A stretch of DNA of 64,000 nucleotides from Sandaracinus amylolyticus (GTDB lineage: Bacteria > Myxococcota_A > Polyangia > Polyangiales > Sandaracinaceae). The position numbers and the translations under genes are program-made. Where the stretch lies: assembly GCF_021631985.1 (NCBI RefSeq), contig NZ_CP070225.1, positions 1,116,001-1,180,000 of the forward strand, given 5' to 3'. The notes beneath the pieces were generated by a model, which was not told where the DNA came from, did not search any database, and was given only the letters and a program-made list of their open reading frames with translations. Numbering within the stretch: the first letter of the stretch is position 1; each line of letters begins with the position of its first letter. Below are positions 1 to 64,000 of the stretch, one piece after another.

Positions 1-730
1 CCTGGTCGAAGCGCGGGAGCTCGTTGGTGTGCGCCTGGAACATCTGCGCCCACGACGCGAAGAGCATCGGCGCGCCGCGCACCAGCATCGCGGTGCTCTG
101 GAAGCCCGCGTCGAGCATCGCCGGCGTGAGCGGCTCGACGCCGCGGTCCGCGCCGATGCGCTCGATGCGCAGCTCGGCGATGCGCTCCTTCGGATCGAGC
201 CGCGACTGGCGCACGATCAGCGTGCCGGTGTCCTTCGTCATCGGGAGCCACGTCTGGCCGGGCTCGAGGCGCGCGGGCTTCTCGCACGCGATGAGCACCT
301 CGAACGTCCCGTCGTCGCGCACCGCGAGCTCGCTGGTGTCGATCTGCCCGGTCGGCGGCATCCCGTTGCCGCGCCCGTAGTGCCCGATCTGCGTCGCGAA
401 CGAGAGGAAGTGCACCGTGCCGCGCGTGCCCACGATGCGATACGCGTGCTCGCCCGAGATCGCCGCGTTGAGATAGACGTTGTCGGGATTGTCCGCGCCC
501 ATCTTCGCGGTCTCGTGGACCACTCGCTGCAGCACCGGCGCGCGCGGATCGTTGTGCTCGACGAACGTCTGCAGCGCCGCGCGGAGGATGCGCGACAGAT
601 AGCGATAGCCCTCGGCGCGCGTGAGCGGATCGTCGGGCCCGTCCTGCACGATCTGCCCCGCGGCCTTCAGCGCGTCGCAGAGCTCGGCCCACGACGTCCC
701 GTCCATCACGCGCTGCGAGCTGTCGCTCAT
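1..730 (-). CDS. DUF1214-domain protein, C-terminus off the window
   Basis: An open minus-strand frame starts at ATG 728-730 and runs off the left edge, giving about 243 residues. The protein has the DUF1214-like pattern: a segment about adding up a residual substrate pool, then conserved stretches reading [29 protein letters not shown] and [12 protein letters not shown]. No signal peptide is seen. The function of this family is not established. The ATG overlaps the stop of the upstream SDR gene in an ATGA tetranucleotide (727-730), so the two are almost certainly cotranscribed and translationally coupled. A joint role in oxidoreductive metabolism of a lipid or xenobiotic is only an inference. 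Confidence 0.8.
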
Positions 731-1782
731 CGTCCTTCTCCGAGCGTATGACCTGCGCTCGCGAGCAGGCGCTCGCTCGCGTCCCAGAGCCTCTTCCCGA
801 GCTCGGGATCGCACGCCTGCGCGGCGCGATCCTTCACGCGCGTGACGTGCACGTAGAGCCCGGTGTCGCCCTCGATCGTGCGCGCGCCGACGAGGTACGC
901 GATCGGCTTCGCCGCCTCGGCGGGGTCCTTGAAGAACGCCTTCATCGTCGCGCCGAGCGCGGGCTTCACCCACGAGGGCGCCTCGCGCGCGATGTCCGTG
1001 TTCACCGCGCCCGGGCAGACGGTGTGCACCGAGACGTCGCCGCGCAGTCGGGTCGCGAGCTCGTGCGACCACGTCTCCGCGAGCAGCTTCGTCGCGCCGT
1101 ACTCCTGCACCGCCTCGCGCATCGACCACGCGCGGAACGAGCCGAGCCGCGAGAAGTCGATCGGCGGCGCGCTGCGATGCGACTCGCTCGACACGAACAC
1201 GATGCGCGGCAGGCGATCGTCCTGTCCGGGATCGCGCGCATCGGGATCGTCGCCCGCCCGCGCGCCGGGGCCGCGCGCGATGACGCCGCGCTCGAGCAGG
1301 CGCCGCACGAGCAGCACGTTCGACAGGAAGTTCACCTGGAAGCTCTCGTCGAAGCCGTGCTTGGTGCGTCGCGCCTCGCGCGGGACGATCCCCGCGTTGA
1401 GCACGACCGCGTCGAGCGCGACTCCGTCCTCCGCGAGCTCGTCGACCATGCGCTCGATCGACGCGAGATCCCCGAGGTCGAGCCCGACGGCCTCGACCGT
1501 CCCCGCGCCCGCGCCGGCCTCGCGGCGCACGACGTCCATCACCTCGGGGATGCCGCTGCGACACGCCATCACGACGTGCGCGCCGCGACGCACGAGCTCG
1601 ACGGTGATCGCGAGCCCGAGCCCGCGGTTGGCGCCGGTGACGAGCACGGTGCGCCCGTCGAGGCGCTCGTGCGGTGCGAGCGCGAGCGGCGGCGCGCGGT
1701 CGCGGATTCGATCGACGATCCCACCGATCGTCGCAGCGAACGCACCGTCGTAACGTGGACGCAAGAGATCGCGGAGCCCCAT
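727..1782 (-). CDS. short-chain dehydrogenase/reductase (SDR, WWOX/retinol-dehydrogenase type)
   Basis: This is a 351-residue NAD(P)-dependent oxidoreductase. The Rossmann glycine motif TGANRGLG is at residues 49-56, NAG at 129-131, the catalytic serine region VSSES at 197-201 and YGATK at 228-232. About 44 residues precede the Rossmann fold, longer than a minimal SDR. The start at 1782 is preferred because a TATGCT -10 candidate lies 10 nt upstream at 1793-1798. The frame is open further upstream, but a longer start would run into the divergent esterase gene. It overlaps the DUF1214 gene by 4 bp. The substrate cannot be told from the sequence. Confidence 0.88.
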
Positions 1783-1792
1783 GCGACGCGGG

Positions 1793-1798
1793 AGCATA
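1793..1798 (-). promoter_or_regulatory. -10 candidate for the SDR gene
   Basis: TATGCT on the minus strand ends 10 nt before the ATG at 1782. Spacing and sequence match the short-leader promoter pattern seen repeatedly in this window. No convincing -35 was identified. Confidence 0.4.
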
Positions 1799-1862
1799 CG
1801 GGATCGCGCAAGCGCGTGTTCGAACAAGCGCGCGACCGCTTCACCGATCGCTCGGAGGCCTC

Positions 1863-1868
1863 TACGAT
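1863..1868 (+). promoter_or_regulatory. -10 candidate for the esterase gene
   Basis: TACGAT ends 12 nt before the ATG at 1881. The predicted 5' leader would be only a few nucleotides. It is divergent from the SDR promoter candidate about 65 bp away. Confidence 0.35.
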
Positions 1869-1880
1869 GGCCGCATCGCG

Positions 1881-2933
1881 ATGTCCGAACGCAACCTGCC
1901 TCGCCGCGTCGCGCGCCGCGTCCTGCGCGCCGCGCTCTCGACTCCCGCGCCGGTGCTGCGCCGCATGCTCGGCCCCGCGCCGCGCAACGATCGTGGCTCG
2001 CCGCTGGACCTGCAGACGCAGGTGATCCTGCGCTTGCTCGCGGAGCGACGCGACTCGCCGTACCAGCTCGGCGCACCGCGCATGCGGCGCGACTTCGACG
2101 TGCAGGCGCCGATCGTCGACGTGGCGCCCACGCCGATGCACCGCGTCGAGGATCGCTTCGTGCGCGGCGCCGACGGAGCGATCCGCGTGCGCATCTACGA
2201 GCCCGAGGCGCGCACGTCGCGGGCCCGCCCGGCGTGCGTGTACTTCCACGGCGGCGGCTGGGTGATCGGGAGCCTCGAGGCCTACGACGCGGTGTGCCGC
2301 AGCATCGCGACCCGCGCGCGCTGCGTGGTGATCTCGGTCGACTACCGGCTCGCGCCCGAGCACGTGTTCCCCGCCGCGGCGCTCGACGCGATCGCGGCGT
2401 ACCGCTGGGTGATCGACCACGCCGGCGAGCTCGGCATCGATCCTCGACGCATCGCGGTCGGCGGCGACAGCGCGGGCGGGAACCTCTCGGCGATCGTGGC
2501 GCGCGAAGCGCGCGCGCTGCACGCCGCGCCCGCGTTCCAGATGCTGGTGTACCCCGCGACCGATCTCACGCGCTCGGCGGAGTCGCATCGCCTGTTCGCG
2601 CGCGGGTTCCTCCTCGAGACGGAGACGATGGACTGGTTCCTCGACCAGTACTCGGTGGAGGACAAGCTCCATCCGCTGGGCTCACCGCTGCACGCCGACG
2701 ACGTGCGCGGCGTCGCGCCGGCCTACGTCGTCACCGCGGGCTTCGATCCGCTGCGCGACGAGGGCGAGGCGTACGCGAAGAAGCTCGGAGCTGCGGGCGT
2801 GCGCGTCGAGGTGCGCTGCGAGGAGAGCCTGGTGCACGGCTTCTTCTCGATGGGCGGCGTGATCGACGCCGCGCGCACCGCCGTGGATCGTGCGATCGAC
2901 GCGCTCTCGCGCGGTCTCGCCGGCACTGTTTAG
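1881..2933 (+). CDS. alpha/beta hydrolase, HSL-type (family IV) esterase/lipase
   Basis: This is a 350-residue carboxylester hydrolase of the hormone-sensitive-lipase family. The oxyanion motif HGGGW is at residues 123-127, the nucleophile motif GDSAGG at 195-200 (Ser197), the acid in GFDPLRDEG (Asp289) and the catalytic His319 in LVHGF. About 115 residues precede the HGGGW motif, as is usual for the cap region of these enzymes. No signal peptide is seen, so a cytoplasmic location is likely. The frame is open further upstream, but ATG 1881 fits the nearby -10 candidate and avoids overlap with the divergent SDR. The natural ester is unknown. Confidence 0.92.
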
Positions 2934-2960
2934 TTCCACATCGACGCTGGAAGGTCGTGG

Positions 2961-2966
2961 TACGCT
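2961..2966 (+). promoter_or_regulatory. -10 candidate for the conserved protein at 2995
   Basis: TACGCT in the context GGTACGCTCGG, 28 nt before ATG 2995. The hexamer matches other -10 candidates in the window, but the leader would be longer than in most. Confidence 0.3.
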
Positions 2967-2994
2967 CGGAGCTTCGCGGAGCGAGCGCTCACCG

Positions 2995-3699
2995 ATGCCG
3001 TCCCCTCTCCTCGGATACAACAACAACGTCCGGCACCGCGGGAAGATCTTCCACATCCAGACCGAGGATTCGGGGGTCACGCACGCGCACATCTTCACGC
3101 ATCTCTTCGCCGACGGTGGGCGCATCATCGCGACGAAGAAGACGACGTACGCGCAGTACCTCGGGACCGAGCGCTTCCCGGGCATCGTGAAGAAGCTGAT
3201 GCAGGCGCAGCACAAGGCGATGTTCATCGCGCTGCGCGACGGGCTCTTCGACGAGGACGAGGTCGCGGGCGCGCGCGCGTTCGCCGAGCGTCCGATCGTG
3301 CTCGAGGAGGACGCGACGCAGCCGACGTCGGTGGTCGCGCCGACCGCATCGCGACCCGAGGTCGACGTCGACGCGCTCGAGCGCGCAGCCGCGCAGATCT
3401 CGGGCGGCTACTCGCCGCCCGGCGCCGCGGCCGCGAAGCCCGCGCCGAAGCTGCCGCCGGTCCCGCCCGCGCCGAGCCGCACCGCGCAGCCGGTGGCCGT
3501 CGCGCGCCCCGCGACGCCCGCTGCGGCCGTGACCCCGCCGAGCAACCGCCCGCGCTATCAGTCGACGCAGCCCGCGTCGGTGCGCCCGCGCGCGCCGAAG
3601 CAGAACGAGTCGCTGTTCGGCGCCGACATCCTCAGCGAGAAGTCGCTCGACGAAGTGATCATGAGCTACCTCGCCGAGGACCTCGACGAGAAGGAGTGA
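2995..3699 (+). CDS. conserved protein of unknown function, Pro/Ala-rich middle
   Basis: A 234-residue protein. The first 80 residues are a compact conserved-looking domain (GYNNNVRHRGKIFHIQTEDSG, then histidine-containing and GGRII segments). Residues about 130-200 are Pro/Ala-rich and likely disordered. The end is an acidic tail containing SEKSLDEVIMSYLAEDLDEKE. I recall similar proteins of unknown role in Myxococcota; this is memory, not a search. ATG 2995 is preferred over an upstream in-frame start because the conserved domain begins immediately. It converges on the histidine kinase with a 3-bp gap. Confidence 0.8.
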   Translation: MPSPLLGYNNNVRHRGKIFHIQTEDSGVTHAHIFTHLFADGGRIIATKKTTYAQYLGTERFPGIVKKLMQAQHKAMFIALRDGLFDEDEVAGARAFAERPIVLEEDATQPTSVVAPTASRPEVDVDALERAAAQISGGYSPPGAAAAKPAPKLPPVPPAPSRTAQPVAVARPATPAAAVTPPSNRPRYQSTQPASVRPRAPKQNESLFGADILSEKSLDEVIMSYLAEDLDEKE

Positions 3700-3702
3700 C
3701 GC

Positions 3703-5136
3703 TCACCGCAGCAGCGCGTCGATCGCGGCGCGCAGCGCGTCGCTCGTGAACGGCTTCGCGAGCTGCGGTGCATCGCGCGGCGCATCGCTCGTCCCACCGA
3801 GATAGAGCGCGCGCAGTCCGGCGCTCGATGCGCGTGCCCGCGCGACGAGCGCGGCGCCCGTCGTGCCCGCGATCCGCTCGTCGGTCACCAGCAGCTCGAA
3901 CGACGACGTGCGCAGCGCGTCGAGCGCTTCGTCCGCGGTGCGCACGACGTGGACGTCGTGGGGGAGCGCGCTCAGCGCCCGTGTGATCACGGGGTCATCG
4001 ACCGCCGCGAGGATCCGCGCGCGCCGCGCGCTCGCGGTGTGCGCCGGGAAGAAGAGCCGGAACGTCGAGCCTCGACCGGGCTCGCTCTCGACCGTCACGT
4101 GCGCGCCGCTCTGCTGCACGAAGCCGTACACCGACGCGAGCCCGAGGCCCGTCCCGTGCGCCGCGCCCTTCGTGGTGAAGAACGGCTCGAACACGCGGCG
4201 GCGCACCAGCTCGTCCATGCCCTCGCCCTCGTCCTCCACCGCGATCGTCGCGTAGCGGCCCGCGGGCACCTCGTCGCGCGGCGCATCGAGCACGGCCTCC
4301 CGCACCACGACCCCGATGCGGCCGCCCTCGGGCATCGAGTCCCGCGCGTTCATCACGAGGTTCGTGAGCGCGCCCTCGAGCTGCACCCGATCGACGCATG
4401 CGCGCGGCACGTCGGGCGCGACGTCGACCGCGATCCGCACCTCGCGCCCCACCGCGTGCGCGAGCAGCTGCGCGTGCCCGCGCACGACGTCACCGAGATC
4501 GATCAGCTCGGGCACCAGCACCTGCCGGCGCCCGAACGCGAGCAGCTGGCGCACCGTCGACGCGGCCTTCGCCGTGGAGACGTCGATCGCCTCGAGCTGC
4601 TCCGCGATCTCCTCGTCGTTGCGCCGCCGCGTGCGCGCGACCTCGATGCACGTCCCGATCACCGCGAGCGCGTTGTTCACGTCGTGCGCGATGCCCGCCG
4701 CCATCAGCCCGAGCGCCTCGAGCTTCTCCGCCTGCGCGGCGCGGTGCTCGGCCTCGATCAGGCGCGCGCGCGTCTGCACGTGCTCGGTCACGTCGATGAT
4801 CGTCGCGAGCACGCCGGTGATCGCGCCGCCCTCGCGCACCGCGGCGAGGGTCCAGTCCCAGTACGTCGTGCCGCGCTCGGACTGATCGGGGTGCGCGAAG
4901 GGACGCTCGAACGCGTGATAGGGCTCGCCGGTCTCGAGCACGCGGCGGAACAGCGCCTCGTTCTCGGGGTGCGGATAGAGCTCGAAGTGCCCGCGGCCGA
5001 TCAGCTCCTCGGCGGGCCGCCGTGTGCTCGCCGCGTACGCCTCGTTCACCCGCACGAAGCGCAGCTCGCGATCGAGCAACGCCACCAGGATGTGCGGCGT
5101 CTCGAAGACCAAGCCGGCGAGATCGTTCGGCTGCAC
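3703..5136 (-). CDS. PAS-domain hybrid histidine kinase with C-terminal receiver
   Basis: A 477-residue cytoplasmic sensor kinase with no transmembrane segment. A PAS domain spans about residues 10-125. The dimerisation/phosphoacceptor helix carries His151 in AGIAHDVNN. The ATPase domain has an N-box around Asn263, a D302EGEG motif and GTGLGL at 328-333. The C-terminal receiver (about 373-477) keeps an acidic pair (D380-D381), a phosphoacceptor candidate Asp419 in VTDE and Lys461 in AKPF, so phosphorelay is possible. The HDVNN H-box is typical of the NtrB-like/hybrid group. No dedicated response regulator gene is adjacent, so its partner is unknown. Confidence 0.9.
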   Translation of the reverse strand: MQPNDLAGLVFETPHILVALLDRELRFVRVNEAYAASTRRPAEELIGRGHFELYPHPENEALFRRVLETGEPYHAFERPFAHPDQSERGTTYWDWTLAAVREGGAITGVLATIIDVTEHVQTRARLIEAEHRAAQAEKLEALGLMAAGIAHDVNNALAVIGTCIEVARTRRRNDEEIAEQLEAIDVSTAKAASTVRQLLAFGRRQVLVPELIDLGDVVRGHAQLLAHAVGREVRIAVDVAPDVPRACVDRVQLEGALTNLVMNARDSMPEGGRIGVVVREAVLDAPRDEVPAGRYATIAVEDEGEGMDELVRRRVFEPFFTTKGAAHGTGLGLASVYGFVQQSGAHVTVESEPGRGSTFRLFFPAHTASARRARILAAVDDPVITRALSALPHDVHVVRTADEALDALRTSSFELLVTDERIAGTTGAALVARARASSAGLRALYLGGTSDAPRDAPQLAKPFTSDALRAAIDALLR

Positions 5137-5181
5137 GGACCCGCGGATGGTGCCGCGATCCGAAGGGCCGGTGGAAGGCCC

Positions 5182-6393
5182 TCAGCGCGCGGCGCCGGTC
5201 GCGATCAGCGTGTCGATCTCGCCCTCGCTCCAGCCGGCGTCGCGCAGCACCGCGCGGGTGTCGCGGCCCTGCGTCGGCGCGGGGCCCGTCGCGGCCTCGC
5301 TCGCGATCGGGGTGCGCGGCATCGGCAGCGTCACGCCCGACGCGTCGTGCGAGACGAACATCTTGCGCGCGACGTGCTGCGGATCGCTCGGCACCTCTTC
5401 GGGCGCGAGCACCGGCTCGAGGCAGCAGTCGACCTTCTCGGAGAACGTGATCCACTCCGCGAACGTCTTGCTCGCGAAGACGTCGCGCAGCCGCGCCTTC
5501 CAGGCTTCCTGGTGCGGCCCCGGCATCAGCGCGTCCATGCCCGGCTCGATGCCGACGCCGGTGCAGAACGCGACCCAGAACTTCGGCTCGAGCGCGCCGA
5601 GCGCCATCGCGCGCCCGTCCTTCGTGCGATAGGTGCCGAAGGGCGCGATGCCTCCGTTGAGCGCGCCCGCGCCCCGCGCGTGCGACCCATCGCCCGCGAG
5701 CGCCGCCATCAGCCCGAACGCGCCGAGCACCATCGAGCCCTCGCACATCGACACGTCGACGAAGCGTCCCTCGCCCGTTGTCGTGCGCGCGTGCAGCGCC
5801 GCGAGGATGCCGCTCACCGCGAAGAGCGCGCCGCCTGCCATGTCGGCCATCTGCACGCCGGGCACCTGGGGCGGACCGGTCTCCGGGCCGCTCAGCCCGA
5901 GCACGCCCGCGCGCGCGATGTACCCGATGTCGTGCCCCGCGCGCTGCGCCGCCGGACCGTCCTGACCGAAGCCCGTGATCGCGCAGTACACGAGCCCCGG
6001 GCTCGCCGCGCGCAGCCGTTCGAACCCGAGCCCGAGACGCTCCATCACGCCGGGGCGGAAGCTCTCGATCAGCACGTCGTAGCGCGGCACGAGGCGCAGC
6101 AGCGCCTCCTGTCCCTCGCGCTTCTTCAGGTCGAGCACGAGGCTGCGCTTGCCGCGGTTCAGCGCGTGGAACGCGGCGTTCATCGGCGTGCCCTTGCCGG
6201 CATCACCGACCATCGGCGGCATGAAGCGCAGGTAGTCGCCGCCGCTGGGATCCTCGACCTTGTCCACGGCCGCGCCGAGATCCGCGAGGATCATCGACGC
6301 GAAGGGGCCGGGGAGCAGGCGCGAGAGATCGAGGATGCGCAGGCCCGAGAGCGGGCGTCCTGTGAGCGCCGTTCGAGCCTGCGCGTCCGTCAT
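5182..6393 (-). CDS. CaiB/BaiF family CoA-transferase / alpha-methylacyl-CoA racemase-like
   Basis: A 403-residue family III CoA-transferase fold. The N-terminus GLRILDLSRLLPGPFASMIL and KVEDPSGGD are family hallmarks. His154 (AGHDIGYI), Asp184 (QMADMAGG) and Glu269 (ALEPKFW) sit where the catalytic residues of bacterial alpha-methylacyl-CoA racemase lie, so racemase chemistry is more likely than formyl- or carnitinyl-CoA transfer. That assignment rests on motif position alone. It starts 4 bp after the stop of the SCP2 gene. The pairing echoes the peroxisomal AMACR/SCP2 branched-chain lipid oxidation theme. Confidence 0.88.
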   Translation of the reverse strand: MTDAQARTALTGRPLSGLRILDLSRLLPGPFASMILADLGAAVDKVEDPSGGDYLRFMPPMVGDAGKGTPMNAAFHALNRGKRSLVLDLKKREGQEALLRLVPRYDVLIESFRPGVMERLGLGFERLRAASPGLVYCAITGFGQDGPAAQRAGHDIGYIARAGVLGLSGPETGPPQVPGVQMADMAGGALFAVSGILAALHARTTTGEGRFVDVSMCEGSMVLGAFGLMAALAGDGSHARGAGALNGGIAPFGTYRTKDGRAMALGALEPKFWVAFCTGVGIEPGMDALMPGPHQEAWKARLRDVFASKTFAEWITFSEKVDCCLEPVLAPEEVPSDPQHVARKMFVSHDASGVTLPMPRTPIASEAATGPAPTQGRDTRAVLRDAGWSEGEIDTLIATGAAR

Positions 6394-6397
6394 GGAA

Positions 6398-6721
6398 TCA
6401 CGCGAGGATCTGCTGGAGCTTGGTCGCGAGCATCGCGTTGCCCGTGACCTTGAGCTTGCCGGTGAAGAAGAGCTGCATCGCCGCGCCCGGGTTGTCCGAG
6501 ATGGTCTTCCAGTCGTCGGCCGAGAGCTCGAGCGTGCAGTCCGCGCCGCCCTTGTCGCCCTCGGTCACGCCGACGTCGTTCTTGCAGTCGACCGTCCAGA
6601 CGCCGCCGCCGTCGCCGTTGATCTTGAAGAGGAACACGGCGCCGATGGCCTTCGCCTTGTCGGGGTTGTTGCGGATCTTCTCGGGCAGGCGGGTTCCGAA
6701 ATCGGTCTGGGCGTCGGCCAT
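6398..6721 (-). CDS. SCP2 sterol-binding domain protein
   Basis: A 107-residue stand-alone SCP2 domain, the usual length for this family. It shows the characteristic run of KINGDGGGVWTVD, the acidic DCTLELSADDW segment, then a NPGAAMQLFFTGKLKVTGNAMLA-type ending. SCP2 domains bind fatty acyl-CoA or sterol-like lipids in a hydrophobic tunnel. The start has a strong GGAGGAG ribosome-binding site just upstream on the minus strand. It is the first gene of a two-gene unit with the AMACR-like enzyme, for which it could present or buffer acyl-CoA substrate. Confidence 0.9.
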   Translation of the reverse strand: MADAQTDFGTRLPEKIRNNPDKAKAIGAVFLFKINGDGGGVWTVDCKNDVGVTEGDKGGADCTLELSADDWKTISDNPGAAMQLFFTGKLKVTGNAMLATKLQQILA

Positions 6722-6878
6722 GGGATCTCCTCCGAAGGGTTCCTGTACGCGGCGCCGGCACTGAATGGCGATTCAGCAGGGCGCGTCGCGGTCATAGACC
6801 CCCATGCCGCACGGTGTCAAGGCACCCCACGTCGTGCTACGACCGTCGCCTTCTTCCCGACGACCGGAGCAAGCGCGC

Positions 6879-7163
6879 GTGGCCATCAAGGACTTTCTCA
6901 AGAAGCGTGGCATGGAGCTGATGCAGGACCCCAAGGTCGCGAAGCTCATGCAGGACGAGCGCGTGATGAAGGTGGCGATGCAGGCCTTCCAGCTCCGCGG
7001 GAAGGTGCAGGAGCAGATCGACGGCAACGTCGAGAAGGTCGCGCAGTCGCTGGGCCTGGTCACCAAGAGCGAGGTCCGCGAGCTGAAGCGGACGATCAAG
7101 AAGCTCGAGACCGAGCTGAAGAAGCAGCAAGCCGCGCAGGAAGCGGCGGCGAAGAAGGACTGA
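6879..7163 (+). CDS. small coiled-coil protein resembling UbiK/BMFP
   Basis: A 94-residue protein if GTG 6879 is the start; an upstream in-frame ATG at 6804 would add 25 Pro/Ser-rich residues and is less likely. The C-terminal half (VEKVAQSLGLVTKSEVRELKRTIKKLETELKK pattern) is a charged coiled coil. Its LVTxxE-[RK] entry followed by leucine heptads resembles the membrane-fusogenic BMFP/UbiK family. The last residues are Ala/Lys-rich. The family link is my inference from the heptad pattern; UbiK acts as an accessory factor in ubiquinone synthesis. No other quinone genes are nearby. Confidence 0.7.
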   Translation: MAIKDFLKKRGMELMQDPKVAKLMQDERVMKVAMQAFQLRGKVQEQIDGNVEKVAQSLGLVTKSEVRELKRTIKKLETELKKQQAAQEAAAKKD

Positions 7164-7319
7164 AGCGACGGTCGTTCCAAGGGTCTCGGCGAGCGGGCCG
7201 CTCGTGGTGGGGTTGCTCCGCGGTGAACGCGATCTCGGAGCCCCGCGGAGTCTCTCGCGCGGGCGTGGCACCATCGGCGCGTGAATGACGCCGCGAGCGG
7301 TGTCGTCGATGGAGACCGA

Positions 7320-7964
7320 ATGCGCGCTCTGATCTCGCTGGTGGTCGCCGTGTGGCTCGTCTCGGCTCCAGCCGGCGCGCAGGACGTCGGCCGCGCGCAG
7401 CAGCTCTTCCAGCAGGGGATCGCGGCGTACGACGCGGGGCGGCTCGACGAGGCAGTGCGGCTGCTCCGCGAAGCGGACGCGATCGTCCACTCGCCCGAGC
7501 TGACGTTCAACATCGCGCGCGTCTACGAGCGCATGGGCGAGTCGCGCGAGGCCATCCGGCACTTCGAGCGCTACCTGCGCGAGGCGCGGCCCGAGGGCGA
7601 CGAGCGCGCCGACGTCGACCGACGCATCGCCGCGATGCGCGAGCTCGATCGCCGCATGCGCGATCAGGTGATGACGACGCCGCCCAGCAGCGACGAGATG
7701 ACCCAGGAGGCGCGCGTCTTCTTCGAGCGCGGCGTCGCGATGTTCCGCCGCCGCCAGTACGACGCCGCGCTCCAGGCGTTCACCGCCGCGTACAACTTCG
7801 CGAGGCTCCCCGAGGTCGTCTACAACCTCGCGGTCGCGAGCGAGCGCACCGGGCACACGCAGGACGCGATCGACTACTACCGCGAGTACCTGCGCGCGCG
7901 CCCCGATGGCCCCGATCGCGCGTACGTCGAGCGCCGCATCGCGCAGCTGCGCGCGCCACGCTGA
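7320..7964 (+). CDS. secreted TPR-repeat protein
   Basis: A 214-residue protein with a signal peptide (MRALISLVVAVWLVSAPAGAQ) and at least three tetratricopeptide repeats. Two lie in about residues 25-90 (QQLFQQGIAAYDAGRLDEA; FNIARVYERMGESREAIRHF) and a matching pair at about 135-205 (FFERGVAMFRRRQYDAALQAF; YNLAVASERTGHTQDAIDYY). TPRs mediate protein-protein contacts, here in the periplasm. ATG 7320 is chosen because GGAGA precedes it by 5 nt and the signal peptide begins there; GTG 7281 is in frame but would add an acidic n-region. Confidence 0.85.
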   Translation: MRALISLVVAVWLVSAPAGAQDVGRAQQLFQQGIAAYDAGRLDEAVRLLREADAIVHSPELTFNIARVYERMGESREAIRHFERYLREARPEGDERADVDRRIAAMRELDRRMRDQVMTTPPSSDEMTQEARVFFERGVAMFRRRQYDAALQAFTAAYNFARLPEVVYNLAVASERTGHTQDAIDYYREYLRARPDGPDRAYVERRIAQLRAPR

Positions 7965-7967
7965 CGA

Positions 7968-8072
7968 TCACTCCGTCGGCTTCTGCTTCTTCGCCAGCGG
8001 GCGCGACGCGAGCGGCGGGACGTGCTCGTCGGCCTCGCTCCCGAAGAGCCAGCCTCCGGCGCGGCGCAGCAT
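7968..8072 (-). CDS. possible 34-residue small protein
   Basis: A short frame lies between the DUF4112 stop (8098) and the convergent TPR gene. ATG 8070-8072 has a GGGAG sequence about 12 nt upstream, and the product is a basic, tryptophan-containing peptide starting MLRRAGGWLFGSEADEH and ending KKQKPTE. It would be the second gene of a DUF4112 transcript. I recognise no family, and chance open frames of this size are common at this GC content. Confidence 0.35.
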   Translation of the reverse strand: MLRRAGGWLFGSEADEHVPPLASRPLAKKQKPTE

Positions 8073-8097
8073 GGCGAGATCGCGCTCCCGCGAGCGC

Positions 8098-8691
8098 TCA
8101 GCTCCCCGTGATCGTGCGCCAGAGCTCGTAGAGCACGCCGAAGCCGACGCCGTAGACGATGATCACCGGGATGAGGAACCCGGCGATCGCGAGGAGCACG
8201 CCGCCGCCGACCAGCAGGTAGTCGACGAACGTCGGCGTCGCCTTCGGGTCGTCGCGGTACTTGCGGATGATCTCGAGGTTCCGGCGGTTCGAGCGGAAGA
8301 ACATGTCGAACGCGTCGCCGAGGAACGGGACCGCGCCGACGACGGTGTCGATCGCGATGTTGAGCAGCATGCGCAGCAGCGCGATGGTCGGGACGCGCGA
8401 CTGCAGCGCGAGGAAGAGCAGCGACACCGAGCCCGTGCTGGTGATCGCGTCGCCCGCGCCCGGGATGAGGAAGCCGATGATCGGATCGAGCCCGAGGTGG
8501 ATGTTCGTGCCCGGGATGCGCAGCGTCTCGTCGAGGAACTTCACGAGCTTCTCGGCCCAGGGCGCGAGCTGCTGGGTCGCGAGCTTGCGCAGCTCGGGCG
8601 AGAGCTGCTCGCCGCCGTCGATCCGCGCGAGGGCTTCGTCGACCGCGCGATCGGTGAGGCGCTTGGCGTGCTCGTCGAGGTTGCGCTCCAT
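8098..8691 (-). CDS. DUF4112 membrane protein
   Basis: A 197-residue protein with the DUF4112 signature: GLDPIIGFLIPGAGDAI in the first half, then AIDTVVGAVPFLGDAFDMFFRSNRRNLEII. A hydrophobic helix pair follows, and another long hydrophobic helix lies near the C-terminus (YLLVGGGVLLAIAGFLIPVIIVYGVGFG). It is likely an inner membrane protein of unknown function. A start at ATG 8740-8742 is open, but a TATCCA -10 candidate (8716-8721, minus) lies inside that extension, so ATG 8691 is preferred. A G-rich repeat tract begins just upstream. Confidence 0.85.
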   Translation of the reverse strand: MERNLDEHAKRLTDRAVDEALARIDGGEQLSPELRKLATQQLAPWAEKLVKFLDETLRIPGTNIHLGLDPIIGFLIPGAGDAITSTGSVSLLFLALQSRVPTIALLRMLLNIAIDTVVGAVPFLGDAFDMFFRSNRRNLEIIRKYRDDPKATPTFVDYLLVGGGVLLAIAGFLIPVIIVYGVGFGVLYELWRTITGS

Positions 8692-8750
8692 CGAGAGGGA
8701 TCGTCCCACGAAGAGTGGATACGGACGAGCAGCGGGAGGCATTTCGCGGG

Positions 8751-8812
8751 GCGGGGGCGGGGGCGGGGGCGGGGGCGAGGGCGCGTGCGGGGGCGAGGGC
8801 GCGTGCGAGTGC
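8751..8812 (+). repeat. G-run microsatellite with quadruplex potential
   Basis: Consecutive GGGGGC hexamers are followed by two copies of an 18-bp unit of the form GGGGGCGAGGGCGCGTGC. At least four runs of five G lie within 30 nt on the plus strand, enough for an intramolecular G-quadruplex. The G-rich strand is the template for the adjacent minus-strand DUF4112 gene. Confidence 0.8.
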
Positions 8813-8824
8813 GCCGCTGCGAAC

Positions 8825-8886
8825 GGGGCGAGGCGCGGAGCGCGAGCCCGATCAGTGGGGCGAGGCGCGAAGCGCGAGCCCGGATC
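8825..8886. repeat. 29-30 bp direct repeat
   Basis: Two adjacent copies of a GGGGCGAGGCGCGRAGCGCG unit continuing to GAGCCCG(G)ATC occupy 8825-8853 and 8857-8886, differing at two positions. Confidence 0.75.
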
Positions 8887-8985
8887 GCGCGTGACGAGCG
8901 AGGTCGCGAAGCGCCCTCGCGCGTCTCGCGCTCTATGAGCGAGCGAGCGCGTTCTCCCCCGCGTGCGGTCGGAGCCTCCCCAGCA

Positions 8986-9161
8986 GGGCGCGGGGCAGGG
9001 GTGCCGAGCGATCGCGCAGCGACGGCCACACGACTCCGATCACAGCGTGCATGGTTCGCGTCTCGCGCCCGCGAGACGCGAACGACCCCGCCTCCCGAAG
9101 CTCGCGCCGCTCGCGCGAGGCAGGTCGCGAGCACCTAGCGAGGCACCCCTGCCCCGCGCCC
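8986..9161. repeat. nested inverted repeat (20-bp outer arms, 13-bp inner hairpin)
   Basis: The outer arms at 8986-9005 and 9142-9161 are perfect 20-bp inverted copies (left arm GGGCGCGGGGCAGGGGTGCC). Inside them 9054-9066 and 9071-9083 form a perfect 13-bp stem (GTTCGCGTCTCGC) with the 4-nt loop GCCC. It could be a transcription terminator for the hydrolase, although no T-tract follows, or a small non-autonomous element. Confidence 0.75.
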
Positions 9162-9192
9162 CCGCCGAAGCCTCTCCCCGCGCGGCCCCGAG

Positions 9193-10215
9193 CTAACGAC
9201 GAGCGAGCCAGTCCCGGACCATCGGCCACACCGTCCGAGTCGCCTCGCGCCCCATCACGAGATCCAGGTGCCCCAGCGGCCACGCTCGATAGGTCTTGTC
9301 GTGCGACTTGCTGCCCTCGTACGCCGGCTTCACCGACTCCGGCGGCGCGAGCTGGTCCTCGGTGCCCGCGATCACCAAGAGCGGCCGATCGAGCATCTCG
9401 AACGCCGCCGAGTAGTCGATCATCCCGTCGAGGCTCTTGAAACCCTGGCGCGAGCCCGCCTTGAAGATGTCGAGCGCGACCGCGAGGCTCGTGTGCTCGA
9501 ACGTCTTGCTGAGGTACTCGTCGAGCACCTCCTTCTCGACGCCCCCCGGCACCCAGCCGCGGATCGGCAGCGGCAGGATGCGGTTGTCCCAGAGCGCCGC
9601 GCGCTTCTGGAGGTGCTTGCCCACGAAGCGCACCGGCAGCGCGGGGTTCGAGTCGAAGAGCCCGGTCCACCCGATCGCCGCCGCGGCGTCGCGCAGCAGC
9701 ATCAAGAGCGCGCTGCCCTGACCGAAGCGATACGGCGAGCCGATCGTCACGAGGCCGCGCACGTGCTCGCGCATCGAGGTGCTGCCGACCGCGTAGCTGA
9801 TGAGCCCGCCCATCGAGTGACCGACGAGGAACACCTCGTCGTGCCCGGAGAGCGCGATCGCCTCGCGCACGAACGCGGGCACGTCCTCCTCGATGTACTC
9901 GTACATCACCTTCGGCCGCGGCGCGCCGAAGCGTCGCGAGCGACCGTGGCCGCGCAGGTCGACGTTGAACACGTCCCAGCCCTCGCGCGCGAGGTAGTTC
10001 GCGAACGAGCGCCGCGACGAGTGCCACGTGTAGCGGTTCTGACCGAACCCGTGGATCAGGATGACCGTGCCGCGCGTGGTCGTGCCCTCGGCGACGACCC
10101 GCTTGCGAACCATGCCCAGGGGATGGGGCCCCGGGGTCATCACGACGTCCTTGACGAAGACCCCCCGCTCGTTGCCGTCGATCGCCTGCTCGACGGTCTC
10201 GGTGCGGAGGATCAT
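9193..10215 (-). CDS. alpha/beta fold hydrolase
   Basis: A 340-residue hydrolase. The oxyanion region HGFGQNRYTWHSSR begins at residue 55, the nucleophile elbow GHSMGG is at 132-137 (Ser134), the acid is Asp287 in AGTEDQLAPP and the base His316 in PLGHLDLV. The DLRGHGRSR motif at 86-94 is typical. A lid-like insertion spans about residues 170-265. No signal peptide is seen. ATG 10215 has GAAGGA about 9 nt upstream. It starts 19 bp after the HEAT-protein stop, so the pair is probably an operon. The substrate is unknown; esterase, lipase or epoxide-type activity are all possible. Confidence 0.88.
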   Translation of the reverse strand: MILRTETVEQAIDGNERGVFVKDVVMTPGPHPLGMVRKRVVAEGTTTRGTVILIHGFGQNRYTWHSSRRSFANYLAREGWDVFNVDLRGHGRSRRFGAPRPKVMYEYIEEDVPAFVREAIALSGHDEVFLVGHSMGGLISYAVGSTSMREHVRGLVTIGSPYRFGQGSALLMLLRDAAAAIGWTGLFDSNPALPVRFVGKHLQKRAALWDNRILPLPIRGWVPGGVEKEVLDEYLSKTFEHTSLAVALDIFKAGSRQGFKSLDGMIDYSAAFEMLDRPLLVIAGTEDQLAPPESVKPAYEGSKSHDKTYRAWPLGHLDLVMGREATRTVWPMVRDWLARR

Positions 10216-10234
10216 TCGAGCGGTTCCTTCTCCG

Positions 10235-10819
10235 TCATCCCGGGCTGCTCCCTGCACCCCCCCGAAGTCGCGCTTCGATCCGCTCGCGCAACGCTTCGTC
10301 CCGCTCCCGTGCGAGATGCGACTGCAAGCGCGAGCGTGCGTCGGCGGTCCCCATCCGTCCGAGCGCATCGATGACGGCCTCGCGGACCGCCGTGTCCGAG
10401 TGCGTGAGCAGCGGCGCGACGTCGCCCTCCGACGCCGCGCCGAACGCGGTCGTCATCGCGAGCACCGCCTCGCGCACCACGAGGCCCTCGGGGCGGCGCA
10501 GCGCGCGACGCAACGTCGTGCGCGCCTCGCTCGTGGTGAACGCGCCGAGCGCGTGCACCGCACGCACCCGCACGAACCCTGGCGTGCGCGCATCGTCGAT
10601 CGCGGCGCGCAGCAGCGGGATCGTCGCCGGGCCCATCGCGCGCCAGGCCTCGAGGGTCGGCGTGCTCTCGATGCCCGAGAGCAGCGCGATCACGTCCTCG
10701 CGGGTGCGCGGCGTCGTCGCAGCCTCGTCGCGTCCGGGCCCGACCTCGTCTTGCGCGCTCGCGGCCGATGCCGTCGTCGTGAAGAGCGCGAGCGCGAGCG
10801 CGAAGGTCAGGAGCCGCAC
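10235..10819 (-). CDS. secreted HEAT-repeat protein
   Basis: A 194-residue protein starting at GTG 10817-10819, with a signal peptide (VRLLTFALALALFTTTASAAS) that fixes the start. The mature part is HEAT/PBS-lyase-like alpha-solenoid repeats: pairs of helices such as FVRVRAVHALGAFTTSEARTTL, LVVREAVLAMTTAF and AVREAVIDALGRMGTADAR. A periplasmic scaffold role is plausible. The C-terminus is charged and Gly/Ser-rich. The gene lies just upstream of the alpha/beta hydrolase and 21 bp downstream of the epimerase gene. Confidence 0.8.
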   Translation of the reverse strand: MRLLTFALALALFTTTASAASAQDEVGPGRDEAATTPRTREDVIALLSGIESTPTLEAWRAMGPATIPLLRAAIDDARTPGFVRVRAVHALGAFTTSEARTTLRRALRRPEGLVVREAVLAMTTAFGAASEGDVAPLLTHSDTAVREAVIDALGRMGTADARSRLQSHLARERDEALRERIEARLRGGAGSSPG

Positions 10820-10839
10820 GAGCGAACAGCCTACACGAT

Positions 10840-11802
10840 TCAACCGAGGAGGTCCCGCAACGCCGGCTCGAGCTCGGGGAACTTGAAGCGGTAGCCGCTC
10901 TCGAGCGCGCGCGCCGGGAGCACCTTGCGCGAGCCGAGCACCTCGCTGCCGAACTCGCCGAGCGCGGTCTTGATCGCGAACGCGGGCGCGGGGACGAACG
11001 CGGGGCGGCGCATCACGCGCGCGAGCACCTCGGCGAACTCCGACTGCCGCACCGGCGAGGGCGAGGTCGCGTTGATCGGGCCGCGCAGCTCGCGATGCGC
11101 GATCGCGTGCTGGATGATGCCCATCACGTCGTCGAGGTGGATCCACGGCCACCACTGGCGCCCCGATCCGAGCTTGCCGCCGAAGCCCATCTTGAAGATC
11201 GGGAGCATGCGCTGGAGCGCGCCGCCCTCGGGCGACATCACGAGGCCGAGGCGCGGCGTCACCACGCGCACCCCGAGCTCCTCGGCGCGCATCGCCTCGC
11301 GCTCCCACGCGATGCAGACCTTCGCGAGGAAGTCGTCGGCGGGCGGATCGCCCTCGCGCACCTCGCGCTCGCCGGTCTCGCCGTAGTAGCCGATCGCGCT
11401 CGCCGACACGAGCACGTAGGGGCGCTGGTTCTGGGGGAGCGCGGCGATCGCGTCGACGACGCGCCGCGTGCCCTCGACGCGGCTCTGCTCGATCGCGCGC
11501 TTCTTCTCGTCGGTCCAGCGCCCCGCGACGCTCTCGCCCGCGAGGTGCACCACCGCGTCGAGGCCCTGCACCGCTTGCTCGGGGACAGCGACGTCCGGGC
11601 TCCACTTCCACGCGCGGCTCACCGCCGCGACCTTCTCCTGGGCGCGCGCGGGCTCGCGCGAGAGCGCGACGATCTCGACGCGGCTCATGAGCAGGTGCGC
11701 GGCGAGGCGCGCGCCCACGAGGCCCGTGACGCCGGTGATCAGGACGCGCATGCCGGGCTCGGTCATGCGCGTCGCTCCGTCGAGCATGCTCAGACGTTCC
11801 AT
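10840..11802 (-). CDS. TIGR01777 family NAD(P)-binding epimerase-like protein (YfcH/SDR39U1)
   Basis: An extended SDR of about 320 residues. The nucleotide-binding motif GVTGLVGARLAAHLL is near residues 24-38, the family motif VVHLAGESVAGRWTDEKK follows, and then SASAIGYYGETGE, where the tyrosine occupies the SDR catalytic region. The C-terminal half contains GSGRQWWPWIHLDDV and GPINATSPSPVRQSEF, both strong TIGR01777 signatures, and the usual DUF1731-type ending. Several ATGs (11802, about 11766, about 11751) could be the start; the domain begins at MRVLITGV. The biochemical role of this family is not firmly known. Confidence 0.9.
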   Translation of the reverse strand: MERLSMLDGATRMTEPGMRVLITGVTGLVGARLAAHLLMSRVEIVALSREPARAQEKVAAVSRAWKWSPDVAVPEQAVQGLDAVVHLAGESVAGRWTDEKKRAIEQSRVEGTRRVVDAIAALPQNQRPYVLVSASAIGYYGETGEREVREGDPPADDFLAKVCIAWEREAMRAEELGVRVVTPRLGLVMSPEGGALQRMLPIFKMGFGGKLGSGRQWWPWIHLDDVMGIIQHAIAHRELRGPINATSPSPVRQSEFAEVLARVMRRPAFVPAPAFAIKTALGEFGSEVLGSRKVLPARALESGYRFKFPELEPALRDLLG

Positions 11803-11814
11803 CGTCGGATCTCC

Positions 11815-12537
11815 TCAGGCGGGCAGCGCGTAGGTGCGCTCGAGGTGCGCGATCACCTCGCTCGCGCCGTGGATCGACACGCCCGCGCTCGGGTCGTGCA
11901 GGAAGGGCAGGGCGACGTCGCCGTGATGGGTGCGCAGCGCCTCGCGCGTCGGGCTGCCCTCGGCGCAGGAGCGCGAGAGGTGGGGCAGCTCGAGCTCGCA
12001 GAGGACCTCGCGGACGAGGCGCGCGTCGGGCGAGGCCTCGTACGCGAAGAGCTCGAGCGGCGCGTCGGGCGTGCGGCTCGGACGTGCGGCGCGACCGTGC
12101 GGGAGGCGCAGCCCGGACGCGATCGCCGAGGTCGCGAGGGTGAGTGGGCCGAGGGTGAGGCGTCGCGGGGGACGGCCGTGGCCGTAGCGCGCGAAGAGGT
12201 ACGCGATGATCGCGTCGGACTCGTAGAGCGCGCGATCGTCGGCGTTGGGATCGACGAGGAAGGGGAACTGCGTCTTGCCGCCGCGGGCGCGCGCTTCGTC
12301 GCGGAAGCGGGTGCCGCCGCGCGGACACGGGAAGACGAGCGCGTCGAGATCGAGGATCGAGAGCGCCTCGCGCACCTTGCGACAGAAGGGGCACGCCTCG
12401 AACTCCCAGAGCAGGAATGGCTCGAGGGGGCGTGGACCGAGCGCGCCGACGCGCGCGCCGGCCTGTCCGCGCACGAAGCTCGCGGCGGTGGACGTGAAGT
12501 GATCGAAGGCGCTCGTCACGCGGTGCGTGCTTATCAC
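11815..12537 (-). CDS. tandem glutathione S-transferase N-terminal (thioredoxin-fold) protein
   Basis: A 240-residue protein with two thioredoxin-like GST_N domains. The first (about 40-120) has a glutaredoxin-type CPFCRKVREAL motif and a cis-proline context TQFPFLVDPNA followed by ESDAIIAYL. The second (about 160-238) repeats the layout (SPDARLVREVLCELELPHL, VALPFLHDPSAG, GASEVIAHLERTY) but has lost the CxxC. No GST_C helical domain is present. Such tandem proteins are probably redox or glutathione-binding; the activity here is inferred from CPFC. It ends 13 bp upstream of the epimerase start, so the two are likely cotranscribed. Confidence 0.82.
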   Translation of the reverse strand: MISTHRVTSAFDHFTSTAASFVRGQAGARVGALGPRPLEPFLLWEFEACPFCRKVREALSILDLDALVFPCPRGGTRFRDEARARGGKTQFPFLVDPNADDRALYESDAIIAYLFARYGHGRPPRRLTLGPLTLATSAIASGLRLPHGRAARPSRTPDAPLELFAYEASPDARLVREVLCELELPHLSRSCAEGSPTREALRTHHGDVALPFLHDPSAGVSIHGASEVIAHLERTYALPA

Positions 12538-12546
12538 GAGCGCCGC

Positions 12547-13141
12547 TCAGAATGCGACGGACGCGCCGAGCGTGGAGACCCATCCGCCGTGGATCTGCTC
12601 GCCGATGTACACGTCGACCCCGATCGGGCGCAGCCAGATGGCGAGCACACGATCGAGGAGCAGCACGCCGACGCCGAGCGCGGGCTGCACGAGGTAGTAG
12701 GCCCAGTCGCCGGTGGGGGTGCCGACGTCGAACGCGAACGCGACGGCGAGCGCGGGTGAGACGACGATCGAGAAGTCGGGGCGGCGCAGCAGCTCGAGAT
12801 CCCACCCGACGCGCACCCCGATCTGCATCGAGAAGTACGACGAGACGTCCTGCGCGAGCGCCAGCGCGACGAAGGGACCGACCGGCACGCCGTCGAGGTG
12901 GAGCCCGACCTCCTCGACGATGCGGAACGCAGCGGGCACGAAGCCATCGAGCCGCACCCCGACGCCGATGCCGCCGCCCGCGAAGAACGGGCGCGCGACG
13001 TCGACCGGTGGAGGCGGCTCGTCCTGGGCGGCCGCGGGCGCGGCGATCGCGAGCGTGAGCGCGAAGAGCGCTGCCGTCAGTCGTGGAAGGCGTGTCTCGA
13101 CCACCGCCCGCCGATGATGCCAAACCGCCGAGCCATTCGTC

Positions 13142-13143
<2 letters not shown>
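12547..13143 (-). CDS. predicted outer-membrane beta-barrel-like protein
   Basis: Up to 198 residues. The first ATG gives a long n-region before a clear signal peptide core (LTAALFALTLAIAAPAAAQ), so a GTG start further in (about VETRLPR) is possible. After the cleavage site is a short Pro-rich linker, then alternating hydrophobic/polar strands (GGGIGVGVRLDGFVP; SMQIGVRVGWDLEL; YYLVQPALGVGVLLLDRV) ending in a terminal Phe. Both features are typical of outer-membrane barrels. No specific family was recognised. Its first ATG overlaps the divergent RecQ start by 2 bp, another reason to suspect a shorter form. Confidence 0.72.
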
Positions 13144-15207
<2,064 letters not shown>

Positions 15208-15211
<4 letters not shown>

Positions 15212-16179
15212 GCGGTGCCGGCGCGGCGCCGGCTGCGCCAGAGCATCAGCGTCGTGAGACCGATCGCGATGAACGTCAGCTGCGGCACGCGCGCCAGCAG
15301 CGCGAGCGACACCGCGGCCGCGGGGGTGGTGCCCAGCGCCTCGGCGGACATGCGGAACACCAGCTCGGCCGTCCCGACCTGACCCGGCACGAACACGCCG
15401 AGCGCGGCTGCGACGAGGTTCACGCCCTGCACCGCGAGCGCACCGAGCACGCTCACGTCGAGGCCCACCGCGTGCGCGAGCACCGCGTACTGCACCATCT
15501 GGATCGCCCGGCCCATGAACATCATCGTGACCGGGCCGAGCGCGACCACCGGCACGTCGCGCGACGCTTCGTGGAAGAGGCGCGCACGCTCGCCGAGCTT
15601 GGGCCATCGGCGCGCGAGGATGCGCTCGATCTCGGGGTGCGTCGCCGCGACGCGCATTCCGACGCCCGCCGCCATGAGCACGACGAAGTGCGCGAAGATC
15701 GCCCACGCGAGCCCGGTATCGCCCGACGTCGCGAGCGCGCCCGGGATGCAGAAGACCGAGAACGCCGCCGAGCTGATGAGCACGTTCGCCTGGTTCGTGG
15801 TGCCCATCGCGATCGCGACCTGGGGCGGGATCCACGCCGAGAGCAGCGTCGCCTTCGCCGCTTCGCTCGCGCTGCGTCCGGCGGGCACCACGCCCATCAC
15901 GCCCTGCGCGGCGAGCTGTACGAAGTAGAGCCGCGAGAACGGGATGACGCGCCCCCGCTCGCCGAGCACCAGGCGCGTGGCGTAGGCATCCGTCGCGATG
16001 CGCAGCGCCTCGAGCAGGAGCGCGAGCGGCAGCCACGCCGCGGCGTGCGGCAGGATCTCGACGATCCGCTCCGCGCCCGCGTCGTACACGGTCCACGCGA
16101 GGAGGCCGAAGCCCACGAGCGCGACGGCGACGCGGATCAACGTTCCCGCGAGCGACGAGCGTCTCGGCGGCGCCTCCAT
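15208..16179 (-). CDS. lysylphosphatidylglycerol flippase/UPF0104-like integral membrane protein
   Basis: A 323-residue polytopic protein with about 8 hydrophobic segments, matching the lysylphosphatidylglycerol synthetase TM region/UPF0104 family. Family-like segments include GVMGVVPAGRSASEAAKA (compare the family's glycine-rich PGRIGE/K motif), GVFVPGQVGTAELVFRM and a short basic C-terminus (RSRRRAGTA). These proteins move or modify lipids in the inner membrane. The synthase domain is absent, so a flippase role is an inference. The start is ATG 16179. Its stop codon is shared with recQ: the tetranucleotide CTAG at 15208-15211 ends both convergent genes. Confidence 0.85.
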
Positions 16180-16270
16180 CGGACCGAGCAGGGTGGGGCC
16201 CCGGCCCCGCGCTGTCGAGCGCGCGTCGTCGATTGCTCGCCTCGGGGCCCGCGAGGACAATGTTCGTCGC

Positions 16271-17170
16271 ATGAGCGGCGACGACGACGAGCCCGACTGG
16301 TCCGGCGAAGATCCGATCACCGGTCGTCGCGTCCAGCCGGTGCACGCGATCGAGCGCGTCGCCGAGAAGACCGGGCGCGACCCCGCGCTGCTGCGGCGCT
16401 GGGTCGACGCGATCGAGCGCAAGGGGCAGGCGATCCTCTACGGCCCACCGGGCTCGGGGAAGAGCTACCTCGCGCGCGAGCTCGCGCGGCATCTCGTGGG
16501 CGGTGGCGACGGCTTCACGCGACAGCTCGTGCTGCACGCCAGCACGACCTACGAGGACTTCGTGCAGGGCTATCGCCCGCTCACGCGCTCCGACGGGACC
16601 GTGCAGTGGCCGCTCGTGCGCGGTCGGTTCCTGCAGTTCGCGGAGAAGGCCTACGAGCGGCGCGGTCGCTGCGTGCTGGTGCTCGACGAGATGCATCGCG
16701 CCGACGTCGGGCGCGTGCTCGGCGAGCTGGTGCACCTGCTCGAGTACCGCGGCGAGCCCATGCCGCTCGCGGCGGGCGACTCGCCCTTCGTGTTGCCCTC
16801 GAACGTGCGGATCATCGGGACGATGTCGTCGACCGACGCCGCGCGCTCGGGCGGTGATCTCGTGCTGCGGCGACGCTTCGCGTACCTGCGCGTCACGCCG
16901 GATCTCGAGGTGCTGCGGCGCTTCCACGCGCGCACCGGGTTCGACGTCGACGGACTGCTCGGCGTGCTGCACCGCATCGAGCAGCTGGTGCGCGATCCCG
17001 ATCGCTCGCTCGGCGTGTCGTTCTTCCTCCGCGAGCGTCTCGGCGAAGAGATCGAGGACGTGTGGCGCTTCGAGGTCGAGCCGATGCTCGAGGCGCTCCT
17101 CGCGGATCGTCCCGCGGAAGCGGCGCGGCTTCGCTGGGACGTGGTGCGCTGGAAGATCCTCCGCGACTAG
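16271..17170 (+). CDS. stand-alone McrB-like AAA+ ATPase (AAA_5)
   Basis: A 299-residue AAA+ protein. Walker A is YGPPGSGKSY (about residues 58-67), followed by HASTTYEDFVQGYRP, a strong McrB-type signature. Walker B is LVLDEMHRADVGRVLGEL, and the sensor-1 region is RIIGTMSSTDAARSGGDLVLRRRF. In McrB GTPases the last motif reads GTMNTADRS; here the Asn is replaced by Ser, so GTP specificity may be lost. There is no N-terminal DNA-binding domain and no adjacent mcrC nuclease, unlike McrBC restriction systems. ATG 16271 follows an AATGTT-like -10 by 6 nt. The role is unknown. Confidence 0.85.
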   Translation: MSGDDDEPDWSGEDPITGRRVQPVHAIERVAEKTGRDPALLRRWVDAIERKGQAILYGPPGSGKSYLARELARHLVGGGDGFTRQLVLHASTTYEDFVQGYRPLTRSDGTVQWPLVRGRFLQFAEKAYERRGRCVLVLDEMHRADVGRVLGELVHLLEYRGEPMPLAAGDSPFVLPSNVRIIGTMSSTDAARSGGDLVLRRRFAYLRVTPDLEVLRRFHARTGFDVDGLLGVLHRIEQLVRDPDRSLGVSFFLRERLGEEIEDVWRFEVEPMLEALLADRPAEAARLRWDVVRWKILRD

Positions 17171-17493
17171 CGCGCGGCGCACTCGACGTTCGCGACGAAC
17201 GTGCTCGCGGGCGAGCCGCGCCACATCAGCGTCTCGCGGGTCTCGCCCACCGCGAGCGGCAGCGACTGCGGCGTGGGGTTCACGTTCGTCGAGACCCGGC
17301 AGGTCATCGGCTGCGCGCATCCGTTCCGCACGCTGACGAAGTGATCCCAGCCGAACGCCTGCATGCGCGCTTCCGCGCGCACCGCGATGCACTCGGGGCG
17401 CGAGCCCTGCACTTCCACGCTCGACGCCTGCGCGAGCGCGAAGCCCGCGGTGGACGCGATCAGGAGCGCGAGGACGAACGAAACGCGGCGCAC
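17167..17493 (-). CDS. small secreted protein
   Basis: A 108-residue protein with a clear signal peptide (MRRVSFVLALLIASTAGFALA). Its mature part contains four cysteines (RPECIAV, NGCAQPMTCRV, NVECAAR) that could form two disulfides. A beta-rich pattern with GWDHFVSVRNGC and LAVGETRETLMW suggests a small Ig- or pilin-chaperone-like fold, but I recognise no family. It shares its stop region with the convergent AAA gene: CTAG at 17167-17170 ends both. Confidence 0.72.
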   Translation of the reverse strand: MRRVSFVLALLIASTAGFALAQASSVEVQGSRPECIAVRAEARMQAFGWDHFVSVRNGCAQPMTCRVSTNVNPTPQSLPLAVGETRETLMWRGSPASTFVANVECAAR

Positions 17494-17601
17494 GAGGTGG
17501 ATTCTGGTCCCCGCGCCCCGCGATCGCGAATTCGCTGAAAGCCGACGGCGGAGAGGAACGGAGAATTCTCTCTCTTCGCTCGCCGATTTCCGCGCTGCGG
17601 C

Positions 17602-19056
17602 TCAGCGCTTGCCGAGCTTCTTCTTCAGCAGATCGCCGAGGGTGCCCATGCCGGCTCCGCCGCCCTTGGCGCGGAACGAGTCGAAGTCCGCGCGCTCCGC
17701 GTCCTCGACCGCGGCCTTGATGCTGATGCGGGTGCGGTTGTCGCTCGCCTCGATCACCTTCGCGGTGACCTCGCGCCCGACCGGGAACTCCTTGCGGAGA
17801 TCCGCGCCCAGGCGCGTGCCGGTCTCGGCGTTCGGGATCACCGCGCGTCCCGCGCGTCCCTTGGTGCCCGCGAGCTGGCAGACGACGCCGTAGTTCTCGA
17901 CCTTCTCGACGATCGCCTTCACTACCGCGCCGACGATCACGCCTGCGCCGCCACGATCCTCGGCGCCCACCGCCGCGCCCTCGCTCGCCGGCGCGAGCGC
18001 GATGCGCTTGCGCGCGACGTCGACCGAGAGCACGCGCACCAGGAGCGCCTGCCCGATCTGCACGGCCTCTTCGGGACGACGCACGCGCGCGCCGAGCTCC
18101 GACACGTGCAGCAGGCCCTCGACGCCCGACGCGATGCGCACGAACGCGCCGAACTCCGCGAGCCGGCTCACCTGGCCCGCGACGACCTTGCCCACCGGCG
18201 CGACCGCCTCGATCGCGCTCCACGGATCCGCCGCGAGCGCCTTGAGCGAGAGCGTGATCTCGACCTTCTCGCCCTTGTCGGTGGTCTTCTTCTCGACGTT
18301 CTTGACCTGCACCTCGACGACGTCGCCGAGCTGCACGACGTCCTCGGGCTTCACGCGATCGTGCGAGAGCTCGCGCATCGGGATGAGCCCCTCGATGCCG
18401 CCGAGATCGACGAACGCACCGAACTCGCGCAGCTGCGAGACGCGACCCTTCACGGTGCTGCCGATCGCCAGCGTCGCGAGCACGCGCTCGCGCGCGTCCT
18501 TCGCCTCGCGCTCGAGGAGCTGACGGCGCGAGAGCACCACGTCGCGCTCGTCGAGCTTCGTGATCACGAACGAGAGCGAGCGGCCGATGAACGTCGACGG
18601 GTCCTGCACGTACTGGTTGTCGAGCTGCGAGAACGGGCAGAAGCCGCGGATGCCGCCGAGATCGACCTCGGCGCCACCCTTGTTCACGCCGGTGACCTTG
18701 CCCTCGACCGGCGCGCCCTGCTCGAACGCGGCGCGGAAGCGATCGGTGCTCGCGACGTCGCGCCCGAAGCGCTTGCCGAGCTTGATCTGTCCGCCGTCGA
18801 GCCCGACGACCCACGCCTTCACGCGATCGCCGACCTTCACGGTCACGTCGCCGCGCGCGTCCTTCAGCTCGATCGTGTCGAAGTAGCCCTGCTGCTTGTC
18901 GTCGAGATCGACGAACACCGAGTCGGGCCCGACGTGACCGACCACGCCCTCGACCTCTTCACCCACCGACAGGCGCCGCTGCTTCGCGATCGGCACGTCT
19001 CCACGTGCGAAGAGGTCCGCGAAGCTCTCGCCCTTCCGTCCACCGCTGCTGCTCAT
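17602..19056 (-). CDS. multi-S1-domain RNA-binding protein
   Basis: A 484-residue protein with about five S1 OB-fold domains. They begin near residues 32 (GEEVEGVVGHVGPDSVFVDL), 113 (GAPVEGKVTGVNKGGAEVDL), 197 (GSTVKGRVSQLREFGAFVDLG), 290 (GKVVAGQVSRLAEFGAFVRI) and 375 (GAVVKAIVEKVENYGVV). The tail ends in LGDLLKKKLGKR. It resembles ribosomal protein S1 but begins with a different N-terminus (MSSSGGRKGESFADLFARG) and ends in a Lys-rich tail, so it may be an S1 paralogue acting on mRNA or the RNA degradosome. ATG 19054-19056 is supported by the TACGGT -10 candidate 12 nt upstream. Confidence 0.9.
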   Translation of the reverse strand: MSSSGGRKGESFADLFARGDVPIAKQRRLSVGEEVEGVVGHVGPDSVFVDLDDKQQGYFDTIELKDARGDVTVKVGDRVKAWVVGLDGGQIKLGKRFGRDVASTDRFRAAFEQGAPVEGKVTGVNKGGAEVDLGGIRGFCPFSQLDNQYVQDPSTFIGRSLSFVITKLDERDVVLSRRQLLEREAKDARERVLATLAIGSTVKGRVSQLREFGAFVDLGGIEGLIPMRELSHDRVKPEDVVQLGDVVEVQVKNVEKKTTDKGEKVEITLSLKALAADPWSAIEAVAPVGKVVAGQVSRLAEFGAFVRIASGVEGLLHVSELGARVRRPEEAVQIGQALLVRVLSVDVARKRIALAPASEGAAVGAEDRGGAGVIVGAVVKAIVEKVENYGVVCQLAGTKGRAGRAVIPNAETGTRLGADLRKEFPVGREVTAKVIEASDNRTRISIKAAVEDAERADFDSFRAKGGGAGMGTLGDLLKKKLGKR

Positions 19057-19068
19057 ATGAGGGCGCGC

Positions 19069-19074
19069 ACCGTA
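19069..19074 (-). promoter_or_regulatory. -10 candidate for the S1-domain gene
   Basis: TACGGT on the minus strand ends 12 nt before ATG 19056, matching the short-leader pattern of this window. Confidence 0.35.
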
Positions 19075-19129
19075 GCACGCGCCCTCCGAGCCGCCCTCGA
19101 TCTGCGGAAATGCAGCGATATCCAGGAGA

Positions 19130-19948
19130 TCACGCGAGCTCTTCGAGCGCGGCCGCCTCCGCCGCGGCGCGCTCTCGTGCTGCGTCGAGCTCGCGCGTGT
19201 CGCCGCCGTCGATCGCCTCGCCGCTCGCCCATCGCGCACGCAGGGCGCGCATGAGCCGCGCGATCCCGGCGACGTGCGCGCCCAGCGCGCGGTCGATCGC
19301 GACGAGATCCGCGACGCCCGCCTCGGCGCGGGCCTCGCCGAGGCGATGCACGGTGCGCAGCGCGCGATCGATGCGGCGGCGCTCGTCGCGCGCGAGCGGG
19401 AACGCGGGCTCGGTCGCGCGTCGCTGCAGCGCGGCGGCACGCAGGAGACGCCATCGAGCGGGCCCACGGCTGCGCCGCGCGAGCGAGATCAGCGCCGACA
19501 CCCGCGCGTCCTCCGCGTGCAGCGCGAAGGGCAGCGACACGAGCAACATCGACGTCGTGATCGCGACGACGCGCACCCACGCGTCGCCGTCTCCGAAGCG
19601 CGCGAGCACCCACGTCGCGCTCGCACCGCCGATCGCCGCGACCGCGAGGTGCGTGATCACCGCCGCGACGTCACGCCCGCGCAGGGCGCGCACGGCGTAG
19701 ATCAGCACCGCGAGCACCGCGCCCGCCGCGATCGGCGCGATCGGTCGGAGCCACGCCCACGCGAGCGCGGCGAGCGCGCCGAGCCCCACCGCGAGCGGCG
19801 TCGGCGCGCCCGAGATCATCGGCGCGAGCGCGGCGCCGAAGAGCGCGAGGCCCAGCGCCGCGGGGCCCGCGGGCATCGCGCGCAGCGTCTCCGCGACGAG
19901 CAGCGTGAGCCCGAGCACGCCGATCGACACCAGCGCTCGCGCCAGCAT
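19130..19948 (-). CDS. integral membrane protein coupled to the VWA gene
   Basis: A 272-residue protein with about six hydrophobic segments in the first 165 residues (for example ALVSIGVLGLTLLVAETL, AAGAVLAVLIYAVRAL, VVAITTSMLLVSLPFAL). A cytoplasmic Arg/Ala-rich helical domain of about 100 residues follows (DERRRIDRALRTVHRLGEARAE and a coiled-coil end). No family was recognised. Its ATG overlaps the stop of the VWA gene by one base (TGATG at 19946-19950), so it is translated by re-initiation. It may anchor or regulate the VWA protein. Confidence 0.75.
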   Translation of the reverse strand: MLARALVSIGVLGLTLLVAETLRAMPAGPAALGLALFGAALAPMISGAPTPLAVGLGALAALAWAWLRPIAPIAAGAVLAVLIYAVRALRGRDVAAVITHLAVAAIGGASATWVLARFGDGDAWVRVVAITTSMLLVSLPFALHAEDARVSALISLARRSRGPARWRLLRAAALQRRATEPAFPLARDERRRIDRALRTVHRLGEARAEAGVADLVAIDRALGAHVAGIARLMRALRARWASGEAIDGGDTRELDAARERAAAEAAALEELA

Positions 19949-21387
19949 CAGAAGGCCTCCGCGGACGCGCGGCGCGCGGCGCCACGGCTCAGCGAGTACG
20001 AGCGTCCGGCGCCCGAGCGCGCCTCGGTCTGCTCGAAGCTCGAGCGATCGCGGCGGAGCGCGTCGATGCGCGCGGCGTACGCGGGGGAGGGCGCGGCCGT
20101 GTTCGCGCGCTGCAGCTCCTGCAGGTGCGCGTCGGTCATGCGCAGCGCCTCGTCGCGACGGCCCTCTTGCCACGCGCTGATCGCGGCCACCTGCTGGGCG
20201 TCGATCGCGGTGGCGAGCGCATCGGCGTGCAGCTCGACGTCGCGCGATGCGTCGACCTCGCTCGCGCTCGCCACCGCGCGCACCGAGGCCGTGCCGCCGT
20301 CGATCGCGCGCGCGGTCCCGTCCTCGACGGTCACGTAGCGCACGCGCACCGCGGTGCTCGCGAGCGAGCCCACCGCGCCCATCGGCGCTGCGAGCTCGAG
20401 CACGACCTTGCGTCGCTCTCCCGCGAAGAGCGTCCCGAGCGGCAGTCGCACGCGCGTGCCCTCGATCGACGCGACCGCGCCGTGCGCGTGGCGCAGCATC
20501 GCGCCCGCCGGGAGGTCGATCTCGGCGACCACGTCGTCGGCGACGGTGCTCGACGCCTGGTCGAGCTCCTGGCGCAGGAAGGGATCGAGCTGCGCGCCGT
20601 CGCTGAGGAACGCGTAGTTGCCGCGGCCCGAGTCCGCGACCGTGCTGAGGAAGCGCTCGTCGTAGTCGACGCCGATGCCGAGCGACGAAGTGGTGACGCG
20701 CTCCGAGGCGCGCGACGCGATGCGCGTCGCGATCGAGGGCAGCGCCTCGCCCGAGCCGTCCTGTCCGTCCGAGACGAGCACGAGGCGGCGCACGTGATCG
20801 CCGGGCGCGGTCGCGAGCGCGCGCGCACCGAGATCGAGGCCCGCGGGGATGTTCGTGCCGCCGTCGGCGGTGACCGCGCGGACGCGCGCGGGGAGGGTCT
20901 CGCGCAGCTCGCGCACGCTGGCGAGCGGCTGCAGCACCTGCGCCTCGTGGTCGTACACGATCACCGCCAGGCGATCGTCGTCGTGCATGCGCGCGAGCAG
21001 CGAGACGATGGACTCGCGCGCTTGCACGATCTTGTCGCCGCTCATCGAGCCCGAGTGATCGAGCACGACCGCGAGCGATACGGGAGCGCGCCGCGCGACG
21101 CCGCCCTCCTCGCCGGTGAGCCGGAGCTCGGCGTAGAGCGAGCGCGCTCCGTCGGCGAGCGCAGCGCCCTCGGTGAACGCGAAGAACCCGTCGACGCGCG
21201 GGCCGCGGAGCGCGGCGCGCGGCGAGCCGCTCGCGGGCGTGGGCTGCGCGCTCGGCGCGACGACGGCGGGCACCGCGCTCGCGGGCCCCGGCGTGGTGGA
21301 CAGGACGATGCCGCCGGTGGCGAGCGCGACCGCGGCCGCGGCGAGCCCCCACGCACGGCGACGACGCTTCGGGATCTGCAGGTTCAT
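19948..21387 (-). CDS. von Willebrand factor A domain protein, membrane-anchored
   Basis: A 479-residue protein with a basic N-terminus and one hydrophobic helix (about 12-38), either a signal anchor or a signal peptide. The VWA domain (about 100-280) keeps the full metal-ion adhesion site: DHSGSM at residues 110-115, the threonine in TADGGTNIPAGL and the aspartate in LVSDGQDGSG. A C-terminal beta domain (about 290-370) and a helical end follow, the layout of secreted YfbK-like VWA proteins. Its start has GAGGAGG upstream. The following membrane protein gene is coupled to it. Confidence 0.88.
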   Translation of the reverse strand: MNLQIPKRRRRAWGLAAAAVALATGGIVLSTTPGPASAVPAVVAPSAQPTPASGSPRAALRGPRVDGFFAFTEGAALADGARSLYAELRLTGEEGGVARRAPVSLAVVLDHSGSMSGDKIVQARESIVSLLARMHDDDRLAVIVYDHEAQVLQPLASVRELRETLPARVRAVTADGGTNIPAGLDLGARALATAPGDHVRRLVLVSDGQDGSGEALPSIATRIASRASERVTTSSLGIGVDYDERFLSTVADSGRGNYAFLSDGAQLDPFLRQELDQASSTVADDVVAEIDLPAGAMLRHAHGAVASIEGTRVRLPLGTLFAGERRKVVLELAAPMGAVGSLASTAVRVRYVTVEDGTARAIDGGTASVRAVASASEVDASRDVELHADALATAIDAQQVAAISAWQEGRRDEALRMTDAHLQELQRANTAAPSPAYAARIDALRRDRSSFEQTEARSGAGRSYSLSRGAARRASAEAF

Positions 21388-21491
21388 CTCGGTGCCTCCT
21401 CGTTCGAGCGAGGCTCCGAGCAGCGGGCGCGCCAGCGTCGCGAGGGCGAGAATTCCGCGAAGATCGCCGCGATCGCCGGACCCGAGTCGAT

Positions 21492-21519
21492 GAATCGTAG
21501 ATCGATGGATCTACGATTC
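21492..21519. terminator. 12-bp stem hairpin between lipoprotein and VWA genes
   Basis: GAATCGTAGATC at 21492-21503 and GATCTACGATTC at 21508-21519 form a perfect 12-bp stem with a 4-nt loop. It begins 8 bp past the lipoprotein stop codon (21528). There is no T-tract, so a terminator role is plausible but not certain; a dyad operator for the VWA gene is the alternative. Confidence 0.5.
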
Positions 21520-21527
21520 GTAGACCC

Positions 21528-21806
21528 TCACTCGAGCGGCTCGCAGCTCTGGGGCGAGGTCGCGACGACCTGCTCGGCGAGCGACTCGAGCGTCGCCGCG
21601 GGCCCGAAGTCGCAGCCCGGCGCGCGATAGGCGCCCGCGACCTCGTCCCACACGACGCGCACCGGACGCCCGTCGATCGCCAGGCGCGCGTCCTGTCGCT
21701 CGCCCTCCCAGCGCACCTCGTGCTCGCCGATCACGCGCGTGCGCGCGCCGCCGCACGCGGCCAGCACCGAGGCCACCCCGATCGCGATCACCGTCACGCG
21801 CCGCAT
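21528..21806 (-). CDS. small lipoprotein
   Basis: A 92-residue protein. The N-terminus is a lipoprotein signal with lipobox SVLAAC (Cys18), followed by GGARTRVIGEHEVRWEGE. The mature part is about 74 residues with two further cysteines (APGCDFGP and QSCEPLE) that could form one disulfide. No family was recognised. It is the only gene between the hairpin at 21492-21519 and the dipeptide epimerase stop at 21848, and it is on the same strand as the epimerase operon upstream of it, so it could be that operon's last gene. Confidence 0.72.
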   Translation of the reverse strand: MRRVTVIAIGVASVLAACGGARTRVIGEHEVRWEGERQDARLAIDGRPVRVVWDEVAGAYRAPGCDFGPAATLESLAEQVVATSPQSCEPLE

Positions 21807-21847
21807 GCCCGCTCGGGTACCGCGGTCGCGCGTCGAACGCCAGCTTT

Positions 21848-22801
21848 TTAGCCCCAGAGCGCGCTCGACGGAGGGACCAGCGTTCCGGCCTCGAAGCGCG
21901 CGCCACCGTCGCGATCACGCGCGAGCAGGATCGATCCATCGAGATCGATCCAGTCCGCGCGCGAGACCAACAGGCACGCGGGCGCGATCGCGAGCGACGT
22001 GCACACCATGCAACCGAGCGCGACCCGCAGGCCCGCGGCGCGCGCGGCGTCGATCGTCGCGATCGCGCCGGTGAGCCCGCCTGCCTTGTCGAGCTTCACG
22101 TTCACCGCGTCGTAGCGATCGGCGAGCGACGCGATGGTGCTCGCGTCGTGTGCGGACTCGTCGGCGCAGATCGGGATCGGCCGCGCGCGACCGCGCAGCG
22201 CGTGATCCTGTGCGGCAGGGAGCGGCTGCTCGAGCAGCGCGACGTCGAGCGCGGCGAGCCGAGGTGCGAGCGCGTCGTAGGTCGCCGTGTCCCAGCCCTC
22301 GTTCGCGTCGACCCAGAGCGTCGCGCGCGGCGCGGCATCACGCACCGCGCGGACGCGATCGAGATCGACTCCGTCGCCCGCGAGCTTGAGCTTGAGGAGC
22401 GGGCGATCGAGCGCGCGCGCCGCGCTCGCCATGCGCTCGGGCGTGTCGATCGAGATCGTCGTCGCGGTCACGAACGGCGCCGGCACGTCGAGGCCCGCGA
22501 GCTCCGCGACGCTGCGGCCCGTGCGCTTCGCCTCGAGATCCCAGAGCGCGCAGTCGATCGCGCTGCGCGCGGCACCGCGCACCGTGAGCGATGCTCGGTC
22601 GAGCACGCGCTCCGACTCGATCGCGGCGATCACGCTCGCCGTGGTCTCGCCGTAGCGCGCATAGGGCACGCACTCGCCGCGACCGACGTTCGGGCCGTCG
22701 GCGATCTCGACGACGACCACCTCGGCCTCGGTCTTCGCACCGCGCGCGATGGTGAACGTGCCCGCGATCGGCCAGCGCTCGGCGCGGACCGCGAGCTTCA
22801 T
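21848..22801 (-). CDS. dipeptide epimerase (L-Ala-D/L-Glu epimerase type, enolase superfamily)
   Basis: A 317-residue member of the muconate-lactonising subgroup. The second-half acid/base motif LKLKLAG gives Lys137 and Lys139. The metal ligands are Asp165 (WVDANEGW), Glu191 (LLEQPL) and Asp214 (CADESAHD), and the opposite catalytic lysine is in NVKLDKAGG (Lys236 region). KLK plus CADES with a GCMVCTSL loop favours a dipeptide epimerase involved in murein-peptide recycling over a racemase or OSBS. It overlaps the upstream membrane protein gene by ATGA (22798-22801). No murein amidase or peptidase is adjacent, so the substrate is inferred. Confidence 0.9.
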   Translation of the reverse strand: MKLAVRAERWPIAGTFTIARGAKTEAEVVVVEIADGPNVGRGECVPYARYGETTASVIAAIESERVLDRASLTVRGAARSAIDCALWDLEAKRTGRSVAELAGLDVPAPFVTATTISIDTPERMASAARALDRPLLKLKLAGDGVDLDRVRAVRDAAPRATLWVDANEGWDTATYDALAPRLAALDVALLEQPLPAAQDHALRGRARPIPICADESAHDASTIASLADRYDAVNVKLDKAGGLTGAIATIDAARAAGLRVALGCMVCTSLAIAPACLLVSRADWIDLDGSILLARDRDGGARFEAGTLVPPSSALWG

Positions 22802-23253
22802 GCGCGCTTGCCGCGCCGCGCCTCGATCGCGCGCGCCGCGATGCCGCCGAGCACGATCGACACGACCGGCATGAACGCGCGGCCGATCGCGAACCATGCG
22901 GGCAGGCCGCGCGCCTCGTCGCTGCTGACCATCCCGAAGAACCCGATGATCCCGCCGAGCACCGCGGCGTGCGCGATCGGCGCCCAGCCCGCGAGGCGCG
23001 CAGTGATCAGGCCCGCGATGATCCCGTTCGGCAGCATGCCCGCGAGCCACATCGCGAGGCCTCGCTCGGTCGGCTGCGCGCCCTCGGTCGACGGGATGTC
23101 GCCCGGCATCATCGACGCGAGCACGCCGAGGAAGAGCTGACCGAGCACGAACAAGGTGATCCACCCCGCGACGACCGCGAGCACGCTGCGGATCGGCGTG
23201 CCCTTGGGCTCGCCGCCCGCGGGGACCGTCGTGGTCGAGCGCTCGGTGCTCAT
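22798..23253 (-). CDS. four-TM membrane protein in TetR/epimerase operon
   Basis: A 151-residue protein with four hydrophobic segments (SVLAVVAGWITLFVLGQLFL; GLAMWLAGMLPNGIIAGLI; AHAAVLGGIIGFFGMV; VVSIVLGGIAARAI) and a basic C-terminus RRGKRA. I do not recognise a family. It is coupled by ATGA overlaps both to the TetR gene upstream (23250-23253) and to the epimerase downstream (22798-22801). A small transporter or membrane-tension protein linked to peptide uptake is possible but unsupported. Confidence 0.75.
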   Translation of the reverse strand: MSTERSTTTVPAGGEPKGTPIRSVLAVVAGWITLFVLGQLFLGVLASMMPGDIPSTEGAQPTERGLAMWLAGMLPNGIIAGLITARLAGWAPIAHAAVLGGIIGFFGMVSSDEARGLPAWFAIGRAFMPVVSIVLGGIAARAIEARRGKRA

Positions 23254-23975
23254 CGACGGATACGCAGGCCTTCGAGCACGAGATCGATGAGCGTGCTCGC
23301 GACCTGCGGGGGCGGCGCGTCGAGGCGACCGTGGAGGAAGCCGAGCGCGAGCTGCTCGGTCGCGCCGACCACCGCGAGCGCGGAGATGCGCGGGTCGGAC
23401 ACGCGCAGGAGCTCCTTCTGCACCGCGATCTCGGTGAGCTTCACCGCGCTCTTCTCGATATCGAGCGCGAGCGCGCGGATCGGTGCGCGGGCGCCGTGAC
23501 CAGGCGCGCGGTTCTCCTGCAGGTAGAGCCGCACCACGTCGAGGTAGCCGACCGCGACGGGGATCAGGTCGCGCGCGAGCCCCTGGTACGCCTGGAACAG
23601 CGAGTCGCGATCGTTCGCGGCGCTCAATGCGTCCTCGCAGCGCTGCATCGCGGCGCGCACGAGCGTCGACACCGGCTCGAAGATCGCGTCGACGAGCTCG
23701 GTCTTGTCCTCGAAGTAGCGGTAGAAGCTGCCCTTCGCGACGTCGGCCTCGCGCGCGATGTCGTCGATCGTGACGGCCTCGACGCCCTTCTCGAGGAAGA
23801 GCGCGAGCGCGGCATGCGCGATCGCTTGCGTGCGCTGCTTGCGGTTGACGTCGCGCTTGCCGCCCGGCGGGCCGGGCCGCTCTTTCGGCGCGCGCTTCAC
23901 GGCCACCGCGGCGACGCCCTCTTCCTGCGGCGATCCCGACGCCCGAATCGCACGCGCCGAAGTCCGACTGGACAC
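23250..23975 (-). CDS. TetR family transcriptional regulator
   Basis: A 241-residue regulator with start GTG 23973-23975. The TetR helix-turn-helix is at about residues 40-90: RTQAIAHAALALFLEKGVEAVTIDDIAREADVAKGSFYRYFEDKTELVDAI is the classic layout. The C-terminal ligand domain is about 130 residues. It is first in a coupled operon with the membrane protein and dipeptide epimerase. A 16-bp dyad at 24001-24016, between it and the divergent fatty-acid hydroxylase-like gene, is a natural operator candidate, so it probably represses both directions in response to an unknown ligand. Confidence 0.88.
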   Translation of the reverse strand: MSSRTSARAIRASGSPQEEGVAAVAVKRAPKERPGPPGGKRDVNRKQRTQAIAHAALALFLEKGVEAVTIDDIAREADVAKGSFYRYFEDKTELVDAIFEPVSTLVRAAMQRCEDALSAANDRDSLFQAYQGLARDLIPVAVGYLDVVRLYLQENRAPGHGARAPIRALALDIEKSAVKLTEIAVQKELLRVSDPRISALAVVGATEQLALGFLHGRLDAPPPQVASTLIDLVLEGLRIRR

Positions 23976-24000
23976 GGCGCCTGGGATGTCACATAAAAGG

Positions 24001-24016
24001 ATGACTGTCCGGTCAT
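24001..24016. promoter_or_regulatory. dyad operator candidate for the TetR regulator
   Basis: ATGACTGTCCGGTCAT is a dyad of ATGAC and GTCAT separated by 6 bp, a size usual for TetR sites. It lies between the divergent TetR and hydroxylase-like genes, next to the relatively AT-rich ACATAAAAG on the TetR side. The minus-strand TATGTG (23990-23995) could be the TetR -10. Confidence 0.5.
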
Positions 24017-24050
24017 CGTTTTCTGGGACGAGGCCGAGCGAGGGAGGTGC

Positions 24051-24647
24051 GTGGTGATCGGGATTCCTCTCGGGCTGCTCTACGCGAACGCGAGCGAGTG
24101 GGTGATCCACAAGTACGTCCTTCACGAGCGCGGCCGGAAGAAGGGCGGCTTCTGGCAATTCCACTGGGTCGAGCACCACCGGAACGTGCGCCTGCACGGG
24201 CACTACGATCCCGAGTACCAGCGCTCGGTGTTCGGCTGGCACGCGCAGGGCAAAGAAGCGCTGATGCTCACGCTCGGCGCGGCCGCGCATCTGCCGCTCT
24301 TCCCGATCGCGCCGTTCTTCACCGCGACGGTGGTGTTCAGCGCGATCGACTACTACCGGAAGCACAAGCGCTCGCACATGGACCCGGAGTGGGCGCGCGA
24401 GCACCTGCCCTGGCACTACGACCATCACATGGGGCCCGATCAGGACAAGAACTGGTGCGTGACGCATCCGTGGTTCGACATCCTGATGGGCACGCGCGTG
24501 CCGTACGTCGGCACGCAGCGCGAGCTCGAGGATCGCGCGCGCATGCAGAAGGCGATGGAGCGTCGCAAGCAGCGCGCGGCCGAGAAGGCGCAGCAGGCGG
24601 AGCCGAGCGAGAGCGCGCCGATCGAGGCTGAGCCCGCAAGCGCGTGA
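24051..24647 (+). CDS. sterol desaturase/fatty acid hydroxylase-like membrane enzyme
   Basis: A 198-residue protein with the histidine clusters of the membrane diiron hydroxylase family: HKYVLHE (about 20-26), HWVEHHRNVRLHGHY (about 38-53) and WHYDHHMGPDQDKNW (about 122-136). A hydrophobic helix pair lies between them (ALMLTLGAAAHLPLFPIAPFFTATVVF). The enzymes insert oxygen into lipid tails at the membrane. The tail after residue 165 is charged, Ala/Glu/Lys-rich and probably disordered. GTG 24051 or GTG 24054 is the start; GGGAGG at 24042-24047 suits the second. It is divergent from the TetR gene and may be controlled by it. Confidence 0.85.
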   Translation: MVIGIPLGLLYANASEWVIHKYVLHERGRKKGGFWQFHWVEHHRNVRLHGHYDPEYQRSVFGWHAQGKEALMLTLGAAAHLPLFPIAPFFTATVVFSAIDYYRKHKRSHMDPEWAREHLPWHYDHHMGPDQDKNWCVTHPWFDILMGTRVPYVGTQRELEDRARMQKAMERRKQRAAEKAQQAEPSESAPIEAEPASA

Positions 24648-24666
24648 CACGCGGGGCGCGCGCTGG

Positions 24667-24672
24667 TAGACG
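24667..24672 (+). promoter_or_regulatory. -10 candidate for the lipoprotein at 24681
   Basis: TAGACG in the context GGTAGACGCGC ends 8 nt before GTG 24681, so the transcript would be nearly leaderless. Confidence 0.3.
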
Positions 24673-24680
24673 CGCGTCTC

Positions 24681-25838
24681 GTGCGCAGGCTCGCTCTCGG
24701 ATCGATCGCGGCGATCGCGATCGCAGCATGCGGTGGTGAGGAGCGCCAAGGCGCGCCGCCACCGCCGCGAGAGGCGACGACGTCGCCCGCGCCGCGGCAC
24801 GATCCGCGCTTCGTCGCGTCGTGCCGTGCGAGCGAGCCGACGCGGTTCGCGAGCGGTCTGCCGCGGGTGCGCGGCGTCGCGATCGCGGTGGGCGACACGT
24901 CGCAGACGATCGTGGTCGACGGGGACGCGGGCGCGATCTCGGCGATCGCGTCGCGTGTGGTCGAGGGCGCGACGCCGCAGCCGATCGCGATGCCGGGCTC
25001 GGAGGGGCTCTTCGCGCTCGAAGCGATCGACGGAGAGCGCTTCGTGGTGATCACGCGGGGCGCGTGCCCCGAGGGACACCAGGCGACCCATTGTCTCGCG
25101 GCGCGCCTGCTCGGGCCCGATGCGGGCGTGCGATCGGAGCCCGCCATCATCGAGCTGCCCGGCGCGCTGCGCACGGTGCGCGTGGGCGCGAGCGGCGAGA
25201 CGGTGTGGATCGCGCGGACCACGGCGGGCGCGCAGCCGGCGCTCGATCGCATCGTGGCGGGCGAGGGATCGCTCGAGGTGACGACGCGCGAGCTCGGCGA
25301 GGGCATCGACGCCCGCGAGCAAGCGACGGAGATCCTCGGGCTCGCGGTGTCGGGCGGGAGCTGGGCGGTGCTGTGGCGGCACGGCGCGGCGGAGGACGCG
25401 ACGAGCGGTGTCGTGCTCTCGACGCAGCTCGACGAGCACGACGTGGAGGCGCTGCACGAGGCGCTCGTGCTCGAGTCGTTCCAGTGGTACGCGGGCGCGC
25501 TCTCGGTGATCGCGGCGTTCGAGTTCGCGCGGCCGATCTTCGTGCGCATCGGCGCGGACGGAGAGGTCCGCGGCGACGTGCGCGCGGTGCCGCCGGGCGA
25601 AGCGCCGCCGCAGCCGTTCGCGACCCGGAGGACCGCGGCGATCGTGGGCAGCGGCGAGCGTCTGGAGCTCGAGGTGCGCGACGGAGCGGGCGATGCGATC
25701 GCGCCGCGGGTGGCGATCGAGGGCGCGTTCGTGGCGGACGTCGCGCGGCGCGGGGACTCGTTCGTGGTGGCGTACGTGCGGCGCGACGGCGGGTTGGTGA
25801 TCGAGACCCGCGACGTGACCTGCGCCGCGGCGCGTTGA
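24681..25838 (+). CDS. lipoprotein, beta-propeller-like
   Basis: A 385-residue protein starting at GTG 24681. The signal peptide ends in the lipobox IAIAAC, followed by GGEERQGAPPPPR, a Pro-rich linker. The rest has repeated beta-strand blocks with alternating hydrophobics (VRVGASGETVWIARTT; LGLAVSGGSWAVLWR; GGLVIETRDVTC), suggestive of a propeller, and four cysteines. No enzyme motif or named family was recognised. It begins 33 bp after the hydroxylase-like gene and could share its transcript. Confidence 0.75.
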   Translation: MRRLALGSIAAIAIAACGGEERQGAPPPPREATTSPAPRHDPRFVASCRASEPTRFASGLPRVRGVAIAVGDTSQTIVVDGDAGAISAIASRVVEGATPQPIAMPGSEGLFALEAIDGERFVVITRGACPEGHQATHCLAARLLGPDAGVRSEPAIIELPGALRTVRVGASGETVWIARTTAGAQPALDRIVAGEGSLEVTTRELGEGIDAREQATEILGLAVSGGSWAVLWRHGAAEDATSGVVLSTQLDEHDVEALHEALVLESFQWYAGALSVIAAFEFARPIFVRIGADGEVRGDVRAVPPGEAPPQPFATRRTAAIVGSGERLELEVRDGAGDAIAPRVAIEGAFVADVARRGDSFVVAYVRRDGGLVIETRDVTCAAAR

Positions 25839-25843
25839 TCGAG

Positions 25844-25863
25844 ATCCGAGCGATTGCTCGGAT
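25844..25863. terminator. bidirectional terminator-like hairpin
   Basis: ATCCGAGC and GCTCGGAT (25844-25851 and 25856-25863) form a perfect 8-bp stem with the loop GATT. It sits in the 30-bp gap between the converging lipoprotein and TadE/G-like genes. No long T-run follows in either direction. Confidence 0.5.
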
Positions 25864-25868
25864 TCGCG

Positions 25869-26414
25869 TCACTCCCCGCCGGGCGGCCGTTCGCCGAGGT
25901 TGCAGCCCGCGCCCCAGTTGGGCTCCAGCGGGTAACGCTCGCAGAAGATCTCGACGACTCGCCCCTGCCACGCGATCTCGCCCTCGATCATCGCGGTGTT
26001 GCACGCGGTGCCGGCGCGCGTGCGCACCTCGACCAGACCGCCGCCGAGGATCTCGGGGCGGCGCGCGTGGCGCACCTCGTTCGTGATCGTGTCCGAGCTC
26101 CGCACGTCCTCGAGGCGCTCTGCTGCGTCGGGCGCGATGTCGCGCTGCACGCCGCGGTAGCCGCCGATCCAGCTGCGTGCGGGCGCGGGCGCGCCGTCGT
26201 CGCAGCCCTCGAGCGCAGGACGCCAGAGATCGCGCCCCGCGCTGCGCACCGCGTCGATCTCGGCGCGCGTGCGCGCGTGGATCCAGAGGAACCCACCGAA
26301 GAGCGTCGCGAGCAGCACCGCGACCATCGCGCCCTCGGTGTGCACGCCGCCGCGCGTGTCGCGCAGCAGCGATCGCGCGCTCGGGCGTCTTCGCTTGTCG
26401 TCAATGGAGCGCAT
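25869..26414 (-). CDS. TadE/TadG-like minor pseudopilin
   Basis: A 181-residue protein with a class III (Flp/Tad) prepilin-like N-terminus. The basic leader MRSIDDKRRRPSARSLLRDTRG is followed by GVHTEGAMVAVLLATLFGGFLW. Cleavage after Gly22 would put Glu at +5, as in pseudopilins. The C-terminal periplasmic part has four cysteines (EGCDD, TACNTAM, IFCERY, AGCNLGE). It begins 14 bp inside the end of the upstream TadG-like gene, so they are coupled. It is likely a minor component of the Tad pilus apparatus. Confidence 0.72.
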   Translation of the reverse strand: MRSIDDKRRRPSARSLLRDTRGGVHTEGAMVAVLLATLFGGFLWIHARTRAEIDAVRSAGRDLWRPALEGCDDGAPAPARSWIGGYRGVQRDIAPDAAERLEDVRSSDTITNEVRHARRPEILGGGLVEVRTRAGTACNTAMIEGEIAWQGRVVEIFCERYPLEPNWGAGCNLGERPPGGE

Positions 26415-27534
26415 CACGTGCTGCCCAGAGATCGTCGGTGATGTCGGCGCACGCGCCGCCACACTCCGGCAGCACCGTGCTGCGGAGCCACTCTTCGTAC
26501 TGCGGATCCGTGATCGCGGGATCGGCCGAGCCGCCCGTCGGGAAGCGCCAGCGGCGCAGGCGGGCGCGCCACTCGGTGCGGAACGCTTCTTCCTCGACCG
26601 AGTGCTCCGCGAGATCGTCGGCGCGGTTCGCGAGATGCCACGTCGAGTAGTACTCGGCCTGCGCGACGACGACGCTCGCGACCGTGCCCATCTCGCTCGT
26701 CGATCCGCGCCCCACGTCGACCCATCGCGTGCTGAAGATGCGCGCGACGTTCACGCCCTGCTCGAGCACGCGCAGGCGCGGGCTGTCGCCGATCGCGATC
26801 ACGCGCACCTGATAGGGCTCGGTGCCGATCGGTCGGTTCGCGGGCGCGGGGACGTACGCATCGACGCCCTCGACCTCGGGGCAGTACGGCAGGTCGCGAC
26901 CGATGCGCGCGTTGTCCTCGCCGATGATGCGATACGCCATGTCGAGGCCCATCGCGATCTCCGCGAGGCGATGCGTGTGGAGGTTCGCGAGCGCGCAGAA
27001 CGCGGCCGTGCCCGAGGGCACCGCGGCCATCGGTCGGCGCACGAAGAAGCCGTGCCGCAGGTCGCGACCGAGGCGCGACCGCAGCACGCTCTCGACCTCT
27101 TCGGCCGCGAGCCGCGGGGTCTCGCGCGCGACCGCGTCGGCGGCATCGGTGCCGCGTCGCAGCTCCTCGACGAGCTGCGGCTGCATCGTCGCGCGCGCGC
27201 CCGAATAGCGGTCGAGCAGCTGGCGACAGAACCCGTCGGGCGCGGGGTACTCGCTGCGCGGATTGCCCTCGCCGGTGATGATGCCGAAGCGCACGCAGAG
27301 ATCGGCCGCGCTCTCGGTGAGCGTCGCGCCTGCGAGCACCGCGAGCGAGACCGAGCTCGCCGCGTTCACCGTGGCGATCGCGTTCATGCTCGTCGCGTGA
27401 CCGACCGCCGCGGAGAACGCGGCCTCGTCGGCCGCCTGCTGCATGCGCTCCTGGTATGCGACGGTCGCGCCCACGCCCGCGAGCGCGTAGAGCGCGCCCA
27501 CGAGGAACACGGCCATGAAGAGGCCGACCACCAT
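26401..27534 (-). CDS. TadG-like pilus assembly protein
   Basis: At least 377 residues. The N-terminal helix GGAIMVVGLFMAVFLVGALYALAGVGATVAYQERMQQAADEAAFSAA is the Tad_N/TadG pattern (a helix, then QxxADxAAxxAA). A long periplasmic domain follows, with cysteines but no clear VWA. The family's LLRDEGGAI segment lies upstream of the first ATG in the same open frame. No ATG, GTG or TTG precedes it, so translation may begin at CTG 27556-27558 or the N-terminus may be eroded. It is followed by an overlapping TadE/G-like gene. Confidence 0.7.
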   Translation of the reverse strand: MVVGLFMAVFLVGALYALAGVGATVAYQERMQQAADEAAFSAAVGHATSMNAIATVNAASSVSLAVLAGATLTESAADLCVRFGIITGEGNPRSEYPAPDGFCRQLLDRYSGARATMQPQLVEELRRGTDAADAVARETPRLAAEEVESVLRSRLGRDLRHGFFVRRPMAAVPSGTAAFCALANLHTHRLAEIAMGLDMAYRIIGEDNARIGRDLPYCPEVEGVDAYVPAPANRPIGTEPYQVRVIAIGDSPRLRVLEQGVNVARIFSTRWVDVGRGSTSEMGTVASVVVAQAEYYSTWHLANRADDLAEHSVEEEAFRTEWRARLRRWRFPTGGSADPAITDPQYEEWLRSTVLPECGGACADITDDLWAARDALH

Positions 27535-27572
27535 GATCGCGCCGCCCTCGTCGCGCAGGAGCGATGCGCGGC

Positions 27573-27578
27573 TATGCT
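27573..27578 (+). promoter_or_regulatory. -10 candidate for the antisense gene in the tad locus
   Basis: TATGCT ends 8 nt before ATG 27587, one of the clearest cases of the short-leader pattern. It lies in the short interval between the divergent gene starts. Confidence 0.4.
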
Positions 27579-27586
27579 GCGCGGCG

Positions 27587-28426
27587 ATGCAGGATCGACG
27601 CGTCGCGATCGTCGGCGCTGCGCTGATGACGTCGGCGATGATCGCGATCGCGTGGATCGGGACGCGCGAGCGCGCACCGGTGCGCGACGACGACGTGGGG
27701 CTCGGCGCGCTCGGGGCGCAGCTGCTCGACGGTGCGATGCTCGATCCCGAGGGCCCGCGCGCGACGCGCTTCCGGCTCAACGGCGTCGCGGTGAGCGCGC
27801 TCGCGGGACGCAGCGCGGGGACGTTCGATCGCGCGCTCGACGTGGCGCGCGCCGCGTGCGCATCGCCGCCGATCGATCCGCTCGCGCTCGCCGAGGCCAT
27901 GCGCGCGCCCTCAGTCATGGCGTCGGCTCCTTCCGAGACGTCGGGGATCACCAGCGTGATCCAGGACGATCGCGGGTTCGTGGTGTGCCTCGATCGCGCG
28001 TCGAGCGGCGCGATGCGCTACGCGTACGCGCGACGCGATCCGAGCGGCGTGCGCTTCGTGATCGTGTGGACGGACGCCGCGGTTCGTTACGCCGATCTCG
28101 CACACGCCGACACCCGGGGCGACGACGTGCCCGAGCTCCCGCTGCCGGACGGCGCGCGCCGCCGCTTCAGCTTCGTGCGCGAGGACGGGCGCGATCAGAT
28201 GGTGATCTACGACGTGCACGAGGATCCCGAGGCGCTCGAGCGATGGGCGCGCGACGCGCTCCCCTCGCGCGGCTGGAGCGCACCCGTCGCGTCGGGCACG
28301 GAGCTGGGCGCGCGTATGCTCGTCGCCGATCGCGGCGCGCGGCGCGTGCACCTCGTGCTGCGCGACGACGGAACGCTGGTGGCGATCGCAGGCGCTCACG
28401 GGGTCCCCCAGTCGCCCTCGCCGTAG
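27587..28426 (+). CDS. membrane-anchored protein of unknown function inside the tad locus
   Basis: A 279-residue protein with an N-terminal hydrophobic anchor (VAIVGAALMTSAMIAIAWIGT) and a soluble, presumably periplasmic part with alternating strands and helices (RFVIVWTDAAVRYADLAHAD; MVIYDVHEDPEALERWARDALP; RGARRVHLVLRDDGTLVAIAG). No family was recognised. It is the only plus-strand gene in the tad locus. It starts beside the TadG-like 5' end, and its last 31 bp overlap the end of tadE tail to tail. The N-terminal anchor and -10 candidate support it as a real gene, not an antisense shadow. Confidence 0.75.
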   Translation: MQDRRVAIVGAALMTSAMIAIAWIGTRERAPVRDDDVGLGALGAQLLDGAMLDPEGPRATRFRLNGVAVSALAGRSAGTFDRALDVARAACASPPIDPLALAEAMRAPSVMASAPSETSGITSVIQDDRGFVVCLDRASSGAMRYAYARRDPSGVRFVIVWTDAAVRYADLAHADTRGDDVPELPLPDGARRRFSFVREDGRDQMVIYDVHEDPEALERWARDALPSRGWSAPVASGTELGARMLVADRGARRVHLVLRDDGTLVAIAGAHGVPQSPSP

Positions 28427-29040
28427 TCCATGTCGCCGACGTGCAAGGTGCCCCAGTCGTCGGCCTCGATCGGGCGGCGACCGCTGGTGCAGATCAGCCG
28501 CCGCACGACCGGCACGCGACACGCGAAGCCGTGCGTGATGCGCACGCGCACCTCGGGCGGGACGGTGTCGGCGCTCGGGCGGTGCACGCGCACGTCGATC
28601 GTCGTCGCCGCGCGCACCGCGTCGGCGCGCATCGCGAGATCGGGCGTGCCCAGCGCGTCGGCGATGCTGTCTCCATCACGCGGCTCGATCGAGGCGATCA
28701 CCGTCATCGCCGCGAGCTCGATCGCCGCGCGTCGCGAGAGCGTGCGCCGGCGCGGCGGCGAGGACGCATCGTCGCGTCGCGCGAGCTGCTCCGCGAGCTC
28801 GTCGGCGGTCGCGCTGCGTCCGTCGATCACGAGCCGCGGCTCGCCCTCGTAGTAACGAGGGTCGTCGTCGAGCACGACCATCGCGGAGCGCACGGCGCGG
28901 TGCGCTGCGTGCTGAACGACCAGGTTTCCCGCGTAGAGCAGGCCGATCTGCACGAGCCCGAGGAAGAGCGTGAGGATCGGAACGAACGCGAGCAGGAACT
29001 CGACGTACGCCGCGCCCTCTTCGCTGCCCCACCGCCGCAT
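28396..29040 (-). CDS. tadE: TadE-like pseudopilin
   Basis: A 214-residue protein with a TadE-type N-terminus, MRRWGSEEGAAYVEFLLAF followed by VPILTLFLGLVQIGLLYAGNLVVQHAAHRAVRSAMV. Cleavage after Gly9 gives Glu at +5 and Phe at +6, as expected for class III prepilins. The periplasmic region is unusually long for TadE (about 170 residues) and holds a C-rich segment FACRVPVVRRLICTSG. The ATG overlaps the Flp pilin stop by one base (TGATG). The 3' end overlaps the antisense gene by 31 bp. Confidence 0.85.
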   Translation of the reverse strand: MRRWGSEEGAAYVEFLLAFVPILTLFLGLVQIGLLYAGNLVVQHAAHRAVRSAMVVLDDDPRYYEGEPRLVIDGRSATADELAEQLARRDDASSPPRRRTLSRRAAIELAAMTVIASIEPRDGDSIADALGTPDLAMRADAVRAATTIDVRVHRPSADTVPPEVRVRITHGFACRVPVVRRLICTSGRRPIEADDWGTLHVGDMDYGEGDWGTP

Positions 29041-29243
29041 CACGGCACCGGCGACGTGACCGCCTCGCGGATCGAGGCGTGATAGAGGACGAGCGGGATC
29101 GCGACCGTCGCGATCGCGAACGCGGTCACGAGCGAGACGAGCACGAGCACTGCGAGGTACTCGAGCTGGTACGCGCCGCGCTCGTCCCGATGCAGCGTGG
29201 GCTCGCCCGGCGCTCGACGCGTCTTGCTCCGGCGCATCGTCAT
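29040..29243 (-). CDS. Flp-type (type IVb) pilin precursor
   Basis: A 67-residue prepilin. The leader is 23 residues and basic, ending in DERG; the mature part begins AYQLEYLAVLVLVSLVTAFAIATVAIP. Glu is at +5 and Tyr at +6 after the Gly23 cleavage site, the EY signature of Flp pilins. The mature protein is about 44 residues and ends TSPVP. It would be processed by a TadV-type peptidase, which is not in this window, and polymerise into the adhesive Tad fibre. It is coupled by ATGA to the lipoprotein gene upstream and by TGATG to tadE downstream. Confidence 0.85.
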   Translation of the reverse strand: MTMRRSKTRRAPGEPTLHRDERGAYQLEYLAVLVLVSLVTAFAIATVAIPLVLYHASIREAVTSPVP

Positions 29244-29926
29244 CGCAGCCTCTCGATCCCGCCGCCGCCACGACGACCGCGACGGCGACGCGAGGGCTCG
29301 GCCGACGCGACCGACTCTTCGCGCGGGGCCTCGAACGGGCGAGACCAGTAGAAGACTTCGTCCTCCGCGCCGATCGTGAAGCGCTGCTCGGGGCTCGGCG
29401 GCGCGAGCTCGGGGTGCGCCGACGTGTCGATGCGCACCACGAAGCGCTGCCCCGGAGGCTGCTGCAGCGCGACGTGCGCGAGCCCTGCGACGTCGGTGCG
29501 CGCGACCACGTGGCCGTCGACCTGCACGTCGAGATCGGGGCGTCCCGCGTCGACCACCACGACCACGTCGCGAACGCGTCGATCGCAGCGCACCTCGAAT
29601 TCGAGCGGCGGGGTGGACGCCCGTCCTTCCGCGTCGCGTCGCGACCACGCGCGCAGCCGTCCACGCAGGTGCTCGGGGCGCGCGCGCAGATCCTCGGGAC
29701 AGCGCGCGACCAGCTCGAGCGTCGCGCCCTCGGGCCGCTCCGCGTCGAGGCGCAGCGTGCCGTCCTCGCCGGTCTCGCCGATCATCACGCCGCTCTCGGT
29801 GATCGCGACGCCGGAGATCGGCGCCCCGTCGCGCGACGCGCGCACCACGACGCGATGCGATCCGTGCTGCGCGGCATCGCAGCCGATCAGCGCGAGCAGC
29901 GCGACGATGCCGATCACGCGCCTCAT
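29240..29926 (-). CDS. lipoprotein of the tad locus
   Basis: A 228-residue lipoprotein with lipobox LALIGC (Cys16). The mature part looks like two carboxypeptidase-regulatory or Ig-like beta domains: DGAPISGVAITESGVMIGETGEDGTL is the typical adaptable-loop repeat, and a second copy reads PDLDVQVDGHVVARTDVAGLAHVAL. The C-terminus is Arg/Gly-rich (SRRRRGRRGGGG). It lies between the TM-TPR protein and the pilin with ATGA overlaps on both sides, so it is an integral part of this Tad cluster. It may replace the TadD-like pilotin lipoprotein, though without TPRs. Confidence 0.75.
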   Translation of the reverse strand: MRRVIGIVALLALIGCDAAQHGSHRVVVRASRDGAPISGVAITESGVMIGETGEDGTLRLDAERPEGATLELVARCPEDLRARPEHLRGRLRAWSRRDAEGRASTPPLEFEVRCDRRVRDVVVVVDAGRPDLDVQVDGHVVARTDVAGLAHVALQQPPGQRFVVRIDTSAHPELAPPSPEQRFTIGAEDEVFYWSRPFEAPREESVASAEPSRRRRGRRGGGGIERLR

Positions 29927-30582
29927 CGCTGCGCCCTCTCCGCGAGGATGCGCGCGGCGATCGCGTACGCGCGCTGGTGCGGCGCGCGCGCCGCGAGGGT
30001 CGCGTAGATCTCGCTCGCCTCCGCGAGACGTCCGCTCGCGAGGTGCTCGGCGGCCTGGCGCTCCAGCGTGTCGAGGCGCGTCGTCGGATCGACCTCGGCT
30101 GCGCGCGGCACCACGGCATCGGGCGTCGCCGTCGCGTCGCCCGCCTCGACGACCACGCGCAGCGGACCGCCCGTCGCGACCGCGCCCGAGGTGACGAAGT
30201 GCGCGACGATCACGCCGACGCCGAGCGCCATCGCCGCGCCGACCACGATGCGCCCGACGATCTCGAGCGCGCTGGGGCGCGTGCGCGCCGCAGGGAAGCG
30301 CAGCGTCGACACGCTCGGGCCGCCCTCTTCGATCGGCGTGGTGATCACGGTCTCGGGGAGCCCGAACGTGCGCGTCGGCACGTTGGCGAGCGGCGCGGGC
30401 TCCTCCTCGACCTCCGCGATCACCGTCGGAGGCAGCGTGAGCGCAGGCGGCTCTTCGGGGACCGGCTTCGCAGGTGACGACGCGGGCGGCGGCTCGGCGA
30501 CCGTCGTCTCGTCGTGGAACTCGACGTCCTCGGAGTCGGCGAGCGGATCCGTCGTCGGCTCTTTCACGTCAGAACCCGGCAT
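29923..30582 (-). CDS. single-TM protein with C-terminal TPR-like helices (tad locus)
   Basis: A 219-residue protein. The N-terminal 105 residues are acidic and Pro-rich, presumably cytoplasmic and disordered. One transmembrane helix follows (IVGRIVVGAAMALGVGVIVAHFVTSG). The C-terminal part ends in two TPR-like helices (LERQAAEHLASGRLAEASEIYATLAARAPHQRAYAIAARIL). TadD proteins of Tad systems are TPR lipoproteins; this could be a functional equivalent anchored by a helix. It overlaps tadC by 14 bp upstream and the lipoprotein gene by 4 bp downstream. Confidence 0.72.
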   Translation of the reverse strand: MPGSDVKEPTTDPLADSEDVEFHDETTVAEPPPASSPAKPVPEEPPALTLPPTVIAEVEEEPAPLANVPTRTFGLPETVITTPIEEGGPSVSTLRFPAARTRPSALEIVGRIVVGAAMALGVGVIVAHFVTSGAVATGGPLRVVVEAGDATATPDAVVPRAAEVDPTTRLDTLERQAAEHLASGRLAEASEIYATLAARAPHQRAYAIAARILAERAQR

Positions 30583-31465
30583 CGAGCCCCCGGATCACGA
30601 AGGGCGCCATCAGCACCACGAGGATGCTGCACATGACGAGCACGAGCGGCAGCATCATCAGCACCGCGGCGCGCGACGCGGCCTCCTCACCCTGCACGCT
30701 GCGACGCATGCGCAGCGTCGCGGCCTGCTGCTTGAGCGTGTCGGCGAGCGGCGTGCCCTTCTCCTCGGCCTGCTGGATCGCGCCCACGAAATTGCGCACC
30801 GGCTCGATCGGCACGCGCGCCGCGAGCTCGTCGAGCGCGCGACGCCGGGTGACACCGAGCGACATCTGCCGCGTCACGTACGCGAGCTCCTCGGTGAGCG
30901 CCTCCTGCTGCTTGCTCCCGGTCGCGATCACCTGCGCGATCGCCGCGACGAAATCGAGCCCCGCGCTCATCGCGAGCGCGATCAGATCGACCGCGCCGGG
31001 CAGCGAGCGATCGATCTCGCGCTGACGTCGCGCCGCCGTCGCGCTCACGTGCTGGAACGGCAGGTACACGCCGAGCGCGGCCGCGAACGGCACGATCGTC
31101 CCCGGCAGATCGGTGATGCGCACCATCACCGCGGCGCCCGTCGTCGCGAGCACCACGCCGAGGATCGCCAGCGCGAGCAGCTCGTCCACGTCGTAGCCGC
31201 TCCAGTCGCCGGCCTCGCGCAGCGACTTCTCGAGCCGCACCCGCGGCCCCGCGAAGGGCAGGTGCCGCGTCCACCGCGCGAGCCAGCGCACGACGGGATC
31301 CATCGTCGCGAGGAACCCACCGCGCGCGAGCAGCTCGCGCCGCCGCAGACCGCGCATGCCGAGCAGCACCGGACCGCGCACCGGCTCGGTCGCGAGCCCC
31401 CCCGCGACGAGCCCGAGCCCGCCGGCGAGCAGCAAGATCGCAGCGAACGCGCTGAGACCGATCAT
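30569..31465 (-). CDS. tadC: TadC-like inner-membrane platform protein (type II/IV secretion F domain)
   Basis: A 298-residue GspF/TadC family protein. The N-terminal helix is IGLSAFAAILLLAGGLGLVAGG and a central TM pair is LLALAILGVVLATTGAAVM plus IVPFAAALGVYLPF. The T2SSF core includes LPGAVDLIALAMSAGLDFVAAIAQV, SLGVTRRRALDELAARVP and QQAEEKGTPLADTLKQQA. A closing TM pair is AAVLMMLPLVLVMCSILVVLMAPFVIRG. It forms the membrane platform of the Tad machine with TadB. The start is ATG 31465, 2 bp after the tadB stop. Confidence 0.92.
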   Translation of the reverse strand: MIGLSAFAAILLLAGGLGLVAGGLATEPVRGPVLLGMRGLRRRELLARGGFLATMDPVVRWLARWTRHLPFAGPRVRLEKSLREAGDWSGYDVDELLALAILGVVLATTGAAVMVRITDLPGTIVPFAAALGVYLPFQHVSATAARRQREIDRSLPGAVDLIALAMSAGLDFVAAIAQVIATGSKQQEALTEELAYVTRQMSLGVTRRRALDELAARVPIEPVRNFVGAIQQAEEKGTPLADTLKQQAATLRMRRSVQGEEAASRAAVLMMLPLVLVMCSILVVLMAPFVIRGLDAGF

Positions 31466-31467
31466 CG

Positions 31468-32340
31468 CTACAGGCTCACGTCCAGGATGCGGCGCGCGAG
31501 CACGACCGCGGCCAGCCACAGACCCGCCGCGACCAACGTCGCGAGCAGTCCGACCGTCGTCGACGAGAGCGGCTCGAGCCACGCCGAGTCGATGCGATGG
31601 ATCGCGAAGAGCACGACGAACGGGATCGCGAGCATCACGTACGCCTGCATGCGGCTCTCCGACGTCTTCGCGTCGAGCACGCCCTGCAGGCGCGTCATCT
31701 CGCGCAGGCCCGCCGAGGTCTCCTCGAGGATCGCCGGGAGATCACCGCCGGTCTGACGTCCCACCAGCAGCGCGGCGAGCGCGCTCGTCACCAGCGGGCT
31801 CGCGATGCGATCCGAGAAGTCGAGCAGCGCGCGATCGAGCGGCAGGCCGAGGCGCGTCTGCTTGAGCAGCGTGTCGACCTCCTCCGCGATCGGGCCCCGC
31901 ACCACGTCGGTCGTGACCGCGAGCGCTTCGCCCAGCGAGGGCGTCGATCGCAGCGCGTTCGCGAGCGAGCCCAGCCACGTCTCGAGCTGCCCCTCGATCG
32001 TCGCGATGCGCTGCGCGCGACGACGCGCGAGCATCACCCGCGCGAGCACCACGCCGCAGATCGCGATCGCGAGCCAGAGCGCGTCCTGCACCGCCGCGCC
32101 GATCGCGCCCGCGACCATCGCGAGCACCTGCAGCGCGAGATACGCGTCGCCGCCGATCCGTGCGCGCACGAATCGCAGTTCCGCGTCGTCCTTCGCCGCG
32201 CGCTCGTTCCACGCGCGGCGCAGCGGGCTGTCGCCGCCGGCGATCGTGCCGCCCACGAAGAGCGCGAGCCCGATGCTCGACGCGATCACACCGATCCACA
32301 GCCAGAGCGCGGACACGCCGCCTTCCGCCACCGTCGTCAT
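31468..32340 (-). CDS. tadB: TadB-like inner-membrane platform protein (type II/IV secretion F domain)
   Basis: A 290-residue TadB family protein. Hydrophobic helices open it (ALWLWIGVIASSIGLALFVGG; AYLALQVLAMVAGAIGAAVQDALWLAIAICGVVLARVML). The F domain follows with QLETWLGSLANALRSTPSLGEALAVTT, KQTRLGLPLDRALLDFSDR, LVTSALAALLVGRQTGGDLPAIL and a final TM pair. It is immediately upstream of tadC and 14 bp downstream of cpaB. Its partner ATPase TadA is not encoded in the window. Confidence 0.9.
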   Translation of the reverse strand: MTTVAEGGVSALWLWIGVIASSIGLALFVGGTIAGGDSPLRRAWNERAAKDDAELRFVRARIGGDAYLALQVLAMVAGAIGAAVQDALWLAIAICGVVLARVMLARRRAQRIATIEGQLETWLGSLANALRSTPSLGEALAVTTDVVRGPIAEEVDTLLKQTRLGLPLDRALLDFSDRIASPLVTSALAALLVGRQTGGDLPAILEETSAGLREMTRLQGVLDAKTSESRMQAYVMLAIPFVVLFAIHRIDSAWLEPLSSTTVGLLATLVAAGLWLAAVVLARRILDVSL

Positions 32341-32354
32341 CACCGCCGCCGTCT

Positions 32355-33116
32355 CTACCGTCGCTCCGCGCGCGCCAGATCGTCGCTCGATCGCGAGGGC
32401 AGACCCTGGACGATCGTGATGTCGTCGGGGTTGCGCAGCACCAGCATCAGCTCGCCGCGCGCGGCCGCCACGGCGAGCGTCTGGCTCTGCTCGAGCGTCA
32501 TGCTCAGCGTCACCTGACCCGCGCGCGTGGTGCCCTGACGATCGCGCCGCAGATCCGCGCCGATGTCCGCGCCCGTCGCGAGGACGAGCGCGTTCTGCAG
32601 GATCGTCGACGCGACGTCGTGGTTGCCCTCGCGCGTCGTGAGCACGACGTCGACGCGATCGCCGGGCCTCAAGAGCCCGCCGAACGTCGATGTCGCGTCC
32701 GCCTCGATGCTCACCGCGCGCTGTCCGTCGCGCACCAGGCTCGAGAGATCGCGATGCTCCTCCGACGTCACGAGATCGGACCACAGGAGCGTCTCGCCCG
32801 CGCGCAGCGCGCTGGACACGCGCACGCCGACGACACGCGGCACGTCGGCGCCGCGCACGTGGCGCTGCTCGACGTAGCGCTCGGGCATGTCCTGCGTCGC
32901 GAGCGCGTCCTCGCGCAGCGGAGTCCCGAGCGGCACGTCGCGCGTCACGACCGCGACCTGCACGTACGCGCCGCCCGTCACGTGCTGCTCGTACTGCTGC
33001 ATGTAGACGAAGAGGCACCCGGCCCCGAGCGCCATGCACACCACGCCCGCGACCACCGCTCTGCTGCGCTGCGCAGCAGGCTCGTTGCGGGCGTTCGACT
33101 CGACTCGTCCCGACAC
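32355..33116 (-). CDS. cpaB: CpaB/RcpC Flp pilus assembly protein with SAF domain
   Basis: A 253-residue protein starting at GTG 33114-33116. One N-terminal TM helix (VVAGVVCMALGAGCLFVYMQQY) is followed by the SAF/CpaB domain: VQVAVVTRDVPLGTPLREDALATQDMPERY, VVGVRVSSALRAGETLLWSDL, and the CpaB motif LVRDGQRAVSIEADATSTFGGLLRPGDRVDVVLT, then LSMTLEQSQTLAVAAARGELMLVLRNP. CpaB/RcpC works in the periplasm with the secretin. GAGGAGG precedes the start, and a -10 candidate and dyad sit just upstream, so this is the first gene of the tad operon here. Confidence 0.92.
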   Translation of the reverse strand: MSGRVESNARNEPAAQRSRAVVAGVVCMALGAGCLFVYMQQYEQHVTGGAYVQVAVVTRDVPLGTPLREDALATQDMPERYVEQRHVRGADVPRVVGVRVSSALRAGETLLWSDLVTSEEHRDLSSLVRDGQRAVSIEADATSTFGGLLRPGDRVDVVLTTREGNHDVASTILQNALVLATGADIGADLRRDRQGTTRAGQVTLSMTLEQSQTLAVAAARGELMLVLRNPDDITIVQGLPSRSSDDLARAERR

Positions 33117-33143
33117 GATCCCAGTGACCTCCTCGAGCGGTGC

Positions 33144-33176
33144 AGCGTACTCACGTCACGCGCATCACGCGCGTGA
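33144..33176 (-). promoter_or_regulatory. tad operon promoter/operator candidate
   Basis: On the minus strand TACGCT (plus coordinates 33144-33149) lies 27 bp before the cpaB GTG. Immediately upstream is a dyad, TCACGCG-N7-CGCGTGA, at 33156-33176. The dyad occupies the -35 region, so a regulator may act there. Confidence 0.4.
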
Positions 33177-33197
33177 GAACGTTGGTGCGCGATCTCT

Positions 33198-34709
33198 TCA
33201 GAGAGACATGCACTCACCACAGCTCGACCAGCCCGACGCGGTGCACGCGCACCGCTCGTACTGATTCGCGCCGCACGCGCGGAAGCCCATCATTCCCGCG
33301 CACACGTCGTTGTCGAGGAGCTCGTCGGTGCAGGTCGGGGCGCCGGGCTCGCACGTCGTCGTACCACCCCCACACCACGGCAGCGTTCCGCTCATCGAGC
33401 CCAGCGATCCCTCGGCGAGCGTGATCGGATCCCACTGGTGCCCGTGCGACCAGTCGAAGCCCGCGCCGAACGCGTTCGCCGCGAGCTCGAGCTCGACGCC
33501 GAGCTGCGCCTCGCACGACCACGGCAGCTCCACGTTCCACGCGCAGCCCGCGGTCTCCGACGTGAACTCGACGCCGAGCGTGCCGGTGAGATCGACCGTG
33601 CCCGTCGCGCCGAGATCGACGTCGGCCGGGCCCACCGAGAAGTCCCATCCGACCTGCAGGCGCAGCTGGAGGCCCGCGGTGATGCTGCCGCTCGCCGAGA
33701 GCGATCCCGCGCGCGACGTCGTCACCTCGGCGAAGGGCTCGAACTCGAACGTCGGTCCGTCGACGTGATTCTCGCCGTCCTTCACGCCGAACTCCGCGTG
33801 CGCGCTCGCCTCCGCGCCCGCCTCGGCGGTGATCTCGCCCGCGTCCGCCGCCGCGCTGAACGAGCCGTTCAGGATCGGCACCGCGCTCAGCGTGACCGGC
33901 ACCGGGCCGACCGCGAACGCCGCGAGCTTCACCTCGGGCGCGGTCCCGCCCCCGAGCAGCGCCGCGAAGTCCGCGTCGCAGGTGAGCTGCGCACCGCCGG
34001 TGCCCGACAGGCGCATGCCTGCGCGCAGCGAGCCGTCGACCACGAAGTACGCATCGGGCTCGAACGAGACCGAGCCGATGCTCGGCGGCCAGACGCTCGG
34101 CCCATCGATGTCGATGCCGTGATCGAACTCGAGGCTCGCGGTCAGATCGGTCTCGAGGAAGGGCCCGGCGAAGAGCGTCCCGCCGTACTCGGCGGTGCAC
34201 CCCGCGGTGTCGGTGCCGAAGCTGCGCCCGCCCGTGATCTCGCAGGGCGTCGTGTCCATGCAGCCGCCGCCGAGCGACTCGGTCGCGACGCCCGGCTCCG
34301 CGACCGTCGGCTGATCGACGCGGTGCGGGCGGTAGTGGAAGAGGAAGTGGAGCTGCCGGTAGTACTCGGGCAGCGCGGCCTGGCGCGTCATCGCGACGAC
34401 GCGCCCATCGGGCTGCACCTCGAGCGAGGTGATGCGACGGAGATAGCCGTCGGTCGTGTTGCCCGCGACGACGTGATCGACGCGCAGCGGCGACGCTCCG
34501 TCGAACTCGAACACCAGCCGATCCTCGAGCACCTCGACGGACTCGAACGCGTCGAGCGACTCGACGTCGAGCGCGTCGGCCGTCTCCTCGAGCTCGAGGA
34601 TCTCGATCCACGATCCGCTCGCCGGTGGGCCGACCTCGTTGCTGCAGCCGAAGAGCGACAGCGCGATCGCCGCCACCATCACTCGTCCGAGATTGTTCTC
34701 CTGGCGCAT
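33198..34709 (-). CDS. large secreted lipoprotein with Cys-rich C-terminus
   Basis: A 503-residue protein. ATG 34709 has a good ribosome-binding site (GGAGG, 5 nt upstream) and opens a lipoprotein signal ending LSLFGC. An alternative ATG at 34730 is coupled TGATG to the upstream gene. The mature N-terminal part is acidic, residues about 80-200 contain paired cysteines, and about 200-440 is beta-rich with low-complexity Ala/Gly/Ser segments. The last 60 residues hold about ten cysteines in CEPGAPTCTDELLDNDVC and CGANQYERCACTASG, a compact disulfide-rich cap. The family is unknown, probably a surface protein. Confidence 0.75.
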   Translation of the reverse strand: MRQENNLGRVMVAAIALSLFGCSNEVGPPASGSWIEILELEETADALDVESLDAFESVEVLEDRLVFEFDGASPLRVDHVVAGNTTDGYLRRITSLEVQPDGRVVAMTRQAALPEYYRQLHFLFHYRPHRVDQPTVAEPGVATESLGGGCMDTTPCEITGGRSFGTDTAGCTAEYGGTLFAGPFLETDLTASLEFDHGIDIDGPSVWPPSIGSVSFEPDAYFVVDGSLRAGMRLSGTGGAQLTCDADFAALLGGGTAPEVKLAAFAVGPVPVTLSAVPILNGSFSAAADAGEITAEAGAEASAHAEFGVKDGENHVDGPTFEFEPFAEVTTSRAGSLSASGSITAGLQLRLQVGWDFSVGPADVDLGATGTVDLTGTLGVEFTSETAGCAWNVELPWSCEAQLGVELELAANAFGAGFDWSHGHQWDPITLAEGSLGSMSGTLPWCGGGTTTCEPGAPTCTDELLDNDVCAGMMGFRACGANQYERCACTASGWSSCGECMSL

Positions 34710-34729
34710 ACAATCCTCCAGCTCGTCCA

Positions 34730-35575
34730 TCATTCCGCAGGCAGCTCGGGAGCAGCGTCCACGCACCACGTGTCGTCGGCGTTGCGGGCGACGCACGTGT
34801 ACGTCTCTTCGTCGCAGAGATCGCTCGCGCACTCCGCGTCGATCTCGCAGGCGGCGCCGGCCGCGAGGTAGGGCCGGCAAACCCCGGGCGAATCGATGTC
34901 CGCCCCGGGCGCGCAGTAGAGCCCACGTGCGCACTCGGCGCCCAGGTCGCACTCGCCGCCTTCCGTGACGTAGCGGCGGCAGTCGGCGCGCGGCGGCGTG
35001 GTCTCGTCGCCGAAGTCGGTGACGTAGCAGTAGAGGCCCTCGCCGCACGCGAGGAGGCTCGAGTAATCGTTCTCCTGGGGAGAACAATCGGCGCCCTCCT
35101 CGAGCGAGCCGCGGAACGCGGCGTCGGCGAGGATCGCGCCTGCGTCGTCGAGCACCGGGCACGACTCGGGCGCGGCGGTCAGCGTCGCGAGCACCGCGTC
35201 GGCGGCCTCGGCGTCGAACGTGATCGCGCCCGATGTCGCGGCCTGCCCGCTGCGGAACGACGTGCAGATGCAGGTCGTGCGCTGCACGCAGAGCTGCATC
35301 GACTCGTAGCGGAAGTCGGGATCGGTGCAGCACGCGAGGTGCGCCGCGCAGAACGCGTCGGCGTAGGCCGGGCAGAACGTGTCGTCCGCGGCGGGCGTGC
35401 ACGTCTCTTCGACGTAGGGCACGTCGTCGGGCTCACCGGCATCGGGATCGGCGCTCGCGGCCTTGCAGCCGAGCACGAACGACATGCCGATCAGCGCGCC
35501 GAGCGCGAGCATCGCACCCGCGACGCCCGCGCTCGTTCGATCGAGCGAAGACGTGATCTCGCTCAAGGACGCCAC
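34730..35575 (-). CDS. Cys-rich secreted protein/lipoprotein
   Basis: Up to 281 residues. A hydrophobic segment ends in a lipobox (GMSFVLGC), then an acidic linker and more than 20 cysteines in dickkopf/EGF-like spacing (for example CDLGAECARGLYCAPGADIDSPGVC and CEIDAECASDLCDEETYTC). The start is uncertain: GTG 35573-35575 and TTG 35564-35566 lie in the overlap with the upstream gene, and ATG 35512 gives a conventional lipoprotein signal. It overlaps the M15-like gene and is followed by the large lipoprotein gene, so the three form one unit. Confidence 0.72.
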   Translation of the reverse strand: MASLSEITSSLDRTSAGVAGAMLALGALIGMSFVLGCKAASADPDAGEPDDVPYVEETCTPAADDTFCPAYADAFCAAHLACCTDPDFRYESMQLCVQRTTCICTSFRSGQAATSGAITFDAEAADAVLATLTAAPESCPVLDDAGAILADAAFRGSLEEGADCSPQENDYSSLLACGEGLYCYVTDFGDETTPPRADCRRYVTEGGECDLGAECARGLYCAPGADIDSPGVCRPYLAAGAACEIDAECASDLCDEETYTCVARNADDTWCVDAAPELPAE

Positions 35576-36480
35576 CCGCGAGGAGGACCGAACGAGCGGC
35601 GCGCCTCGACGTGCCAGGGCTCGCGCGAGTAGGGCGTGTGCAGCGAGACGCCGAGCCCGCGCGCGATGCGGATGAGGCGCGGCACGTCGTTGGTGTCGAC
35701 GGCCTGGTACCACGTGCCGACGCGGCGGACGTTGCGCACGAGGTGGCGCGAGGGGCCCCACGGCGGGAAGGCCGGGGCGCCGCGCCCGCTCTGGTAGAGG
35801 TTCCACAGCGAGGCCTGCTGCGCATACGTGCGCAGGCCGGTGCGCGAGCCGTAGAGCGAGCCGCTCCAGCCGCGACGGCGCGCGGTGCGCAGGAGCCAGA
35901 GCCACGAGCGACCGACGCGCCCGAGGTCGAAGCGATAGCGGCGGAAGTTGACGAGCGACTCGCTCGCGACGCCGACGGTTCCGTCCTCGAGGAGCTCGCT
36001 GCCGTCGGGATCGACGTCGAGCTCGCTCTCGAGATCCGACGCGAGCTCTTCCGCGTCGAGCGTGTCGACCGCGAGCTCGGTGGGCAGCGCGTCGACGTCC
36101 ACGCCGCGCACGCGCCAGAAGCGCGCGCTCGCGTCGTCGGTCACGTCGAGATCGGCGACCCACACGCCGTGCTCCTCGTCCGACGCCTCCTCGGAGATCA
36201 CGCCCTCGCGCCACTCCGACCACGTCGTTCCGTCGAGGCTCGTCGCGATCTCGATCTGCATCGGCGCAGGCGCGCGATACAGGTACGAGAGGCGCACGAA
36301 CTCGACCTCCGCGTCGTGCGCCGGCGAGCCCTGGAGCTCGCTCTCGATCTCGTCGGCGTCGAGCCACGAGGACACGGCGTCGTGGCCGTGATCGTCGCTC
36401 GCTTCGATCGCATCTGCGGTCTCGGCAGCACACCCGCTGCCGACCAGCGCGAGCGCGAGAAGGCATGTCCTCCCTCGCAT
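35563..36480 (-). CDS. lipoprotein with C-terminal M15-type peptidase-like domain
   Basis: A 305-residue protein with start ATG 36478-36480 and lipobox LVGSGC (Cys17). The N-terminal half contains a beta domain with SLDGTTWSEWREG. The C-terminal 110 residues look like a VanY/M15 murein peptidase: SRTGLRTYAQQASLWNLYQSG is the family's entry, then PSRH (His246), an Asp262 candidate and EPWHVEA (His290), which could be the three zinc ligands. The His-to-Asp spacing is longer than usual, so activity is uncertain. It is the first gene of a three-gene secreted-protein unit. Confidence 0.72.
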   Translation of the reverse strand: MRGRTCLLALALVGSGCAAETADAIEASDDHGHDAVSSWLDADEIESELQGSPAHDAEVEFVRLSYLYRAPAPMQIEIATSLDGTTWSEWREGVISEEASDEEHGVWVADLDVTDDASARFWRVRGVDVDALPTELAVDTLDAEELASDLESELDVDPDGSELLEDGTVGVASESLVNFRRYRFDLGRVGRSWLWLLRTARRRGWSGSLYGSRTGLRTYAQQASLWNLYQSGRGAPAFPPWGPSRHLVRNVRRVGTWYQAVDTNDVPRLIRIARGLGVSLHTPYSREPWHVEARRSFGPPRGWRP

Positions 36481-36857
36481 CCGTTCCACCCCTTCCGGAG
36501 GCCGAGCCCGTCGCGCTCGGTCCGGCGGCGTGTGTTCGCAACCCACGTGCCTCCGCCGTCAGGACCGGCCAGCGTGGCCGCGCAGGACGGCGCGCTCGCT
36601 CGAGATCGCAGTGATCGCGCCGATGCGGCACGAAGGTCGCGTACGCGCGCAGGAACGTGTCCAGGTTCTGATCGGACCTGGCGCGCTGCGGACTGCGCGA
36701 TGGGAGCGACCGACCTCGGCGCTGGAGTCGAGCGGGACCGGCGAACGTGTGCGCGCGTATCGGGCGGGGAATCAATTCACCGCAGAGGACCGCAGAGAGC
36801 CGCAGAGAAGGAATTTCGATCCTCTGCGGTCCTCTGTGGTTGATCTTCGCCGATCGA
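36481..36857. other. intergenic region without a gene
   Basis: 377 bp separates the M15-like lipoprotein and moaB. Apart from the inverted repeat at 36780-36839, I see no coding frame, RNA gene or clear promoter. Confidence 0.6.
36780..36839. repeat. CGCAGAG-type inverted repeat
   Basis: The left arm CCGCAGAGGACCGCAGAG at 36780-36797 pairs with 36822-36839 (17 of 18 positions). Three CGCAGAG words lie in tandem in the left half. The arms flank a short AT-containing centre (GAATTTCGAT). Similar CCGCAGAG repeats are scattered in many bacterial genomes. Here it sits 18 bp after the moaB stop and could terminate that transcript. Confidence 0.75.
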
Positions 36858-37394
36858 TCAGCGCTCGTTGAGGCGCGGCAGGAGCTCGACGAAATTGCAG
36901 GGTCGGTATCGGCTGTCGAGCTGCAGCTTGAGGATCTCGTCCCAGCCGTCGCGGCACGCGCCGGTCGAGCCCGGCAGCGCGAAGATCAGCGTCGCGTTCG
37001 CGACCGCCGCGAGCGCGCGCGACTGGATCGCGGCGAGCCCGATCGACTTGTGGCTGATGAACCGGAAGTGCTCGCCGAACCCCGGGATCTCCTTCTCCGC
37101 GACCGCGAACACCGCCTCGGGCGTCACGTCGCGCCCGGTGATCCCGGTGCCGCCGGTGATGAGCACCACGTCGATCCCCGGGTTCGCGATCCACGCGCGC
37201 AGCTGCGCCTCGATGAGCTCGCGATCGTCCTTGAGGATCAGCTTCGCGACGACGAGGTGCCCCGCGTCGCGCGCGCGCTCGGCGAGCAGACGCCCCGAGT
37301 GGTCGGTCTCGTCGGTGCGCGAGTCGCTCACGGTGAGCACCGCGACGCACACCGGAACGAACGCGACGTTCTCGTCGATGCCGGGGCCCTTCAC
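36858..37394 (-). CDS. moaB: MoaB/MogA-type molybdopterin-binding protein
   Basis: A 178-residue MoCF-domain protein. VAVLTVSDSRTDETDHSGRLL is the opening motif, ITGGTGITGRDVTPEAVFAVAEKEIPGFGEHFR the molybdopterin-binding loop, and ALPGSTGACRDGWDEIL the C-terminal motif. These proteins adenylylate or bind molybdopterin for molybdenum cofactor synthesis. GTG 37392-37394 overlaps the lgt stop (GTGA), so the gene is coupled to lgt. No other moa or moe gene is in the window. Confidence 0.92.
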   Translation of the reverse strand: MKGPGIDENVAFVPVCVAVLTVSDSRTDETDHSGRLLAERARDAGHLVVAKLILKDDRELIEAQLRAWIANPGIDVVLITGGTGITGRDVTPEAVFAVAEKEIPGFGEHFRFISHKSIGLAAIQSRALAAVANATLIFALPGSTGACRDGWDEILKLQLDSRYRPCNFVELLPRLNER

Positions 37395-38434
37395 GCGTCG
37401 GCCCTTCCCTTGTTGGGCTTGCCCTTCTTGCGCGCCTTCGCGCGCGCGGCCGCAGCGTCGGGCTTCTCTTCCTTCGCCGCGCTCTCGGGCAGCTGCTGTC
37501 CGCTCTTCTCCGCGTCGAGCCGCTCGTCGTACTCCTCGGCGAGGCGCGCGCTCTCGTCGATCTTCGCCTTCTCCTCCGCGCTGAGCGGCGTGAGGATGTT
37601 GAAGCGCTTGGTGCCGAAGATCAGATACGCGCACACCAGGACGATCGGCAGCGAGAGCAGGTGGCCCATGTTGAGGAACCAGCCGTCGTCGACGCCCTGC
37701 GACTCCTTCGCGAACTCCGCGATGAAGCGCAGCGAGAAGTGGATCATCAGGAAGAGATAGAAGGTCGCGCCCGGGCGCAGCTTCCGCGCGAAGCGCGGCT
37801 GGAACCACAGCGTCGCGAACGCGAGCTCGGCGAAGTAGAGCACCGCCTCGTAGAGCACGACCGGATGGCGCGGCTCGAGGTAGCCGCGCGCGACGAACTC
37901 ACCCGCCGCGTTGCGGCCCCAGTCGGTGAACTGCACGGCCCACGGACCCTCGGTGACGCGACCGACGAGCTCGTGGTTGAAGAAGTTCCCGAGGCGAACC
38001 CAGGGGAACACCCAGATCGCGACCATCATCACCGCGTCGGCGTAGCGATGGAACGCGATGCCGAGCTGCTTGCCGTTGCGGTGCCAGAAGATCCACAGCG
38101 CGAGCACGCACCCGAGGCCGCCGCCGTGGCTCGCGAGGCCCGAGCCGAGCGCCCAGAAGCGACCGAGGTGCACGTCGAGGGGCCAGAGGCTGTTCACCTC
38201 GATCGAGAGGTCGAAGAGCCCATCCCACTCGTAGAAGATCAGGTGGATGTAGTGCGCGCCGAGCAGCATCCCGATCGGCACCCACAGCGTGAGCCGCTCG
38301 GCGTGGTGCTTGGGCAGCCCCCAGAGCTTGAAGTAGTGCGGCGCCTTCCACGCACAGAGCAGGAGGCCCGTCGCGAACAGGAGGCCGTACCAGCGGAGCT
38401 CGATCGCGCCGATGCGCGCGATGATCGGGTTCAT
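37391..38434 (-). CDS. lgt: prolipoprotein diacylglyceryl transferase
   Basis: A 347-residue membrane enzyme that adds diacylglycerol to the lipobox cysteine of prolipoproteins. The family signature is present as GLASHGGGLGCVLALWIF (catalytic His-Gly-Gly region), RLGNFFNHELVGRVTEGPW and HPVVLYEAVLYF. The final about 60 residues are an Ala/Lys/Arg/Glu-rich cytoplasmic tail (ending KARKKGKPNKGRADA) not found in E. coli Lgt. The start is ATG 38432-38434. This fits the large number of lipoproteins in the neighbourhood. It is followed by moaB through a GTGA overlap. Confidence 0.94.
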   Translation of the reverse strand: MNPIIARIGAIELRWYGLLFATGLLLCAWKAPHYFKLWGLPKHHAERLTLWVPIGMLLGAHYIHLIFYEWDGLFDLSIEVNSLWPLDVHLGRFWALGSGLASHGGGLGCVLALWIFWHRNGKQLGIAFHRYADAVMMVAIWVFPWVRLGNFFNHELVGRVTEGPWAVQFTDWGRNAAGEFVARGYLEPRHPVVLYEAVLYFAELAFATLWFQPRFARKLRPGATFYLFLMIHFSLRFIAEFAKESQGVDDGWFLNMGHLLSLPIVLVCAYLIFGTKRFNILTPLSAEEKAKIDESARLAEEYDERLDAEKSGQQLPESAAKEEKPDAAAARAKARKKGKPNKGRADA

Positions 38435-38522
38435 GTCCCAGTGCACTCGGCTACCTCGAAGGACGGAAAGAGATGCGCTCGCCGCATACCGCATCCACGC
38501 GCCCGATGCGAGCCGGCCAGGG

Positions 38523-38528
38523 TATCCT
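38523..38528 (+). promoter_or_regulatory. -10 candidate for the cytochrome operon
   Basis: TATCCT in GGTATCCTCGCG ends 10 nt before ATG 38539. Nearly the same sequence precedes the Ser/Thr kinase gene at 55870. Confidence 0.45.
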
Positions 38529-38538
38529 CGCGGGCCGG

Positions 38539-40071
38539 ATGCGTGGGGTGTGGGGCCGGGTGCTGCTGTCGTGCGCGGCGGCGATGATCGTGAGCGCGTG
38601 CTCGTGCAGCGACGGCCCCGCGCCGCCGCCGTTCGAGGCGCCGCCGCAGGACACGACGCCGCTCGCGCTCGAGCGCTACCACGTGCAGTGGGACGCCGAC
38701 GCGCGCACCCAGGCGCTGAGCGAGGGGCGCGCGGTGATCGAGCGGCTCGAGTGCACGCGCTGCCACGTCGTCGACGAGGTCGCGGCCGCGGGTCGCAGCG
38801 AGCACTGCGTGAGCTGCCACGTGTTCCTCGACGGACTGCCGCGCGACGATCGCCGCTACCAGACGATCGCGTCGCGCTACGGCGAAGACACGATCCAGCG
38901 CTACCAGCGCAACATCGAGCACTACCTCGCGGTGCCCGATCTCACCGGCATCGCGCGCCGACTGCGTCCCGAGTTCATCCGCGACTACGTCGCCGCGCCC
39001 TTCGACGTGCGACCGACGATGCACGAGACGATGGTGCGCATCGACGCGAGCGACGGAGACGTCCGCGCGATCACGCGCTACTTCGCGGCCGTCGCCGAGG
39101 TGCACGATCCCTACGGCGAGACGAGCGCACCGACCGAGCCCGAGCTCGCGCGCGACGAGCAGCGCATCGCGCGCGGACGTCAGCTCTTCCAGGAGCGCGG
39201 CTGCAACGCCTGTCACTACGTCGGCAACATCCGATTGGGCCGCACGGAGGAGCAGATCCGCGGCGCCGGCATTCCCGCGCGCATCGCGCCCAACCTGCGC
39301 TTCGTGCGCGATCGCATGCACGCCGACGTCGTCGTCGACTGGATCGTCGATCCCCAGCGCATCGCGCCCGGCACGCTGATGCCGAACCTGCGCGTGCGCC
39401 GCGAGGACGCCGAGCTCATCCGCGACTTCTTGTGGTTCGCCGATCCGGAGCTCGAGCCCACGCCGCCCAAGGCCGACTTCGTGCTGCCGCCCGCGGTGCA
39501 GCGCCCGGTCTCGTGGGAAGAGGTGAAGGAGCGCGTGCTCGGCCGCGTGTGCGTGCACTGTCACATGAACGATCACGAGCGCGATCGCGGGCCGGGCAAC
39601 GCGGGCGGCTGGGGCTGGCCCAGCGAGCGCGTGCACTTCCGCACCTACGAGGCGCTCGTGAGCGGCATGCCGGGCATCGAGGATCGGCAGTGGTCGTACC
39701 TCGAGACGTGGGAAGAGGCGACGATGCCGCTCCTGCTCGAGGTGATGCTGCGACGTCGCGACGAAGAGCGTCGTGATCACGTGCTTCCGTTCCACGATCA
39801 CGAGCGACCCGAGTACGCCGATCACGAGCCCGGCATGCCGATGGGCCTGCCCTCGATCCCCGACGACGAGATCGCGCTGGTGCGCGCGTGGATCGAGCAG
39901 GGCTGCCCCGGTCCGACCGAGGTCACCGGCATGCCCGGCATCACCGACGGCTTCCTGGTGCCCGACGGACCGATCGCGGTGAACCACGGCTGCGGCGTGC
40001 GCGCGCCCGTCGATCCGCGGCCCGAGTGGGCGTCGCAGCCGCCGCCCGAGTGGGCGCGCGAAGAGCGGTGA
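38539..40071 (+). CDS. tetrahaem c-type cytochrome lipoprotein
   Basis: A 510-residue protein with a signal peptide and a lipobox at Cys21 (IVSAC). It carries four CxxCH haem-binding motifs: CTRCH (72-76), CVSCH (90-94), CNACH (222-226) and CVHCH (338-342). The third, with RGRQLFQERGCNACH and a later GTLMPNLRV, is a typical mono-haem cytochrome c domain with a Met ligand. Other parts are His/Met-rich. A periplasmic electron carrier is likely. It is first in a four-gene run coupled by GTGA and short overlaps. Confidence 0.9.
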   Translation: MRGVWGRVLLSCAAAMIVSACSCSDGPAPPPFEAPPQDTTPLALERYHVQWDADARTQALSEGRAVIERLECTRCHVVDEVAAAGRSEHCVSCHVFLDGLPRDDRRYQTIASRYGEDTIQRYQRNIEHYLAVPDLTGIARRLRPEFIRDYVAAPFDVRPTMHETMVRIDASDGDVRAITRYFAAVAEVHDPYGETSAPTEPELARDEQRIARGRQLFQERGCNACHYVGNIRLGRTEEQIRGAGIPARIAPNLRFVRDRMHADVVVDWIVDPQRIAPGTLMPNLRVRREDAELIRDFLWFADPELEPTPPKADFVLPPAVQRPVSWEEVKERVLGRVCVHCHMNDHERDRGPGNAGGWGWPSERVHFRTYEALVSGMPGIEDRQWSYLETWEEATMPLLLEVMLRRRDEERRDHVLPFHDHERPEYADHEPGMPMGLPSIPDDEIALVRAWIEQGCPGPTEVTGMPGITDGFLVPDGPIAVNHGCGVRAPVDPRPEWASQPPPEWAREER

Positions 40072-43000
40072 GCCGCGTCGCTCGATTCGTCGCCGCGTGG
40101 CTCGATCTGCCGGAAGGGCAGGGCGGGCGCGCGGTGCGCATGCTCGCGCTGATCTTCCTGCTCTCGTCGGCGCTCTCGCTGATGAAGGCGGCGCAGAGCG
40201 GGATCTTCCTGGTCGCGTACCCGCGCTCGATGATCCCGTGGGCGTTCGCGGCGTCGTCGGTGCTGCTCGCGTCGCTCTCGTCGCTCACCGTCGCGTACGC
40301 GCAGCGGCTCGGCACCGCGCGGCTCGGGACGATCTCGCTCGCGTGGTCGGCGCTCGCGATGGTCGTGCTGCGCGTCCTTTTGTTGGTCGACCAACCAAGT
40401 ATCCCGTTCGTGCTCTACGTCGTGATCGAGGCGGCGTCGGGCGTGCTGGTGATCCAGGTGTGGGCGGTCGCGAGCGCGGCGACCGATGCGCGCAGCGCGC
40501 GGCGCTTGTTGCCGGTCGCGGGGATCGGCGCGGCGCTCGCGTGGACCATCGCGGGCCTCGCGGTGCACCCGATCGTCGAGGTGATCGCGAGCGAGGGCTT
40601 GTTGCTCGTGTCGCCGGTGCTGCTCGGCGCTGCGTGGTGGGTCGCGCGGAGGATGGCGCGCCTCGATCTCGACGAGCGCGATCGACGCGGCAGCAAGGCG
40701 AGCGCGCCGCTGGGCGAGGCGTTCCGCTTCGTCGCGAAGGTGCCGCTGCTCCGCATGATGGCGGTGCTCTCGATCCTCGCGCTGGTCGTGGAAGAGGTGA
40801 TGGACTTCCACGTGATGGCGACCGCACGCGAGACGCTCGGCGACGCCGAGGCGATCAGCGCGTTCTTCGGGCGCTACTACGCGATCACCAGCGCGATCGG
40901 GATCCTTCTCCTCGCGGGGCCTGCGGCCCGGGTGCTCGGCGCGCTCGGCGCGACGCGCGCGCTGATCGCGACCCCGCTGGTCACCGCGATCGCGGCGGTG
41001 TTCGCGATGGTGGTGCCGGGGCTCACCTCCGCGGTGCTGCTGCGCGGCACCGGGCGGGTGCTGAAGCAAGCGCTCTGGTCGAACGCGCAGGAGCAGATGC
41101 AGACGCCGCTCTCGCACGCGCGTCGTGCCCAGGCGCGCGCGGCGACGCGCGGTGTGCTCGCGCCGGCCGGCTACGCGGTGTGCGCGCTGGGGCTCGCGGC
41201 GATCCCCGAGCACGTCGACGAGCGATGGCTCGCGGCGCTGGTGCTGGTGCTCTCGGCGATCACGGTCGTGGTGATCGCGACGAGCGCGCGGAAGACGTAC
41301 CTGCGCGCGCTGGAGCGCGCGGTCGACGAGCGACGGTTGTTCCTCGGGGTCGGTCGTGCGCCGCGGCTGGCGCCGCTGGAGCGCGACGTGATCGAGCTGC
41401 TCGAGCGCGAGATCCGCGGCAGCGACGCAGCGCGCGCGATGCTCGCGGCGGAGATGCTCGGGCTCTCGGGCGACGCGGTGCAGATCGATCGCATCGCGCT
41501 CGGGCTGGTGCACGAAGACGCGCGGGTGCGCGGGGCGAGCGCCGAAGCGCTCTCGCGCATCCCCGACCCGGCGGGCGCGCGGCACCTCTCGCGCGCGCTG
41601 GGGCGCGAGACCGACGTCGAGGTGCGGCGCGCGATCGTGAGCGCGATGCGCCCTTCGATCGCACAGCTCGTGACCGCGCGCGCCGATCGCATCATCCAGG
41701 ACGCGCTCGCGCGCGCCGATCGCGACGCCGATCCCCAGGTCGCGTCGATCGCACGCGCGCTGCACCTGCGATGCACGCACGACGGTGAGGCGCTCGGCGC
41801 GTCGCTGCTGCCCGCGCTGCGAGGCGACGACCCCGGTGCGCGCGCGACCGCGCTCGACGAGCTCACCGTCGAGGCCGCGCACGCGAAGGGCATGCAGGAG
41901 GTGCTGCGCGCGCTGCTCGCGCACGACGCACCGGACGTGCGCATCCACGCGGCGGAGCGTGTGATCGCGCTCGGCCTGCTCACGCTGCTGCCCGACGTCG
42001 TCGTGCTCCTGAAGGACGCGGCGACCGGCCCCGCGGTCGCGCGCGTGCTGGTCGAGGTGGGCGAGGTCGCGTTCGGCGATCACGCGCGTCCTGCGGGCGC
42101 GAGCACGCTCGCGTCGCTCACCGAGATCGCGCGCCGCATCGCCCGCTCGCCGGGCGCTGCGTCGTCGGATGCGCTGCTCAAACGACTGCTCGAGCATCGC
42201 GACCCCGCGATCCGTCATCACGCGACGTTCGCGCTGGCCGATGCGATCCGCGCCGGACGTCGCGCACCGCTCGAGCCCGCGGTCGCGCTGCCGCTCGTCG
42301 ATCGCGAGGTGCGTCGCGCGTTCTTGCTCGCGTCGATCCTCGCCGGCGTCGCGCGCGACGACGGAGTGCCGGACTGGGAGTTCGAGCCGCACGTTCGCTT
42401 CCTCGCGCGCGAGGTCGAGCTGCGCATCGAGGCATCGCGCGCCGAGGTGCTCGAGCTCTTGCTCCTGCGTGGTGCGAGCCCGCGGCTCGTGTCGGCGATC
42501 GAGGCGTCACGCCGTGCACCGTCGCGCGAGCGCGACGCGCAGGTCGCGGAGCTGCTCGAGATGGCGCTCGACCCCGCGATCGCGCGCAAGGTGGTGCCGA
42601 TCTTCGAGCGGCTCACCCTGCGCGAGCGCATCGACGCGGCGCGCAGGCTCGGGCTCGTCGATCAAGAGGCGATCGAGGACCCGCTGGACGCGATCGTGCT
42701 GCTCGACGATGCTCACCTCCGTCGCTGCGCGCTGCTGACCTACGGTGCGCGCTTCGAGCAGCGCTTCCCCGACCTCGTCGAGATCGATCGCCCGATGATC
42801 CCGCGCATCGAACGCATCCGATTCCTGCGCAGCGTGCCGCTCTTCGAGGGCCTCTCGGGCGAGGACCTGCTCAGCGTCGCGGACGTGCTCGAGCAGGTCG
42901 AGCATCGCGCCGGCGCCACGGTGTTCCACGAGGGCGATCCCGGCGAGGACCTCTATCTCGTGGTGCGCGGCACGATCGCGATCGAGCAGGGTGGGGTGCG

Positions 43001-43226
43001 CATCGCCGAGCTCGGGGAGCGCGAGTTCTTCGGCGATCTCGCGGTGCTCGATCACCAACCGCGCAGCGGTGACGCGATCTGCGTGAGCGACGCGCAGCTG
43101 CTGCGGCTGCGGGGCGCGGATCTCCGCGAGCTCATGGTCACGCGTCCGCCGATCGTGCAGGGCATCGTCCGCGTGCTGGTGCGGAGGCTGCGCGATGCGG
43201 GCGTTCGCCGCGCGTCGCATGCGTGA
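40068..43226 (+). CDS. nucleotide-transporter-like membrane protein fused to HEAT repeats and a cNMP-binding domain
   Basis: A 1052-residue protein with start GTG 40068, overlapping the cytochrome stop (GTGA). Residues about 15-415 hold about 12 hydrophobic segments with the ATP/ADP-carrier (NTT)-like MFS layout (FVAAWLDLPEGQGGRAVRMLALIFLLSSALSLMKAAQ; GRYYAITSAIGILLLAGP). Residues about 435-900 are helical HEAT-like repeats. Residues about 915-1035 are a cyclic-nucleotide-binding domain (SVPLFEGLSGEDLLSVADVL; HEGDPGEDLYLVVRGTIAI; FFGDLAVLDHQPRSGDAICV). The transporter call is by pattern only. A membrane protein gated by a nucleotide is plausible. Confidence 0.85.
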   Translation: MSRVARFVAAWLDLPEGQGGRAVRMLALIFLLSSALSLMKAAQSGIFLVAYPRSMIPWAFAASSVLLASLSSLTVAYAQRLGTARLGTISLAWSALAMVVLRVLLLVDQPSIPFVLYVVIEAASGVLVIQVWAVASAATDARSARRLLPVAGIGAALAWTIAGLAVHPIVEVIASEGLLLVSPVLLGAAWWVARRMARLDLDERDRRGSKASAPLGEAFRFVAKVPLLRMMAVLSILALVVEEVMDFHVMATARETLGDAEAISAFFGRYYAITSAIGILLLAGPAARVLGALGATRALIATPLVTAIAAVFAMVVPGLTSAVLLRGTGRVLKQALWSNAQEQMQTPLSHARRAQARAATRGVLAPAGYAVCALGLAAIPEHVDERWLAALVLVLSAITVVVIATSARKTYLRALERAVDERRLFLGVGRAPRLAPLERDVIELLEREIRGSDAARAMLAAEMLGLSGDAVQIDRIALGLVHEDARVRGASAEALSRIPDPAGARHLSRALGRETDVEVRRAIVSAMRPSIAQLVTARADRIIQDALARADRDADPQVASIARALHLRCTHDGEALGASLLPALRGDDPGARATALDELTVEAAHAKGMQEVLRALLAHDAPDVRIHAAERVIALGLLTLLPDVVVLLKDAATGPAVARVLVEVGEVAFGDHARPAGASTLASLTEIARRIARSPGAASSDALLKRLLEHRDPAIRHHATFALADAIRAGRRAPLEPAVALPLVDREVRRAFLLASILAGVARDDGVPDWEFEPHVRFLAREVELRIEASRAEVLELLLLRGASPRLVSAIEASRRAPSRERDAQVAELLEMALDPAIARKVVPIFERLTLRERIDAARRLGLVDQEAIEDPLDAIVLLDDAHLRRCALLTYGARFEQRFPDLVEIDRPMIPRIERIRFLRSVPLFEGLSGEDLLSVADVLEQVEHRAGATVFHEGDPGEDLYLVVRGTIAIEQGGVRIAELGEREFFGDLAVLDHQPRSGDAICVSDAQLLRLRGADLRELMVTRPPIVQGIVRVLVRRLRDAGVRRASHA

Positions 43227-44634
43227 GTGGGTCGCCGCGCTGATCGTGCTCGTCGCGATCAGCGCGAGCGCGCAGCAGCGCGCGGAGGTGCGGCTCCTGA
43301 ACGGCGCGAACACTCCGCTCGATCCGACGCGCGACGTGCTGATGCCCTCGCTCCACATCCCGAACGACACGACGCTGCCGCGCGTCTGGTCGTTCGACGG
43401 AACCAGCGATGCGCGTGACGTGCGCATCGAGCTCGTCGGGCTCGACGCGGACGAGGCGACGATCGAGAGCGTCGACGCGCTGGGCATCACGCGCCACGCG
43501 CAGGAGCACGTCGCGCTGCATCGCGAAGGCGACGTTCGTCGCTCCGCGTTCCTGCGGCTCGTGACCACCGATCTCGACGCCGAAGCGCCCGACGTGACCG
43601 ATCGCGTGCTGCAGGTCGCGCTCGGCGACCTCGTGCGCGTCACCGCAGCGGGCGCGACCTACGAGATCCGCGTCGCGTCGCCGCGTCGTGCGCGCCTCCG
43701 GATGCGCATCGTGCGCAACGAGGCCGGAGGGCGCCCCGCGATCGGCGGCGACGAAGCGCGCGCCGCGGCGCTGGCGCGCGAGCAGGTGACGATCGCGAAC
43801 GAGATCTGGGCGCAGTGCGGGATCGGCTTCGGCGATCCGCTCGAGCTCGACGTCGCGGTCGTGGATCCGCCGACCGTGTCGATGCTGAGCGTCGCCGACG
43901 TCGATGGCCTTCCGGCGCGCGGCGGCGGTGTGATCCGGATGCGCGTCGACGGTCGCGCAATCCCGGCGATCACCACGCGCCCGAACGCGCGACCGGTCGA
44001 GACCGCGCTCGCGATCGCGACCGCGCTACGCCGCGCGCGCTTCGTCGCGCGCGTGTTCGAGAACGAGCGGACGGAGAATGGCGCCGATCGATCGGCGGAC
44101 GTCGTGGTGCGCCATCGCGACGGATCGCTCGTCACGATCACACGCGACGGCGACGCGCCGCTCTCCACCGACGCCCGGCAGCGCGTGTCGCTCGCGGAGG
44201 TCGATCTCGGCGACGGAGTGCGCGAGTTCGACAACATGGCCGCGCTCACCGGCACGCTGGAAGAGCGCGCGCTGATCCGCGCGATCACCGACGAGGACGA
44301 GCGCACCATCGACGTGCTCGTCGTCAGCGAGTTCACCGGCCGAACGCGCGATGGCGAGGCGTTCGTCTCGGGCGAAGCGGCAGGCGCCCCGGGCTCGATC
44401 GCGAACGTCGTCCTCGTCTCGCGCGAAGGGATCGCCCGAGCGCGCACCGCGTTCACCCTCGCGCACGAGCTCGGCCACGTGCTCCTCGACCACCCGCTGC
44501 ACCCCGATCACCTCGGCCCCGATCAGCCGTGGCGCCTGATGGACTCCGACGCCGCCGACTCGACGATCCTCGGCCCGCGAAGGCTCACCGAGACCGAGTG
44601 CGCGCGAGCCCGCCGCTTCGCTCACCTCGAGTGA
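43195..44634 (+). CDS. secreted zinc-metalloprotease-like protein
   Basis: A 479-residue protein. ATG 43195 has GGAGG 7 nt upstream and overlaps the previous gene by 32 bp; ATG 43219 is an alternative. The signal peptide ends VAISASAQQ. The C-terminal half carries HELGHVLLDHPLHPDH from residue 424, an HExxH zinc site with extra histidines (His424, Glu425, His428), preceded by ARTAFTLA. The third ligand cannot be fixed from the sequence, and the spacing does not match classic matrixins. The remainder is beta-rich. Confidence 0.8.
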   Translation: MRAFAARRMREWVAALIVLVAISASAQQRAEVRLLNGANTPLDPTRDVLMPSLHIPNDTTLPRVWSFDGTSDARDVRIELVGLDADEATIESVDALGITRHAQEHVALHREGDVRRSAFLRLVTTDLDAEAPDVTDRVLQVALGDLVRVTAAGATYEIRVASPRRARLRMRIVRNEAGGRPAIGGDEARAAALAREQVTIANEIWAQCGIGFGDPLELDVAVVDPPTVSMLSVADVDGLPARGGGVIRMRVDGRAIPAITTRPNARPVETALAIATALRRARFVARVFENERTENGADRSADVVVRHRDGSLVTITRDGDAPLSTDARQRVSLAEVDLGDGVREFDNMAALTGTLEERALIRAITDEDERTIDVLVVSEFTGRTRDGEAFVSGEAAGAPGSIANVVLVSREGIARARTAFTLAHELGHVLLDHPLHPDHLGPDQPWRLMDSDAADSTILGPRRLTETECARARRFAHLE

Positions 44635-44882
44635 CATCGCTCTTGAAGCCAGGCGATACGGTGCAGCTCGTCAGCATTCCCACCGGACTGCGAGACGATG
44701 AGGAGCTGGCGACGAAGTCGCTCTTCGAGGCGTGCCTCGGTCACACATTCGTCGTGCAGGCCATCCAGCCGATCGAGGGCTCGCGATACCTCGTCGAGCT
44801 CTACGTCGGTCACGTCGTCGGCACGAAGGACTTCATGCACTCGATTTGGGTCGAGCCCGAGCACCTCGTGCGCGCGGGCTGA
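44631..44882 (+). CDS. 83-residue conserved-looking small protein
   Basis: A small protein starting at GTG 44631 that overlaps the protease stop by 4 bp (GTGA). It is soluble, with a beta-rich core (DTVQLVSIPTG; HTFVVQAIQPIEGSRYLVELYVGHVV; HSIWVEPEHLV) like an SH3- or PilZ-like barrel, but no family is certain. It ends 4 bp before the convergent radA stop. The tight coupling suggests a role connected with the protease or transporter fusion. Confidence 0.65.
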   Translation: MTSLLKPGDTVQLVSIPTGLRDDEELATKSLFEACLGHTFVVQAIQPIEGSRYLVELYVGHVVGTKDFMHSIWVEPEHLVRAG

Positions 44883-44886
44883 CGCG

Positions 44887-46278
44887 TCACTCGAACGCGG
44901 CGATCAGCGCATCGGTCAGCGTCGGTGCGCCCACCAGCTCCAGACCCGCGCGCTCCTCCGGCGTCGTCTGCGTCAGGTTCCCGCGCGGCAGGATCACCTT
45001 CGAGAAGCCCATCTTTCGCGCTTCCTGCAAACGGCTCGACGCGCGCGGCACCGCGCGCAGCTCGCCCGCGAGGCCCACCTCGCCGAACACCGCGAGCCCT
45101 TCCGAGATCGCGCGATCCCGCAGGCTCGACACCACCGCGATCGCGAGCGCGAGATCCGCCGCGCGCTCGTCGACGCGCGCACCGCCCGCGATCGACGCGA
45201 ACACGTCCTGATCGAGCACGTGCACGTCCGCTTTGCGATCGAGCACTGCGAGCAGGATCGACAGCCGGCTCCCCTCGATGCCCGTCGACACGCGACGCGG
45301 CGGGCCCATGCGCGCGGGCGCGACCAGCGCCTGCACCTCGATGAGCACCGGCCGCGTCCCTTCCGCGCTCGGCAGCACCACCGAGCCCGGCGCGCGCGAA
45401 GGACGCTCCGCGAGGAAGAGCGCGCTCGGATCGGGCACCTCGCGCAAGCCCTCGCGCACCATCTCGAACACCGCCATCTCGTGCGCCGGGCCGAAGCGGT
45501 TCTTGGTCGCGCGAACCACGCGATACGCGAGGCTGGGATCCCCCTCGAACGTCAGCACCGTGTCGACGAGGTGCTCGAGCACCTTCGGCCCCGCGAGCAT
45601 CCCTTCCTTCGTCACGTGGCCGATCAGGAAGAGCGCGAGGCCTCGTCGCTTCGCGATCTCCACCAGCCGCGCCGCCACCTCGCGCAGCTGACCGACGCTG
45701 CCCGCCGCGCTCTCGAGCGCGCCCGATCGCACCGTCTGGATCGAGTCGACCACGATCGTCGCGGGCTCGAGCTCTCCGATCGCGCGCTCGATGTCCGCGA
45801 GCTCCGTGGTCGCCTGCACCATGACGCGATCCATCCCCGGGAGCGCCAGCCGCGACGCGCGCATCGCGACCTGCGCCGCGCTCTCTTCACCGGTCACGTA
45901 GAGCGCCTTCGCACCGCCGCGCGCCATGCCCGCGAGCGCCTGCATCAAGAGCGTCGACTTGCCGATGCCGGGATCACCGCCGAGCAGCACGACCCCGCCG
46001 AGCACCGCGCCGCCGCCGAGCACACGATCGAGCTCCTCCGAGCCCGTCGAGATCCTGCGTGCTCCGTCGGGTGGGACCTCGCCGATCGGCGTGGGCCTCG
46101 CGAGGTGATCCCCCGCGACGTTCGCGGCGCTGCTGCGCGCGCTCTTCGCGGGCGCGCGCTCCTCGACCAGCGTGTTCCACTCACCGCAGGTCGCGCAGCG
46201 GCCCATCCAACGTGGGCTGGCGGCACCACACGCGGTGCACGTGAAGACGGTCTTGTCCTTGCTCGATGCCTTGGTCAT
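44887..46278 (-). CDS. radA: DNA repair protein RadA
   Basis: A 463-residue RadA with all family landmarks: the N-terminal C4 zinc finger (Cys14, Cys17, Cys28, Cys31), Walker A GGDPGIGKST at about 100-109, the KNRFG motif at 259-263 and a C-terminal Lon-protease-like domain (DRAISEGLAVFGEVGLAGELRAVPRASSRLQEARKMGFSKVILP). It promotes branch migration and processing of recombination intermediates. The length matches the family. It is transcribed alone, divergent from the membrane protein at 46377. Confidence 0.96.
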   Translation of the reverse strand: MTKASSKDKTVFTCTACGAASPRWMGRCATCGEWNTLVEERAPAKSARSSAANVAGDHLARPTPIGEVPPDGARRISTGSEELDRVLGGGAVLGGVVLLGGDPGIGKSTLLMQALAGMARGGAKALYVTGEESAAQVAMRASRLALPGMDRVMVQATTELADIERAIGELEPATIVVDSIQTVRSGALESAAGSVGQLREVAARLVEIAKRRGLALFLIGHVTKEGMLAGPKVLEHLVDTVLTFEGDPSLAYRVVRATKNRFGPAHEMAVFEMVREGLREVPDPSALFLAERPSRAPGSVVLPSAEGTRPVLIEVQALVAPARMGPPRRVSTGIEGSRLSILLAVLDRKADVHVLDQDVFASIAGGARVDERAADLALAIAVVSSLRDRAISEGLAVFGEVGLAGELRAVPRASSRLQEARKMGFSKVILPRGNLTQTTPEERAGLELVGAPTLTDALIAAFE

Positions 46279-46348
46279 CGGGCGGCTTTCTCGGGCTCGT
46301 CGTGCGCGCGTTGCGATCGCATGCCTCGCTCCGGCGGAAGGCGGCGAC

Positions 46349-46354
46349 TATACT
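46349..46354 (+). promoter_or_regulatory. -10 candidate for the membrane protein at 46377
   Basis: TATACT is the closest match to the sigma-70 -10 consensus in this window. It ends 22 nt before ATG 46377. Confidence 0.4.
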
Positions 46355-46376
46355 GCTGCTCGTGCGCTCGCGAGCG

Positions 46377-47378
46377 ATGTGGTTCTGGTTCGCGGCAACG
46401 GCGCTGACGATCAGCGCCGTCCCGCGTGGTGTCCACGCACAGTCCGCCCGCGATCTCGGATCGCCGGTGGGCGATCCCAGCGCGACGACGGCACCGACGC
46501 CATCGACGCCGCCGGCGCAGCCGCCGACGTCGTACGAGAGCGTCGACGTGCCGCCGCCCCCGGGGAGCGCCGAGCCCGGCATCCAGTACCCCGGTCAGCC
46601 CGACGCGCGACGCAGACCGCCGCTCACGACCGACGCGGGCGTGCGCATCCCGAGCGGCATCGCGACGCGGCTGCGCGCGCTCGACAGTGACTTCCAGGTC
46701 CTCGCAGCGCGCGGCGGAGGAAGCATCGTCGACGGCGTGCTCGGCATCCTCACCGGCGGCCTCACGATCACGATCGGCATCCTGCTGCTCGAGGAGCCCG
46801 CGGGCCCGGGCGGTCTGAACATGTCGCCGTACCTCTTCACCTACGGCGGCGCGAGCGCGGTGCGCGGCATCCTCAGCCTGGTCCTGATGACCAACCCGTC
46901 GGGCGCGGCGATCACCTACTCGCACATGCCGATGACGACGATGGCCGAGGTGCAGGCGCGCCTCGACTACGGCGAGCGCGAGCTCGCGAGCCTCGCGGAT
47001 CGTGCGCGCCTCTCGCGCATCATCGACGGCTCGCTCAACGTCGCGGTCGGCCTGGCGATCATCCCGATCTACCTCGGCCCGAACAACTTCGAGATCCGCA
47101 ACACGTTCGACTGGTTCGTGCTGATCGGCGCGGGCATCTCGGCGATCAGCGGCGTGATCACGCTGCTGAGCAGCACCGAGGCCGAGCGTCGCTGGTCGGC
47201 GTACGAAGAGCTGCGCGACCGGCTGCGCGCGCGCGGTGAGGCCGAGGGTCGTCAGGGCGAGGACGCGCCGCGCTCGGAGCTCGAGCTCGAGGTGCCGGCA
47301 GGACGCGGTCCTTCGATCGCGCCCATGGCGTCGGGCGGCGCCGGCAGCGGCGTGCTCGGCGTGACCGGCACGTTCTGA
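46377..47378 (+). CDS. multi-TM membrane protein with Pro-rich N-terminus
   Basis: A 333-residue protein. A signal-like hydrophobic start (MWFWFAATALTISAVPRGVHAQ) is followed by a Pro/Ser/Thr-rich linker. A membrane part of about five helices comes next (GVLGILTGGLTITIGILLLEEP; GASAVRGILSLVLMTNPSG; SLNVAVGLAIIPIYLGPN; WFVLIGAGISAISGVITLLSS), then a charged helical tail with Gly-rich end. No family was recognised. It is followed by the esterase gene with only 47 bp between. Confidence 0.75.
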   Translation: MWFWFAATALTISAVPRGVHAQSARDLGSPVGDPSATTAPTPSTPPAQPPTSYESVDVPPPPGSAEPGIQYPGQPDARRRPPLTTDAGVRIPSGIATRLRALDSDFQVLAARGGGSIVDGVLGILTGGLTITIGILLLEEPAGPGGLNMSPYLFTYGGASAVRGILSLVLMTNPSGAAITYSHMPMTTMAEVQARLDYGERELASLADRARLSRIIDGSLNVAVGLAIIPIYLGPNNFEIRNTFDWFVLIGAGISAISGVITLLSSTEAERRWSAYEELRDRLRARGEAEGRQGEDAPRSELELEVPAGRGPSIAPMASGGAGSGVLGVTGTF

Positions 47379-47397
47379 GCGACGAACGTCGGGAACA

Positions 47398-47430
47398 CGC
47401 ACGGAGCCGGGGATGTCCTGGCTCCGTGCG
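47398..47430. promoter_or_regulatory. hairpin overlapping the esterase start codon
   Basis: CGCACGGAGCC (47398-47408) and GGCTCCGTGCG (47420-47430) form a perfect 11-bp stem with an 11-nt loop. The right arm contains the GTG start (47426-47428). It could act as a terminator for the upstream gene or hide the start codon in RNA. Confidence 0.5.
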
Positions 47431-48400
47431 CGCGTTTCTGGTGATCGTCCTGCTCGCGTGGGCCGCGCCGTGCGCCGCGCAGGACCGGCTCGTCGAGATC
47501 GGCACGCTCGGCGATGCACGACATCCCGCGCGTCGTGTGGTCGCGTGGGTGCCGCGCGAGCACGGGACCTCGCCGCTGCCGGTGCTCTACGTGCACGACG
47601 GGCAGGCGGCGTTCTCGCTGTTCGGGATCGATCGCACGCTGCGCGCGCTGATCGACGAGGGCGTGGTGACGCCGTGGGTCGTCGTCGCGATCGACACCGT
47701 CGATCTCGAGCGACGACGTCACGAGCTCGCACAGCACGCCGAGGCGTACGCGGACTTCGTCGCCGACGTGGTCGCGCCCGCGGTCGCGTCGCGGCTGCGC
47801 GTGCGCAGCGATCGCGAGGGCACGGCGTCGATCGGCTATTCGTATGGAGGGCTCGCTGCGGTGCGGCTCGCGCTGCATCGCCCCGATCGCTTCGGGCGCG
47901 CGATCGCGATGTCGCCGAGCCTGTGGTGGCGCAGCCGCGACGCGCTCGCGCGCATGCGACGCGCGCGCGTCGTCCCGACGAGGATGTGGATCGACATCGG
48001 GAGCCTCGAAGGGCGCCGCGGCGAGACGGTGCCGTACATGGTCCGCGACGCGCGCGCGCTGCGTGATCTCGCAGTGTCGCGCGGCATGACGTTCGGTCGC
48101 GCGCTCGGCTACGACGAGGCGATCGGCGAAGCGCACGACCTCTTCGCGGCAGGTCGTCGGATGCGCGCTGCGCTCGCGTTCGGGCTCGGCGAGATCGATC
48201 TCTCGAGCACGACCCCGAGCGCGCTCGAGGTCGTGCGTTATCCCGGCGCGCGTCGCATCACGTTCGCGGTGCGCGCGCAGTACCCGCGCGGCCTCTCGCT
48301 CACCTGGCCCCCGCAGCGCGCCGGTCTGCGGCGCGACGTCGTCGATGCGCGCGCGGCGATCCACGCGCGCATCGGCGACCTCGTGGCGCACGCGCCCTGA
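47426..48400 (+). CDS. secreted alpha/beta-hydrolase esterase (Fes/IroE-like)
   Basis: A 324-residue protein with a signal peptide (VRAFLVIVLLAWAAPCAAQ), which fixes the start at GTG 47426. The fold matches putative esterases of the Fes/IroE type: PVLYVHDGQAAFSLFGIDRTLRAL, a nucleophile elbow GYSYGG (Ser139), and MSPSLWWR. The acid is likely in the WIDIGSLEGRRGET region and the base in the following His-containing segment GEAHDLFAAG. It would act in the periplasm. No siderophore genes are adjacent, so the substrate is open. Confidence 0.85.
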   Translation: MRAFLVIVLLAWAAPCAAQDRLVEIGTLGDARHPARRVVAWVPREHGTSPLPVLYVHDGQAAFSLFGIDRTLRALIDEGVVTPWVVVAIDTVDLERRRHELAQHAEAYADFVADVVAPAVASRLRVRSDREGTASIGYSYGGLAAVRLALHRPDRFGRAIAMSPSLWWRSRDALARMRRARVVPTRMWIDIGSLEGRRGETVPYMVRDARALRDLAVSRGMTFGRALGYDEAIGEAHDLFAAGRRMRAALAFGLGEIDLSSTTPSALEVVRYPGARRITFAVRAQYPRGLSLTWPPQRAGLRRDVVDARAAIHARIGDLVAHAP

Positions 48401-48404
48401 GTGA

Positions 48405-48689
48405 TCAGCGCCGGCAGATCAGGATGACGCCGAGCCCTGCGTCGCCGCCGCTGCCGACCACCTCCCACCCTCGCGGGATCCGCACGATCTTGTTTCCGCG
48501 GAACTCCATCTCCGCGCGCTCCCACTGACCTTCGGCGTCGATGTCGTGCGTCTCCTGTCGACCGAGCACGCACTCGCGATACCCCGTGCTCTGCGCGCCC
48601 GCTGGCTCGCTCCGGAACAACACGGCGCCGAGCGCGACGCCCATCAGCACCAGCACCCCACCCACCATCGCCGATCGAATCTCACGCAT
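48405..48689 (-). CDS. small anchored or secreted protein after the VWA gene
   Basis: A 94-residue protein with a hydrophobic N-terminus (AMVGGVLVLMGVALGAVLF), possibly an uncleaved anchor, and two cysteines in the exported part (YRECVLGRQ and ILICRR). The start ATG 48687-48689 has a strong GAGGAGGA ribosome-binding site and lies 11 bp after the VWA gene stop, so it is the last gene of the DUF4159-VWA unit. No family was recognised. Confidence 0.68.
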   Translation of the reverse strand: MREIRSAMVGGVLVLMGVALGAVLFRSEPAGAQSTGYRECVLGRQETHDIDAEGQWERAEMEFRGNKIVRIPRGWEVVGSGGDAGLGVILICRR

Positions 48690-48700
48690 CTCGTTCCTCC

Positions 48701-50944
48701 TCAGCGCGCGCCCCAGCGCCTTCTCAGGATCCACTCCGCGCCGAACAGCGCGACGAGCACCAGGAACGCCCACGGGCTCGCGAACGGGCGCTCCGTGACC
48801 ACGCCGAGCGAGCGCACGCGCGTCGCGTCGAAGCGCTCGAGGTCGGGCGCCTGCTCGGGGTCCTCGAAGATCTCACCGCCGGTGCGCGCCGCGAGCTCGC
48901 GCAGCACGTCGGGCCGCGGACGCGGATCGGCGAGCTCCTGTCCGCCGCTCTCGACGACGAACACTTCTTCGGCGAGGACGTCGGTCGCGCCCCGCTCCAC
49001 CGCGACCACGCGATATCCGCCCGGCTCGTCGGGCGCGACCAGCTCCACCCGCGCGCGACCTTCGCCGTCGGTGCGCACGTCGGCCGACGCGAGCGGACGA
49101 TCCGCCTCGCCGAGCACCGTGATCGTCACCTCGCGCGCCCCGAGCGGCACGTAGCGCTCGTCGGCGAGCGACGCGTCGATGCGCATCCGCGCGCTCGGCC
49201 CGTAGCTCTCGCGGTCGGTCTCGATGCGCGCCGGCTCGAGCGCGGGATCGCGCGACAGCCACCGCAGCGCGCGATCCCAGAACCGCTCGTACGCCGACGC
49301 ATCGCCCTGCTGCCCGCCGCTCGTCATGCCCCAGCGCCACGACGTGTCGGTCATCAGCGCCATCACACGACCGCGCCCCGCGCTGCCGCTCACCAGCACC
49401 GAGAGCGGCGCGCCGCTGCGATCACGACGCGTCGGGTGCTGCAACAAGCGCTGCCCACCGCTCCGCACGTCGGTCGTCACGTTGAGCCCCTGCAGCGGCG
49501 AGAGCGCGGCCCACGCCGCGGCGTTCGCGCGCGCATCGGGCAGCAGCGCGACGAGCGGATGGCGCGACGCGTCCTCGGCGAGCACCGGCTGGAACCGATC
49601 GGTCGTGATCGCCTGCGTCTCCGCCGTGCCCCGCGGCAGCACGCCGACCGGGAGCACCTCGGCGATCGGCGTCTCCGCGTATCCCGCCGCCGAGAACGAG
49701 AGCGGCCCGCCGATCATCGCGAACGATCCGCCGCGCATCACGTAGTCGCGGATGCGCGGCAGATAGCCCGCCATCTGATACGGCGCGTACTCGAAGTTCT
49801 GGAAGAGCACGACGTCGAAGCTGCCGAGGTGCTCGTGGAACAGCTCGTCGGTCGGGAACGGGATCAGCGCGAGCTCTTCGGGCTGCGCCATCGTCATGTC
49901 CGACGTGTTGCGCAGGATGAAGAACGAGATGAGGTCCGTCGTGGGATCGCGCGTGAGGAACGCGCGCAGGAAGCGCTCGTCCCAGCTCGGCTGACCTGCG
50001 ACCAGGAGCACGCGCAGGTTGTCGCGCGCCACGCGCACCAGGAACGCGCGCTCGTTGTTCTGCGGCACCGCGTCGCCGGGCGCGGTGGGGATCACCACGC
50101 GATACACGCTGCGTCCCAATCGATCCGGCGTGAACGCGAGATCGACCGTCGCTTCGCCGTCCTCGGGCACCACGACCGCGGTCTCGCGCAGCGTCTCCTC
50201 GCCGCGCATCAGCGCGACCGGGATCTCGCCCGCGCTCTCGCCGAGCCGTCGCACCGTCACCCGCACCATCGCGGTCCGTCGCAGGAACCCCACGCGATCG
50301 GCGCGCACCTCGGCGATCGCGTCGTCGCGCAGCGATGCGCCGGCGCCGAGCGCGACGGCGTGCACGCGCAGCCCGAGGCGCGTCGCGGTCTCGAGCGCAC
50401 CGCCCGCGAGATCGGCGCCGTCGGACACCACGAGCACCGCGCCGAGCTCGTCACCGGCCGGACCTTCCGCGGCCGCTTCGATCGCCGCCGCGAGCCGCGT
50501 GTCGTCCTCGATCGGCGCGAGCTCCTCCGCGAGCGTCTCGAGCCTCGCCGGGCGCAGCGCCGCGCCGAACGTGTACACGTCGGGCGCCCGCTCGCGCTGC
50601 GCCCCCGACCATCGAGCCGCGAGCGCCTCGGCCTCGTCGGCGCGGGTCCGCGCGTCCTCTTCCTCGCCGGTGCGCACGATGCCGCTCCGCGACGCATCGA
50701 AGAGCACCGCGAGCCGACCGGGGCGCTGATCGAGCCGCTCGCCCGACCACGTCGGCTGGATCGCGACCAGCAGCGCCGCGAGCGCCGTCGCGACGCGCAG
50801 CGCGATCAACGCGCGACGCCGCCGCACGTCGCTCACGCCGAGATGACGCAGGCCGATCACGATCACGGCGACCAGCGCCGCCGCGATCAGCAGCGCGCTG
50901 ATCACGCCGCCGGGGATCTCGAGCGCGAGTCGTGCGTCGCTCAC
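48701..50944 (-). CDS. VWA-like membrane protein of the Bat/DUF4159 type
   Basis: A 747-residue protein. Two N-terminal TM segments (VISALLIAAALVAVIVIGL; ALIALRVATALAALLVAIQP) precede a VWA-like domain with D83ASRS. A tandem glutamine-amidotransferase-like domain comes next (VLLVAGQPSWDERFLRAFL; SFDVVLFQNFEYAPYQM; GGSFAMIGGPLSFSAAGY). A C-terminal TM helix is FLVLVALFGAEWIL. This is the layout of the large membrane protein found in MoxR/DUF58/BatA clusters. It overlaps the DUF4159 gene by ATGA (50941-50944). MoxR and DUF58 genes are not adjacent. Confidence 0.85.
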   Translation of the reverse strand: MSDARLALEIPGGVISALLIAAALVAVIVIGLRHLGVSDVRRRRALIALRVATALAALLVAIQPTWSGERLDQRPGRLAVLFDASRSGIVRTGEEEDARTRADEAEALAARWSGAQRERAPDVYTFGAALRPARLETLAEELAPIEDDTRLAAAIEAAAEGPAGDELGAVLVVSDGADLAGGALETATRLGLRVHAVALGAGASLRDDAIAEVRADRVGFLRRTAMVRVTVRRLGESAGEIPVALMRGEETLRETAVVVPEDGEATVDLAFTPDRLGRSVYRVVIPTAPGDAVPQNNERAFLVRVARDNLRVLLVAGQPSWDERFLRAFLTRDPTTDLISFFILRNTSDMTMAQPEELALIPFPTDELFHEHLGSFDVVLFQNFEYAPYQMAGYLPRIRDYVMRGGSFAMIGGPLSFSAAGYAETPIAEVLPVGVLPRGTAETQAITTDRFQPVLAEDASRHPLVALLPDARANAAAWAALSPLQGLNVTTDVRSGGQRLLQHPTRRDRSGAPLSVLVSGSAGRGRVMALMTDTSWRWGMTSGGQQGDASAYERFWDRALRWLSRDPALEPARIETDRESYGPSARMRIDASLADERYVPLGAREVTITVLGEADRPLASADVRTDGEGRARVELVAPDEPGGYRVVAVERGATDVLAEEVFVVESGGQELADPRPRPDVLRELAARTGGEIFEDPEQAPDLERFDATRVRSLGVVTERPFASPWAFLVLVALFGAEWILRRRWGAR

Positions 50945-51768
50945 GGGATCGCGGCTCCGCGCCTCCGCATGATGAACGGCGCGTGCACCTGATCGTCCTT
51001 GTAGTCGAGGCAGAGCGAGTACATCGCGAGGTTCACGCCGAGGCGGATCGCGCGCTCGCGCTGCGCTTCACCGCCGGGCGTGACCGAGTGCTCCCAGGTG
51101 CCGAGGTTGTCGCGCGCCCACGCGCCGCCGAGATCGTGGCGCGAGTACACGAGCGCGACGCGATCCCCGAGCGTGATCCCCTCGAGGTGATCGGGCCCCG
51201 CGACGCGTCCCTCGGGGCGCTGCAGCAGATAGAACGATCGGAAGACCGTGTGCTGCGCGGGAAGACGTGCGAGCGGCGCATCGGGCATCGCGCGCGAGAG
51301 CTCGCGACGGATCGACGTGTCGAACCCGTCGTCGTCGGGCGATGCGTCGTCGATCAGCACGAACCCGCCGAAGCCGAGGAAGCGCCGCAGCCCCGCGATC
51401 TCGGGCTCCGAGAGCGGCGGGAACGCGGCATCGCCGCTCCAGTAGAGGAACGGCGTCTCGAAGATCGACGGATCGTCGAGGCGCGCGCGCGAGGGCTCGA
51501 GCCGGGTGTCGATGCTCGTGCGCTTGCGGACCTCCCACGCGAGGCGTCGCGGCGCGGTCTCGCGCGGCCGCGGGTTGCCGCCCTCGTGATCGACCGAGCG
51601 CACGTCGAAGAGCGAGGACTCGCCGAGCGCGCGCGCCGTGGACGGCGTCATCGCGTGCGGCGCGAGCGCTGCCGCGAGCAGCGCGCACGCGAGGGTGATC
51701 GCGGTCCGCGCGACACTGCGCCGGTCGTGCTCGGAAGGCTGGGGCAGCGTGCCGCCGCGATCTCGCAT
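50941..51768 (-). CDS. DUF4159 domain protein
   Basis: A 275-residue protein. An N-terminal hydrophobic segment (TAITLACALLAAALAPHA) exports or anchors it. The DUF4159 pattern is clear: FETPFLYWSGDAAFPPLSEPEIAGLRRFLGFGGFVLIDDASP, then HTVFRSFYLL, RVALVYSRHDLGGAWA and a final RLGVNLAMYSLCLDYK. The function is unknown, but the family is regularly found with VWA/Bat proteins, as here. ATG 51768 is preceded by a TACGTT -10 candidate at exactly the spacing seen elsewhere, which supports this start. Confidence 0.88.
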   Translation of the reverse strand: MRDRGGTLPQPSEHDRRSVARTAITLACALLAAALAPHAMTPSTARALGESSLFDVRSVDHEGGNPRPRETAPRRLAWEVRKRTSIDTRLEPSRARLDDPSIFETPFLYWSGDAAFPPLSEPEIAGLRRFLGFGGFVLIDDASPDDDGFDTSIRRELSRAMPDAPLARLPAQHTVFRSFYLLQRPEGRVAGPDHLEGITLGDRVALVYSRHDLGGAWARDNLGTWEHSVTPGGEAQRERAIRLGVNLAMYSLCLDYKDDQVHAPFIMRRRGAAIP

Positions 51769-51778
51769 CGGGGCTCGG

Positions 51779-51784
51779 AACGTA
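51779..51784 (-). promoter_or_regulatory. -10 candidate for the DUF4159 operon
   Basis: TACGTT on the minus strand ends 10 nt before ATG 51768. Confidence 0.4.
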
Positions 51785-51846
51785 GCGCACGCAATCCCTG
51801 TGTGCCTGATCGTTTGCGGTGATGTCGTTCGTTGTCGTCGCGGGTC

Positions 51847-51852
51847 TATGCA
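51847..51852 (+). promoter_or_regulatory. -10 candidate for the PAS histidine kinase
   Basis: TATGCA in GTCTATGCATCG ends 9 nt before ATG 51862. Confidence 0.35.
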
Positions 51853-51861
51853 TCGATCCGC

Positions 51862-53730
51862 ATGGCGGTGGAGGGCGCACTGACGAGCAGCCTCCGAGAG
51901 CGGGTGCTCGCTCGCTGGTCCGCTCGCGAAGGGGGGGCGCAGGATCGCGATGCGCAGCGCCTCGCGCTGCTCGAGCGCTGCGTGGGCTCGGCCGACGGCA
52001 CCTGCGATCTCGAGCCCGCGCCGTGCCACGACGTCGCGTCCGCGCACGAGCTCGCGGGAACCACCGCCGCGCTCGTGCATCTCGGGGCGGTGCTCCGCGA
52101 TCTCACGCTCTGCGACTCCGCCGCCGGCGTCCGGCTCCAAGCTCTGTCCAGCACCGTCGACCGTGCGATCGACGCGCACGTCGCGGCGCTCGAGCAGGGC
52201 GTGGAGCGCGCGTTCGCGATCCCCGAGCTGGCGGTGCGCGAGGAGGCCGGAGCGCCCGACGAGGTCGACTACGTCTGGGACGTCGCGACGGACGCGATCT
52301 CCTGGGTCGATCGCCGCCGCTCGCGCAGCGTGCCGATCGCGAAGCAGCTCGGGACCACCCGCGCCTCGTTCCACAGCCACATCCATACCGACGATCGCGA
52401 TCGCGTCGCGCGGACGCTGCGCGAGTCGATGGCGCGCGCCGACGAGCTCTTCTGGTCGGAGTACCGGCTGCAGCGCCCCGACGGCACGTGGGCCGACGTG
52501 CTCGAGCGCGCGGTCCTGGTCCGCTCCGGCGGTCGAGTCGTCCACGCGCTCGGCCACCTGCGCGAGCGCACGATGGTGCGGCGCCTGTTGCGCGAGCTCG
52601 AGGAGGCGCACGAGCGGCTCGAGGCCGCGAACTCGGCAGCGCAGATCGGGACGATCCGCATCGATCGCGAGCGCCTCGTCACCGTGCGCGACGCGATGCT
52701 CAACCGCATCCTCGGGCTCCCCGCGGAGCCCTCGGTGCACGCCTACGGCGAGACGCTCACGTGGGTGCACCCCGGCGACCGCGATCGACTGGGCGCGGAG
52801 ATCGATCGCGCGATGATCGACGGCTCGGTCGTCCCGCTCGACTGCAGGGTGCTCCGCAAGGACGGAACGACGCGGTGGGTGCGAGGTCGCGCGCGCGGTC
52901 TTCGCACCGAGGACGGAACGCTGCGCTGGCTCACCGGCGCCGTCCTCGACGTGACCGACGAGCACGAGCACGCGGTGGAGCGCCAGCGACTGCTCGAGGA
53001 CGCGCGCCGCTCCCGCGCCGAGGCCGAGGCGATGAGCCGCGCGAAGGAGGAGTTCCTCGCGCTCGTCTCGCACGAGCTGCGCGGCCCGGTCAACGCGATG
53101 CTCGGGTGGCTCTCGCTGATCCGCTCGGGACAGCTCGACGCGGCGCAGCTCGATCGCGCGCTCGCGACGCTCGACCGCAACGCCCACGCGCAGTCGCGGC
53201 TGATCGAGGACCTGCTCGACATGTCGCGCGTCCTCGCGGGCAAGCTGCGGCTCGAGCTCGACGTGATCGACGTCGCGTCGCTCGCGTCCGAGGCGATCGC
53301 GTCGTGGGAGCCCGCAGCGCTCGCGAAGTCGATCACACTCTCGAACGACGGCTGCGCGTCCGAGCGCGCGCTGGTGCTCGGCGACGCGGGACGGCTCCAG
53401 CAGGTGCTCTCGAACCTCCTCGGCAACGCGATCAAGTTCACGCCGCGCGGAGGGTGCGTCTCGATGAAGGTGTCGTGCACCAGCGAGCGGGTGCGCATCG
53501 CGGTGCGCGACACCGGCCCGGGCATCCCGGAGAGCGAGCGCGAGCGCATCTTCGAGAGCTTCCGACAGTCGGGCTCGCAGGGAGCCCGCAGGGAGAGCGG
53601 CCTCGGGCTCGGCCTCGCGCTCGTGAAGACGCTCGTCGAGCTCCACGGCGGCACCGTGAGGGTCGAGACCCCCGACGACGGCCGCGGCTCGGTGCTCGTG
53701 GTGGAGCTCCCGCGCCGCGATCAGCCGTGA
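51862..53730 (+). CDS. PAS-domain sensor histidine kinase
   Basis: A 622-residue soluble kinase, starting at ATG 51862 because the -10 candidate is 9 nt upstream. An RsbRD-like helical input domain lies at about residues 5-130. PAS 1 follows at about 135-240 (VWDVATDAISWVD...HSHIHTDDRDRV) and PAS 2 at about 255-370 (WVHPGDRDRLGAEI...RKDGTTRWVRGRARGL). The HisKA helix has His404 in LVSHELRGPVNAML, and the ATPase domain has NLLGNAIKFTPRGG, RDTGPGIPESERERIFESF and SGLGLGLALVKTLVELHGG. No transmembrane part and no receiver are present. It is divergent from the DUF4159 operon. Confidence 0.92.
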   Translation: MAVEGALTSSLRERVLARWSAREGGAQDRDAQRLALLERCVGSADGTCDLEPAPCHDVASAHELAGTTAALVHLGAVLRDLTLCDSAAGVRLQALSSTVDRAIDAHVAALEQGVERAFAIPELAVREEAGAPDEVDYVWDVATDAISWVDRRRSRSVPIAKQLGTTRASFHSHIHTDDRDRVARTLRESMARADELFWSEYRLQRPDGTWADVLERAVLVRSGGRVVHALGHLRERTMVRRLLRELEEAHERLEAANSAAQIGTIRIDRERLVTVRDAMLNRILGLPAEPSVHAYGETLTWVHPGDRDRLGAEIDRAMIDGSVVPLDCRVLRKDGTTRWVRGRARGLRTEDGTLRWLTGAVLDVTDEHEHAVERQRLLEDARRSRAEAEAMSRAKEEFLALVSHELRGPVNAMLGWLSLIRSGQLDAAQLDRALATLDRNAHAQSRLIEDLLDMSRVLAGKLRLELDVIDVASLASEAIASWEPAALAKSITLSNDGCASERALVLGDAGRLQQVLSNLLGNAIKFTPRGGCVSMKVSCTSERVRIAVRDTGPGIPESERERIFESFRQSGSQGARRESGLGLGLALVKTLVELHGGTVRVETPDDGRGSVLVVELPRRDQP

Positions 53731-53778
53731 TCGCCGGGCTTGTCGCGCTCGGAGCGCTGGGGCAGAGTGCCGCCGCGA

Positions 53779-54906
53779 GTGACCTCCCGACGTCGTCTCG
53801 CTCGCTCCGTCCTCCCCTTCGCGCTGGTGATCGCGCTGGCGCTCGTGGGCTGCGGATCGAGCGCGTCGGAGGAGCCGGCACCGCCTCCGCGGCGCGAGGC
53901 GTCGCGACCCGCCGAGCCCGGGCGCGCGCCCGCGAGCGAGGTGCCGCTCGTGCGCGGCAGCCGCCCGATCATGAGCACGCTCTACCAGATCACGATCGTC
54001 TCGGACGACGAGGCGCGCGCGCACCGCGCGATCGACGCCGCGCTCGACGAGGTGGAGCGGCTCGGCGTCGTGCTCTCGGAGTGGCGCCCCGACAGCGAGG
54101 TCTCGCGCATCAACGAGGCCGCGGGTCGCGCGCCGGTGCAGGTCGGCGCGGACACGATGGCGAACGTGCGCGAGTCGCTGCGCATCGCGGAGTGGACCGA
54201 CGGCGCGTACGACATCACCTGGGCTGCGCTGCGCGACTTCTATCTCTTCCAGCCCGGCGAAGCGCGCGTGCCCGACATGGACGCGGTGCGCGCGCGCCTG
54301 CCGCTCGTGAATTGGCGCGACGTGATCGTCGACGAGGCCGCGAGCACGGTGATGCTGCGCCGCGAGGGCCAGGCGATCGGCCTCGGCGGCATCGCGAAGG
54401 GCTGGGCGGTCGATCGCGCGGGCGCGGTGCTGCAGGAGCACGGCTTCCGCGACTTCATGATCTTCGGCGGCGGTCAGGTGCTCGTGCACGGCGCGCGTGG
54501 TGATCGCGGATGGCGTGTCGGCATCCAGCACCCGCGGCGCAGCGACTACATCGGGTTCGTCGAGGCGACCGACGCATCGATCGCGACCTCGGGCGACTAC
54601 GAGCACGCGTTCCGCGCGCCCGACGGAACGCACTGGCACCACATCATCGATCTCACGACGGGCCTGCCCGCGCGCGGCACGATGTCGGTCACGATCATCG
54701 CGCCCACGGGCCTGCTCGCGGACGGGCTCGACACCGGCTGCTTCGTGATGGGCCCCGAGCGATGCCTCGCGATGCTCGAGCGCCTGCCCGAGCGCGTCGA
54801 CGCGGTGATCATCGACGCCGATCTGAAGGTGTGGACCACGCCGGGGCTGCGCGAGCGGCTCACGATGCGCGTCGAGCTCGACGCCGAAGGCCGACTGCCG
54901 CGTTAG
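53779..54906 (+). CDS. apbE: FAD:protein FMN transferase (ApbE) lipoprotein
   Basis: A 375-residue ApbE. GTG 53779 opens a lipoprotein signal (VTSRRRLARSVLPFALVIAL, lipobox ALVGC). Upstream in-frame GTG 53767 and TTG 53740 are alternatives. Family motifs are MSTLYQITI, LSEWRPDSEVSRIN, GLGGIAKGWAVDRAG, the flavin-site FGGGQVLVHG and HHIIDLTTGLPA, and the Mg/substrate site TGLLADGLDTGCFVMG. It attaches FMN covalently to a threonine of target proteins such as NqrC/RnfG on the periplasmic side. No such target is encoded nearby. Confidence 0.93.
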   Translation: MTSRRRLARSVLPFALVIALALVGCGSSASEEPAPPPRREASRPAEPGRAPASEVPLVRGSRPIMSTLYQITIVSDDEARAHRAIDAALDEVERLGVVLSEWRPDSEVSRINEAAGRAPVQVGADTMANVRESLRIAEWTDGAYDITWAALRDFYLFQPGEARVPDMDAVRARLPLVNWRDVIVDEAASTVMLRREGQAIGLGGIAKGWAVDRAGAVLQEHGFRDFMIFGGGQVLVHGARGDRGWRVGIQHPRRSDYIGFVEATDASIATSGDYEHAFRAPDGTHWHHIIDLTTGLPARGTMSVTIIAPTGLLADGLDTGCFVMGPERCLAMLERLPERVDAVIIDADLKVWTTPGLRERLTMRVELDAEGRLPR

Positions 54907-54925
54907 CGCGGTCTTCGCGAAACCG

Positions 54926-55345
54926 ACGGCCGAGCACGCGGGACGAGCACGCAGGACGCGCACGAGCAGGAGCACGTGGGCCTTCGGCGCGCGCAGTCCG
55001 CGAAATTCCGAGGCCCAATGGGCGTTTTCCGCACAGGTCGCGGCGCGATTCCTACGCGAAATCCGCAGCTTACGAATTGTCCTCGTTTGGGGTATCGGAT
55101 CGAGCCTCCACGACCCTCGATCCGAGCCTCGTCGACCCTCGATCCGAGCCTCGTCGACCCTCGACCCGAGCCTCGCCGACCCTCGACCCGAGCCTCACCG
55201 ACCCTCGACCCGAGCCTCACCGACCCACGCCCCGAGCCTCGGCAACCCTCGTCTGCTGCCTCACCGCCCCCGCGCGAGACCCGTGCTCGTGCTCGTGCGC
55301 GTCCCTCGTGCTCGTCCCGCGTGCCGCGTGCGCGTGCTCGGCCGT
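54926..55345. repeat. 420-bp element with about 50-bp inverted ends
   Basis: The left end 54926-54976 (beginning ACGGCCGAGCACGCGGGACG) is the inverted copy of 55282-55345 with a few mismatches and about 13 extra bases in the right arm. The two ends enclose an AT-richer stretch and seven 22-bp tandem units. There is no transposase frame. It could be a MITE-like non-autonomous element or a large hairpin between apbE and the DUF3817 gene. Confidence 0.7.
55111..55264 (+). repeat. 22-bp tandem repeat array, seven units
   Basis: Units begin at 55111, 55133, 55155, 55177, 55199, 55221 and 55243. The consensus is CGACCCTCGAYCCGAGCCTCRY. Units 1-5 differ at only a few positions, while units 6 and 7 are degraded. 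A degenerate half-unit precedes them. The unit length is not a multiple of three and there are no spacers. Confidence 0.85.
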
Positions 55346-55381
55346 TCCATCCCGCCCCGAGCGGCCCCATGCTTCCCCGCC

Positions 55382-55696
55382 ATGCTGAGCACCCCGATCG
55401 GCCGCCTGCGTCTCGTCGCCCTCGTCGAGGCCGTCTCGTACCTCGTGCTGCTCTTCGTCGCGATGCCGCTCAAGTACGTGTGGGACCTCCCGCTCGCGGT
55501 GCGCGTCGCCGGCGCAGTGCACGGCTTCCTCTTCGTCGCGTTCGTCGTCGCGCTCTTCCGCGCCGCGGACGCGCGCTCGTGGGCGTGGCGCCGCAGCGCG
55601 CTCGTGTTCGCGACCTCGCTCGTGCCCTTCGCGACGTTCTGGATCGACCGCTCGCTCCGCGAGGAGGACCTCGCGGTCGCGCACGTGCGCAGCTGA
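55382..55696 (+). CDS. DUF3817 integral membrane protein
   Basis: A 104-residue protein matching DUF3817 in length and layout. LSTPIGRLRLVALVEAVSYLVLLFVAMPLKY is the N-terminal helix with the conserved Arg and Glu; AGAVHGFLFVAFVVALFRAA and ALVFATSLVPFATFWIDRSL follow, with the family's His-Gly and Phe residues. Three TM helices are expected. The function is unknown. The start is ATG 55382, just after the 420-bp element. The composite repeat begins directly after the stop codon. Confidence 0.85.
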   Translation: MLSTPIGRLRLVALVEAVSYLVLLFVAMPLKYVWDLPLAVRVAGAVHGFLFVAFVVALFRAADARSWAWRRSALVFATSLVPFATFWIDRSLREEDLAVAHVRS

Positions 55697-55839
55697 CGTG
55701 CGGGCCCTGCGCCAGCGAGCACTCCAGCTCGACCGTGCGTCCAACATCGGCTCGCCGGCGCAGGGCCCTCCCGTCCGCGTGCGCCGCACGCTCCCGTGCG
55801 GGCCCTGCGCCAGCGAGCACTCCAGCTCGACCGTGCGTC
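55697..55839. repeat. two copies of a 45-bp repeat flanking a second module
   Basis: Module A (CGTGCGGGCCCTGCGCCAGC and onward to CGTGCGTC) is identical at 55697-55741 and 55795-55839. Between them is module B, beginning GTCCAACATCGGCTCG at 55739. GGGCCCTGCGCC in A and GGCGCAGGGCCC in B are inverted, so RNA from here would fold strongly. A diverged B-A copy lies at 57192-57262. Confidence 0.85.
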
Positions 55840-55869
55840 TCCTGATTTCCTTCGCCGCGGCCGAGGGCG

Positions 55870-55875
55870 TATCCT
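55870..55875 (+). promoter_or_regulatory. -10 candidate for the Ser/Thr kinase gene
   Basis: TATCCT in CGTATCCTCGTG ends 8 nt before ATG 55884, so the transcript would be nearly leaderless. Confidence 0.45.
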
Positions 55876-55883
55876 CGTGATCG

Positions 55884-57185
55884 ATGAGCGCCGGCGAAGA
55901 CGGCGCCGAGGGGTGGGGCGACGACGGGGAGTACGGCCGCACCACGATCGGCACCGACATGTTCGGGACCCAGGAGGTCCCCGACTATCCGGCGGTCGGG
56001 CGGATCGGCGGCTTCGAGATCCTCGGCCGCATCGCGCGCGGCGGCATGGCCGAGCTCTATCTCGCGCGGGCGCGCCAGGGCGACGGCTCGGTGCGCCACG
56101 TCGTCGTCAAGCGCGTGCTCACCGAGATGCAGCACGACGCCGAGATGGTGCGGATGTTCATCGAAGAGGGACGCATCGCGCGGCGCCTCTTCCACCCCAA
56201 CGTCTGTCACGTCTACGAGTGCGGCGAGGACCAGGGCCTCACGTACATGGCGCTCGAGTGGGTGCACGGCGTGTCGCTGCGCGACGTCATCCGTCGCTCG
56301 CAGCAGCACGGCGGGATCCCGGTGCCGATCGTGGTGCACGTCATCGCGAAGATCGCGGCGGCGCTCGAGTACGTGCACCACGCGCGCGGCATCGACGGAA
56401 AGCCGCTCGCGATCATCCACCAGGACGTCTCGCCCCACAACGTGATGCTCAGCTGGAAGGGCGACGTGAAGCTGCTCGACTTCGGCATCGCGAAGACGAG
56501 CGCGCAGGCGCAGATCGCGAGCGATCGCCCCCAGGGCAAGTACGAGTACATGTCGCCCGAGCAGCTGCGCGGCGCGCCGATCGACGCGCGCAGCGACATC
56601 TTCGCGCTCGGCGTGTGCCTCCACGAGGCGCTCTGCGGTCGCTCGCTGCACGGCCGCGAGAGCCTTCCGATGATCATGAGCGCGGTGGTCGAGGAGCCCG
56701 CGCCCTCGGTCCGCTCGGTGCGCCCCGAGCTGCCCGAGGCGCTCGATCGCATCGTCGCGAAGGCGCTCGCGAAGGCGCCCGAGGAGCGATTCCAGAGCGC
56801 GGCCGAGATGCAGCGCGCGCTCGAGGCGTGGCTCGATCAGGCGGGCCAGAACGTGAGCGAGACGCGCGTCGCGCTGATCATCGGCGGGCTCTTCGACGCC
56901 GAGGACAAGGCGCCGCTGCGTCCCGGCGCCGCGAACATCACGGGCACGCTGCCCGCGATCCTCTCCGGCGAGATCGAGCTGCCGCGCTCGTCGAGCGATC
57001 CGCCGCGCGAGCGCAACCGCGAGCCCTCGCTGAGCGACTCCGCGACGCGCACGCTGGTCGACGAGGACCCCGACGACGGCGGCGCGAAGCACGAGCGCAG
57101 CGTGTCGCTCGGCGTGATCGGGGTGTCGATCGGGGTCGCCTTGGTGATCCTGATCACGGCGTGGATGTTCCTGGCGGTGCGGTGA
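55884..57185 (+). CDS. Ser/Thr protein kinase (Pkn-type), membrane-anchored
   Basis: A 433-residue kinase. The glycine loop is about residues 49-56 (RIARGGMAE), with Lys76 in VVVKRV, Glu95 in FIEEGR, the catalytic loop IIHQDVSPHNVML (His179-Gln180-Asp181, Asn186), LLDFGIAK (DFG at 199-201) and MSPEQL. The usual HRD arginine is replaced by Gln, a non-RD loop. The C-terminal 130 residues are a variable linker, then one TM helix (LGVIGVSIGVALVILITAWMFL). It is bracketed by copies of the composite repeat. Substrates are unknown. Confidence 0.93.
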   Translation: MSAGEDGAEGWGDDGEYGRTTIGTDMFGTQEVPDYPAVGRIGGFEILGRIARGGMAELYLARARQGDGSVRHVVVKRVLTEMQHDAEMVRMFIEEGRIARRLFHPNVCHVYECGEDQGLTYMALEWVHGVSLRDVIRRSQQHGGIPVPIVVHVIAKIAAALEYVHHARGIDGKPLAIIHQDVSPHNVMLSWKGDVKLLDFGIAKTSAQAQIASDRPQGKYEYMSPEQLRGAPIDARSDIFALGVCLHEALCGRSLHGRESLPMIMSAVVEEPAPSVRSVRPELPEALDRIVAKALAKAPEERFQSAAEMQRALEAWLDQAGQNVSETRVALIIGGLFDAEDKAPLRPGAANITGTLPAILSGEIELPRSSSDPPRERNREPSLSDSATRTLVDEDPDDGGAKHERSVSLGVIGVSIGVALVILITAWMFLAVR

Positions 57186-58398
57186 TCGACTGTCCAACAT
57201 CGGCTCGGCCGCGGCGGGTCCTTCCGTCCGCTGCGGGCCCTCCACGGCCGAGCACTCCAGCTGGGCTGATCCCGAAGAGCCGCGTCGCGTTGCGCCAGTA
57301 GAGATCCTCGAGCACGTCGCGCGGCAGATCGATCCCGTCGATCGTCCAGTCGCCCTGGATCGGCGTGGGGTGCGCGAAGCCGCGATCCGCGGTCTCGAAG
57401 TAGCGGAAGTGCGCCTCGTAGAAGACCGGGATGCGCGACGGCGGATCGGCATCGCGCCCCGCGGAGCCGAGCACGAGCGAGCCCCGCGCGCCCATCTGGA
57501 AGTCGGTGCCGAAGAGGATGCGATCGCGATGACGCACGAAGAGCGCGCGCATGCGCGCGGGATCGTGACGGCCGATCTCGGGGATGCGCGCGCCGGTCTC
57601 GACGAAGAGGTTCGGATGGGTGTCGAGCATGCGCGCGACGGTCTCGGGCTCCTCGGGCGCGTTGCCGAAGTGCGCGCCGAGGAAGCGGGTGCGCGGATGG
57701 CGCGCGACGCGTCGCTCGTACTGATCGAACACCTCGCGCCAGCTGGGCCAGTCGCCGTGACCGTCGGGGCGCGCGCCGTGGAAGCTCCACGAGGGATGCG
57801 CGGAGAGCTCGTCCCAGCGCTCGTTGTCGCGCGTCGCGGGCTCGAAGAACGCCTGGGGATCGCCGCTGTGGATCAGCACCGGGAGGTCGAGCTCGCCCGC
57901 GGTCTCGAACACGACGTCGAGCCGGGGATCGTCGACCGCGAGGAGCGATCCATCGGCGAGCGTGATGCCGAGGCCGAGCGCCTTGAACACCTTGAGCCCG
58001 ACCGCGCCCGCATCACGACACGCGCGCAATGAGCGACGTGCGTAGTCGTCGAAGTCGCTGCGCTCGACGCGCGAGAGATCGAGGTGGCAGTAGGGGCGCA
58101 GCGCGCCGTGGGTGCGGCGCATCGCGTCGGCGGACTCTTCGAGCCCACCGCCGTTCGGGTGCCCGCCCGAGGCGTTCAGCGCGATCACCACGCCGCCGTG
58201 CTCGCGGAACGTGCGCAGCGCGCGCTCGGCGAGCTCCGGCGGGACGTGGACGTGCACGTCGATGCGCGGGATGTCGGCGTAGCGATGCGCGCGCGATGGT
58301 GCCTCGTCGTCGGGCCACACGCGCCACGCGATCGCGATCGCCATCGCGATCCCTGCGACCACCAGGCCGAGCCGGCTCCCTCGAGGCGTGCCCCGCAT
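57154..58398 (-). CDS. amidohydrolase family 2 enzyme, C-terminus extended into a repeat
   Basis: A 414-residue protein with an N-terminal anchor or signal (LGLVVAGIAMAIAIAWRVW). The TIM-barrel amidohydrolase-2 pattern is present: DVHVHVP, GLKVFKALGLGI, PVLIHSGDP, FLGAHFGNAPEEP, NLFVETGARIPEIG and RILFGTDFQMG. The normal family end is reached at YWRNATRLFGI. The last about 37 residues (SPAGVLGRGGPAADG...) are read from the repeat copy at 57192-57262 and the antisense of the kinase 3' end, which it overlaps by 32 bp. The native stop may have been lost by insertion. Confidence 0.88.
   Translation of the reverse strand: MRGTPRGSRLGLVVAGIAMAIAIAWRVWPDDEAPSRAHRYADIPRIDVHVHVPPELAERALRTFREHGGVVIALNASGGHPNGGGLEESADAMRRTHGALRPYCHLDLSRVERSDFDDYARRSLRACRDAGAVGLKVFKALGLGITLADGSLLAVDDPRLDVVFETAGELDLPVLIHSGDPQAFFEPATRDNERWDELSAHPSWSFHGARPDGHGDWPSWREVFDQYERRVARHPRTRFLGAHFGNAPEEPETVARMLDTHPNLFVETGARIPEIGRHDPARMRALFVRHRDRILFGTDFQMGARGSLVLGSAGRDADPPSRIPVFYEAHFRYFETADRGFAHPTPIQGDWTIDGIDLPRDVLEDLYWRNATRLFGISPAGVLGRGGPAADGRTRRGRADVGQSITAPPGTSTP
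57192..57262. repeat. diverged copy of the composite B-A repeat
   Basis: It begins with GTCCAACATCGGCTCG, identical to 55739-55754. A related GC-rich centre follows, then GCGGGCCCTCCACGGCCGAG and AGCACTCCAGCT. It starts 7 bp after the kinase stop and, on the minus strand, supplies the last codons of the amidohydrolase. Confidence 0.75.
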
Positions 58399-58463
58399 GG
58401 CGCGAAGATACTCGCCCCGCGCGGGTCGCGCGCCGGTGCGTGCGACCCGCCGTCACTCCGCGA

Positions 58464-59471
58464 TCAGCAGTCCGTCACCGCGCACGAGGTCTGGCACCCG
58501 TCACAGAGCACGCAGTCGGCGAAGTCCACGTACACCGAGATGGCTGCGGGGGGCGCCGCGGCGGCGCAACCCTGGGCGCACGCGTCGGTCGTGCAGGCGT
58601 TCACGCAGTTCGAGAGCGCTTCGCAGCCGGGCGTCTCCACGCATGCGAGCCCCGCCGCCTCGCACACGGAGGCGACCGCGCACTCGATGCACGCGTCGCA
58701 GCTCGCTCCCCCGTCTTCACAGGTCGCAGCGCAGTCCGCCGGGCACGACGCGGGCGTCTCGCCCGCGCCGCAGACGCCGTCGCCGCACGCCGTGCAGTCC
58801 GCCGGACAGGTGGCGCTCGACTCCGAAGCGTCGCAGGCGCCGTTGCCGCACGTGCTCGGCGCGCAGTCGGCCGCGCAGGTCTCCGGCGTCTCGCCGCCGT
58901 TGCACGCGCCGTCGCCGCACGCGGGCGCGCCGGGACACTCGGTCGCCTCGCACGCGCTCTGGCAGCTCTCGCACAGCACGCACAGCGCGAAGTCGCCGTA
59001 GAGCTGCCGACCTTCGAACGGGGCGTCCGCCAAGCACTGCTGCTGGCAGGGCTCGTCGCTGCACCCCGCGAGGCACCGCGAGAGGGCGGCGCACTCGCCG
59101 TTCGCGCTGCAGGCGGCCAGCGCGGATGCGCATCGTCCCTCGACCGCGCACTCCTGGCATTGGTCGCAGTCCGCGATCCCCGCGCAGCTCGGGCAGTCCT
59201 CGGCGCACGCGTCGACCTCCGACTCGTCGCACGTTCCGTCGCCGCACTCGGGGCCCGATTCGCAGTCGGCGGGGCAGTCCTCGCCGTCGTCGCAGGTGCC
59301 GTCACCGCAGGTGCTCGGTGCGCGCGCGTCGGGCTCCCCTCCGCCGTCGATCGGCGGGGTGCCCGCATCGCCGTCCCCGCTGTCGCCTTCGCCGCCTCCG
59401 GGCCCGCCGCACCCCGCGGCGATGGCGACACAGAGAGCGAGCCCGAACGATCTGAGCCAGCGGTACGTCAC
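58464..59471 (-). CDS. Cys-rich surface lipoprotein
   Basis: A 335-residue protein starting at GTG 59469-59471, with a GAGGAGG site upstream and a lipobox AIAAGC. An acidic Gly-rich linker follows. The mature chain has more than 50 cysteines. It has a central block of CGDGxC...CPADC repeats, each about 17-20 residues (for example CGDGTCDDGEDCPADC, CGNGACDASESSATCPADC). This block is bracketed by two copies of a 75-residue module with C(D/I)xCxECAV, CxALSxCxxxC and YxDFALCVLCESCQSAC. It is likely a disulfide-rich surface protein; I do not recognise a named family. Confidence 0.85.
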   Translation of the reverse strand: MTYRWLRSFGLALCVAIAAGCGGPGGGEGDSGDGDAGTPPIDGGGEPDARAPSTCGDGTCDDGEDCPADCESGPECGDGTCDESEVDACAEDCPSCAGIADCDQCQECAVEGRCASALAACSANGECAALSRCLAGCSDEPCQQQCLADAPFEGRQLYGDFALCVLCESCQSACEATECPGAPACGDGACNGGETPETCAADCAPSTCGNGACDASESSATCPADCTACGDGVCGAGETPASCPADCAATCEDGGASCDACIECAVASVCEAAGLACVETPGCEALSNCVNACTTDACAQGCAAAAPPAAISVYVDFADCVLCDGCQTSCAVTDC

Positions 59472-59598
59472 GCACGGACCTCCTCGGTGGACGGATCCGT
59501 GTATCCGGGGGCGCGAGGCGCTCGCTATCCGCTTCGAGCGTGCGCGCTATCCAGTCGCGGCGAGACGGTCCCGCGAGTGGCGCGAGGATCGAAGACCG

Positions 59599-59670
59599 TC
59601 GCCGCACGTGCAGTCGGCCGGGCAGGTGCCCGGCGTCTCGCTCCCGCGGCACGTGCCATCGCCGCACGTG
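59599..59670 (-). pseudogene. detached fragment of the CGDG...CPADC repeat
   Basis: On the minus strand this stretch reads TCGDGTCRGSETPGTCPADC then TCG, the same repeat unit as in the Cys-rich lipoprotein. It lies about 130 bp upstream of that gene's start, in the interval before the AraC gene. It has no start, stop or ribosome-binding site of its own. It looks like a leftover from recombination among the repeats. Confidence 0.65.
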
Positions 59671-59684
59671 CGCTATCGCGCGCG

Positions 59685-60695
59685 TTATCCATTCGTGCCG
59701 CGGTGGCGCAGGCGCGTCTCCGACGGGCTCTCGCCGAAGCGCGCGCGGTACTCGACGCTGAACCGTCCGAGGTGCACGAAGCCGCAGGCGAGCGCCACCT
59801 CGGTGACCGATCGTTCCGCCGACTCGAGCAAGCGGCGTCGCGCGAGCTCGAGCCGCCTCTGGCGGTGGAACGCGATCGGCGAGGCGTCGCGGTGCGCGCG
59901 GAACGCCGCCGCGATGACGCGTCCGCTCGCGCCGAGCGCGCGCGCGAGCTCGGTGGTCGAGACCGGGCGGTCTGCGTTGGCCGCGAGGTACTCCTCCGCG
60001 CGTCGCAGCAGCGCGGGCTCCGACGCTCGACGGGGCTCCGCGAGGAGGTGGCTCCCGCTGTGCGGCAGACCGATCAGGATCGTGTGGACGATCGTGTCCG
60101 CGAGCCGCGCCGCGACCGGGGGCGCGGTCAGCACGCTCGAGCCGCCGCGCACGTCGTCGAGGACGTGCCGCAGCAGGCGGACGAGCGAAGCGCCGCCGCC
60201 GCGGGTCAGATCGATGCCGACGTCGAAGCGCGGCGCGCCGCGGCCCGACGTGCCGGCGAGGCTCTCGAAGCTCGCGCGGAGCGCGGGGAGCGCGACCGAG
60301 ATCTGGATGCCGCGATAGCCCGCGCCGAGCGTGAACGCGGCCGGCGCGTCCGGCGAGACGATGGCGCCGCGCAGCCCGGGAACGAGCGGGGCCGTGGTCC
60401 CCGACTGCTGCGACTCGCCGCCCTTCCGCACCGGCACGACGAGCCCGAACTGCTGCGTGACGTGGGCGGAGTGCGCGCGGATCTCGGCGCGGTAGCCGCT
60501 CATGACGATCCCGATGTCGCCGAGCTGCAGGCGCGACGCGCGGAACTCGAACGGCTCCCGGCCGCGCAGCGGCTCCACGCGCACCGGCGAGTTGAGCGTC
60601 GACTGCAGCTGCACTGCTTCGTCGAGCGACCGCGTGTGGATCAGCGGCGCGCCGACGAAGTGGCGCGCGTCGCTCGTGCTGGCTCGGTACGGCAT
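59685..60695 (-). CDS. AraC family transcriptional regulator
   Basis: A 336-residue regulator of the AraC/XylS type with an N-terminal AraC_binding_2-like domain (about 30-190, including FEFRASRLQLGDIGIV). The C-terminal double helix-turn-helix (about 230-330) has the family pattern: AEEYLAANADRPVSTTELARALGASGRVIAAAFRAH, SPIAFHRQRRLELARRRLL and VTEVALACGFVHLGRFSVEYRARFGESPSE. A TACGCT -10 candidate lies at 60718-60723 (minus). The targets and effector are unknown; its neighbours are the Cys-rich lipoprotein and the DUF255 gene. Confidence 0.9.
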   Translation of the reverse strand: MPYRASTSDARHFVGAPLIHTRSLDEAVQLQSTLNSPVRVEPLRGREPFEFRASRLQLGDIGIVMSGYRAEIRAHSAHVTQQFGLVVPVRKGGESQQSGTTAPLVPGLRGAIVSPDAPAAFTLGAGYRGIQISVALPALRASFESLAGTSGRGAPRFDVGIDLTRGGGASLVRLLRHVLDDVRGGSSVLTAPPVAARLADTIVHTILIGLPHSGSHLLAEPRRASEPALLRRAEEYLAANADRPVSTTELARALGASGRVIAAAFRAHRDASPIAFHRQRRLELARRRLLESAERSVTEVALACGFVHLGRFSVEYRARFGESPSETRLRHRGTNG

Positions 60696-60717
60696 GTCGA
60701 GCGGGACGATCGGTCGG

Positions 60718-60723
60718 AGCGTA
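60718..60723 (-). promoter_or_regulatory. -10 candidate for the AraC gene
   Basis: TACGCT on the minus strand, 22 nt before ATG 60695, in the context AAATACGCTCC. Confidence 0.35.
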
Positions 60724-60749
60724 TTTCGAGGCGCGCGCGCCGCGCAACG

Positions 60750-62798
<2,049 letters not shown>

Positions 62799-62906
62799 GG
62801 GCGGCACATGGAGCGCCCTCGTCGCCCCGGCAACGCGCGTCCGAGCTGCGGTCGAGACGCTTCGAACGATTGGCCTCGGAGACCATTTCTGCGAGACTGC
62901 GCGTCG

Positions 62907-63254
62907 GTGAGCGAGGGCCGCGACAAGCCGGAGGGAGCCGGCGAGGGAAGCGCGACGCAGAGCAGCGAGGCACCGCGCTGGGCGGCCGACGAGCCCACGG
63001 CCATGTGGGACGAGAGCTCGCTGCGCGATCGCGGCTTCGACGACGTCGCGCAGGCACCGTCCCCCACGACGGGCCCGGCCACTGCGCCGGGGGTCGGGGG
63101 AGACGACCGAGCGACCGTGCACTCGGTGCCCTCGGCCGCACCGCGCACCGCCGCGCCGCCGCCCGCAGGTGGTCTCAGCTGGCCGATGACGGTGGCGATC
63201 GCGACGGTCGTCGCGGTGGTCGTCTACTTCGCCGTCCGCCTGCTGATGCGCTGA
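62907..63254 (+). CDS. small tail-anchored membrane protein
   Basis: A 115-residue protein with GTG 62907 as the start. The first 85 residues are polar, Ser/Glu/Pro-rich and probably disordered ([36 protein letters not shown]). The C-terminus is a single TM helix ([21 protein letters not shown]) ending in Arg. This tail-anchored layout resembles the C-terminal anchor of the kinase at 55884, but no catalytic domain is present. A GAGACT hexamer ends 9 nt before the start. Confidence 0.65.
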
Positions 63255-63362
63255 ATTCGGGACGCGACAGGAGTGCTCGCGAAGCAGCCGGCGGACGGGA
63301 GTGCCCGTCTCGGGCACGGACGAGAGCTGGCTGCGCAGCGAGCCGTTGAATTCGGCCGCAGA

Positions 63363-63470
63363 ACGCGATTCTGCGGCGCCCCATCGCCTCCTGGGCGTCC
63401 AGGACGCGATTTCGCAGCGCCGAATCGCCTCCAGGACGTCCAGGACGCGATTCTCGCCCGGCGAATCGTC
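63363..63470. repeat. 41-bp tandem repeat, 2.6 copies
   Basis: Units begin at 63363, 63404 and 63445. Each opens ACGCGATT, and the first two end CGTCCAGG, the copies being diverged in the middle. Related words in the opposite orientation occur at about 63512-63570. Confidence 0.7.
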
Positions 63471-63630
63471 GGAATTACAATCTGACTGCGTGTGGGGGTT
63501 CCCCAATCGCCTCCCGGACGCGCTGGAGCCGAGTTGGCGGCGCGAAATCGCGTCCCGGGCGCGCGGCTGCCAATCGCGCTCGCCGCAGCCGGCTCTCGTG
63601 ATCGTGGACGCGTCTCTCGACCCCGCGCGC

Positions 63631-63937
63631 AGCTCGGGGGGTCGACAGCGAGGCGCGCAGCCCCCCGGCTCGGCAAGCCCTCACGCCCGAGATCGCAAGC
63701 GGGCGGGGCCCCGCGTGCAGCTCGGGGGGTCGACAGGGAGGGCGCGCAGCCCCCGGCTCGGCAAAACCCGCACGCCCGAGATCGCAAGCGGGCTGGGGCC
63801 CCGCGCGCAGCTCGGGGGGTCGACAGGGAGGGCGCGCAGCCCCCGGCTCGGCAAGCCCTCACGCCCGAGATCGCAAGCGGGCTGGGGCCCCGCGCGCAGC
63901 TCGGGGGGTCGACAGGGGGGGCGCGCAGCCCCCACCG
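63631..63937. repeat. 90-bp tandem repeat array, about 3.4 copies
   Basis: Copies begin with AGCTCGGGGGGTCGACAG at 63631, 63719, 63809 and 63899 (partial). Spacing is 88, 90 and 90 bp. Each full copy contains GCGCAGCCCCC, CGGCTCGGCAA and CACGCCCGAGATCGCAAGCG. It ends a few bp before the stop of the truncated minus-strand gene at the edge. Confidence 0.85.
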
Positions 63938-63940
63938 GGG

Positions 63941-64000
63941 CTAGTTGGTGCTCTGGAACACGACCGGGAAGCTCATCTGGGTCGAGCCGCCCGACGACGG
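63941..64000 (-). CDS. C-terminal fragment of a gene running off the window
   Basis: The last 19 codons of a minus-strand frame end in TAG (63941-63943). The product end reads GGSTQMSFPVVFQSTN. There is too little to assign a family. The reading frame is open to the edge, and the repeat array begins 4 bp beyond its stop. Confidence 0.5.
   Translation of the reverse strand, partial: PSSGGSTQMSFPVVFQSTN

What the first reader, a model, noticed from the sequence alone, without database searches (positions are those of the whole stretch)
25869..33116. Incomplete Tad pilus locus lacking its motor and outer-membrane pore
cpaB, tadB, tadC, a Flp pilin, TadE and two TadG/E-like genes are present in one block, but tadA, tadZ, the secretin and the prepilin peptidase are not in the window. 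The usual TadD is apparently replaced by a TM protein with TPR-like helices plus an Ig-like lipoprotein. Such a split locus could depend on a second chromosomal site.
Basis: partly seen in the sequence, partly recalled or inferred. Interest (0 to 1): 0.5.

Follow-up and report, generated by a model that had tools for sequence, protein, structure and literature searches.

The report
Tad pilus module without its motor
This bacterium carries one complete Tad-pilus machine and three satellite gene sets, one of them in this window, that keep the machine's inner-membrane base and tip proteins but lack its motor and outer-membrane pore, so they most likely borrow those parts from the complete set.

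Summary
The block at 25869-33116 is a real Tad gene set: CpaB, TadB, TadC, an Flp pilin and three TadE/G/F-like minor pilins. It has no Tad ATPase, Tad secretin or prepilin peptidase. It is no assembly error: a second genome of the genus has the same set (82-100% identity).

The genome holds one complete Tad locus (B: secretin, two CpaF ATPases, peptidase, TadD) and three satellites lacking motor and secretin: A (this one), C and D. In other genomes, 61 of 62 distinct loci with cpaB and tadB have secretin and ATPase between them; the exception groups with A in the tree. Pooled dN/dS is 0.12-0.14 for all four loci, and satellite TadB/TadC keep four conserved glycine motifs that I equate with the reported CpaF contact.

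Best reading: satellites are alternative platform-plus-tip modules, driven in trans by B's motor and pore. Against it: A's CpaB lacks the C-terminal tail that in Pseudomonas RcpC is essential and modelled on the secretin.

The plan resembles the two-cluster Kil system of Myxococcus xanthus, but here the platform is multiplied too. Corrections: TadD is absent, not replaced; the "TPR" protein is FHA2 without its FHA domain; a plus-strand gene inside the block belongs to it.

The parts
32355..33116 (-). CpaB/RcpC (KilB-like), alignment-ring protein; start could be as late as 33056; short C-terminus
   Evidence: PF16976 7.2e-26, PF08666; TIGR03177; PDB 9gzr RcpC 1.1e-5; tail
31468..32340 (-). TadB (CpaG/KilG-like) inner-membrane platform
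   Evidence: PF00482 5.4e-13; 43% to B.TadB; glycine motifs
30569..31465 (-). TadC (CpaH/KilH-like) inner-membrane platform
   Evidence: PF00482 2.3e-15; 41-44% to B.TadC; glycine motifs
29923..30582 (-). FHA2-family protein without its FHA domain (TM plus C-terminal helices); not TadD
   Evidence: hhalign to FHA2 prob 96.5, E 8.6e-10; no match to FHA1, TadD
29240..29926 (-). Ig/Fn3-like lipoprotein that follows FHA2 in loci B and C too
   Evidence: 38% to B and 37% to C counterparts; weak Fn3_arc below cut-off
29040..29243 (-). Flp1-type pilin (position as KilK adapter pilin), prepilin site G/AYQLE
   Evidence: matches B and C flp1, 6.9e-5 and 1.5e-4; sequence
28396..29040 (-). TadE / KilL-like minor pilin
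   Evidence: PF07811 6.2e-7; 34% to B.L
27587..28426 (+). Protein X, conserved Tad-locus protein, here inverted between L and N; two-domain alpha/beta model
   Evidence: homologous to B, C, D X proteins, 6e-13 to 1.6e-7; same inversion in G001; model pLDDT 75
26401..27558 (-). TadG / KilN-like minor pilin; no ATG/GTG/TTG start just upstream of the pilin helix, start codon unresolved
   Evidence: PF13400 below cut-off; homologous to B.N, C.N, D.N; start region in two genomes
25869..26405 (-). TadF / KilM-like small minor pilin, prepilin site G/GVHTE
   Evidence: weak match to C.M (7e-4); 40% to D.M over 68 aa for the G001 ortholog

Best explanation
Locus A is a functional satellite Tad module. 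It encodes an inner-membrane platform (TadB/TadC), its alignment ring (CpaB), an adapter pilin and a TadE/G/F tip trio with their accessory proteins, and leaves the cytoplasmic motor (two CpaF ATPases), the secretin with its TadD pilotin, the major pilin and the prepilin peptidase to other loci, chiefly the one complete Tad locus B. With satellites C and D it gives the cell four alternative platform-plus-tip assemblies for one engine and one pore. Shown: gene content, its conservation in a second genome, purifying selection, absence of other Tad-type motor or secretin genes in the genome at the search thresholds. Inferred: that the products meet in one machine, that the tip is exposed on a pilus, and any role in contact killing.
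For: Genome-wide counts: four TadB/TadC pairs but one Tad secretin and two CpaF-type ATPases, both in B. The other eight T2SSE matches are five PilT-family, PilB, GspE and one FHA fusion whose P-loop lacks the lysine. A, C and D all lack secretin and ATPase, and so do their G001 orthologs. In 62 distinct loci from other genomes with cpaB and tadB, 61 have both between them. Pooled dN/dS A 0.121, B 0.139, C 0.138, D 0.139. The glycine motifs of TadB and TadC that I equate with the CpaF contact described in PMC11300603 (passages) are kept in A, C, D and L085. Satellite CpaB/TadB/TadC keep 80-98% of positions conserved in 21 complete loci. A has prepilin sites but no peptidase. [quoted passage not shown]
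Against: A's CpaB ends 26 residues after the RNPDD motif; of 69 CpaBs from loci with CpaC or CpaF, 67 have 35 or more. In Pseudomonas RcpC this C-terminal hairpin is essential in vivo and is modelled on the secretin, although RcpC without it still co-purified with the secretin domain (PMC12307814, passages); in Caulobacter it is modelled on CpaI (PMC13170226, passages). Two complete loci (L106, L122) also have short tails, so the tail is not always needed. A's TadB keeps 41 of 51 conserved positions, as low as the lowest of 21 complete loci, and one TadC glycine present in 20 of 21 complete loci is lost in A, C and L085. No expression, interaction or phenotype data. A single origin of all satellites is not rejected (AU p 0.463), so their recurrence is not independent evidence.
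Confidence: 0.57

Rival explanations
1. A's subunits do not form a machine of their own. They mix into B's machine: TadB_A/TadC_A and CpaB_A join B's oligomers, and the A tip is loaded as an alternative tip, as in the Kil system where several tips share one platform.
For: In M. xanthus four KilLMN tip sets serve one KilGH platform (PMC12075869, sections 4, 6, 8). A's short CpaB tail could be supplied by B subunits in a mixed ring. CpaB is the component of A most similar to B (53%).
Against: Tip paralogs elsewhere need no platform copies; A, C and D all keep their own CpaB, TadB and TadC under purifying selection. TadB/TadC of A are only 41-44% identical to B's.
Confidence: 0.22
2. A works without crossing the outer membrane: a short periplasmic pseudopilus or a tip-priming station, driven by some ATPase, that lost its secretin, pilotin, major pilin and secretin-facing CpaB tail together.
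For: A lacks secretin, TadD, flp2, peptidase, FHA1 and the FHA part of FHA2, and CpaB lacks the tail; the A relative L085 lacks secretin, ATPase and tail as well.
Against: It keeps a TadE/G/F tip set, and complete loci L106 and L122 have short CpaB tails next to their own secretin.
Confidence: 0.13
3. A is a decaying remnant of a once complete locus.
For: Missing genes; long branch; one conserved gene inverted, no clear start codon for the TadG-like gene.
Against: Frames of the called genes are open in two genomes; pooled dN/dS 0.121, as low as the complete locus; CpaB has no amino-acid change between the two genomes.
Confidence: 0.04
4. A uses another motor and pore of the cell, those of the type IVa pilus or the type II system.
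For: PilB/PilT/PilQ and a type II locus exist.
Against: TadB/TadC keep Tad-type motifs and pair in evolution with CpaF; PilB and GspE sit with or belong to their own systems.
Confidence: 0.04

Closest known systems
Kil system of Myxococcus xanthus (kil clusters I and II, Tad-like predation pilus)
   Same: By the papers' description (PMC8460266 sections 7 and 11 and passages; PMC12075869 abstract, sections 4, 6, 8, 16, 26 and passages): Tad genes split over two loci, one with secretin and an FHA-fused ATPase, the other with CpaB, both platform proteins, an Flp adapter (KilK) and a tip trio in the order KilL-KilN-KilM. Locus A has CpaB, TadB, TadC, Flp, L, N, M in that order, with X inverted between L and N.
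   Different: Here the locus with motor and secretin (B) is itself complete, with its own platform and tip; there are three satellites; B has two ATPases and a TadD, which Kil lacks. No M. xanthus sequence was compared.
Kil tip clusters (Tip1-Tip4)
   Same: Several minor-pilin trios for one motor and pore.
   Different: Tip clusters carry minor pilins (tip3 also an Flp); satellites A, C and D carry CpaB, TadB and TadC too.
Canonical single-locus Tad/Flp pilus
   Same: Locus B and 61 of 62 comparison loci have one contiguous set; A's components are homologous to B's.
   Different: A lacks tadA, secretin, tadD and peptidase. [quoted passage not shown]

Membership tests
Tad / Flp (T4c) pilus, as a self-contained locus | CpaB/RcpC | tested here: met
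Tad / Flp (T4c) pilus, as a self-contained locus | TadB and TadC, each with a single T2SSF domain | tested here: met
Tad / Flp (T4c) pilus, as a self-contained locus | Flp pilin and TadE/F/G minor pilins | tested here: met
   TadE over cut-off; Flp, TadG and TadF by homology to B/C/D and prepilin sites, not by Pfam cut-off
Tad / Flp (T4c) pilus, as a self-contained locus | TadA/CpaF ATPase in the locus | tested here: not met
   nearest in locus B
Tad / Flp (T4c) pilus, as a self-contained locus | Secretin RcpA/CpaC in the locus | tested here: not met
   the secretin 13 kb left of the window is PilQ
Tad / Flp (T4c) pilus, as a self-contained locus | Prepilin peptidase in the locus (often apart in Tad systems) | tested here: not met
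   copies in B, C, D and at C1:3006356
Tad / Flp (T4c) pilus, as a self-contained locus | TadZ/CpaE | not tested
   no family search was made
Kil system (M. xanthus) | Motor and platform genes in separate loci | tested here: met
   A, C and D versus B; but B is complete by itself
Kil system (M. xanthus) | ATPase with N-terminal FHA domain | tested here: met
   B ATPase 1: FHA 1.9e-14 plus T2SSE 1.4e-63; feature from PMC8460266 passage
Kil system (M. xanthus) | Single ATPase, no TadD | tested here: not met
   B has two CpaF ATPases and a TPR lipoprotein in TadD position
Kil system (M. xanthus) | Tip trio order L-N-M with KilK-like Flp beside the platform genes | tested here: met
   order, against the gene numbers given in PMC12075869 section 8
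Kil system (M. xanthus) | Sequence relationship to KilB/G/H/K/L/M/N | not tested
   no M. xanthus sequence was obtained; the named collection's best 80 loci hold no record titled Myxococcus
Kil system (M. xanthus) | Partner T3SS* cluster | tested here: inconclusive
   one FHIPEP gene, without T3SS-like neighbours that I recognised by eye; other T3SS families not searched
Kil system (M. xanthus) | Needed for contact-dependent prey killing | not testable with these tools
   needs mutants

The most novel reading that the evidence does not exclude
One engine, several nozzles: a bacterium that runs four different Tad platforms, each with its own alignment ring and tip, from one motor/secretin locus, as exchangeable weapon modules. 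One module (D) encodes proteins in which a prepilin module is fused to a toxin-like domain, candidates for the unidentified killing factors of Tad predation machines.
Probability: 0.27. Interest if true: 0.78.

Novelty: new variant of a known kind. Interest (0 to 1): 0.52.

Why it matters
Tad systems are described as almost always encoded in one locus, and the two-cluster Kil system was called a unique situation when it was found. Stable satellites that multiply the membrane platform and tip but not the motor or pore would make a long-open question testable: whether one Tad ATPase and secretin can serve several platforms, and what decides which tip is shown. [quoted passage not shown] the prepilin-toxin fusions next to satellite D are candidates. 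Interest is tempered because sharing is inferred from gene content alone and because the A module lacks the CpaB tail.

Tried and rejected
Assembly error or missing neighbours: rejected, because the same block occurs in G001, a one-contig genome, and the fetched flanks (18 kb left, 15 kb right) gave only PilQ and an activator-like protein as matches.

Two independent origins of the satellites: I held this after the first tree (A+L085 90, C+D 100). The check (29 loci that have all three genes, other model) does not reject one clade of all satellites (AU p 0.463), so I dropped it and lowered the main odds slightly. Grouping of A with the family's complete loci has only 61 support and is absent.

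Orphan ATPase as a motor for the satellites: C1:8767304-8769574 is an FHA protein with a TadA-like domain whose P-loop reads GASELGVG, without the lysine; rejected as an active motor from sequence.

TadD replacement: rejected. Sigma-54 box upstream of A: none found in 344 bases.

Structure work: the model of the TadG-like protein is poor (pLDDT 59) and was not searched. The model of X (pLDDT 75) gave no Foldseek match at 0.001 or better; the second look gave DcrB at Z 9.1 over 88 residues (3 units above nothing else of note: PsbP 7.0), a lead only.

Named relatives: the one genome-contig scan kept 80 of 118 loci and gave no record titled Myxococcus, so no direct comparison with M. xanthus Kil was possible. 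Literature: searches showed no paper on motorless Tad satellites in the listings; PMC10196010 (passages) reports Tad-like genes in Sandaracinus.
Full report
Observation. The minus-strand block 25869-33116 was re-read with a codon-usage gene caller and family libraries. It encodes CpaB, TadB, TadC, a TM protein, an Ig/Fn3-like lipoprotein, a 67-aa Flp-type pilin, TadE, a TadG-like and a small TadF-like protein. It is homologous to a protein (here X) found in every other Tad locus of this genome (E 6e-13 to 1.6e-7), so it is an inverted member of the set. The same inversion occurs in G001 (tblastn, 89%). The TadG-like gene has no ATG, GTG or TTG just upstream of its pilin helix in either genome; its start is unresolved.

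What the genome holds. The window is C1:1116001-1180000 of a 10.96-Mb genome in two contigs. Domain searches found 12 T2SSF matches: eight form four TadB/TadC pairs, the other four lie in two genes beside PilT- and GspE-type ATPases. There are three secretin genes: PilQ, one beside GspE and so taken as GspD by position, and one in locus B. There are ten T2SSE matches (all 85 candidates scored): two in B, five PilT family, one PilB, one GspE, and one FHA fusion with a P-loop that lacks its lysine. There are four A24 peptidases: in B, C, D and at C1:3006356. Five RcpC genes mark loci A, B, C, D and an orphan, E.

The loci. B (C1:8031786-8048824): flp1, flp2, prepilin peptidase, TadE, TadG, TadF, X, CpaB, secretin, FHA-CpaF, TadB, TadC, FHA1, TadD, CpaF2, FHA2, lipoprotein. 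C (4757822-4768754) has the same without secretin, both ATPases and TadD. D (6698450-6713176) lacks them too, and has kinase and FHA genes between its two halves. A lacks in addition flp2, peptidase and FHA1. A's TM protein aligns with the C-terminal half of FHA2 (hhalign probability 96.5, E 8.6e-10) and not with FHA1 or TadD. It is therefore FHA2 without its FHA domain, followed by the lipoprotein that also follows FHA2 in B and C. A thus keeps membrane, periplasmic and tip parts and has lost the cytoplasmic ones.

Conservation. G001, same genus, one contig of 10,327,335 bases, has orthologs of all five loci with the same presence and absence of motor and secretin. A's proteins are 82-100% identical between the two genomes (X 89%). 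Pooled dN/dS (Nei-Gojobori) is 0.121 for A without X, 0.139 for B, 0.138 for C and 0.139 for D; X alone gives 0.307 and A's FHA2 remnant 0.355. The block is maintained.

Comparison with other Myxococcota. Loci around CpaB or TadC hits were fetched from other genomes and scanned with models built from A-D and G001. After dropping 14 duplicates, 62 distinct loci have cpaB and tadB on one strand within 9 kb; 61 have secretin and CpaF between them. The exception, L085, is a 5.2-kb contig of G003, same family, and it groups with A (90, 97). A TadC model at E 1e-25 or better over 188 phylum genomes (12 candidates scored per genome) found four copies only in G000 and G001. G007 of the family has one, and each of the 20 same-order genomes with a match has one. 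Several more distant genomes have two or three weaker matches. A CpaF model at 1e-60 found two in G000 and in G001 (371 genomes, five candidates scored per genome). So motorless satellites look confined to this genus and one relative in the sample. Whether A and C/D lost the motor separately cannot be told: one clade of all satellites is not rejected (AU p 0.463).

Mechanism. In Caulobacter the contact with CpaF is modelled on glycines at the tips of the CpaG and CpaH helices (PMC11300603, passages). I equate these with the SLG and TGG motifs of TadB and the AGL and EEKG motifs of TadC; the equation is mine, not from numbered residues. All four motifs are kept in A, C, D and L085. A further TadC glycine, present in 20 of 21 complete loci, is changed in A, C and L085. 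Satellites keep 80-98% of positions that are at least 90% conserved in 21 complete loci, at the low end of the complete loci's own range (A CpaB 37 of 41, TadB 41 of 51, TadC 41 of 46). This favours a platform that still works with a CpaF-type motor, and B encodes the only intact ones found. TadE, TadF and Flp1 of A have prepilin sites, which peptidases of B, C or D could process.

Evidence against. A's CpaB stops 26 residues after its RNPDD motif and L085's 31 after. Of 69 CpaBs from loci with CpaC or CpaF, two (L106, L122) are shorter than 35 by this measure, which is crude for a few rows. C and D keep longer tails. In Pseudomonas the C-terminal hairpin is essential in vivo and modelled on the secretin, yet RcpC without it still co-purified with the secretin domain (PMC12307814, passages); in Caulobacter it is modelled on CpaI (PMC13170226, passages). 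A may dock differently, mix with B's CpaB, or not use the pore.

Relation to Kil. Seef 2021 (PMC8460266; sections 7 and 11, passages) and Herrou 2025 (PMC12075869; abstract, sections 4, 6, 8, 16, 26, passages) describe a Tad-like pilus split over two clusters, with an FHA-fused ATPase, and four minor-pilin tips for one platform. Locus A has the gene set and order of cluster II (CpaB, platform, Flp, L-N-M). B shares the FHA-CpaF fusion but has a second ATPase and TadD, which Kil lacks. Sandaracinus was reported to have Tad-like genes (PMC10196010, passages). I could not compare sequences with M. xanthus. The genome's one FHIPEP gene stands apart from any T3SS-like genes that I recognised. So: works like a Kil-type module, likely; membership in Kil is not shown.

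Side finding that bears on function. Locus D encodes C1:6705082-6706011, a prepilin-like N-terminus, an RD-repeat linker and a C-terminal Tox-HDC domain (PF15656, 25.5 bits, cut-off 21). Beside its TadF gene is a second protein with the same N-terminus and linker and another C-terminus. A third, at 10388700-10389875, ends in Peptidase_M91 (PF14891, 1.6e-21). All three have G001 counterparts. One N-terminus with three different ends is the layout of polymorphic toxins. Flp-pilin fusions of another toxin domain are mentioned in PMC12605009 (one passage). Delivery by the Tad machines is inference.

Verdict. The block is a conserved, selected satellite of a complete Tad locus, one of three, and not a broken or mis-assembled locus. 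Trans use of B's motor and pore is the likeliest mechanism (0.57; lowered slightly), with mixing into B's machine as the main rival.

Noticed in passing
G000:C1:6705082-6706011, 6713562-6714341, 10388700-10389875: Three proteins share a prepilin-like N-terminus and RD-repeat linker but end in Tox-HDC, an unknown domain and Peptidase_M91; the first two lie in or beside Tad satellite D. Candidate pilus-borne toxins.
   Followed up: partly
G016: L212, L217, L220: Frames with an Flp-like N-terminus (PF04964 below cut-off in two), long low-complexity stretches and large C-terminal regions, in another family of the order; possibly the same kind of fusion.
   Followed up: partly
upstream of flp1 in C and D and of the TadF-X-CpaB group in D: Sigma-54-like boxes (TGGCACGCGTGCTGC and close variants), also upstream of flp1 of C and D in G001; none upstream of A cpaB or B flp1; the same pattern occurs 3 times on both strands of the 64-kb window. 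D also encodes an FHA/sigma-54 activator and two Ser/Thr kinases.
   Followed up: partly
G000:C1:8767304-8769574 (L037:7305-9575): Orphan FHA protein with a TadA-like ATPase domain whose P-loop lacks the lysine.
   Followed up: partly
G000:C1:8488672-8489571 (locus E): Orphan CpaB without other Tad genes around it; similar CpaB-only places in G001 and in seven fetched family loci: L083, L086, L088, L091, L093, L095 and, cut by a contig end, L097.
   Followed up: partly
window 27535-27600: Divergent X and TadG-like genes overlap at their starts; neither genome shows an ATG, GTG or TTG for the TadG-like gene near its pilin helix.
   Followed up: partly
G000:C1:1716868-1718709: The genome's only FHIPEP (FlhA/SctV family) gene found, standing among genes that look like housekeeping genes by eye.
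   Followed up: no
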